From Zetaproteobacteria bacterium (GTDB lineage Bacteria > Pseudomonadota > Zetaproteobacteria > Mariprofundales > Mariprofundaceae): a DNA stretch of 43,694 nt. The position numbers and the translations under genes are program-made. The DNA lies in the NCBI GenBank assembly GCA_003233235.1, contig QILF01000039.1:1-43694 (forward strand). The letters run 5' to 3'. The notes under the pieces are model-generated. The model did no database searches. It was not told where the DNA came from and saw only the letters and a list, made by a program, of their open reading frames with translations. Shown here in pieces: positions 1-43,694 of the stretch. Each line of letters opens with the position of its first letter. The stretch's first letter is position 1.

Positions 1-1
1 G

Positions 2-169
2 GAAATACCACGTTTCCTTGCATTTTACACTATCACAAAAGAACTATTATCTCAATATATCAATGGGTTATGTGTTTTTGAGGATGGTCTAATTACTCAC
101 GCACTGCTCCGCAGTACTAACGGGGTGAATGAGCAATTCCCCGCACGGGGCTTTAACCCGCTAGATTGA
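2..169 (+). CDS. Possible 3' end of a CDS truncated by the window edge, unknown function
   Basis: Frame 2 is open for 55 codons from the window start to a TGA (...EIPRFLAFYTITKELLSQYINGLCVFEDGLITHALLRSTNGVNEQFPARGFNPLD*). No family recognised. Confidence 0.2.
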   Translation, partial: EIPRFLAFYTITKELLSQYINGLCVFEDGLITHALLRSTNGVNEQFPARGFNPLD

Positions 170-252
170 TTGCCGGTGACGGCGTGCGGCCTGACCCCGA
201 TATTCCATTGGGTGAATGGGCGAATTCGCCATGTCAAAGAGGATGGTGGATA

Positions 253-855
253 TTAGACTCTAGCCCATTTGTTACTAGAATTAAGCGGTTTTGGTAAGAA
301 GTACCCTTTAATGCAGTTTGGGTTTCTTATACATATTTGGATGTGATTTTTTTCTTTGAATCCTGCATTGGGATATAAAGTATGACCTTCCCAAAAAACA
401 CCCCGAACGGAGTCAAACTGTCGGTCACCCTTCTCCTCCATTTGACCGTGCATATATTCGAACACTGCACAATCAAGAGTTCTAAGTAGATTATCCGGCC
501 CGCCATGGTTTTTAGGCATTTCTATTTTAGCTTTTTCACAAGTTTTCCTAAGTGCTTCGTAATGCTTTTTTAGACATTGTAGGGCTTGAAAGTCTGACAG
601 GTCAAAACAACACCCAAGGTGAATCGCTGCCCCTATGACAATGGGGTCTTTTAACACCTCTTTCTTCTTTAATTCTTTCCCGAAAGCCGCAGCTCTATCG
701 GGGCTGTTTTCCCAAAAGTACATACCATGACCAAGCCAATCATAATGATTTTCACTGGGTTGAAATACTTTCCTTGGTTTATTTATTAATTCAAGACCTA
801 TTGCGCATTCACAAGCATGAAAACCTAGGATAAGGGATGGGTAATGCTTATACAA
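253..855 (-). CDS. Hypothetical protein, possible ADP-ribosyltransferase-fold (toxin/defence-like)
   Basis: 200-aa ORF with FHAC...SENHYDWLGHGMYFWE...DRAAAFG and VRGVFWEGHTLYPNAGFKEKNHIQICIRNPNCIKGYF. The His...GxGxYFWE layout resembles PARP/DUF3990-like ART proteins; fold assignment is by eye. Confidence 0.6.
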   Translation of the reverse strand: MYKHYPSLILGFHACECAIGLELINKPRKVFQPSENHYDWLGHGMYFWENSPDRAAAFGKELKKKEVLKDPIVIGAAIHLGCCFDLSDFQALQCLKKHYEALRKTCEKAKIEMPKNHGGPDNLLRTLDCAVFEYMHGQMEEKGDRQFDSVRGVFWEGHTLYPNAGFKEKNHIQICIRNPNCIKGYFLPKPLNSSNKWARV

Positions 856-864
856 GGGAAGGGC

Positions 865-1050
865 TTAGCCTTGGTAAATTTCTTTTAGCTCGCCGTTTGA
901 CTTAAGGATTCCGGCAGCAACAAGAGCCTGCACTGCCTTGTCTTGAGTTGCGGTTGTTTCCTCAACATATTCTTTAAGGTGGGTAAGGAGAATTTTTGCT
1001 TGTTCTTTACTCATGTTGGCTAACGTATATAAAGCATTCTCGAAAGTCAA
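865..1050 (-). CDS. Small protein (61 aa) directly upstream of the ART-like ORF, possible partner/antitoxin
   Basis: Complete ORF ending ~10 bp before the 253..855 start, same strand, apparent two-gene operon. Confidence 0.5.
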   Translation of the reverse strand: MTFENALYTLANMSKEQAKILLTHLKEYVEETTATQDKAVQALVAAGILKSNGELKEIYQG

Positions 1051-1180
1051 ATTTAGGCTCCCTCAAACACATTACAAATTCAGTTAGGGATACTGACATT
1101 ATTGTTTTGGCTATTGTCTAGCTAGTCGGACATCAAGCAATATCGATTAGTTTGTGCTTCTGGGTTTCAGTTGAAAACAA

Positions 1181-1207
1181 AAAAGGCTCCGCAAAGCGGA
1201 GCCTTTT
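1181..1207 (-). terminator. Rho-independent terminator after rplQ
   Basis: aaaaggctccgc-aaa-gcggagcctttt stem-loop followed on the minus strand by TTTTTTGTTTT; just past the rplQ stop. Confidence 0.85.
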
Positions 1208-1225
1208 GACTTGGAGACGGGCGAT

Positions 1226-1735
1226 TTATTTATCGTCAGCCTTGGTTTCTTCTGCCGTAGCGGCGGCTTCAGCAGCCTGTGGAGCAGTTTCGGCTTCCAC
1301 AGCCTCATCTGCCGCAATGGTTTTCTCTTCAGTCTTGGCAGCTTTAGTTTCGACCTTGGCCGCAGCCTTAGCCTCAAAACCGGCTTCAACCAATTCAATC
1401 AGTGCCATCGGTGCTGCATCGCCGACACGAAAACCGGTTTTGATGATACGCGTATAACCACCGGGACGATCAGTGAAGGATGTGGCAACGTCGTTGAAGA
1501 GACGATCTACAACCGGACGGTGGCGTAACTTGGCCAGAGCCTGACGGCGCGAATGTAAATCGCCTGACTTACCCAGAGTAATGAGTTTTTCAATGTACGG
1601 ACGCACAGCACGCGCTTTTGCCTGTGTGGTTTCGATACGACCGTGGGTAATCAGTGCCGTAGCCAGATTGGCCAGCAGCGCGCGACGGTGACCCGTCGGC
1701 AGACCCAGAGAACCATGATGTTTGCGATGGCGCAT
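1226..1735 (-). CDS. rplQ: 50S ribosomal protein L17
   Basis: [37 protein letters not shown] is the L17 N-terminus; Ala/Glu/Lys-rich C-terminal tail. Confidence 0.97.
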
Positions 1736-1748
1736 AGTTAATCCCCGC

Positions 1749-2723
1749 TTATTCAGTTATGACCGGCAGATCCTGCGGCGGCCATGTTTCAATTTGCATG
1801 CCGAGATCAAGACCCATCTTGTCCAGCACTTCACGAATTTCGGTCAGCGATTTGCGTCCGAAATTCGGCGTACGCAGCATTTCCTGCTCACTACGCATGA
1901 CCAGATCGCCAACATAGAAAATATTGTCACTCTTCAGGCAATTCATTGAACGCACCGACAGATCAAGGTGATCAATCGGCTGACGCAGCAGTTCTTCAAG
2001 GTTCACTGCTGTATCAGTTTCAATTTCTTCAATTTCAACATCATCGAAATTCAGGAAAACAGCCAACTGATCATTAAGAATGGCTGCGGATTCATGAATA
2101 GCCTGCTCAGGTGACAATGCACCGTTGGTTTCCAGTTCCATAATCAGCTTGTCGTAATTTGTATTCTGGCCGACACGCGCATTTTCGACACGCGTTGCCA
2201 CACGACGAATCGGCGAAAAAGAAGCATCCACCAGCAATGTGCCAGCAGGTCGCTCGTCGGCTTCGCGATTCTGGGCCGGATCGTAACCACGACCGGATTG
2301 CACCGTCACTTCCATATGCAAATCGCCGTCTTCGTTCAAATGCACTAGAACCAAATCGGAATTAAGCACATGCACAGCACCTGAACCCTTCAATTTACCG
2401 GCAGTCACCTTGCCTGCACCTTTGGCATCAAGGCTCAGCACGTGAGTTTCATTATCATCACACTTCAAATCCAGTGCTTTCAGAGAAAGGATGATGTCCA
2501 TGACGTCTTCACGTACACCCTTGATGGTATCGAATTCATGGCTTACACCATCAATGCGCACCATGGTCACCGCAGCGCCCGGCAGCGAAGACAGCAGCAT
2601 GCGGCGCAGGCTGTTGCCAAACGTCGTGCCGAAACCGCGTTCCAGCGGCTCAAAGGTAATCTTCGCAACCCGTCCGGAGACGACTTCCTCTACGCTAACC
2701 TTGCGCGGTTTAATCAACTTCAT
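1749..2723 (-). CDS. rpoA: DNA-directed RNA polymerase subunit alpha
   Basis: [28 protein letters not shown]; alpha-CTD motif ELSVRS-like ([11 protein letters not shown]); operon position. Confidence 0.98.
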
Positions 2724-2743
2724 ACTTGTCCCCTGTATCTGGA

Positions 2744-3376
2744 TTACTTGGAGTAAAGTTCTACGATGAGCTGTTCACGAATGGACGAATCAAGCTGGTC
2801 GCGGGCCGGAAGCTCACGAAAACTGCCCTGCTTGGTCTGCAAATCGACATCCACCCATTCGGCAATACCTTTCTGACCGGCTGCTTCAGTTGCTGCGGCA
2901 ATACGCAGATGCTCTTCAGCTTTTTTGCTAACAGCAATGCGTGCACCAACGCGTACGCGGCAGGAAGGAATATTCACGACGCTGTCATCAACCAAAATAT
3001 GCTTGTGACGCACCAACTGACGGGCTTCGGTACGCGAACTGGCCAGCCCCATGCGATAAATGATGTTGTCCAGACGCGATTCAAGCAACTGCAACAAATT
3101 CAAACCCGTCACACCCTGCATACGGTCAGCATCCTGAAAATAACGGCGAAACTGCTTTTCCTGTAAGCCGTAAATACGCTTCACCTTCTGCTTTTCACGC
3201 AACTGCAAACCATAATCGGAAGCGCGGCCCGGGCGACGGCCCTGCCCATGCATGCCCGGGGCGTACGGACGACGTTCAATCGCGCACTTATCGGAATAGC
3301 ACTTGCTTCCCTTAAGGAAGAGTTTTTCGCCTTCGCGACGGCATAACCGACACTTAGCATCTAAATAACGAGCCAT
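2744..3376 (-). CDS. rpsD: 30S ribosomal protein S4
   Basis: MARYLDAKCRLCRREGEKLFLKG; S4 domain (LLQLLESRLDNIIYRMG). Confidence 0.98.
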   Translation of the reverse strand: MARYLDAKCRLCRREGEKLFLKGSKCYSDKCAIERRPYAPGMHGQGRRPGRASDYGLQLREKQKVKRIYGLQEKQFRRYFQDADRMQGVTGLNLLQLLESRLDNIIYRMGLASSRTEARQLVRHKHILVDDSVVNIPSCRVRVGARIAVSKKAEEHLRIAAATEAAGQKGIAEWVDVDLQTKQGSFRELPARDQLDSSIREQLIVELYSK

Positions 3377-3386
3377 CTATAAACTC

Positions 3387-3776
3387 CTAAACGCGGCGCC
3401 GCTTGGGCGGGCGGCAGCCATTATGCGGAATGGGCGTAACATCGCGAATAAACGTAACGTTAAGACCGGAAGCGGAAATCGCGCGAATCGCAGACTCGCG
3501 ACCGGAACCCGGGCCACGAACAAGAACGACCACGTTTTTCACACCATGATCCATCGCCTTGCGACATGCCTCTTCGGCAGCCACCTGCGCGGCAAACGGC
3601 GTGCTTTTGCGCGAACCTTTGAAACCGGCAGCACCGCTGGTCGCCCAGCAGATAGCATTACCGGATTCATCGGTAAAACTGATAATTGTATTGTTAAACG
3701 AGGCCTTAATATGCGCAACGGCATTGGCGATGTTCTTACGGGTGCGTTTTTTCGTCCCGGTTCTTGGGCTAGCCAT
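3387..3776 (-). CDS. rpsK: 30S ribosomal protein S11
   Basis: [37 protein letters not shown]-terminal [13 protein letters not shown]. Confidence 0.98.
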
Positions 3777-3793
3777 AAATCCTTACCTCGTCC

Positions 3794-4162
3794 TTATTTC
3801 TTCTTGCCGGCAATTGCGCGGCGAGGACCCTTACGTGTACGAGCGTTATTTTTGCAGTGCTGTCCGCGTACGGGCAGACCTTTGCGATGACGCAAACCAC
3901 GATAACAACCGAGATCCGTCAAACGCTTGATACTCATTGAAACTTCGCGGCGGCGATCGCCCTCGACATTATAATCTTTGTCAATAATGCCACGGATTTT
4001 ATCCACTTCGGCATCACTCAAATCTTTAACACGCACATCAGAACTTACTTTAGCCTTGGCTAAAATCTGCTGCGAACTGGTCAACCCGATACCGAAAATA
4101 TAGGTCAGCGCAATTTCCACGCGCTTCTGGGTTGGAATATTTACTCCGGCAATACGTGCCAC
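3794..4162 (-). CDS. rpsM: 30S ribosomal protein S13
   Basis: [27 protein letters not shown]-terminal [16 protein letters not shown]. Confidence 0.98.
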
Positions 4163-4272
4163 TTATGCCTCCTGTCTTTTGTTCGGCGTCAAACAACGCG
4201 AACAACATACGCCGCGCACCCCTGAAGGGCGCGCGATAGTAGCGGCGATGCAGCTCGCCTGCAAGCTCATTT

Positions 4273-4386
4273 TCAACCCTGCCGCTGTTTGTGGCGGGGG
4301 TTTTCGCAAATAATGCGAATGATGCCGCGACGTTTAATAACACGACATTTGCTACACATCTTCTTGACCGATGCTCGAACTTTCAT
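4273..4386 (-). CDS. rpmJ: 50S ribosomal protein L36 (zinc-binding type)
   Basis: Read by eye, absent from the ORF track: [37 protein letters not shown] (37 aa). Confidence 0.95.
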
Positions 4387-4418
4387 ATTGCCTCCTGCCC
4401 GCCAATGCGGACATTAAC

Positions 4419-4637
4419 TTACTTTTCGCGATAACTGATGCGCCCACGGGAAAGATCGTAGGGCGAAATTTCCACAGTGACCTTGTCGCCGGGCAGAATG
4501 CGAATATAATATTTACGCATCTTGCCGGAAATGGTGGCCAGCACTTCGTGATCATTTTCCAGACGAACTTTAAACATGGCGTTGGGAAGCTTTTCAACCA
4601 CTTCTCCCGACATTTCGATAATATCTTCTTTCGCCAT
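4419..4637 (-). CDS. infA: Translation initiation factor IF-1
   Basis: [56 protein letters not shown]. Confidence 0.98.
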
Positions 4638-4684
4638 ATTCTCCTTCCGGTTTTACAATTGCAGGCTATGAATCAACCTGTTTA

Positions 4685-5335
4685 TTAGTGCATCTGTTCT
4701 AGTGCATTAATCAGGCGTTCATACACCTCGTCCATGCCTCCATCGGCATCAACCCGACAGAATGAAGAGCGATGCGCATAATAATCAAGCATGGGTGCGG
4801 TCTGCTCCTGATAAACATGCAAGCGCTGCGCAATCACATCTTCGTTATCATCGTCACGCTGATACAACTCACCGCCGCAACGATCACAACAGCCTGCTTC
4901 GCGGGGTGGTGAATAATGCCGATGAAATCCAAAACCGCAAGCCTTGCAGATTAAACGTCCACTTAATCGTTCTAACAACAGCTCCTCGGAAGCATCCAGA
5001 AACACAACCGCATCCAATGCAAAGCCGTGACGGGAAAGCATTTCATCCAACGATTCCGCTTGCGCCACATTGCGTGGAAAACCATCCAGAAGAAAGCCGT
5101 TTGAGGCATCTTCTTCAACAATCGTTTCCTCAATCATGCCGATCACCACGGCATCGGGAACCAGCTTACCTGCATCCATAAACTGTTTCGTCTGCACACC
5201 CAAAGGTGTCTGCTCGGCAACGGCCTGACGCAACATATCGCCCATGGCAATAGCTGCGATACTTTTTTCTTCAGCCAGTCGAACGCCCTGCGTCCCCTTA
5301 CCCGCGCCGGGTGGCCCGAATAAAACGATATTCAC
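4685..5335 (-). CDS. adk: Adenylate kinase with Cys4 zinc-type LID
   Basis: GPPGAGKGTQ P-loop; DGFPRN; LID with CKAC...CDRC. Confidence 0.96.
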   Translation of the reverse strand: MNIVLFGPPGAGKGTQGVRLAEEKSIAAIAMGDMLRQAVAEQTPLGVQTKQFMDAGKLVPDAVVIGMIEETIVEEDASNGFLLDGFPRNVAQAESLDEMLSRHGFALDAVVFLDASEELLLERLSGRLICKACGFGFHRHYSPPREAGCCDRCGGELYQRDDDNEDVIAQRLHVYQEQTAPMLDYYAHRSSFCRVDADGGMDEVYERLINALEQMH

Positions 5336-5338
5336 TTT

Positions 5339-6673
5339 CTAGCGTCCGGTTTTCAGACGAGCCTGCTTCATCAGCCCCTCGTATTGGTGGGACAAAAGAT
5401 GCGACTGAATCTGGCCCATCGTATCCATGGTCACCACAACCACAATCAGCAGGCTGGTACCGCCGAAATAAAACGGCACACCAAGCTCGGCAATCAACCA
5501 CTGCGGCAACAGACAAACCAACGTCACATAAGCAGCACCGACAACGGTGACTCGCGTCAGCACCGAATCAATATATTCGGCTGTTTTCTGGCCGGGACGA
5601 ATCCCGGGAATAAAACCGCCGTTTTTCTTCAAATTATCAGCCGTATCTTTGGGATTAAACACAATCGCCGTGTAAAAAAAGCAGAAAAAGACAACCAACA
5701 TAGAAAACAGCGTTAGATAAAGCCAGCCACCCGGGCTGAGCATGACTGAAATATCGCCAAGCCAGCGAAACCCATCGCTATTTTTGGTCATCTGCGCAAA
5801 AGTCGCCGGCAACAAAATAAGACTGGATGCAAAAATCGGCGGAATCACGCCTGCGGTATTCACTTTCAACGGCAGGAACGAAGCCTTGCCGCCATATAGT
5901 CGATTGCCGACCTGACGTTTGGCATATTGAATAGGTATACGCCGTTGCGCCCGCTCGAACCACACCACGATACCGGTCACGGCAATCGCCATTACGAACA
6001 GGAAGAGCACGGTAATCGCCTGAAATTCACCCGTGCGGGCCAGTTCTAACGTACCACCGACAGCTTTCGGAAGGCCTGCGACAATACCACCAAAGATAAT
6101 CAGCGAAATGCCATTGCCGATGCCGCGCTCGGTAATCTGCTCACCCAACCACATCAAGAATACCGTACCGGCGGTCAGGGTTAGAATTGTCATCAGACGA
6201 AAATCCCAACCGGGATCAATCACCACATGCTGTCCGTTGAGGGTGAAAGACTCTAAACCAATAGCAATACCTGCGGATTGGAAAAGCGCCAGAAAAACAG
6301 TGCCGTAGCGGGTATACTCAGTGATTTTGCGTCGCCCGGCCTCGCCTTCCTTCTTCAATTGCTCAAGTTTCGGAGAAACCACGGTCATCAACTGAATAAT
6401 AATAGCCGCAGAAATATACGGCATAATACCCAGTGCAAAGATGGTTAACCGACTTAGCGCACCACCGGAGAACATGTCGAACATACCCAGCATCGTGCCT
6501 TTAACCTGATTAAACATCTCCGCCAGAATAACGGCATCAATACCGGGTACAGGAATATGCGCACCCGTGCGGAAGACCACCAGCATAGCCAGTGTAAACA
6601 GAATTCTGCTTTTTAGCTCCGGAATCTTACCCACATCGGCAAGACCGGCCATTTGGTTGGCGCGACCAGACAT
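5339..6673 (-). CDS. secY: Preprotein translocase subunit SecY
   Basis: TGAHIPVPGID; ALGIMPYISAAIIIQLM; GIRPGQKTAEYID; operon position. Confidence 0.98.
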   Translation of the reverse strand: MSGRANQMAGLADVGKIPELKSRILFTLAMLVVFRTGAHIPVPGIDAVILAEMFNQVKGTMLGMFDMFSGGALSRLTIFALGIMPYISAAIIIQLMTVVSPKLEQLKKEGEAGRRKITEYTRYGTVFLALFQSAGIAIGLESFTLNGQHVVIDPGWDFRLMTILTLTAGTVFLMWLGEQITERGIGNGISLIIFGGIVAGLPKAVGGTLELARTGEFQAITVLFLFVMAIAVTGIVVWFERAQRRIPIQYAKRQVGNRLYGGKASFLPLKVNTAGVIPPIFASSLILLPATFAQMTKNSDGFRWLGDISVMLSPGGWLYLTLFSMLVVFFCFFYTAIVFNPKDTADNLKKNGGFIPGIRPGQKTAEYIDSVLTRVTVVGAAYVTLVCLLPQWLIAELGVPFYFGGTSLLIVVVVTMDTMGQIQSHLLSHQYEGLMKQARLKTGR

Positions 6674-6677
6674 CGTC

Positions 6678-7124
6678 TTAAGCCTTGGAAAGTTTCAGGC
6701 TGCCACCTGCCGCTTCAATCTTCTTGGCAGCCTGTGAAGAAGCAGCCGCAACGGCAATTTCCAGTTTCTTGGTGAGCTCTCCAGCCCCCAGAAGCTTCAC
6801 CGGGTCCACAGCATTGCGAACAAGCCCGGCATCAAAAAGCACCGCAGCATCAATATGCGCATCAACCTCAAAACGTTCAAGCTGGGCGATATTCACAAGC
6901 TGAAACTGATTGCGTGCCAACGGTGTAAAACCACGCTTCGGCACACGCTGAATCAACGGCATCTGGCCACCTTCAAAACCACGGGCAATGGTACCACCGG
7001 TACGCGACTTCTGGCCTTTATGACCACGACCGCCAGTCTTTCCCTGACCGGAGGCGACACCACAACCCAAACGCTTGCGTGACGAGCGCGAACCCTTTGT
7101 CGCTTTAATTTCATTCAGCTTCAT
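6678..7124 (-). CDS. rplO: 50S ribosomal protein L15
   Basis: RLGCGVASGQGKTGGRGHKGQKSRTGG. Confidence 0.98.
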   Translation of the reverse strand: MKLNEIKATKGSRSSRKRLGCGVASGQGKTGGRGHKGQKSRTGGTIARGFEGGQMPLIQRVPKRGFTPLARNQFQLVNIAQLERFEVDAHIDAAVLFDAGLVRNAVDPVKLLGAGELTKKLEIAVAAASSQAAKKIEAAGGSLKLSKA

Positions 7125-7136
7125 GCCTCTAACTCC

Positions 7137-7322
7137 TTAAGCTTCAATACGCACAAGATGGCAGATTTTGTTAATCATGCCACGAACGGAAGGCGTATCT
7201 TCCAGTTCAACCACCTGATTCATGCGCCGAAAACCTAGCCCGATCAGGGTCGCTTTCTGCTCTTTGGCATAACCAATACCGCTTTTAATCTGGCGGACGC
7301 GAATCGTATCTTTCTTGCTCAT
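7137..7322 (-). CDS. rpmD: 50S ribosomal protein L30
   Basis: [64 protein letters not shown]-track start at 7367 trimmed to the internal ATG. Confidence 0.94.
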
Positions 7323-7332
7323 AACTGTTCTC

Positions 7333-7815
7333 CTACTCGCTCTTGCCGCGACGTGTCGCCACTTCACCGGGTGTTTCCAGTGATTTCAGGCCATTAAACG
7401 TGGCGCGAATCAGATTCAGCGGATTACGCGAACCCAGACATTTGGTCAGCACATCGTGAATACCAGCGGCATCCATGACAGCGCGAACGCTACTGCCGGC
7501 AATCACACCCGTACCTTCACTGGCCGGCTTGAGCATCACATTTGATGCATCCTGACGTCCAATAACTTCGTAATGCAGCGTGCTGCCGTTCTTGCGCGGC
7601 ACACTGATCAGCGAGCGTCGGGCAATCTCCGTTGCCTTACGAATCGCTTCCGGTACTTCCTTGGCTTTGGCATGTCCGAAACCGACATGCCCGTTGCCGT
7701 CGCCGACCACCATCAGAGCCGTAAAGCCCATGCGGCGACCACCGGCCACGGTTTTGGCGACGCGGTTAACAAAAACCAGTTTTTCGCTCAGATCAAGTTC
7801 ATCAGCATTAATCAT
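7333..7815 (-). CDS. rpsE: 30S ribosomal protein S5
   Basis: [44 protein letters not shown]. Confidence 0.98.
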
Positions 7816-7826
7816 TCAACGTTCTC

Positions 7827-8180
7827 CTAAAACTTCAGTCCGGCTTCGCGGACAGCTTCGGCCAGCGCCTGCACGCGACCATGGTATGGAAAACGGCCAC
7901 GATCGAAGGCCACTTCCTTAATGCCCGCCTTTTTGGCGCGCTCACCCAGCAGTTTTCCTACTTTGCCGGCGGTTTCGCGGTTACCCGCACCCTTGATATC
8001 GCCTTCCACGCTGGAAGCGGTCACCAAAGTCGTACCTGCTGCATCGTCGATGACCTGAGCATAGATATGCCGGGACGAACGAAACACGCTCAAACGCAAA
8101 CGCCCGGAGGCTTTAACACGTGCACGAACACGCGTTGCTCTGCGCACTGCCGGATTTTTTTCATAACGCTTCACACTCAT
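7827..8180 (-). CDS. rplR: 50S ribosomal protein L18
   Basis: [57 protein letters not shown]. Confidence 0.98.
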
Positions 8181-8238
8181 TCAATCACTCCCGATCTCTA
8201 TCCGTCGGATACCTGCCCGACTTAACATCTACCTAAAA

Positions 8239-8772
8239 TTAGGCCTTCTTACCTTCCTTCATCACAACATGCTCATCAATATAGCGAACACCCTTACCTT
8301 TATACGGCTCAGGCGGACGGAAAGCGCGAATTTCAGCCGCCGCCTGTCCCACCTTCTGCTTATCAATGCCACTCAGCGTAATACGCGTCTGCTCAACCTT
8401 AACGTCAACACCTTCCGGCATCTGATAGACCACAGGATGCGAAAAACCAAGAGCCAGATTCAAACTGCTGCCCTGTGCCTGCGCACGATAACCCACGCCG
8501 CGCAACTCCAGAACTTTTTCAAAACCTTTGCTGACACCGGTTATGACATTAGCCAACAGCGCACGCGCCAGACCGAATTTGGACTTCAATACCTTATTAT
8601 CCAGATTCGCACATGTAAGTTGCAGCGAATCGCCGTTCTGCTCAATGGTAATACCCGCGAACAACGGCGAACTCATTTCGCCCTTCGGACCTTTCACCGT
8701 AACGGAATCGGAAGCCAATTTCACTTCGACACCGGACGGTACAGTAATCGGTTGTTTTCCAATACGTGACAT
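8239..8772 (-). CDS. rplF: 50S ribosomal protein L6
   Basis: [34 protein letters not shown]. Confidence 0.98.
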
Positions 8773-8779
8773 ACTTACC

Positions 8780-9175
8780 TCAAAATACCGTACAAAGAAT
8801 TTCGCCGCCCAGATGCGCTTCGCGCGCCTTGCGGTCGGACATCACGCCCTTGGACGTGCTGACAATCGCCATACCATAACCACTTTTTACACGTGGAAGC
8901 TCATCAGCACCAGCATAAACACGCCGACCGGATTTGGAAATACGCTTAATTTCGCGAATCACCGGTGCGCCTTCATCATCGTAGCGCAAGGTCAGACGGA
9001 GCTGACGATGACCCTTCTGATTAAAAGGTTTAACCGCCTGCACATAGCCTTCTTCCTTGAGCAATTCGGCCAGTGCCACCAAGATGTTGCTGGACGGCAT
9101 TTCTATTCTCTCTAGACCCGCGACCTGCGCATTACGAATACGCGTCAGCATGTCTGCAATTCTATCCATCATCAT
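8780..9175 (-). CDS. rpsH: 30S ribosomal protein S8
   Basis: [40 protein letters not shown]. Confidence 0.98.
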
Positions 9176-9185
9176 ATCGCTACTC

Positions 9186-9371
9186 CTACCAGCTCGACTT
9201 CTTCATGCCCGGGATTTCGCCCGACAGTGCGCGTTTGCGCAAACAAATACGGCAAATGCCGAACTTGCGATAAACGGAATGCGGTCGACCGCACAACTGG
9301 CAGCGGGTATAAGCACGCACCGCGAATTTTGGTTTCCGATTACACTTTGCAATCAATGCTTTGGTTGCCAT
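9186..9371 (-). CDS. rpsN: 30S ribosomal protein S14, short zinc-ribbon type
   Basis: 61 aa with [23 protein letters not shown] and [11 protein letters not shown]. Confidence 0.97.
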
Positions 9372-9374
9372 TGC

Positions 9375-9926
9375 CTACTCCTGTACCTGATTACGAAAAG
9401 GCATCTTGAACTGTTTAAGCAGTGCCAGACCTTCCTCGTTTGTTCCGGCGCTGGTACAAATCGTGACATCCATACCACGCACTTTATCTACTTTATCGTA
9501 TTGAATTTCCGGGAAAATAATCTGTTCTTTAATACCCAGTGAAAAATTACCCCGGCCATCGAACGATTTCGGACTGACACCCTTGAAATCACGAATACGC
9601 GGCAGTGCAATATTCACCAGACGATCAAAGAATTCCCACATACGTTCACCACGTAGCGTCACCCGGCAACCGACACCCATGTCTTCGCGCAACTTGAAGT
9701 TGGCAACCGACTTGCGAGCCTTGGTAATCACCGGCTTCTGACCTGTAATCACCGTCATATCATCAACTGCGCCGCCCAGCAGCTTGGAGTTAAGCACTGC
9801 CTCGCCGACGCCCATGTTGACAACAATTTTGGTGATTTTCGGAACCGCCATCACATTTTTGATACCCAGCTCTTTCTGCAAAGCGCCCTTGATATCACTG
9901 TTATATAATTCTCTTAAACGAGCCAT
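9375..9926 (-). CDS. rplE: 50S ribosomal protein L5
   Basis: [42 protein letters not shown]. Confidence 0.98.
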
Positions 9927-9937
9927 GCCATTTACTC

Positions 9938-10267
9938 CTAGCTATCCAGCACTTCGCCGCATTTTTTGCAGGTACGCACCTTGCGTCCGTCTTCCAACCT
10001 CTTGATACCAAGGCGCACCCCGGTTTTGCAACTCGGGCAAAAATACTGCACGTTGGACAATGCAATTGGGGCTTCTTTCTCAATAATGCCGCCTTTGCTG
10101 TCCTGTGTCGGACGGGTGTGCCGCTTCACCATGTTTACCTTGGCTACCAGTGCCTTGTTATCTGCCGCAAGCATGCGGATCACTTTACCGCGCGCGCCCT
10201 TGTCGCGTCCGGCAATAATCATCACCTCATCATCGCGGCGAATACGTGTTGTGTACATCGAACTCAT
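9938..10267 (-). CDS. rplX: 50S ribosomal protein L24
   Basis: [26 protein letters not shown] motif; [21 protein letters not shown]. Confidence 0.97.
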
Positions 10268-10287
10268 TCCTATCTCCTGCTTCTCGA

Positions 10288-10656
10288 CTACAGTACTTCT
10301 GGGGCCAGAGAAATAATTTTCATATATCCCTTGCCGCGCAACTCACGTGTCACAGGTCCGAAAATACGCGTCCCTACCGGTTCGCCCTGATTGGTCAGCA
10401 ACACGGCTGCATTCTGGTCAAAACGGATGGAACTACCATCGGCACGACGGAATTCTTTAGCCGTACGAACAACAACGGCCTTGGCTACCTGTCCTTTTTT
10501 CACCTTACCACCCGGAATCGCATCTTTTATCGCCACGACAATCACATCCCCAACGCGGGCATAACGCCGCTTGGAGCCGCCCAGCACCTTGATGCAGGCG
10601 ACGCGACGTGCGCCGGAATTATCGGCGACATCAAGTACTGTTTCATTCTGAATCAT
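10288..10656 (-). CDS. rplN: 50S ribosomal protein L14
   Basis: [27 protein letters not shown]. Confidence 0.98.
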
Positions 10657-10683
10657 CTTCTAACCCCGTTCTTCTGGTATTGT

Positions 10684-10950
10684 CTACAACTGTTCGGCGC
10701 GGGTCACGATGGATTGCAACATCCAGCGTTTGCGGGCCGACAGCGGGCGCGTCTCAATAATGCGTACGGTATCGCCAATATTGCATTCGTTGGCTTCATC
10801 ATGTGCCATATACTTCTTATGCGAACGCACCGTTTTGCGGTACTGCGGATGCAAAAATTTGCGTTCCACTTGCACGACCACGGTTTTATCAGCTTTGTTA
10901 CTCAATACCACGCCCTCAAGGACGCGCTTGTTACTTTTCTGCTCACTCAT
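10684..10950 (-). CDS. rpsQ: 30S ribosomal protein S17
   Basis: [44 protein letters not shown]. Confidence 0.97.
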
Positions 10951-10953
10951 GCC

Positions 10954-11163
10954 TTAAGCCCCTTGCGCCGTGCGTTCGGCGAGAATGGTTTTGATTCTGG
11001 CGATCTCACGACGCACCTGTGCCGGACGCGCCGTAGCGGTCAACTGCATGGTCGCCTGCTGAAAACGCAGCTTCATACCCTCAGCAGCCAAATCATCGAC
11101 ACGCTCATTCAAGTCGGATTCCGACATTTCGCGTAAATCTGCGGCTTTTTTCATATCGCTCAT
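10954..11163 (-). CDS. rpmC: 50S ribosomal protein L29
   Basis: [17 protein letters not shown]...[10 protein letters not shown]...[14 protein letters not shown]. Confidence 0.97.
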
Positions 11164-11582
11164 CGGCCTGCTCCACGTACAACAACCTTAGTCCGGACAG
11201 GAAGCTTGGCTGCTGCCAAAGCAAATGCTTCGCGAGCAGTTTCCTCATCCACACCTTCCATTTCATAAAGAATACGCCCCATGCGCACGGCAGCGACCCA
11301 AAATTCCGGCGCGCCTTTACCCTTACCCATACGCACTTCGGCAGGCTTCGAAGTAACCGGAAGATCCGGGAACATACGAATCCAAATACGCCCCTGACGC
11401 TTGATATGACGGGTCATGGCAATACGAGCCGCTTCAATCTGGCGGGCGGTAATACGACCCGGCTCCATGGCCTTCAGACCATAAGTGCCGAAATTCAAGC
11501 TGGCGCCACGTGGAGAAATGCCGCGCAAACGCTGCAATTCCTTGTGGTGCTTACGCCAGCGGATTTTTTTCGGTTGCAACAT
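11160..11582 (-). CDS. rplP: 50S ribosomal protein L16
   Basis: [35 protein letters not shown]; 4-bp overlap with rpmC. Confidence 0.98.
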
Positions 11583-11597
11583 GATTCAAATCCTCGC

Positions 11598-12248
11598 TTA
11601 AGCCGCGTTTTCTTCTGTCTGCGCAGTGAGCTTTTCGCCCTTAAATACCCAAACCTTCACACCAATAATGCCGTAGGTGGTATGTGCTTCAGCAAAACCG
11701 TAATCCACATCAGCGCGCAACGTATGCAACGGCACGCGACCTTCGCGGTAACCTTCTGTACGGGCAATTTCAGCACCACCCAAACGACCGGAACAGGACA
11801 CACGAATACCCAGCGCGCCCATACGTAACGCACCCTGCATGGCACGTTTCATCGCACGACGAAAAGCCACACGACGCTCCAGTTGAAAGGCGATATTCTC
11901 GGCAACCAGCTGCGCATCGGCCTCGGCCTGACGCACTTCCATGATGTACACCTGCACATCCTTGCCGGTCTGCTTTCTCAGTTCTACACGCAGAGCCTCG
12001 ATATCCGCCCCCTTCTTGCCAATCACCACGCCGGGACGTGCGGTATGCACCGTCACCTTGATGCTGTCGGCAGGACGTTCGATAACAATCCGCGACACAT
12101 TGGCATGCTTGAGGCGTGCCTTAACATGCTCGCGCAACTTGATATCTTCAATCAGCTGCTTACCAAAATTTTTCTCTGCATACCACTGTGATTCCCAGCC
12201 GCGCGTTATGCCGACGCGGAAACCTATTGGATTAACCTTTTGACCCAT
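11598..12248 (-). CDS. rpsC: 30S ribosomal protein S3
   Basis: [26 protein letters not shown] motif [13 protein letters not shown]. Confidence 0.98.
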
Positions 12249-12264
12249 TCCATTGACTCCTTGT

Positions 12265-12606
12265 TCAGCCGCGTTCGCTCACAGCCACAACCACGTGACT
12301 GCGACGCTTGTAACGCCTGCGAATACGACCCATACCTTTTGGACGCCAGCGCTTGAGTGTTGCTGCGGTATCTACAATTGCCGTAGAAACCATCAGCTCG
12401 TCCACATCCATACCATGATTCTGCTCGGCATTGGCAATGGCGGACTTCAGCACCTTTTCAATCAGGCGAGCACCTTTTTTCGGCGACAATGACAACACAG
12501 CCAGCGCCCTGCCTACCGGCAAACCACGGATTTCGTCAGCCATCAGACGCGCTTTCTGCGGACTAATCGGGCTATCTTTTACTAATGCACGTACTTCGTC
12601 AGTCAT
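12265..12606 (-). CDS. rplV: 50S ribosomal protein L22
   Basis: [39 protein letters not shown]. Confidence 0.97.
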
Positions 12607-12609
12607 AAC

Positions 12610-12885
12610 TTACCTCTTGGCCTTTCTGTCGGCACCGTGTCCGTAGAAGGTCCGCGTCGGAGAAAACTCGCCAAGCTTGTGACCCACCATATTCTCAGTG
12701 ACATATACCGGCACGAACTTGTTGCCGTTGTGCACGGCAAAGTTCAACCCGACGAAATCCGGAGCAATAGTAGAACGACGCGACCATGTTTTGATCACAC
12801 CTTTCTGACCGCCGCCTTGAGCGGAATCCACTTTTTTCTGCAATGAGGCCTCGATATAGGGGCCTTTTTTCAGCGAACGCGCCAT
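12610..12885 (-). CDS. rpsS: 30S ribosomal protein S19
   Basis: [47 protein letters not shown]. Confidence 0.98.
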
Positions 12886-12893
12886 AACCTACC

Positions 12894-13724
12894 TCACTTC
12901 TGCTTACGGCGGCGAATAATGTCACGACTCGACGCCTTGTTCTTATTACGTGTTTTGTGGCCTTTGGTCGGCACACCCCACGGTGTTACTGGATGACGTC
13001 CGCCACTGGTACGGCCTTCACCACCACCATGCGGATGATCCACAGGGTTCATAGCCACACCGCGCACCGTCGGGCGAACACCCAGCCAGCGCGTACGACC
13101 GGCCTTGCCGACCTTACGGTTGGCATGATCACCATTGGCAATCACACCGATACTGGCCATGCAACGATCATCGACGCGACGAAACTCGCCACTCGGCAGT
13201 TTCAATACCGCACGACCATTTTCCTTACCCATCAACTGCACGCTCATACCTGCACTGCGTGCCATCTGCCCACCCTTACCGGGCTTCATTTCAACGTTGT
13301 GCAGCATCGTACCGACACGAATGCTTTTAATCTGCATCGCATTGCCGGGGCGCATCTCAGCATCGCTGCCACTCATCACCACATCACCGGGGCGCAAGCC
13401 CTGAGGTGCAAGGATATAACGTTTATCGCCATTGGCGAACACAATCAATGCAATGTAAGCGGTACGATTCGGATCATATTCAATACGATCTACGCGTCCG
13501 GAAATACCATGATTATCGCGCTTGAAATCAATCAGGCGGAACAACTGCTTATGACCACCGCCACGATGCCGGGAGGTGATACGACCATTGTTGTTGCGAC
13601 CACCACTCTTCGTCGCACCCTTGGTCAGACTGCGTTCAGGACGACCCTTGTGCAAATCCGGGTTAACGGCTGCAACGCGACCGCGCGAGCCGTTGGTGTT
13701 TGGTTTTAATACTTTCAATGCCAT
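12894..13724 (-). CDS. rplB: 50S ribosomal protein L2
   Basis: [36 protein letters not shown]. Confidence 0.98.
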
Positions 13725-13727
13725 GAC

Positions 13728-14027
13728 TTATGCCTCTTCCGTCACTTCCAGTGTCTGCCCTTCGGCCAAGCGCACGATTGCCTTGCGATAGCCCGAGCGA
13801 CGTCCGGCATGCTCACCGCGACGCTTGGCTTTACCGGGAACGTTAATCACCTGAACCTTGTCGACAGTCACCTCAAAAATAGCTTCAATCGCATGTTTGA
13901 TCTGCTGCTTTCCGGCAGCCGGATCGACGCGAAATGTATATTGATTGGTTGCTCCGGTGGCTGCGTAGGTTTTCTCAGTCACAACCGGGCGGCGCAGGGT
14001 GTTAAAATCGTCGTAAGTCGGATTCAT
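13728..14027 (-). CDS. rplW: 50S ribosomal protein L23
   Basis: LRRPVVTEKTYA...YTFRVDPAAGKQQIKHAIEAIFEVTVDKVQVIN. Confidence 0.97.
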   Translation of the reverse strand: MNPTYDDFNTLRRPVVTEKTYAATGATNQYTFRVDPAAGKQQIKHAIEAIFEVTVDKVQVINVPGKAKRRGEHAGRRSGYRKAIVRLAEGQTLEVTEEA

Positions 14028-14644
14028 GACAACCGTCCTTCCAGTTTTTCAACTGCCGTTTTGGTAAGTACCAGATGCTCGTACTTCAACAGATCGTGCA
14101 AATTCACCTGCCCGTCCAACACCACTTTGGCATGTTTCACGTTGCGTCCGGAAAGAACAACCTCGCGGTTATCCTCAGCCAGCACAATCAAACCACTCTT
14201 AATATCCAAATTCTGCATCACCTGCACAAAATCTTTGGCTTTCACCTGATTCAGCTGCAAAGCATCAAGCACGGTCACGCGGCCTTCGCGAATGAGCTCT
14301 GAAAGTACCAGACAAAGGGCGCGGCGACGCTCGTTACGGTTGATACGCGTTTCATACGAACGCGGACGCGGACCATGTGCAACACCACCATGACGCCACT
14401 GTGCGGAACGCGTCGAACCCTGACGGGCACGACCCGTACCCTTCTGCTTCCATGGCTTTTTACCGCCGCCGGAAACTTCGGCACGCGTCTTGGTACTGTG
14501 TGTTCCGGCACGCTGCCCTGCGGCAAGTGCGGAATACACGCGATGAACGAAGCCGGTATCGGCATCAAGACCGAACACCGCATCATTCAGTTTCTGCTTG
14601 CCAACCGGCTTGTTGTTCTGATCGACAACTGACACTTCAGGCAT
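14024..14644 (-). CDS. rplD: 50S ribosomal protein L4
   Basis: AGTHSTKTRAEVSGGGKKPWKQKGTGRARQGSTRSAQWRHGGVAHGP. Confidence 0.98.
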   Translation of the reverse strand: MPEVSVVDQNNKPVGKQKLNDAVFGLDADTGFVHRVYSALAAGQRAGTHSTKTRAEVSGGGKKPWKQKGTGRARQGSTRSAQWRHGGVAHGPRPRSYETRINRNERRRALCLVLSELIREGRVTVLDALQLNQVKAKDFVQVMQNLDIKSGLIVLAEDNREVVLSGRNVKHAKVVLDGQVNLHDLLKYEHLVLTKTAVEKLEGRLS

Positions 14645-14645
14645 C

Positions 14646-15278
14646 TTATGCTCCCTTCACTGCCGGACGCAGTTCAACAATTCCATTTTTGGAACCGGGG
14701 ACTGCTCCCTTCACCAGAATACGTCCTGCTTCGGCATCCACACGAACCACCTCCAGATTCTGGGTGGTTGAACGCGCTGCACCGTAATGACCCGGCATCT
14801 TCTTGCCCGGAAAAACACGACCCGGCCACTGACACTGACCCGTCGAACCCATCTGGCGATGTACTTTTTCAGCACCGTGAGAGGCGCGACCACCAGCAAA
14901 ATCGTAACGCTTCATAACACCGGTAAAACCACGACCCTTGGAGGTTCCGGACACATCAATCTTCTGGCCGGCTGCAAACAACTCAGCGGTCAATTCCTGT
15001 CCGATTTCAAAGCTCTCATCGCTGGAAATACGGAATTCCTTGAGTTTTCGCATCGCATCCTGACCCTGCTTTGCATAGTGTCCCTGCACCGCACGCGTCT
15101 GCTGACGCGGGGCAGCACCGAAACCAACCTGAATCGCATCGTAACCGTCTTTCTCGGCGGTACGTAAAGCAACCACGCGGCACGGCTCTACAGTCAGCAC
15201 CGTAACCGGAACAGCAGCGCCATCTTCAGTAAATATCTGGGTCATCCCAGCTTTACGGGCAATTAATCCTGCAGCCAT
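14646..15278 (-). CDS. rplC: 50S ribosomal protein L3
   Basis: GLIARKAGMTQIFTEDG; DVSGTSKGRGFTGVMKRYDFAGGRASHGAEKVHR. Confidence 0.98.
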   Translation of the reverse strand: MAAGLIARKAGMTQIFTEDGAAVPVTVLTVEPCRVVALRTAEKDGYDAIQVGFGAAPRQQTRAVQGHYAKQGQDAMRKLKEFRISSDESFEIGQELTAELFAAGQKIDVSGTSKGRGFTGVMKRYDFAGGRASHGAEKVHRQMGSTGQCQWPGRVFPGKKMPGHYGAARSTTQNLEVVRVDAEAGRILVKGAVPGSKNGIVELRPAVKGA

Positions 15279-15291
15279 TTCTTATCTCCTG

Positions 15292-15600
15292 CTAGAGCTT
15301 GATCTCAACGTCCACACCGGACGGAAGATCAAGTTTCATCAGCGCATCCACGGTTTGCGGTGTCGGGCTATCAATATCCAACAAACGCTTATGGGTGCGA
15401 ATTTCAAATTGCTCGCGAGAATCTTTATCCTTGTGAGGACTTTTAATCACGCAAAATTTTTCGATCCGTGTCGGCAATGGAATAGGGCCGCGAACAGCAG
15501 CGCCAGTGCGCTTAGCAGTCGAGACGATATCCTGCGCACTCTTATCCAGAATGCGGTGATCAAATGCCTTTAGGCGGATTCGTATTGTTTCGGTAGCCAC
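15292..15600 (-). CDS. rpsJ: 30S ribosomal protein S10
   Basis: [40 protein letters not shown]. Confidence 0.98.
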
Positions 15601-15614
15601 AAAATCTCCTTGAA

Positions 15615-16805
15615 CTACTTAATAATCTCGGTAACAACGCCAGCGCCAACCGTGCGGCCACCTTCGCGAATCGCGAAACGCAGCTCTTTGGCCATAGCAA
15701 TCGGGGTCAAAAGCTCAACTTCAACACTCACATTGTCGCCCGGCATCACCATCTCCGTACCCGCCGGCAACGTCACAGAACCCGTTACATCCGTCGTGCG
15801 GAAATAAAACTGCGGACGATAACCATTGAAAAACGGCGTATGACGACCACCTTCTTCCTTATTCAAAATGTAAACCTCAGCCTTGAACTGCGTGTGCGGC
15901 GTAATCGAACCCGGCTTCGCCAGAACCTGACCGCGCTCAACATCCGTACGCTCAACACCACGAATCAGCGCACCTATGTTGTCTCCGGCCTGACCCTGAT
16001 CAAGAAGCTTGTGGAACATCTCCACGCCCGTCACCGTCGTCTTCGTTGTATCCTTAACGCCGACAATCTCAACTTCTTCACCAACCTTTACAATACCCTG
16101 CTCAACACGACCGGTAACCACTGTACCGCGACCCGCAATCGAGAACACATCCTCAATCGGCATCAGAAACGGCTTGTCCAACGGACGCTCAGGCGTCGGA
16201 ATGAAATTATCAATCGCGTTCATCAGCTCGTTAATCGCAGGCGCACCGATTGGCGAAGTGTCGCCTTCCAGCGCCTTCAGGGCGGAACCCTTGATGACCG
16301 GAATATCGTCACCCGGGAAACCGTAGGAATCAAGCAGCTCGCGCACTTCCATCTCGACCAGCTCCAGCAGCTCTTCGTCGTCCACCTGATCGACTTTGTT
16401 TAGAAAAACAACCATATGCGGAACGTTCACCTGCTTGGCCAGCAACACATGTTCACGCGTCTGCGGCATCGGGCCATCGGCTGCCGAAACCACCAGAATC
16501 GCACCATCCATCTGTGCTGCACCGGTAATCATATTCTTCACGTAATCGGCATGACCGGGGCAATCCACATGTGCGTAATGACGGGCTTCCGTCTCATACT
16601 CAACGTGTGCGGTGGCAATCGTAATACCGCGCTCGCGTTCTTCCGGAGCGCCGTCAATATCGCCGTAGTCCTTGAACTCGGCACCGCCGGTCTCTGAAAG
16701 AACCTTGGTAATTGCTGCTGTCAACGTCGTCTTGCCGTGATCCACATGACCAATCGTGCCTATGTTGACGTGCGGTTTGTTACGCTCAAATTTCTCTTTT
16801 GCCAT
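15615..16805 (-). CDS. tuf: Elongation factor Tu
   Basis: [53 protein letters not shown]. Confidence 0.99.
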
Positions 16806-16827
16806 CTCTTGCTCCTACTCTACTCGC

Positions 16828-18906
16828 TCAGCCTTTAATGCTGGCGATACTTTCCTTGGTAATATTGGTTGGCACTTCTTCGTAATGCTCGAACTGCATG
16901 GTGTAGTTGGCACGACCCTGTGACATCGAACGCACATGCGTGGCATAACCGAACATCTCGGACAACGGAACTTCCGCATCGATAACTTTAGCACCGCTGC
17001 GATCTTCCATACCCTGCACACGACCACGACGGCGATTCAAATCACCGACAATATCACCCATGTAATCTTCCGGGGTCACTACTTCGACCTTCATAATCGG
17101 CTCAAGAAGTACCGGTTTGGCCTGCGTAGCACCCTGTTTGAAACCCATGGAACCGGCAATCTTAAATGCCATTTCCGAAGAATCGACATCATGGTAAGAG
17201 CCGTCATACAGCGTTGCCTTGATATCCACCATCGGATAGCCGGCAATCACACCATTTTCCATGGCCTCCAGAATACCTTTACCCACGGCTGGAATGTATT
17301 CGCGAGGAACAGCACCACCAACAATCTTATCTTCAAACTCGAAACCTACACCCGGCTCCTGCGGCGAAAGCTCAAGCCACACATGCCCGTACTGACCACG
17401 ACCGCCGGACTGACGCACAAATTTACCCTCAGCCTTGACTGTGGAACGAATGGTTTCGCGGTATGCCACTTGCGGCTTGCCGACATTAGCATCCACAGAA
17501 AACTCGCGCTGCATGCGGTCAACAAGGATCTCCAAATGCAACTCACCCATGCCGGAAATAATCGTCTGACCTGTCTCCTCATCGGTATGCACACGAAAAG
17601 ACGGATCCTCGGCAGCCAGCTTACCCAGCGCGATGCCCATTTTTTCTTGATCAGCCTTGGTTTTCGGCTCAATAGCAACGGAAATCACCGGCTCGGGGAA
17701 TTCCATACGCTCAAGGATAATCTGATCAGAATCAACACACAGCGTATCACCCGTCGTGGTATTCTTCAGACCGACAGCAGCAGCAATATCGCCTGCACGC
17801 ACTTCCTTGATTTCCTCGCGGTCATTGGAATGCATCTGCAAAATACGGCCAACACGCTCTTTTTTACCCTTGGTTGAATTAACAATATAAGAACCGGCTT
17901 CAAGCACACCGGAATAAACACGGAAAAAGGTCAACGTGCCGACAAACGGGTCCGTCATCACCTTGAAAGCAAGGGCTGCAAACGGCGCATCGTCAGAACT
18001 CGGACGGAAATCTTCTTCTTCGGTATCCACGTTGATGCCTTTAATCGCAGGCACATCAGTTGGCGCCGGCATGAAATCAACAACCGCATCAAGCAGCGTC
18101 TGCACACCTTTATTTTTGAACGCCGTACCGCACAAAACCGGAATAATCGCAATATCAAGTACAGCCTTGCGAATCGCAGCCTTCAACTCATCCTCGCCGA
18201 TATCTTCACCTTCAAGATACTTCTCCATAAGAGACTCATCAACCATGGAAACGGCATCAAGCAGCTTTTCGCGATATTCCTCAGCCTGATCAGCCAGCTC
18301 AGCAGGAATTTCTTCGACATCATATTGTGCGCCCATGGCTTCATCGTGCCAAAGCACAGCCTTCATGCGAACGAGATCAATAATACCTTTAAAATTTTCT
18401 TCTGCACCGATGGGAAGATTAACGGGAACGGCATTGTGCCCGAGACGCTCGGTAATTTCATCGACAACACGGAAAAACTCAGCGCCCGTGCGATCCATTT
18501 TATTAACAAAAGCGATACGCGGAACACTGTATTTATCAGCTTGACGCCACACCGTCTCAGACTGCGGCTCAACACCGCCAACCGCACAAAATACACCAAC
18601 AGCACTGTCCAACACGCGCAGCGAACGCTCCACCTCAATGGTGAAATCCACATGCCCGGGGGTATCAATAATATTGATTTGATGATCGTTCCAACTGCAG
18701 GTGGTCGCAGCGGAGGTGATGGTAATACCACGCTCCTGCTCCTGCTCCATCCAATCCATGGTCGCAGCGCCATCGTGCACTTCGCCGATTTTATGCGTTT
18801 CGCCAGTATAATATAGAATGCGCTCGGTCGTCGTCGTTTTACCGGCGTCGATATGAGCCATAATTCCGATATTGCGTACGCGCTCTAATGGTGTCTTACG
18901 GGCCAC
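16828..18906 (-). CDS. fusA: Elongation factor G
   Basis: [39 protein letters not shown]; 692 aa. Confidence 0.99.
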
Positions 18907-18968
18907 GATCCCTTACTCCTTCATCAAACTGTCAAGAACAAATTTTTAAAACTTACTAATGCTTAAAA

Positions 18969-19439
18969 CTACCAGCGATAATGTGCAAACGCCTTATTGG
19001 CTTCCGCCATGCGATGTGTTTCATCGCGTTTCTTAAAGGCTGCACCACGCTCATTCACAGCATCGACAATCTCATTGCCGAGACGCTCCGTCATGGTGTG
19101 CTCGGAACGCTTGCGCGAATATTCCACCAGCCAACGCACTGCCAGCGATTGCTTGCGACGCTCGGAGACTTCCATCGGCACCTGATATGTGGCGCCACCG
19201 ACACGACGTGATTTTACTTCCACCAACGGCTTCACAGCCTCTAACGCTTTGTGCAACGCACTTAGCGGCTCGGTTTTTAAACGATCGGCGGCAAATTCCA
19301 TCGCGCCGTAAACAATAGCTTCAGCGGTATTTTTCTTGCCATCCCACATTACCTTGTTGACTACAGTGGAAACCGTGCGGTCACCAAATTTGGCATCCGG
19401 GGTAACGGGGCGAACTTGAGCTGGTCCTTTACGTGGCAT
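18969..19439 (-). CDS. rpsG: 30S ribosomal protein S7
   Basis: 156 aa; [32 protein letters not shown]. Confidence 0.98.
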
Positions 19440-19449
19440 CTTCTAACTC

Positions 19450-19821
19450 CTACTTCGGACGCTTGGTGCCGTACTTGGAACGCGCTTGTCTGCGTCCATC
19501 TACGCCGGTTGTATCCAAGACACCACGCAGAATATGGTAACGAACACCAGGCAAATCCTTGACGCGGCCACCGCGAATCAGCACAACTGAATGCTCTTGC
19601 AGCTTATGACCTTCACCGGGAATGTAGGCGGTAACTTCCTGACCGTTGGTCAGACGTACACGCGCCACTTTACGCAAAGCCGAGTTCGGCTTTTTCGGCG
19701 TTGTCGTGTACACACGTGTACACACACCACGGCGCTGCGGACATGCGTCCAGCGCGGGAACCTTGTTGATTTTCCGCTTGTCCTTACGGCCTTTGCGAAT
19801 CAACTGATTAATCGTTGGCAT
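19450..19821 (-). CDS. rpsL: 30S ribosomal protein S12
   Basis: [46 protein letters not shown]. Confidence 0.99.
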
Positions 19822-19852
19822 CCACTACCTCGTAACTACGTATTCTTCCCAA

Positions 19853-19870
19853 CAACCCGCATAGGGGTTG
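19853..19870 (-). promoter_or_regulatory. Leader hairpin in the 5' UTR of rpsL
   Basis: CAACCC-CTATGC-GGGTTG perfect 6-bp stem on the minus strand between the predicted TSS and the rpsL ATG. Confidence 0.45.
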
Positions 19871-19883
19871 CGAAGGGCCGCGA

Positions 19884-19912
19884 ACCATAATAAGGCCTCG
19901 CTTACCTGTCAA
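19884..19912 (-). promoter_or_regulatory. Sigma70-type promoter of the ribosomal superoperon
   Basis: TTGACA - 17 bp - TATGGT read on the minus strand, upstream of rpsL. Confidence 0.8.
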
Positions 19913-19984
19913 CTGCTGTTTAGCAACTGTGTTTATGGCTCATTCAGAACAGTTAAAAAGACGTTAGTTTTTAGCCCTTCATAA

Positions 19985-20141
19985 GAGCCACTTGCAAAAG
20001 TCTGGGTGGATGAGTTGCAATCCCACTTCGAGTGCGATTTTGAGTTGGAATGAGGTGAATGGTGGTTCCATTGAAATTCCAACTCAAAATCGCGCCGGAG
20101 TGGGGAAGCAAATCGCCGCTCACGACTTTTGCAAGTGGCTC
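19985..20141. repeat. Palindromic ~160-bp interspersed repeat, copy A
   Basis: Ends GAGCCACTTGCAAAAGTC...GACTTTTGCAAGTGGCTC (18-bp inverted repeat); inner perfect 16-bp stem GATTTTGAGTTGGAAT/ATTCCAACTCAAAATC; ATAA on both flanks. Confidence 0.92.
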
Positions 20142-20174
20142 ATAATAACAACTGTCAGCCGACAGCGTCTAACC

Positions 20175-22379
20175 TCACGTATGAAAAATCGCCTGAATTT
20201 TTTCACGCAAATCCTTTGGTGAATAGGGCTTCTGAATAAAACCAGACAAGCCCTGACCGGCAAAACGACTTGTCGCATCTTCTTCATTGTAGCCGCTGGA
20301 CAATATCACGCGCACATCTTTATTGATGCGCCTAAGCTCACGAAAACAGCCTTTACCATCTAGCTTCGGCATGGTCATATCAAGTAAAACAGCAATGATT
20401 TCACTCTGATGTTGACGATAAACTTCCAAACCATGCTCGCCATTTTCAGCAGTTAGCGTATCAAAACCCATCCTGCGTAACATCATGCCGGCCATTTCAC
20501 GAATGGATTCCTCATCATCGACAATGAGAATTGTCCCGGCACCACACCAATCTCCTAATGATTCGCTCTCTTCCACATCGCTCACTTGCGCCTCCGATAC
20601 TGGCAACAACAACTTAAATGTCGTCCCCTGCCCTACTTCGGAATACATCTTAATCGCACCATGATGACCACGCGCAATCCCCAGCACCGCACTCATTCCA
20701 AGACCTCTTCCGGTAAATTTCGTAGTGAAAAAAGGGTCAAAAACCCTTTTTTGTGTTGCTTCATCCATACCACAACCGGTATCTGCCACTTCCAAAAATA
20801 CAAATTCTCCCGGCGAAATATCGTCAGCGACAAACGCTCCTTCCAAATACTTGGCATCTGCATGCATCATGCCGGTAGAAAGCGACACCACGCCACTTTT
20901 TTTATTAATCGCATCCGATGCATTTATAACCAGATTCATGATAATTTGTTGTAATTGTGCAACATCTGCATCCACTGCCGGTAACGCCTCCGCCAAATGC
21001 AGCTTAAGCACGACATTTTTGGACACTGAAACCTCCAGCAGCTTAACAATCCCCTCCACCATGAGCGAAAGGCTCACAGCCTTGACCAAAAATTTCCCCT
21101 TTCCCGAATACGCCAGCATCTGCTTGCACAATTCAGCAGCGCGCTTACTGGATTCCTCAATGCGCGCCAAATGCATCAGTGCCGGAGCGGTATCCTCTAA
21201 TTCACATCGTCCCAGTGCCGCATTACCCATAATCACGGTCAGAATATTGTTAAAATCGTGAGCAATACCACCCGCCAACACCCCAAGACTCTCCAGACGC
21301 TGGGTATGCTCCATCTTGGCCTGCATATTTTTCTCTTTGGTCACATCCCGCATCACAGTAATATAATTCAACACTGTCCCATCGCTTGAGATTACAGGAG
21401 AAACGCTACGATCTGTCGTGATAAGATTACCGTGCCTGTCTTTAATAATCACTTCGCCAGTCCAGATATTTCCCGATTTTACCACCGCATCAATTTTCCG
21501 GAAAAACGCTGAATCATGGCAATCACAGCGTAAGATGCTTGCAAATTCACCAACAACTTCGAGCGAACTATAACCGGTCATCATTTCAAAAGCCGGATTC
21601 ACATATTCGATACATGCATGGGCATCACTGATCATGATAACTTCAGCCGTATGCTCAACAGCGGCAGTCAATTGACGTGACTTGGCCTCCACCTGCATCC
21701 GCTCCGTCACATCACGCATCACCGTCATCACAACAGCCTCTTTACCAACCTGCGAAAATGGAATCCCCTGCACCTCACCATAAAATTCGCTACCATCAAA
21801 TCGAAGCAAGCGCTCAACAATCAAAGGCGCAGCCTTACCTTCCGTCATCACTCGATGGACACGCCATCGCGCTTTTTCACGATCCTCCGGATGCACACGA
21901 TCCAGTATCGGCGTACCCACCATGTATTCTTGGGATTCCGCACTGAAGATAGAAACCATGGCCGGATTCACAAACAACCACAAACCATTCTGGTGAATCC
22001 CCACCGCATCTGGAATCAACTCAAAAAGCTGGTGAAAACGCGTTTCGCTACGCCGCAGATTCCTCATCTGATCGGCTAGAAACACGCGTAACTCATCGCG
22101 CCGCCGCTCCATGGTTAACGTCATCTGCTGCAATTCCCGGGCCTCCTCGGAAATCTTGACCGGAAGATCCATCCAATCATCGCTTTCAACAACCACGGAA
22201 TTCCTGATTTGACGCATATAGTCCAGAGGTTCGTCATTCTCATGAATCGTATCAACCAGCAATGACATTTTCACCTGCGAAAGAAATGCCATGCTGCGCA
22301 TACGCAAGGAACTTTCTACCAGCGCACGACTTATCACCGCAACGCGTTGCGAATCAAAATCAGGCAGACGTATTCTCAC
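20175..22379 (-). CDS. PAS-domain hybrid sensor histidine kinase with C-terminal receiver
   Basis: PAS segments; H-box GGIAHDFNNILTVIMGNAALG; N-box and G-boxes; REC TILIVDDEE...LLDMTMPKLDGKG. Confidence 0.93.
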   Translation of the reverse strand: MRIRLPDFDSQRVAVISRALVESSLRMRSMAFLSQVKMSLLVDTIHENDEPLDYMRQIRNSVVVESDDWMDLPVKISEEARELQQMTLTMERRRDELRVFLADQMRNLRRSETRFHQLFELIPDAVGIHQNGLWLFVNPAMVSIFSAESQEYMVGTPILDRVHPEDREKARWRVHRVMTEGKAAPLIVERLLRFDGSEFYGEVQGIPFSQVGKEAVVMTVMRDVTERMQVEAKSRQLTAAVEHTAEVIMISDAHACIEYVNPAFEMMTGYSSLEVVGEFASILRCDCHDSAFFRKIDAVVKSGNIWTGEVIIKDRHGNLITTDRSVSPVISSDGTVLNYITVMRDVTKEKNMQAKMEHTQRLESLGVLAGGIAHDFNNILTVIMGNAALGRCELEDTAPALMHLARIEESSKRAAELCKQMLAYSGKGKFLVKAVSLSLMVEGIVKLLEVSVSKNVVLKLHLAEALPAVDADVAQLQQIIMNLVINASDAINKKSGVVSLSTGMMHADAKYLEGAFVADDISPGEFVFLEVADTGCGMDEATQKRVFDPFFTTKFTGRGLGMSAVLGIARGHHGAIKMYSEVGQGTTFKLLLPVSEAQVSDVEESESLGDWCGAGTILIVDDEESIREMAGMMLRRMGFDTLTAENGEHGLEVYRQHQSEIIAVLLDMTMPKLDGKGCFRELRRINKDVRVILSSGYNEEDATSRFAGQGLSGFIQKPYSPKDLREKIQAIFHT

Positions 22380-23152
22380 GCCATTTCCCCATCCAGATCA
22401 ATACCGCAAGCCAGCCCTTTGAGGTGTTCAAATGCTTTTCCCACCATTTTGCCCTCAATCACCGAACCATGCTGAGGTAAAATTCGATCAATCTGCCAGT
22501 GGCTCTGCATGCGTTCCAAGCCATGCCTCAGCACCCGATTCGATGGCATATAGAGCTGATGCCAACTATCCATACGAGCGAGAAACGATTCATCTGTTGC
22601 TAATAAATTCCAACACTCGGACACCGCACCAAAAATATCGCTGGTGAACAAACTCTTCGTTTGCGTGTCATACGTCACAATAGCGCCGGGAGAATGCAAG
22701 TATGGCGTAAACATGAACTCCAACACCCGACCACTGTTCAAGGTAATCGTATAATCGTGCTGTTCGACCGGATAAAAAGAAGATTGAATTCCATAATGGC
22801 GAATCAGGCGAATAGAGTTGCTATGCGCCGCCACACGCAAATCCTTACGCCCTATAATATCCTCAACGACAGGAATATTACTGCACACATCGGGATCCTG
22901 ATGCTGCGCCACAATCAATGAAATATTCGCCGGGTTCACCACTTCCAGCACCTTGCGCATCATTTTGGGAAAATCAGTCAGCGAACCCGGATCAATCAGC
23001 ACCGCTTCGATGTTTTCTTTGTTGCCATCCAACAACAAATAGGGATTGCAGTGCAAATGCGTTTTTTCATCTGCATAGCCGACCCAATAGATATTTTCTG
23101 CGACCTTGATTGCATCATGAAAATCCATTGCCTTCACCCTCCCTTCGATCAA
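22376..23152 (-). CDS. Metallo-beta-lactamase-fold protein, ODP-like (oxygen-binding diiron/flavodiiron-related)
   Basis: AQHQDPDVCSN metal motif, LIDPG, YLHSPGAIVTYD, LFTSDIFG, ILPQHGSVI; 4-bp overlap with the downstream kinase. Confidence 0.8.
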   Translation of the reverse strand: MIEGRVKAMDFHDAIKVAENIYWVGYADEKTHLHCNPYLLLDGNKENIEAVLIDPGSLTDFPKMMRKVLEVVNPANISLIVAQHQDPDVCSNIPVVEDIIGRKDLRVAAHSNSIRLIRHYGIQSSFYPVEQHDYTITLNSGRVLEFMFTPYLHSPGAIVTYDTQTKSLFTSDIFGAVSECWNLLATDESFLARMDSWHQLYMPSNRVLRHGLERMQSHWQIDRILPQHGSVIEGKMVGKAFEHLKGLACGIDLDGEMA

Positions 23153-23191
23153 CCTCGCAAAGAACCTACCATTAAAAGGGCTTCACGCATA

Positions 23192-23863
23192 TCAAAGACC
23201 AATCGTTTCAACGCCGTCCGGCGTCCCCATTAAAATCACATCTGCACCCTGATGCGAGAAAATACCGTTGGTCACCACGCCAGGTATGCTATTCAGTTCA
23301 TCTTCCAAACCACGCGGGTCCGCAATCGTCAAGCCATGAACATCAATAATGATATTACCATTATCGGTAGTATACCCTTCACGCAGTATCGGATTTCCGC
23401 CAATTTTCCCAGCCACACCCATAACCAACTCGCGGGCCATCGGAATCACCTCGATAGGTAGCGGGAATGCGCCGAGATGCGCCACACATTTACTTTCATC
23501 GACAATACAAACAAAGAAGTCGGATGCCGCAGCCACAATCTTCTCGCGCGTCAACGCGCCGCCGCCACCCTTGGTTAAATTCTTGTCGGCATCGAATTCG
23601 TCCGCACCATCAATATATACAGACAGCGAATCCACTTTGGTCAGCGCCTCATTTAAATCCAGCACCACAATACCGTGACCCGCCAGTCGTTCAGCCGTGA
23701 CCTCAGAACTGGCCACTGCACCGATAATATCGTCCTTCTTACTAGCCAACGCATCAATAAACATATTCGCCGTCGAACCGGTTCCGACACCGACAATCGT
23801 GCCGCCCTTCACATGTTGCAGCGCCGCCTCGGCAACTTTTTGTTTCATTTCATCTTGCGTCAT
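23192..23863 (-). CDS. rpiA: Ribose-5-phosphate isomerase A
   Basis: [41 protein letters not shown]; start trimmed to the ATG preceded by GAGGAG. Confidence 0.96.
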
Positions 23864-23957
23864 TTTATTTTCTCCTCTTATTTTCGCCTGTTTTATCTTA
23901 AAAAAAACCTGTTCCACCTTCTGAAAAAGCCACCTTCCAGCAAGCAACGTCATAATT

Positions 23958-24674
23958 TTACGGCTTGCCGACCAAGACCCCAACATCTGATTTATTAACC
24001 GCAACGCTGTCGGCAACAGGCTTGCCAAAAATCGTCTGGAAACGTGACTCGCGCATCAACACCGGATCAGCCACACCCGTTTCCTGCACCGTCAACCACA
24101 ATGCCTTGGCTTCAGCGTAGGGTGCTGCGGGAAAGGTAAAACGCCACGTCGAAATAGTCGGCTGACGACGATCATAGATAAAACGCCGTTTACTCTTCTG
24201 CAAACGGCGTTGCAACTTCTGCGCATAAGCCGACATATAAAGCCGCGCAAGCGCCACACCGAATCTTCCGTCCGACTTGATAAGCGCCGCATCAAAACCG
24301 GCTTTTTTCCATGCCTCACGAACGCGCACCGCCTCCTCGCGCTTGGCAAAATTGCGCGGGTCGTCAAACGCATGCAATTCTACCTGCTCCTGTCGCTGCA
24401 CAGGAATAACTGTCAAACCACGTCCGATTAGCGTTGCCTTCATCGCCGCCGCCGCTTTGGGAACAATCATCCGCCGACTAACCACGCGCCACAATGCTGC
24501 AGCTTCGCCCGGTCGCTCGGGAAGAGCCAACACCGTAGCTTGTGATTTCACGGCAGCCGGGATATTCGGGCCGGGCAAAACCGCAGTGACGACAAATGGC
24601 GGCTGCCAAGCCATCCAGGCAAGCCAGGCAATGCCTATCAATGCTAAAAACGCGATAGCTCTACGCATGTTCAA
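23958..24674 (-). CDS. Membrane-anchored protein with possible SPOR-like domain
   Basis: N-terminal TM helix; repeated alpha/beta segments ([12 protein letters not shown]..., [28 protein letters not shown]). Confidence 0.55.
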
Positions 24675-25485
24675 CGAAATGCCGCAGGGCCAGTAGCAGC
24701 AAACCCTCCAGCGTCAATTCAGGACGATACGTATCAATATCCGGCATCGCATCAATAATACGCCCGGCCAGACCACCGGTTGCAACCACCGGCGCTCCGG
24801 CATAATCGGGTAAAGTGTGCAAACGGCGAATAATACCGCTCAAACCTTCCACCGCCGCCCAATAGCTGCCGGATTGCATGCTGCCAGCGGTATCACGGCC
24901 AATCAGTTCATCGGTTGCCGCAAACGGCACTTCGGGAAGTTTGGCGGCACGTCCGGCCAGCGCCTCCAGCGCCACTTCCATACCCGGCAGGATAAGACCA
25001 CCGGCATAATGCCCCTGTGGCGAAACAACATCGAACGTCGTCGCCGTCCCGCAATCCATCACAATCACCGGTGCACCGAAGGCTTCACGCGCAGCTAAAG
25101 CATTCACAATCCGGTCCGCGCCGACCTCGCGCGGATTTTTATAATCCACCGCCATGCCGGTTTTCACGCCGGGCGAACCGACAAACAACGGTTTCAACCC
25201 GAACACCTGCGCACACGCCTCGCCAAGCACCGCCTCAAAATGAGGAACCACGCAGGCCGCCATCACCCCATGCACCGTCACTTTGCATTGGCCATCTTTG
25301 TCTTCTTCTGCTTTCAGCAAACCGCGCAACTTCAACGCCAATTCATCACCGGTCAAACTGCGCTCGCTCGACAAGCGCCAGTGACCACACATCACACCAT
25401 CGCGCACCAATCCGAATACCATGCAGGTGTTGCCCATATCCACCAGCAGCAAATCGCCCGTCGGATTTGTTTCTAACGTACTCAA
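24661..25485 (-). CDS. coaX: Type III pantothenate kinase
   Basis: LLVDMGNTCMVFGL; GADRIVNALAA; VIVMDCGTATTFDVV; GGLILPGM. Confidence 0.95.
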   Translation of the reverse strand: MSTLETNPTGDLLLVDMGNTCMVFGLVRDGVMCGHWRLSSERSLTGDELALKLRGLLKAEEDKDGQCKVTVHGVMAACVVPHFEAVLGEACAQVFGLKPLFVGSPGVKTGMAVDYKNPREVGADRIVNALAAREAFGAPVIVMDCGTATTFDVVSPQGHYAGGLILPGMEVALEALAGRAAKLPEVPFAATDELIGRDTAGSMQSGSYWAAVEGLSGIIRRLHTLPDYAGAPVVATGGLAGRIIDAMPDIDTYRPELTLEGLLLLALRHFVEHA

Positions 25486-26468
25486 GATGCCACACCCTCC
25501 TCCATCAACTGCAAATCACCGGCGATAATACGTTCCAATCCGGATGCTGTGCGCAACAGCAACGCCCCATCCGTATCCAGCGCTTCGGCAATGCCGTCAA
25601 TATAGCCGCTTCCGTTGTCAACGCGAACCCTCTTACCGCTGGCAATATGCGCCTGCCACCAAGGGTCACGAATAGCGGCAAATCCGTCGCGCAGATAATT
25701 CCGATAAAGCACGTCGATTTCGCGCAACAACGCCACCGCCACATCCATGCGGCGAAGGTTTTGGCCGCTCAACGAACTCACATCACCGGCAATTCCGGCC
25801 ACTTCCTCCGGCCAACCGCCATCCGGCGGTCGGACATTCAAACCGATGCCAACGACCACCGCCTGCACGCGTCCCGGTTCCGAGCGCATTTCGATAAGAA
25901 TGCCCGCCAGCTTGCGCCCCGCGCACAAAATATCATTCGGCCATTTGATGCGCACCTGCGGCAAAAACGGAAGCAGCGCGCGCTGTACGGCAAGCGCAGT
26001 CAGCAGCGACAATTGCGGCACATCCGACGGCGGCAACGGCGGACGCAATAAAATCGACATGGTCAGCGCATGCCGTTCCGCACTGTGCCAACGGCGTTGT
26101 AAACGCCCGCGCCCGCTCGTTTGCCGTTCGGCAAACATCACCAAACCATCCGGCGCTTGCTCGCCCGATTCGGCCAAACGCATCAACGCGCTATTCGTCG
26201 AATCCACTTCATCGACCACCAGACAACGACTGCCGATATGTGCACCCGCCAGACGTTCGGCAAACCACGAAGCAAGCAGCACATCCCCCTGCAAACGGTA
26301 GCCGACACCGCGTTCAGCACACACCTTGATACCGCTATCGTTCAAAGCCCGAACATGCTTCCAGATGGCGGTACGACTGATGCCAAAATGCCGCGCCAAT
26401 ACGTCACCGGAAAGCGGTGCGGAAGCGTCAACTAACAACCGCAGCAGCGATTCACGCGTTGGATGCAT
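25482..26468 (-). CDS. birA: Bifunctional biotin operon repressor/biotin-[acetyl-CoA-carboxylase] ligase
   Basis: N-terminal HTH (LARHFGISRTAIWKHVRAL); FAERQTSGRGRLQRRWHS; KWPNDILCAGRKLAGILIE. Confidence 0.95.
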   Translation of the reverse strand: MHPTRESLLRLLVDASAPLSGDVLARHFGISRTAIWKHVRALNDSGIKVCAERGVGYRLQGDVLLASWFAERLAGAHIGSRCLVVDEVDSTNSALMRLAESGEQAPDGLVMFAERQTSGRGRLQRRWHSAERHALTMSILLRPPLPPSDVPQLSLLTALAVQRALLPFLPQVRIKWPNDILCAGRKLAGILIEMRSEPGRVQAVVVGIGLNVRPPDGGWPEEVAGIAGDVSSLSGQNLRRMDVAVALLREIDVLYRNYLRDGFAAIRDPWWQAHIASGKRVRVDNGSGYIDGIAEALDTDGALLLRTASGLERIIAGDLQLMEEGVAS

Positions 26469-27351
26469 CGGCCTTGTGTGTTTCAGTGTTGTCTACTCCA
26501 ACCTCGACGCGCATAGAAACATCCAGCGCCGCAGTTGAATGCGTAATTGCACCAATGGCAATCCGGTCAATGCCGGTTTCAGCGTAAACGCGCGCATTGG
26601 CCAGTGTGATATTCCCGGAAGCTTCGAGAAGCATGCCAGCAGGAACCCATGCACGCGCCGCACACACCTGATTCGGGGTCATATTATCAAGCAGAATGAT
26701 GTCCGGTACAGCAGCAACCGCTTCCCGAACCTCATCCGGCGTTTCGCATTCCACCTCAACCCAAAGCGGTGCATTGCCGGAACCGGAAGTGGCTTGCTGC
26801 AACTCGCGACAGGCTTGAATCGCTGCCGCAATTGAGCCTGCCGCCACAATATGATTCTCCTTAATGAGCATCCCCTCACGCAAATCCATGCGATGGTTCA
26901 CGCCACCGCCGTGACGCACCGCCTGCTTTTCCAGATACCGTAACCCCGGCGTTGTTTTTCGTGTATCGACAATACTGCAATGCGTACCCTGTACCGCCAC
27001 TACAAAAGCCTGCGTCGCCGTCGCAATACCGGAAAGGTGCTGCAAAAAATTCAGCGCCGTGCGTTCAGCCGAGAGCAGCGCCCGCAACGGGCCGGAAAAA
27101 GTAGCCACTGAATCGCCGCAAAGCACGACATCGCCATCGTGACGGCTCCACAATTGTTCGATACGCGCATCAACGGCAGCAAACACCCGTTGCGCGACCA
27201 GAACGCCAGAAAGAACACCGTCCGCTTTGACTGAAATCGTGGCACACCCCTGCTGATCACGGGCTACCGTCGCCTGCGCTGTTAAATCAGCACTTGCCGC
27301 ATCTTCTTCCAATGCAAGCATAATCAGCCGCTCTAGTGCTACAGCATCCAC
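26452..27351 (-). CDS. nadC: Nicotinate-nucleotide pyrophosphorylase (carboxylating)
   Basis: LNFLQHLSGIAT; DTRKTTPGLRYLEKQAVRHGGGVNHRMDL; probable GTG start at 27351 with GGGGGAG upstream. Confidence 0.95.
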   Translation of the reverse strand: MDAVALERLIMLALEEDAASADLTAQATVARDQQGCATISVKADGVLSGVLVAQRVFAAVDARIEQLWSRHDGDVVLCGDSVATFSGPLRALLSAERTALNFLQHLSGIATATQAFVVAVQGTHCSIVDTRKTTPGLRYLEKQAVRHGGGVNHRMDLREGMLIKENHIVAAGSIAAAIQACRELQQATSGSGNAPLWVEVECETPDEVREAVAAVPDIILLDNMTPNQVCAARAWVPAGMLLEASGNITLANARVYAETGIDRIAIGAITHSTAALDVSMRVEVGVDNTETHKADASNA

Positions 27352-28007
27352 AGCACTCCCCCGATAGCCAACGCAATAAACGGCACGTTGAATGGATGAT
27401 GAACAAGCCCGCGCGCAGCGGAAGCGACACAACCGGCAAGCAGCGTCGCAGTCAACGATTCAAACCAACCGACCTGCTGATAGACATGCAGGCTCCAGCC
27501 ACAGCAAATAACCACCGTACAAATCAAGCCGATATGTCCCGGCAGGGTCTGCGCGGGATTGGCCGGAAAACGAATAACAAAATAACCGGCGCGATCCAGC
27601 CAGTGCGCCAGCGGCAGGCCGAGACAGAGGCTGAGTGCCACGCCGAAACCAAGTTCGGGATAAGAAGAGAACTGCAAAGCCGCTAGCAACAATGCCGTCA
27701 CGAACATCCACATCGGCCACGGTTTACTTGCCCCGTCCGACCAAGCCAGCATCAACATCCGACAAACATTCCGTTTGAGAAAAACAGGCACTGTCACCGT
27801 GATTGCGAATAATGCAATGGCCGCGAACAACGCCAGAGGCTGATGGTAAAGCGGCCAGAACAGTACCCAAATACCGGTCAGCGACCACACCGCACGAATC
27901 AACAACGAGGATGGAACGCCGCGACGTATACCGGCAACGCTCAACCAACCGGCTTGCAGCAGGCCAATGACAAAAAACAGCGTTAAGAAGATGTCCAATT
28001 GGTGCAT
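27339..28007 (-). CDS. Integral membrane protein of unknown function
   Basis: 222 aa with many hydrophobic segments; stop overlaps the nadC start. Confidence 0.6.
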   Translation of the reverse strand: MHQLDIFLTLFFVIGLLQAGWLSVAGIRRGVPSSLLIRAVWSLTGIWVLFWPLYHQPLALFAAIALFAITVTVPVFLKRNVCRMLMLAWSDGASKPWPMWMFVTALLLAALQFSSYPELGFGVALSLCLGLPLAHWLDRAGYFVIRFPANPAQTLPGHIGLICTVVICCGWSLHVYQQVGWFESLTATLLAGCVASAARGLVHHPFNVPFIALAIGGVLWML

Positions 28008-28074
28008 CGCAGCAGCCTAACCGAGCTCAGCCCTGCCTCAAAGCTGCAAAGATTGGCAAAAAATAAAATCAGTT

Positions 28075-28235
28075 GAGCCACTTGCAAAAGTCCGGGTGGA
28101 TGAGTTGCAATCCCACTTCGAGTGCACTTTCGGGTTGGAATGAGGTACATGGTTGTTCCATTCGGTGAAATCCCAACTCAAAATCGCGCCGGAACGGGAA
28201 AGCAAATCGCCGCACATGACTTTCGCAAGTGGCTT
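28075..28235. repeat. Palindromic ~160-bp interspersed repeat, copy B
   Basis: GAGCCACTTGCAAAAGTC...GACTTTCGCAAGTGGCTT; colinear with copy A throughout; one end reaches the carA stop codon. Confidence 0.9.
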
Positions 28236-29385
28236 AATTGTTACGGATGGAATCGGCGAAGCGATCGAAAAGATAATCGGCATCCTGCGGGCCGGGGCTG
28301 GCCTCGGGATGGTACTGTACCGAAAATACCGGTTTCCCTTTCACGCGCAAACCCTCAACCGTACCGTCAAACAATGAGCGGTGGGTAATCTCCACATGCG
28401 TCGGCACATCTGTATCTGACACGGCAAAACCATGGTTCTGGCTGGTAATCTCAATTTTTCCGGTTGTTTCATCCTTGACCGGATGATTGCCGCCGCGATG
28501 GCCGAATTTCAACTTGAATGTGGATAAGCCCAACGCCTGCGAAAGCAATTGATGTCCCATGCAAATACCGAAAATCGGCACATCCGATTTAAGCAGTTCA
28601 CGAATTGTATCCACCGCGTAGCCGACAGCAGCCGGATCGCCGGGTCCGTTGGAGAGGAAAAGCCCATCCGGCTTAAGCGCCAGAATATCGGCAGCGGAAC
28701 TGGCCGCAGGAACAATACTCACGCGCAAACCGCGATCTACTAATTTTCTGAAAATATTGCGTTTACAGCCGAAATCAAGTGCCACCACATGCGCGTTGAG
28801 TTCCGGCGTTGTAAATTTAGCCACATCCAGATCATAAGAACCGGTATCCCAACTCTCCACCTTCGTACGACTCACCTGACCGACTAAATCGCGACCTTCC
28901 AAGCCATCCCAGCCGCGCGCCAGTTCAAGCGCCGCTTCCTCGCTCATCCCATCGGAAACAATCACGCCATTTTGCGCACCGTTATCCCGCAAATGACGCA
29001 CCAGAGCCCGCGTATCAATGTCGGAAATGCCAACCACATTGCACTCGGCAAGCCAGGTTCCCAAATCATTTTCAGCGCGGTAATTTGAGGTGATGCGCGT
29101 CGGCGCACGCACAATCAGACCGCGCACGGATACACTATCGGACTCCATATCCACAGCATTAACACCGACATTTCCGATATGCGGGTAGGTGAAGGTGATG
29201 ATTTGATCCGTGTAGGAAGGGTCGGTAAGGATTTCCTGATAACCGGTCATTGAAGTATTGAAGCAGACCTCGCCAACCGTATGGCCCAGCGCACCCAATG
29301 CCTGACCACGGAAAATCCGCCCATCCGCGAGAACTAATATTGCCTGATGTGTCATCTGATGTTGCGTCATGGGAACCCCGTGCAT
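28234..29385 (-). CDS. carA: Carbamoyl-phosphate synthase small subunit
   Basis: FNTSMTGYQEILTDPSY; IFGICMGHQLLSQALG; VQYHPEASPGP. Confidence 0.97.
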   Translation of the reverse strand: MHGVPMTQHQMTHQAILVLADGRIFRGQALGALGHTVGEVCFNTSMTGYQEILTDPSYTDQIITFTYPHIGNVGVNAVDMESDSVSVRGLIVRAPTRITSNYRAENDLGTWLAECNVVGISDIDTRALVRHLRDNGAQNGVIVSDGMSEEAALELARGWDGLEGRDLVGQVSRTKVESWDTGSYDLDVAKFTTPELNAHVVALDFGCKRNIFRKLVDRGLRVSIVPAASSAADILALKPDGLFLSNGPGDPAAVGYAVDTIRELLKSDVPIFGICMGHQLLSQALGLSTFKLKFGHRGGNHPVKDETTGKIEITSQNHGFAVSDTDVPTHVEITHRSLFDGTVEGLRVKGKPVFSVQYHPEASPGPQDADYLFDRFADSIRNN

Positions 29386-29406
29386 ATCTGCGCGGATATT
29401 AAGATT

Positions 29407-31986
29407 TCACGTCTTCTCTGTCGAGTTCAATAATTTATGGATAGTTTGACTCAACACATCCACGGCTACGGGTTTATGCACCACATCGCAAACCGGCAAA
29501 TCCAGATCGCACAGCACATCGTGCCTGTCGTAACCTGTCGAAAAAATAACAGGTAGAACGGCACGGATTTTACGCATCGCCTTGACAGCCTCATGCCCGC
29601 CCATTTCCGGCATCACCACGTCCATAAGCACCAAATCAATATCTTCCTGATGTTGCTTAAAAACATCCACAGCCTGCTGCCCGTTCTCCGCCAGCAAAAC
29701 CCGGTAACCCAATGACTCAATCAGTTCGGACGTCGCATATCGCACACTCTCTTCATCATCAACAATTAGAATACACTGCCCCTTTCCTTCAACAATTTCC
29801 TCTCTGACCGGCACTGTCTCAGCCACGCTATCGTGCAACGGCAACCAAACATGAAATGCCGTCCCCACACCGGGATGGCTTTCCACTTCAATCGCCCCGC
29901 CATGCGCTTGCACCGTCCCATACGCCATCGCCAAACCCAATCCTGTCCCCTCGCCCGAAGGCTTAGTGGTAAAAAACGGCTCGAATATCCTTTGAATATT
30001 TTCCGGCACAATACCGCAACCATTATCCCGCACCGTCAATTTAGCATGGCCTCCCCGCTGCATGTCGGGGTGGCGGGAACGCATCGCCGTATTGACATTG
30101 CAGAGCTTGAATGAAACCGTGACTTTCGCATCTTCAACGTCGCCAACGGCATGCATGGCATTGGCAATTAAATTTATCATCACCTGTTTGAGTTGCGCCG
30201 CGTCCCCTTCAATCACCGCCTCGCCTGCCTCGCATTGCATGCAAAAGTGAATGGACTCCGGCAAGCCTGTCTGCGCCAGCTTGCAGGTTTCTTTGAGAAG
30301 TGGCGTCAGAGAGAAGACATGCTTCTCCGCCTGGCCCTTACGGGCAAAAGTCAGAAGCTGCCGAATGGTATCGGCAGCAGTGGCACATGCCGCTTCAATG
30401 CGTTCGATTTTCTCCTGCCCTGACGCATCCAAATCACATCTTCTCCGGATAAGAAAAGCATTGCCCAGAATGCCACCAAGCAGATTGTTGAAATCATGTG
30501 CAATACCGCCTACCAGCGTACCCAGCGCCTCCATTTTCTGCGCCTGCCGCAATTGTTCTTCCAGTTCCCGTTGCGCCGTCATATCTCGCACCACGACCTG
30601 AATAGCCGGTCTGCCGGCATACTCCACCCGCACACTGCGTATTTCGGCACAAAATGCTGTGCCATTATGCTTGAGCAAGGTGTATTCACGTACCGGCTGG
30701 TCGGGCATGCCACCGGCCAGAAGAATAGCAACGTTCTCCATCAATGTCTGACGACAGTCGGGATGCACATATTGAATAAACGGTTCGCCAATAAATTCCG
30801 CTTCGGAACAACCGGACAAAGCCAGCGCCTCGGGATTAGCATACGCTATTCTTCCATCCTGATGCACTAAAATAGCATCCGGCAGCATATCAAGCAGTTG
30901 CTCAAACTGCATTTCCACTTGTCGCTTTTGTGTAACGTCATGCAAAACCGTCAGTGTCGCCAATTCACCTTCATATCGAAATCGCCGCATGGATGCCAAA
31001 ACATGAATGGTGCGATCATCCGCTGCATGCAATGTCAACGACCGCTCGGTCACCGCGCCTTTTTTATCCAATTCCCGCTGTATATCCTCCCGTACATTCG
31101 GATCAGGAAAGAAATCCACAGCACACAACGCTTCGCCATCCACGTCGGCCAATGTTTTGCCAAACAATCTCGCCATTTGCATATTGGCGTGCACGATGCG
31201 TCCATCATCGCGCCGGGTAACCATCAGCGGCAGCGGCACAGCCGCTTGCATGGCACGCAGGTCCGCCTCGGCCTCAACCAGCTTGCTCTTACCGGCTTCT
31301 AATTCACTCACATCCGAGGCATAGATATAACCGCAATCAAGTGTTCTGACTCCACGCAAACGTAAAACAAACGTATGCACACCAACCGTACCCTGCTTCT
31401 CAATAAGTTGATCCGTATCAATCAGATGGTGACTGTCCACATCATCAATAAAAGGGAAAAGCTTGCTAATCGTTTCTCCGCCCACATCTCTATCGTACAA
31501 TTTCCGGGCCGCCGCATTGCAATCCAACACCCATCCCTGTCGATCAAAGCGAATCACCGGCGACGGATTATTCTCTGGGTACTGGGCCAGTGCAGCCATC
31601 TTGCGCTCTTCCTGTTTGCGCTCAGTGATATCGCGCACAAAGGATACCACCCGTGTTGCCCCATCCACATCAATCACCGATGCGGTAATATCCGCATCAA
31701 TGAATTCACCGTTCTTCATCAAACACATCAGCCCGTCGTTTGCGCCATGCCCCTGCTGCATGACCTCGCAAAAAAAAGTTTGCAGCCTGTCCGCATCGCT
31801 GGGGTGCAAATCAAACATATCCATGCACAAAAGTTCATCACGCGAAAAACCAAGCAAACGTTCAGCAGCAGGATTTGCCTCGACAATCCGGCCTTTCTCC
31901 GGATCAATGATAAAAATCGCATCGCGCGCCTGCTCGAATACAGGCTTGAGAATGGCTAAACGGTTTTGCATGACGGGGGCTTGCAT
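29407..31986 (-). CDS. Multi-PAS hybrid sensor histidine kinase with C-terminal receiver
   Basis: Several PAS/PAC segments; GGIAHDFNNLLGGILGNAFLI H-box; GEGTGLGLAMAYG G-box; REC CILIVDDEESVRYATSEL...LVLMDVVMPEMGG. Confidence 0.93.
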   Translation of the reverse strand: MQAPVMQNRLAILKPVFEQARDAIFIIDPEKGRIVEANPAAERLLGFSRDELLCMDMFDLHPSDADRLQTFFCEVMQQGHGANDGLMCLMKNGEFIDADITASVIDVDGATRVVSFVRDITERKQEERKMAALAQYPENNPSPVIRFDRQGWVLDCNAAARKLYDRDVGGETISKLFPFIDDVDSHHLIDTDQLIEKQGTVGVHTFVLRLRGVRTLDCGYIYASDVSELEAGKSKLVEAEADLRAMQAAVPLPLMVTRRDDGRIVHANMQMARLFGKTLADVDGEALCAVDFFPDPNVREDIQRELDKKGAVTERSLTLHAADDRTIHVLASMRRFRYEGELATLTVLHDVTQKRQVEMQFEQLLDMLPDAILVHQDGRIAYANPEALALSGCSEAEFIGEPFIQYVHPDCRQTLMENVAILLAGGMPDQPVREYTLLKHNGTAFCAEIRSVRVEYAGRPAIQVVVRDMTAQRELEEQLRQAQKMEALGTLVGGIAHDFNNLLGGILGNAFLIRRRCDLDASGQEKIERIEAACATAADTIRQLLTFARKGQAEKHVFSLTPLLKETCKLAQTGLPESIHFCMQCEAGEAVIEGDAAQLKQVMINLIANAMHAVGDVEDAKVTVSFKLCNVNTAMRSRHPDMQRGGHAKLTVRDNGCGIVPENIQRIFEPFFTTKPSGEGTGLGLAMAYGTVQAHGGAIEVESHPGVGTAFHVWLPLHDSVAETVPVREEIVEGKGQCILIVDDEESVRYATSELIESLGYRVLLAENGQQAVDVFKQHQEDIDLVLMDVVMPEMGGHEAVKAMRKIRAVLPVIFSTGYDRHDVLCDLDLPVCDVVHKPVAVDVLSQTIHKLLNSTEKT

Positions 31987-32035
31987 AGAAGAAATGTGCC
32001 TGATGGCGATACTCCGGGCAAAAAGCTAGGCACGT

Positions 32036-33442
32036 TTACCCTTTATCCTGCGGTTTCAGCATGGCGGATGGATTAAGCAAGCGATCCAGTTCAGCCTCGA
32101 CCAATATCCCCTGCTCCATACACAACTGGCGTACTGTTTTTCCCTCGGCCACCGCCTGTTTAGCGATTTTCGCCGCTTTTTCATAACCGATGACCGGAGC
32201 CAGCGATGTCACCATGCTCATGCTCCATTCAATCTGTTCAGCACACGTTTCACGATTCGCTTGCAGTCCCGCGATACATTTATCGGCAAATAACCGCGAT
32301 ACATTGGCCAGCAACCGTTCCGATTCAAGCAAATTATGCACCATCACTGGCAACATCACGTTCAAATCAAGCAATCCTGAAGCGCCGCCAAAAGCAATCG
32401 CCGCATCGTTACCGATCACCTGCGCACACACCTGCGCCAGCGATTCAGCCATCACCGGATTCACTTTACCGGGCATAATCGAAGAACCCGGCTGCACTGC
32501 AGGCACGCTAATCTCGCCAATACCGCAACGTGGCCCCATATTTAAAAGCCGCACATCGTTGGCAATTTTAACAAGGCTGACAGCCACCGTTTTCATCGCT
32601 CCGGAAAGCTCCACCGCCGCATCCTGCGCCGCCTGCGCTTCGAAATGATTGACTGCCTCACTAAATTCAATGCCGTAAATAGCCGACAGCTCCACGGCCA
32701 TGCGCGCGCCGAATTCAGGATGCGTATTCAGCCCTGTGCCGACCGCCGTACCCCCCTGCGCCAGTTCGCATAAACGGGGTAAACACGCCTGCAAACGTTC
32801 AATTCCCAACGCCACCTGTCGTGCCCAGCCGGAAATCTCCTGTCCGAGCGTAATCGGCGTGGCATCCATCAAATGCGTGCGGCCTATTTTAACGGCATCC
32901 ATCATTTCTTCCGCTTTTCCGGTCAAAGCAGTATGCAAATGTGCCAATGCCGGAATCAGCGCATGCACGAGCTGATCAGCAGCAGCGAGATGAATGGCTG
33001 TTGGAATCACATCGTTCGATGATTGTCCCATATTCACATGATCGTTCGGATGCACTTGCGTGTTTGCATCCAACTGCGCGCAACGATGCGCAATCACCTC
33101 ATTCGCATTCATATTCGTACTCGTACCGGAACCGGTCTGAAAAATATCCAGCACCATCTGTGCATCCCAATCACCGGCAGCCAGTTCGCCAGCGACCTGT
33201 CTAATCACCTCGCCGCGTTCAGGCATCAGTTTGCCAAGCTCCTCGTTGGATTGAGCCGCTGCGTATTTGATATTTCCCAGTGCCTTGATAAATTCACGAG
33301 GAAAGCGAATACCGGAAACCGGAAAATTCTCCACCGCTCGCGCCGTGGATGCGCCATACATTGCATCCTCGGGAACTTGCATTTCGCCCATCGAATCATG
33401 CTCACTGCGCATATTCGCAACCGTCTTCTGCTGCTTGCTCAT
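32036..33442 (-). CDS. fumC: Class II fumarate hydratase
   Basis: TGSGTSTNMNANEVIAHR; GRTHLMDATPITLGQE; GSSIMPGKVNPVMAES signature. Confidence 0.95.
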   Translation of the reverse strand: MSKQQKTVANMRSEHDSMGEMQVPEDAMYGASTARAVENFPVSGIRFPREFIKALGNIKYAAAQSNEELGKLMPERGEVIRQVAGELAAGDWDAQMVLDIFQTGSGTSTNMNANEVIAHRCAQLDANTQVHPNDHVNMGQSSNDVIPTAIHLAAADQLVHALIPALAHLHTALTGKAEEMMDAVKIGRTHLMDATPITLGQEISGWARQVALGIERLQACLPRLCELAQGGTAVGTGLNTHPEFGARMAVELSAIYGIEFSEAVNHFEAQAAQDAAVELSGAMKTVAVSLVKIANDVRLLNMGPRCGIGEISVPAVQPGSSIMPGKVNPVMAESLAQVCAQVIGNDAAIAFGGASGLLDLNVMLPVMVHNLLESERLLANVSRLFADKCIAGLQANRETCAEQIEWSMSMVTSLAPVIGYEKAAKIAKQAVAEGKTVRQLCMEQGILVEAELDRLLNPSAMLKPQDKG

Positions 33443-35064
33443 AGTTTCTCCCGTTCAAAGCATAAAATCGTAACATCGTCGTCGCGACTGTCGCCACCGA
33501 ATTCGTGTAAACGACTGAATAATCCCTGCGGTAACTCCAGCAGTTTTTTGTCCTCGGAATCGCGCAACCATTCTATCAACCGCGCCGTACCAAACATTTC
33601 TCCGCCCTGCTTATTCTGTGTCTCGGTAACACCGTCGGTATAGACGAATAACCGGTCACCAGCGGCTATTTCGACGCGCTGCACCTCAAACGCTATTTCC
33701 TCCAGAACACCGAGCGGCGGGGTATTGGCCTGCAAACGTTCGATACCACGCGCACTTTGTAACAACGGCGGCACATGACCTGCATTCAACCACAGCATGG
33801 AATGACTTTCCGGCTGCAATTTGGCCATAAACAAGGTCACAAAACGACCATGCGTCAAAGTCCGGCACAGGGAACGATTAATATGCAGAATCGCCCGCTC
33901 GAACGGTACACTCTGTTCCGCCAGCACATGCAGCATGGCGTGCAAATTAGCCACCGTCAGCGCCGCCGGATAACCTTTACCGGCAACATCAGCCACCACG
34001 ACCCAGTGGCGTCCGTCGGGCAAACAAATAATATCGTAATAATCTCCACCAACTGAAAAATAGGACTGCTCCAGTGCTGCAAAGGTATAACCGGGAACAT
34101 CGCGCGGCATCTGCGGAACCAGCCCGTGCTGGATTTCAGCAGCAGCGGCCAGCGAACCTTTTAATTCCTCGCGTTCCTGTAAACCGCGCAGCGCCGTGTT
34201 CAGCCCGCGGGCCAGTTCGCCAAGGTCGTCATCGGTCAGCACCGCAATTCGCCCGCTGAAATGCCCCTGATGTAAATGATGCAAACCAATTGATAACTGA
34301 TGCGTCACCAATTTCAAAGAACGGGTAAGCAACCAAACCAGAAAAAGACTGGCCAGCAGCCCGGCAAAGAAAAGAAGCAAACCTTGACCGGCAATAAAAT
34401 GTTTCCCTTCTAACGTGGTTTCCATCGACGCAAGATAGGCAAAAAAAGCGAGCAGACTGGTCGGCACAAAACCGGTAATAAGAAATACCAGCCACGGGCG
34501 GGTCGTGGAATCGGTGAATGAATGCAGCGGATTCCATTGTTTCATCTGCTCAATATCGGCATACTGTGGATGCACCAATCGCTGTTGAATCCCGTAGTGC
34601 AGGGTAATCGCCACGCCAAGCGCTGGAACCAGTACCAGCGCGCAAAAAAAGATGCTTACAATCAGTGTCGTTGTCATCAGCCCGCTTAATTCCACACCCG
34701 TAGCCGACGCATTGGCCAGCACCAGAAACAGCAAATACATACCGTATACGCCACCGCCAACGGCGAATGCCCTCAACGCCCTCAACGGCAATTTCACCAT
34801 GCCCGCCTCTAGTCCTCCAAACGTCTGCCCAGTATCGAGAAGCGGGCGGTAAGTCCACAAAGCCGCTGCCGAGAAACACAATAAAAACAACAACATATCC
34901 ACATCAGAAACCCAATAAGGCAGGCCCAGAAAAGCACTGTTTCCATTCAACCACATCACACCCTGAATGATCGTAAAAAACACCGGCAAGGGCCACAGGC
35001 TGAGCAAATATGTAGCCAGTGGCCGCAATCGGGAAGGGTTAGAAGGAACAGACATCCGAACCAA
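33439..35064 (-). CDS. Membrane SpoIIE/PP2C-family serine phosphatase with HAMP-like segment
   Basis: N-terminal TM helices; AAEIQHGLVPQ; SVGGDYYDI...VVVADVAGKGYPAALTVANLHA; FVYTDGVTETQN; 4-bp overlap with fumC. Confidence 0.9.
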   Translation of the reverse strand: MVRMSVPSNPSRLRPLATYLLSLWPLPVFFTIIQGVMWLNGNSAFLGLPYWVSDVDMLLFLLCFSAAALWTYRPLLDTGQTFGGLEAGMVKLPLRALRAFAVGGGVYGMYLLFLVLANASATGVELSGLMTTTLIVSIFFCALVLVPALGVAITLHYGIQQRLVHPQYADIEQMKQWNPLHSFTDSTTRPWLVFLITGFVPTSLLAFFAYLASMETTLEGKHFIAGQGLLLFFAGLLASLFLVWLLTRSLKLVTHQLSIGLHHLHQGHFSGRIAVLTDDDLGELARGLNTALRGLQEREELKGSLAAAAEIQHGLVPQMPRDVPGYTFAALEQSYFSVGGDYYDIICLPDGRHWVVVADVAGKGYPAALTVANLHAMLHVLAEQSVPFERAILHINRSLCRTLTHGRFVTLFMAKLQPESHSMLWLNAGHVPPLLQSARGIERLQANTPPLGVLEEIAFEVQRVEIAAGDRLFVYTDGVTETQNKQGGEMFGTARLIEWLRDSEDKKLLELPQGLFSRLHEFGGDSRDDDVTILCFEREKL

Positions 35065-35130
35065 GCTACCCGCTGATGCAGATAGCTACAAACATTTGCG
35101 CTGTTAAAGCCGGACGGCAATCAATAAGGA

Positions 35131-36306
35131 TCAATCACGGCGCAACGCCGCATCGACTCCGATGGGTGTCGGATAACGGCGCACAATCCAGAAAGATGAT
35201 ACGATAAAACTGAGTAACGTGGCCAACTGAATCAGATTGGCCGCTGCTGCCCCGATCAACTGCATCTGTTCTCCTGTGACCGCAATCAGTAACGAAAATT
35301 CGCTCATCTGCCCGAGCCGTGCACCCACTTCACCGGCCAGCTCGCGCGTCTCGCCGGAGCGTCGAAAAAGCCATGCAAACACATAGGGTTTGATGAACAA
35401 TGCCATGCCGGCCAGCAGGCACGCGGGGATGAGTAAATCACCAACCAGCGCCGGATTAAAACCTGCACCGATGGAAAAAAAGAAAATAATCAGGAAAAAA
35501 TCGCGTAGCGGTTTAAGCCGTTCCGCGATATGCAGTGAAACCGGACTACTGGCCAGTGCCACGCCAGCCATGAATGCACCGATTTCATGCGACAAACCAC
35601 CAAAACTGGCCAGTTCCGCCGCGCCGAGACACCAGCCGATGGCAATAAGAAAAACATATTCCTGAATCACATCGAAACGCCGCAAAAGCGGCAACAACAC
35701 AAAACGATTGATGGTATAAATCAGACCGGCCAGCAGCGGCAACACCATTAAACTAAGCAGCAATTGAGTGACCAGCAGTCCCTCCCCGTTTCCGCCCTTC
35801 AATACCAGCAGAACAGCCACGGCCAGCACATCCTGCAATAGCAGAATACTGATCATGCTGCTGCCGGTGCGCTGGTGGTGCAGCACGGTCGTCGGCAGTA
35901 GTTTCAAACCGATAATGGTGCTGGAAAAAAGCAACGCCACACCGACCAGTAGCGCCTCAATGCCGCGAAATCCGGCAAACCAGGCAATCGCAAAACCGGC
36001 AAACGTGAAAAACAACGAACTGACCAGCGTGATGCGCGTCGTCTGACCCAGCATACGAATCAGCTTCTGCGGTGGCAAATTCATACCCAGCAAAAAAAGC
36101 AGGAACACGATGCCAATATGCGATAATTCTCGAATCATCGTAGCATCGCTGATCCAACCGGCCACAGCCGGGCCGCATAAAATACCGAGCAACACATAAG
36201 CGACAAGCAGCGATTGACGAGCATACAATGCAAAAGTCGCCAGCAGCGAAGCACCGAAAAAAATCACAAACATCGTGAACAACACCGAATCGTCCATTAT
36301 ACCCAT
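35131..36306 (-). CDS. CPA2-family cation:proton antiporter
   Basis: About 12 TM segments; GILCGPAVAGW; ELSHIGIVFLLFLLGMNLP; SSTIIGLKLL; HEIGAFMAGVALA. Confidence 0.88.
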   Translation of the reverse strand: MGIMDDSVLFTMFVIFFGASLLATFALYARQSLLVAYVLLGILCGPAVAGWISDATMIRELSHIGIVFLLFLLGMNLPPQKLIRMLGQTTRITLVSSLFFTFAGFAIAWFAGFRGIEALLVGVALLFSSTIIGLKLLPTTVLHHQRTGSSMISILLLQDVLAVAVLLVLKGGNGEGLLVTQLLLSLMVLPLLAGLIYTINRFVLLPLLRRFDVIQEYVFLIAIGWCLGAAELASFGGLSHEIGAFMAGVALASSPVSLHIAERLKPLRDFFLIIFFFSIGAGFNPALVGDLLIPACLLAGMALFIKPYVFAWLFRRSGETRELAGEVGARLGQMSEFSLLIAVTGEQMQLIGAAAANLIQLATLLSFIVSSFWIVRRYPTPIGVDAALRRD

Positions 36307-36387
36307 CGTCTCAATGTAGCACAGTTCGCCACTTCAGGTCAGGGTTAATCAAGCGGTAAAGGTTCTCACTGTTGGCTCAGAAAACAA

Positions 36388-36415
36388 AAAAGGCATGCCC
36401 GAAGGCACGCCTTTT
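36388..36415 (-). terminator. Rho-independent terminator downstream of tRNA-Asn
   Basis: aaaaggcatgcc-cgaa-ggcacgcctttt hairpin, minus-strand T tract TTTTTTGTTTT. Confidence 0.75.
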
Positions 36416-36420
36416 GATGA

Positions 36421-36496
36421 TGGCTCCCCGGGCCGGACTCGAACCAGCGACAAGGTGATTAACAGTCACCTGCTCTACCAACTGAGCTACCGGGGA
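36421..36496 (-). tRNA. tRNA-Asn(GTT)
   Basis: TCCCCGGTAGCTCAGTTGGTAGAGCAGGTGACTGTTAATCACCTTGTCGCTGGTTCGAGTCCGGCCCGGGGAGCCA: cloverleaf, anticodon GTT, encoded CCA. Confidence 0.96.
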
Positions 36497-36579
36497 ATAA
36501 GGCCGCGAACGTTACGAACCGCACCCGTGAGTGTCAACCGAAAAACCTCAGCCGGGAAAACGTCGATAACAACACCACT

Positions 36580-37182
36580 TCATCCGTTTGCAGCGGCCAT
36601 TTCAACAAGCTGCCGATGCAGCATCTCCGCCTGATGTGCAAGTGCATCCGGGCCATCATTGTTATCAACGATAAAATCGGCCACTTTCCGTCGCCCGAAA
36701 TCACTGCACTGACGTTGGACAATCGCCTTGAACTGCGCAAGCGTCATGTTGCGCGAGGCGAGCACCCGCTGCTGGCGAATCACTTCATCGGCGAGCACCA
36801 CAACCACAACATCCATGCGTGGAACGCCGCCTGATTCAATCAGCACCGATGCCTCAATCAGAACATATGCGGCCTGCTGGTCCGCACACCATGCCTCCGC
36901 CTTCTGCCAGATAAGCGGGTGCATTATGCGATTCAACAGTCGCGTTTTCTCCGCATCCGGAAAACACAGCGCAGCCAATAAACGACGATCAACAGTACCG
37001 GATTTATCAAGAATCCCCGTACCAAACGCTTTAATCAGCGCAGCAGCACATGCTGCGTCCGCATGCAGTGAACGTCCGACTGCATCAAGGTCAAGCTGCG
37101 GCATCTGATATTTGGCAAGCAGGCGGCAAAACCCGGTTTTACCGCTACCGATACCGCCGGTCAGTCCTACGCGCAACGTCAA
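36580..37182 (-). CDS. coaE: Dephospho-CoA kinase
   Basis: RVGLTGGIGSGKTGFCRLLAKY; DLDAVGRSLHA; probable TTG start overlapping the pilD stop. Confidence 0.92.
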   Translation of the reverse strand: MTLRVGLTGGIGSGKTGFCRLLAKYQMPQLDLDAVGRSLHADAACAAALIKAFGTGILDKSGTVDRRLLAALCFPDAEKTRLLNRIMHPLIWQKAEAWCADQQAAYVLIEASVLIESGGVPRMDVVVVVLADEVIRQQRVLASRNMTLAQFKAIVQRQCSDFGRRKVADFIVDNNDGPDALAHQAEMLHRQLVEMAAANG

Positions 37183-37958
37183 AACAAACCACCCTGCATA
37201 TTGGCAATCCATGCAAGCAATGCATCGCGCCACAGCAACCAAACCATGCCGGCAAGCGCCAGATACGGCCCATAGGGGATTTCCGTACGCACGGAACGCC
37301 CGGCGGCAAGTAAATAAAGGCTACCGACCACTGCACCGACAAAAGACGACAGAAAAATCACCAGAGGCAACGCCTGCCAGCCGAAAAATGCACCAAGCAT
37401 GGCCAGCAGTTTGAAATCACCCTGCCCCATTCCCTGCCTGCCGGTAAGCAGTAAAAACAGGCGCGCAATCAGCCAGAACACGGCATAACCGGCAGCAGCG
37501 CCAATCACGGCATCCTGAAAATGACCGGCGAATGCCGAAAACAGCAGGCCGAAGGCAATACCGGGAAACGTCAGCACATTGGGCAACAGGCCGGTCTCCA
37601 GATCAATCCAACTCAGCACCCACAACAAGAAGGAAAGAACCAGCGCCATTCCCAGCTCCGGGGTAAGCGGAAAATGCCATGCAAGCAGCGCCCAGATCAT
37701 CCCGAGTCCCGCTTCCAGCAACGGATAACGCATGGAAATTACGACATTACAATGGCGGCAACGACCGCGCAGGCACAACCACGAAAGTAGTGGAATATTA
37801 TCGTACCATGCAATCGGATGTGCGCAGGACGGGCAATGACTACCCGGAAATACAATCGACTCCCGACGCGGCAAACGGTACACCAGCACATTGGCAAAGC
37901 TGCCAAACAGCAGGCCGAGCAAACCGCAACTTACAAGGGTAAAAGCAGAAATACTCAC
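37179..37958 (-). CDS. pilD: Type IV prepilin peptidase
   Basis: LLGLLFGSFANVLVYRLPRRES; two CxxC pairs (CPSC, CRHC); GMGQGDFKLLAMLGAFFGW. Confidence 0.95.
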   Translation of the reverse strand: MSISAFTLVSCGLLGLLFGSFANVLVYRLPRRESIVFPGSHCPSCAHPIAWYDNIPLLSWLCLRGRCRHCNVVISMRYPLLEAGLGMIWALLAWHFPLTPELGMALVLSFLLWVLSWIDLETGLLPNVLTFPGIAFGLLFSAFAGHFQDAVIGAAAGYAVFWLIARLFLLLTGRQGMGQGDFKLLAMLGAFFGWQALPLVIFLSSFVGAVVGSLYLLAAGRSVRTEIPYGPYLALAGMVWLLWRDALLAWIANMQGGLF

Positions 37959-37996
37959 GGGAATATCAACGGTGAAATACGCTCAAACGCATGGCT

Positions 37997-39190
37997 CTAA
38001 ACGATAGCCGCCATCTTGAAGATGGGCAGGTACATGGCAATCACCAAGCCGCCGATAACAACACCGAGAAAAGCCATAATAAGCGGTTCCATCAGCGCCG
38101 TCATATTATCCACAGCGGTGTCCACTTCCTGCTCGTAAAAATCAGCAATCTTGGCAAGCATTTCTTCCATGCTGCCGGTTTCCTCACCAATATTAATCAT
38201 CTGCGTCACCATGCGCGGAAATATCCCGCTGGCCGCCAGCGGCGCGGAAAGCGTCTGCCCCTGAGTGATGGATTCCTTGGCCTTCAGAATCGCTTCTTCG
38301 ACAATCATATTACCAGCGGTTTCGGCCACCGTGTCGAGCGACTCCAGCACCGGCACACCGGCGGCGGTGAGAGTTGAAAAGGTGCGACAGAACCGCGCTA
38401 CCGAAGCCTTGCGCAATACGTCGCCCAAAATTGGCATTTTGAGCAATAATTGATCCAGTCGATAACGCCCGCGCTTGGTTTTATATATCTGCCGGATGCC
38501 CACAACTAAAATAATCGGCGCAAAAAGCACCACATACCAGTATTCGACAAAAGCGTCCGACATCGCAACAGCCACCTGCGTCGGCATCGGCAATGCCGCC
38601 CCGAAATCAGCAAACATTTTACCAAATATAGGAATCACAAAAATCATCAGCACGGCGGTAACAATAAAAGCCACGGTTAAGATGGCGATCGGATAGACCA
38701 TCGCAGATTTTATTTTCGCCTTTAATGTCTGCGCCTTCTCCCGATAGGCGCACAGACGCAACAGAATGGTATCAAGAATACCGCCCTGCTCGCCGGCTTC
38801 GACCAACGCGCAACTCAAACGATCAAAATTCTTGGGAAATTTACGCAAGGTCTCACCAAGCGGCACACCACCTTCGAGATGGCTGCGTAAATTTTTAAGC
38901 AGCTTAACAAGCGCCTTATTGTTGGAACCATTTTCCGCCAATTCAAATGCCTGAACCAGCGGCACACCAGCATTAATCATGGTCGATAACTGACGAAAAA
39001 AGATGGTGGTGTCCTTCTCATCCACAGTTTCCGGAAATAAATAAATTTCAATCGGTTTTTTCTTTACCTTGACGGTCAACAGACCCTGACGACGCAAGCC
39101 GGCTATAACGATATTTTTGTTTTGAGCCTCCATTTCTCCGGAGCGCTCCATGCCATCACGCGATTTTCCTTTCCAGATAAATTTTGCCAT
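37997..39190 (-). CDS. pilC: Type IV pilus inner-membrane platform protein
   Basis: MAKFIWKGKSRDG; FFRQLSTMINAGVPLVQAFE; MVTQMINIGEETGSMEEMLAKIADFYE. Confidence 0.95.
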   Translation of the reverse strand: MAKFIWKGKSRDGMERSGEMEAQNKNIVIAGLRRQGLLTVKVKKKPIEIYLFPETVDEKDTTIFFRQLSTMINAGVPLVQAFELAENGSNNKALVKLLKNLRSHLEGGVPLGETLRKFPKNFDRLSCALVEAGEQGGILDTILLRLCAYREKAQTLKAKIKSAMVYPIAILTVAFIVTAVLMIFVIPIFGKMFADFGAALPMPTQVAVAMSDAFVEYWYVVLFAPIILVVGIRQIYKTKRGRYRLDQLLLKMPILGDVLRKASVARFCRTFSTLTAAGVPVLESLDTVAETAGNMIVEEAILKAKESITQGQTLSAPLAASGIFPRMVTQMINIGEETGSMEEMLAKIADFYEQEVDTAVDNMTALMEPLIMAFLGVVIGGLVIAMYLPIFKMAAIV

Positions 39191-40899
39191 CAGTCGGCGA
39201 CCGTCACCCTGAGGCATTCCGCTAACGAAATTTCGCCGGTCTTCACCTTCTCCAACGCCGCCATACGAAGTGTTTTCACACCATGTGCAATAGCGATTTC
39301 GCCAATTTCATCGGCATTTTTACCCGCATAAACAGCATTGCGAATCTCGTCAAACACAGGCATCACCTGATAAATACCGGTCCGCCCTTTATAACCGGTA
39401 TCGTTACAAACAGGGCAGCCTTTGCCCTGCATGGGTTTGTAATCGGCAATTTCCGCCTGCGAAACCCCGGCATCAATCAGGGCTTCGACCGGCACAACAA
39501 CAGACTCGGCGCACTCAACACAATTTTGGCGTGCCAGACGTTGTGCCGACACCAGATTGACTGCCGAACCCACCAAAAAAGATTCAATCCCCATATTTAT
39601 CAGGCGATTCATCGTCGATGGCGCATCGTTGGTATGCAGGGTAGCTAGAACCAGATGACCGGTCATCGCCGCTTTGATGCCAATCGCCGCTGTGTCGTAA
39701 TCACGAATTTCGCCAATCAGAATAACATCCGGGTCCTGACGCAAAAATGAACGCAACACGGTAGGAAAATCCAGTCCGATAGCGGCATTGATATTGACCT
39801 GATTGATGCCCATGAAATTAAACTCGACCGGATCTTCGGCAGTGGAAATATTCACCCCCGGCTGATTCAACTCGGCAACTGCGGAATACAAACTAACCGT
39901 CTTGCCCGAGCCGGTCGGCCCCGTCACCAGCACCATGCCATAAGATTGATGAATGGCATTTTTCAATCGTTTAAGGCATGAATCCTCGTAGCCGAGTTTG
40001 GTCATATCCAACTGTAAACTGGCCGGATCAAGTAAACGTAACACCACCTTTTCACCAAACAGCGTCGGCAGCACCGATACCCGGAAATCTACCGTTTTGC
40101 TTCGCGAAAGACGCAGCTTGATACGTCCGTCCTGCGGCAAACGGCGTTCCGAAATATCCAGTCGTGCGAGAATTTTGAGACGAGAAACGATCTCATCACG
40201 CAATTTAATCGGCGGGCGCATGATTTCGTGCAACACGCCATCAATGCGATAACGCGTCCTGAGCACCTTCTCATACGGTTCCAGATGAATATCCGAAGCA
40301 CCGCGTTTGATGGCATCAAGAAGAATCAGGTTTACCAGCTTGACCACCGGTGCTGCTTCGGTTTCGACTGTCAGCATGTGCTCGTCGAATTCGACCTCGA
40401 CGGTGTCAATAACTTCCCGGTTCTTGGCATCCATATCGGCAATAACATCACCGAGATAATCAGCAGCAGTATCCATTTTATCAAGATGGCGCAACAATTG
40501 TTCCTCGGCAACAATCACCAGATCAATTTGACAACCACTGATAAAGGCCATCTCGTCCAAAGCACTGATGTCGTAAGGATCGGCGACAGCAAGGGTAAGC
40601 ATGTTGCCCAAGCGTTTGATGGGCAGCGCCTTATTCCGATGCATAACATCCTGCGAAATCGTGGTCAGGTTCTCCAGAATTTGAATCCGGTCCAGATCCA
40701 CAATCGGACGCCCGTAACTACGCGATATAAGCTGTGTAATCTCGTCTATGGAAAAAATATTCTGTTTGATAAGGGTCGAAATGAGCGTATCTCCGGATAG
40801 CTTCATTTCCCGCAACACCACATCCAACTGCGCACGGCTCATCTTATTTTGACGCACCAGAATATCTGCCAAACGGCTGTAGCGTATCCTCTGTTTTCT
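39190..40899 (-). CDS. pilB: Type IV pilus extension ATPase
   Basis: GPTGSGKTVSLYSA Walker A; RSFLRQDPDVILIGEIRD; ATLHTNDAPST; Cys pairs CVEC/CPVC; start trimmed to MRKQRIRYSR. Confidence 0.95.
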   Translation of the reverse strand, partial: RKQRIRYSRLADILVRQNKMSRAQLDVVLREMKLSGDTLISTLIKQNIFSIDEITQLISRSYGRPIVDLDRIQILENLTTISQDVMHRNKALPIKRLGNMLTLAVADPYDISALDEMAFISGCQIDLVIVAEEQLLRHLDKMDTAADYLGDVIADMDAKNREVIDTVEVEFDEHMLTVETEAAPVVKLVNLILLDAIKRGASDIHLEPYEKVLRTRYRIDGVLHEIMRPPIKLRDEIVSRLKILARLDISERRLPQDGRIKLRLSRSKTVDFRVSVLPTLFGEKVVLRLLDPASLQLDMTKLGYEDSCLKRLKNAIHQSYGMVLVTGPTGSGKTVSLYSAVAELNQPGVNISTAEDPVEFNFMGINQVNINAAIGLDFPTVLRSFLRQDPDVILIGEIRDYDTAAIGIKAAMTGHLVLATLHTNDAPSTMNRLINMGIESFLVGSAVNLVSAQRLARQNCVECAESVVVPVEALIDAGVSQAEIADYKPMQGKGCPVCNDTGYKGRTGIYQVMPVFDEIRNAVYAGKNADEIGEIAIAHGVKTLRMAALEKVKTGEISLAECLRVTVAD

Positions 40900-40904
40900 C
40901 ATCG

Positions 40905-41772
40905 TCAGCGAACTGCCTGACTGCGCTGCAAACGCTGTTCCATCCATTGCATCACCGGGCCAACCTCCGTATGCACATCATGCCACCAGTCGAACGAAGC
41001 CGCACCCTGCGCCAACAACATAGGCAAGCCATCCACCGCTCTGCGACCACCTGATCGCGCAGCAAGCACGAAGGGTGTCTCCCCGCTCGGAGTATAAACG
41101 ACATCCACGGCAATGCCATCGCCAGCGATGTGAAACGGAAACACCGCATCAACATCACCCAGTCCGATTGCCGTTGTATTAATCACCAGCGGACAGCGCC
41201 GAGTGCATGCCTCCACTTCCACAGTATCCCAAGGCACAACATCGAATGAGGTGTCGGAATAAGTTTTCGCGGCGTGTTGTAGCAAAGCATGCACACGATT
41301 TTCACTGCGATTGCAAATATGAATGTGTTGTGCACCACCAACCGCCAAAGCATGCAGCACAGCACGCGCTGTACCACCAGCGCCAATCACTAAAACTTCC
41401 TGATGACCTATATCCGCTTGCATGTCACGCAATACACTGGCAATGCCCCGCCAGTCGGTATTGATACCTTCCCAACCGTCATCAATGCGTCGCACGGTAT
41501 TCACCGCCCCGATAGCCGATGCATCGACATCCGCCTGCACCATAGCCAGCACTGTCTGCTTGTGCGGCACGGTAATGTTGAAACCCTGCACATCAGCCGC
41601 CCACAAACCGGCAAGCGCAGTTTCAACATCTGCAGATTGGACACACCACGGCACATACACGGCATCAATGCCGTGCTGTATAGCGAATCGAGCCTGAAAC
41701 AGCGGCGAAAGCGAATGCGAAACCGGATCGCCGATAATTCCAAACACGCTTGTTTTTCCAGTAACTTCCACG
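40905..41772 (-). CDS. aroE: Shikimate dehydrogenase
   Basis: VFGIIGDPVSHSLSPLFQARF; GFNITVPHKQ; IGAGGTARAV; ORF-track N-terminus reads into a 5S fragment, so a GTG start near 41772 is proposed. Confidence 0.9.
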
Positions 41773-41870
41773 TCTGTGCTAGCGTAGAATCTTAAATCGC
41801 ATATGTCAAAGTAGTGGCTGATTCGCGAATAGAACACAGCCCGGGTTGAAATTCTAGAACTGTAGAGCCA

Positions 41871-41917
41871 TTCCCCCATGGTGAACCCCGCAGTACCATC
41901 GGTGCGAAAGAGCTTAG
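41871..41917 (-). pseudogene. 5S rRNA pseudogene, 3' portion
   Basis: ttcccccatggtgaaccccgcagtaccatcggtgcgaaagagcttag matches the window's own 5S at 43331-43377 (~42/47 by eye). Confidence 0.88.
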
Positions 41918-42022
41918 GGCCTGTTAACACCAGTTTCGGTGTTATCGCTACCGTCCCCATTCATATGTTCATTCGCAATCATCACGACGATTTATGAATA
42001 GTACAGGCTAGCCGGATTCGTT

Positions 42023-42028
42023 TATACT
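42023..42028 (+). promoter_or_regulatory. Candidate -10 element (TATACT) of the HPP-family gene
   Basis: TATACT ends 8 nt before the ATG at 42036; no obvious Shine-Dalgarno; weak -35. Confidence 0.35.
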
Positions 42029-42035
42029 GGCCTGC

Positions 42036-42545
42036 ATGTTTAAACTGAAACGTCCGACATGGTTCCCCGAACCGGATCATCAACCTTTGCAATATATTGT
42101 ACTGGCCACGATCAGTGCTTTTGTATGCCTGTCCGCCATTGTGGTCGTTTGCCGTTATTTCCTACCCGGTATCGGTGCGCCGATACTCGCCGCATCTATG
42201 GGTGCGGCTGCCGTGCTGATGTTTGCTGCGCCAACCAGTCCTATGGCGCGAAGCTGGTCATTTATCATCGGCAACCTCGTTTCGGCATTGATTGGCGTAA
42301 CCGTCTTCCAATGGATTGGTGATGTTTTCTGGGCCGGAGCGCTGGCGGTTACAGTATCTATTTTCGTCATGCACTTCCTGCGTTGCCAGCATCCGCCCGG
42401 CGGTGCAACAGCATTGGTTGCCGTTATCGGCGGCGCGCAGGTGCATCAACTGGGTTATCTGTATGTCCTCGCCCCCATCGGTATCAATGTACTAATTTTT
42501 GAAATGTTCGTTTTAGTCAATCGACGTCTACAAGACAGGACCTGA
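42036..42545 (+). CDS. HPP-family integral membrane protein
   Basis: PILAASMGAAAVLMFAAPTSPMARSW; CQHPPGGATALVAVIGG signature; ~4 TM helices. Confidence 0.88.
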   Translation: MFKLKRPTWFPEPDHQPLQYIVLATISAFVCLSAIVVVCRYFLPGIGAPILAASMGAAAVLMFAAPTSPMARSWSFIIGNLVSALIGVTVFQWIGDVFWAGALAVTVSIFVMHFLRCQHPPGGATALVAVIGGAQVHQLGYLYVLAPIGINVLIFEMFVLVNRRLQDRT

Positions 42546-42562
42546 TAAAAACCCCATCGAAG

Positions 42563-42608
42563 TTTAGCTTCTGAGTTAGGAATGGGATCATACGTGACCT
42601 GCCTGCCG
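42563..42608 (-). pseudogene. 5S rRNA pseudogene, 5' portion
   Basis: tttagcttctgagttaggaatgggatcatacgtgacctgcctgccgta matches the window's own 5S near 43373-43420 (~40/48 by eye). Confidence 0.85.
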
Positions 42609-42629
42609 TAATTCAACATTCAAGACTTT

Positions 42630-42790
42630 GAGCCACTTGCAAAAGTCGTGAGCGGCAATCTGCTTCCCCACTTCGGCGTATTTCCAGGCTGAATCTTCGA
42701 GGCATAGAACCACCATGCCCCTCAATCCAGCCTGGAAATCCACTCAAAGTGGGATTGCATCTTATCCACCCAGACTTTTGCAAGTAGCTC
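42630..42790. repeat. Palindromic ~160-bp interspersed repeat, copy C (inverted relative to A and B)
   Basis: GAGCCACTTGCAAAAGTCGTGAGCGG...CACCCAGACTTTTGCAAGTAGCTC; inner stem TTTCCAGGCTGAA/TCCAGCCTGGAAA differs from copy A but is self-complementary. Confidence 0.92.
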
Positions 42791-43050
42791 CTTTGTATAT
42801 CAATAACGGTACTTTTCAGCACTCTTGATGAGTATATTCGAGCCGAGCATGACAACAATGGGGAAATGACTCATAAGTTCGCGCGCTTTGTAAAAGTCGG
42901 CGTCTTTGCGAAAACCCTGCAATACCTCGCTCAACATCAGATCGCCAATGATGATTTCCGTACCAAGGGCGTGATCTAGAACATGGGTTGCAGGCGCATG
43001 TAACCGTTGAAATAATCAATCTAGGCCGATGAATCAACAACCAGCCGCAT
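42791..43050 (-). pseudogene. vapC: vapC (PIN-domain toxin) pseudogene
   Basis: Minus strand reads MRLVVDSSA*IDYFNG, then after a frameshift HAPATHVLDHALGTEIIIGDLMLSEVLQGFRKDADFYKARELMSHFPIVVMLGSNILIKSAEKYRY*; C-terminus lost at repeat C. Confidence 0.88.
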
Positions 43051-43088
43051 CAGTGATCCGTACGCATGGCATCCAGATCATCATCCCA
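43050..43088 (-). pseudogene. vapB: vapB antitoxin remnant (C-terminal ~12 codons)
   Basis: Reads WDDDLDAMRTDH*, with TGA overlapping the vapC ATG (TGATG); upstream sequence replaced by half-repeat D. Confidence 0.65.
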
Positions 43089-43089
43089 G

Positions 43090-43131
43090 AGTGGGAAAAT
43101 AAATCACCGATCACAACTTTTGCAAGTAGCT
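43090..43131. repeat. Half copy (D) of the palindromic repeat
   Basis: agtgggaaaataaatcaccgatcacaacttttgcaagtagct aligns with the right arm of copy A. Confidence 0.8.
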
Positions 43132-43263
43132 AATTCAAAACAATCTTTGTACGCGTCACAAGACTTCGTGTGTATGAAATCAATATATCACACACCATTA
43201 AACGAGTTGTTTCAGTTTCCAACTTTGCTCACTTTAGAATCTCTTGATTGAACAGGCGGTAAT

Positions 43264-43305
43264 AAAAAAAGCCCCTCTGGAGCTTTCGCTCAACAAAGGG
43301 GCTTT
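43264..43305 (-). terminator. Rho-independent terminator of the rrn operon
   Basis: aaagcccc...ggggcttt stem with a minus-strand T run (ttttttt), just past 5S. Confidence 0.85.
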
Positions 43306-43317
43306 GGGTAAAATTCC

Positions 43318-43427
43318 TGGCAACGACCTACTCTCCCATGGGGAACCCCACAGTACCATCGGCGCGAAAGAGCTTAGCTTCTGAGTTCGGGATGGGATCA
43401 GGCGTGACCTCTCTGCCATAGTCACCA
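43318..43427 (-). rRNA. rrf: 5S ribosomal RNA
   Basis: Minus strand TGGTGACTATGGCAGAGAGGTCACGCCTGATCCCATCCCGAACTCAGAAGCTAAG...TAGGTCGTTGCCA. Confidence 0.96.
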
Positions 43428-43501
43428 GGAAACTGGTAACAAGCAGGAAATTTGATGATGTTTTTATGATATGAATCATACCAATGTCTTAACGTTACAT
43501 G

Positions 43502-43694
<193 letters not shown>

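Follow-up and report, generated by a model that had tools for sequence, protein, structure and literature searches.

The target duplication YTAR is typical of IS5 (PMC10359306), MITEs derived from Tn3 mobilise the DNA that intervenes between them (PMC4133298), and mobile insertion cassettes constitute an established class (PMC3129680). On the Aeromonas plasmid pAC3, qnrS2 lies in such an inserted cassette, with a MITE upstream (PMC5444012). The capture of genes by MITEs is already known. The locus described here has MITE debris at a split 5S rRNA copy, around a gene of the HPP family. It lies in the window (the whole stretch of 43,694 nucleotides that was analysed) and comprises the following features:

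40908-41768, minus strand: aroE (shikimate dehydrogenase); its upstream neighbour is the 5S relic here but glmS in three congeners
41865-41917, minus strand: left fragment, from the 3' part of a decayed copy of the 5S rRNA, 46/53 identical to 43325-43377
41914-41917, no strand: TTAG of the left junction (TA plus the first G of the MITE terminal repeat), read from the sequence
41917-41960, plus strand: left end of a 266-bp MITE family with TA duplication, carrying the terminal repeat GGGCCTGTTAACAC exactly and aligning to complete copies in relatives
41972-42007, plus strand: right end of a MITE family of 160 bp whose terminal repeat is CCYGCATTATTCA and whose duplication is YTAR; its identity to other copies of this genome is 84-89%
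42008-42011, no strand: CTAG, the target duplication expected beside the second MITE end, as complete copies have exact YTAR duplications
42036-42545, plus strand: intact gene for an HPP-family membrane protein of 169 aa (Pfam PF04982, TM_HPP, E 1.9e-44)
42564-42567, no strand: TTAG of the right junction, with no MITE terminal repeat abutting on the HPP side
42564-42618, minus strand: right fragment, from the 5' part of the same decayed copy, 40/47 identical over 42564-42610 and weaker to 42618
42630-42790, no strand: 161-bp MITE of a third family with CTTT duplication, about 45 copies or pieces of which are in the genome
42834-43088, minus strand: relic of a vapBC-like toxin-antitoxin module; its DNA is 76% identical to that of an intact vapC locus elsewhere in the genome
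43268-43305, minus strand: terminator hairpin of the rRNA operon (12-nt arms, 92% complementary, T-run; fold z -4.0)
43315-43429, minus strand: functional 5S rRNA gene (Rfam RF00001, 102.5 bits)

The 160-bp family resembles the IS5-like YTAR MITEs in being short, multicopy and devoid of a transposase, and its complete copies in this bacterial family have paired terminal inverted repeats and exact YTAR duplications, several of them TTAG/TTAG. The window differs in that it holds only the right end of this family, which has many matching copies in relatives also, while the left end has been replaced by that of another family, such that 41917-42007 is a fusion of ends from two MITE families. The second partner, the 266-bp family, is found in 20 of 74 genomes of the bacterial family, where it has the terminal repeat GGGCCTGTTAACACTAATT and duplicates TA; 30 complete copies in the bacterial family are 120-308 bp long, and none of them bears a gene. 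The initial annotation had spoken of an inserted segment carrying an HPP-family gene. A complete gene of this family indeed lies between the two 5S halves, but the insert opens with the MITE fusion, which had been missed. An IS200/IS605-like insertion after TTAG, as might be read from a hairpin near 41927-41946, is ruled out by the inverted repeats and the duplication of the complete copies. Among the members of the bacterial family that were searched, terminal-repeat matches of the 266-bp family were most numerous (38) in one genome, G007, which may hold the cognate transposase. Furthermore, two species share the 31-bp stretch TCTC(G/C)AAGAATCTAGGGCCTGTTAACACTAA at unrelated loci (L127 and L128), so that a conserved outer flank may accompany solo MITE ends.

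With the qnrS2 mobile insertion cassette (PMC5444012), our locus shares a MITE situated upstream of the passenger gene and a position inside another gene. Here, however, the right-hand terminal repeat is missing, there is no second copy, and mobility is putative. The passenger of a mobile insertion cassette lies between two matching terminal repeats, and in the window none abuts position 42564. The TIME-COMP composites (PMC4133298) offer a further parallel, since the movement of DNA between two non-autonomous elements, one of which was later lost, would give such an arrangement; these composites, however, are derived from Tn3 and make 5-bp duplications, whereas the duplications here are TA or YTAR.

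Two consecutive halves of a 5S rRNA in the same orientation, both with TTAG at the break, had been proposed to flank the HPP gene, and alignment to the functional gene bears this out. The fragments 41865-41917 and 42564-42610, the latter pairing with 43374-43420, are consecutive parts of 5S in one orientation, meet at one point of the gene and overlap in TTAG only, though the right-hand TTAG had initially been placed one base too early. Whole-genome searches gave E-values of 1.8e-11 for the left and 3.3e-8 for the right fragment. Leftward of the right-hand TTAG at 42564, residual 5S similarity is absent (p about 0.4). Neither a longer right fragment, obtained by allowing a gap so as to match the CCATCG before TTAG, nor leftover 5S directly past the CTAG at 42011 was above chance. 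Both fragments have diverged by 13-15% from the live 5S gene, and the joined halves adopt a different and less stable fold (-28.1 versus -37.6 kcal/mol for the gene), such that significant 5S similarity is combined with loss of the continuous 5S fold, as in a 5S pseudogene. The split copy is missing from the Rfam matches, even at E 1.

At sites where relatives differ, the decayed copy agrees with the live 5S of its own genome (GGTCACG, TCTTTCGC), which argues for a recent, lineage-specific copy. The second 5S is a degraded, lineage-specific duplicate that is no longer functional. It had been suggested to look for an uninterrupted tandem 5S downstream of rRNA operons in relatives, and none was found in any relative examined; a tandem ancestral to the genus was rejected, as no second 5S-like sequence lies near the 5S in G001 or G003. 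Where other genomes were matched by both fragments, one intact 5S accounts for both matches. The split arrangement itself was found in no relative and is seen in one genome only.

The 5S gene has a single YTAR motif, at 43374, and this is where the break falls. The left junction, TA|GGGCCTGTTAACAC, matches the exact boundary of complete copies of the 266-bp family, and at the right junction (42564) no terminal repeat abuts. In about 13% of random-truncation trials, two 5S copies came to abut as closely, so that the abutment alone is weak to modest evidence; it is the break at the sole YTAR of 5S, together with a terminal repeat whose first base is the G of the left TTAG, that makes an insertion-type event the better reading. 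The nature of the target repeat is a different matter. TTAG flanks both sides, and the G on the left doubles as a base of the terminal repeat of the 266-bp family. If it was this family that inserted, the duplication is TA, and the T before the TA on the right is coincidental. If, on the other hand, the 160-bp family inserted, TTAG is a true 4-bp duplication whose right-hand element is gone. Since the right junction lacks a terminal repeat, the supposed target repeat is either TA plus coincidental bases or TTAG with a lost right element. Of the initial proposal, an insertion into a duplicated 5S gene with a 4-bp target repeat, the insertion holds up as the most economical account of the abutting halves, but the 4-bp repeat is possible rather than demonstrated. 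This calls for some caution, because target bases shared at such junctions may be contributed by MITE ends and are not necessarily proof that the intervening gene was simply inserted.

The gene order around the locus has also changed. In three congeners (G001-G003) it is glmU-glmS-aroE, and here aroE abuts the 5S relic at the end of the rRNA operon (41800-41870), which marks the site as a rearrangement junction. In this genome glmS is on contig C30, followed by genes that read as gyrA and serS.

Our preferred reading, which we hold to be somewhat better than an even bet, is that a MITE-associated segment with the HPP gene came into a spare 5S gene, at a site targeted by MITEs, through one insertion-type event. 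The second 5S copy would have arisen downstream of the one rRNA operon that the assembly shows, after the split from the sequenced congeners, at the junction to which aroE had moved from glmS. MITE-associated DNA would then have entered it at TTAG, bringing a terminal repeat exactly to the junction and, following the end of a second MITE, the HPP gene. One possibility is that the right-hand MITE end was lost later, for instance when it was precisely excised between the target duplications; another is that a surrogate end was used instead. The 5S duplicate would have decayed while HPP stayed intact. Directly observed are the fragments, the break site, the identities of the MITEs, the intact HPP gene and the displacement of aroE; that there was one insertion, that HPP travelled with the MITE and the way in which the right end disappeared are inferred. 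Counting against a single insertion are the missing right terminal repeat, the left and inner MITE ends of different families, which show the insert to be rearranged already, the lack of a gene-bearing copy among the 30 complete ones of the 266-bp family, the single occurrence of HPP with no sign of mobility and the chance of about 13% for the abutment; and since no gene-bearing copy of that family was seen, HPP is at most a possible MITE passenger, even though gene capture by MITEs is known.

The main rival account, to which we give a smaller but real chance, is that HPP was never inserted into 5S and was instead flanked by two separate 5S copies. The left copy would have been hit by a MITE at TA, its remainder being lost by a deletion that fused two MITEs next to HPP, and the right copy would have been truncated independently near the same place. 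This explains both the fused ends of two families and the missing right terminal repeat, chance would make the copies abut about 13% of the time, and some members of the bacterial family (G060, G049) have two rRNA operons 9-16 kb apart. However, it requires two extra 5S copies, the right one starting at the same, only YTAR, and no further trace of 5S lies between the copies. The arrangement rests on one draft assembly of 157 contigs, several of which end at copies of these MITEs, and it occurs in one genome only; the junctions could therefore be an assembly error at MITE repeats. We consider this improbable, because the fused MITE pieces contain no long identical stretch at which contigs could have been joined falsely, and, at 13-15% divergence, neither of the 5S fragments is a copy of the live gene. 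Least probable, to a degree that we would hardly credit it, is an organised mobile cassette in which HPP is a passenger moved by the cognate transposase of the MITE via a surrogate right end: a MITE end that coincides with the junction, the TTAG at either side and the existence of mobile insertion cassettes as a known class (PMC3129680) would agree with it, but there is no second copy, no recognisable right end, and no passenger-bearing copy of the 266-bp family was seen. Going beyond this locus, one may speculate, with considerable doubt, that the MITEs of this bacterial family pick up ordinary genes and move them into spare rRNA genes using a single MITE end and a surrogate for the other, the cargo here being a putative anion-transport membrane gene.

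As to the HPP gene itself, it runs antisense to the 5S between the two fragments. Its TM_HPP domain (residues 15-166) is full-length, scores 151.4 bits against a gathering score of 27.2, and the conserved columns of the protein are retained. In the tree, this divergent TM_HPP member has a long branch and is placed, with weak support (89/64), as sister to a group of proteins from the bacterial family, which is compatible with transfer of the gene as well as with its absence. The HPP proteins of the relatives group with Mariprofundus, so that the genome probably belongs to the Mariprofundaceae. The gene occurs once in the genome and has no sign of mobility. A search for HPP genes embedded in 5S elsewhere, as had been proposed, came up empty: among 118 HPP loci fetched, none except the window's own lies in or near a 5S or its relic. 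The closest congener has a longer HPP protein, encoded beside a gene that reads as nnrS-like.

Between the 5S relic and the live 5S sit the 161-bp MITE and the decayed vapBC module. Debris of mobile elements has piled up at this rearrangement junction, and the locus looks like local genome scrambling rather than a new type of gene arrangement. It illustrates, on a small scale but clearly, how MITEs, the duplication of a gene and rearrangement act together at the end of one bacterial rRNA operon. The 161-bp family, whose 4-bp duplications follow no obvious motif, is also present at 19985-20142 and with a single end at 28075 in the window of this 2-Mb genome. At 42834-43088 and L134:1472-2076, the vapBC relic was seen to be enclosed by ends of this MITE, and its intact homologue on contig C54 has copies of the 161-bp MITE on its flanks too, hinting that the toxin-antitoxin module moved together with these elements.
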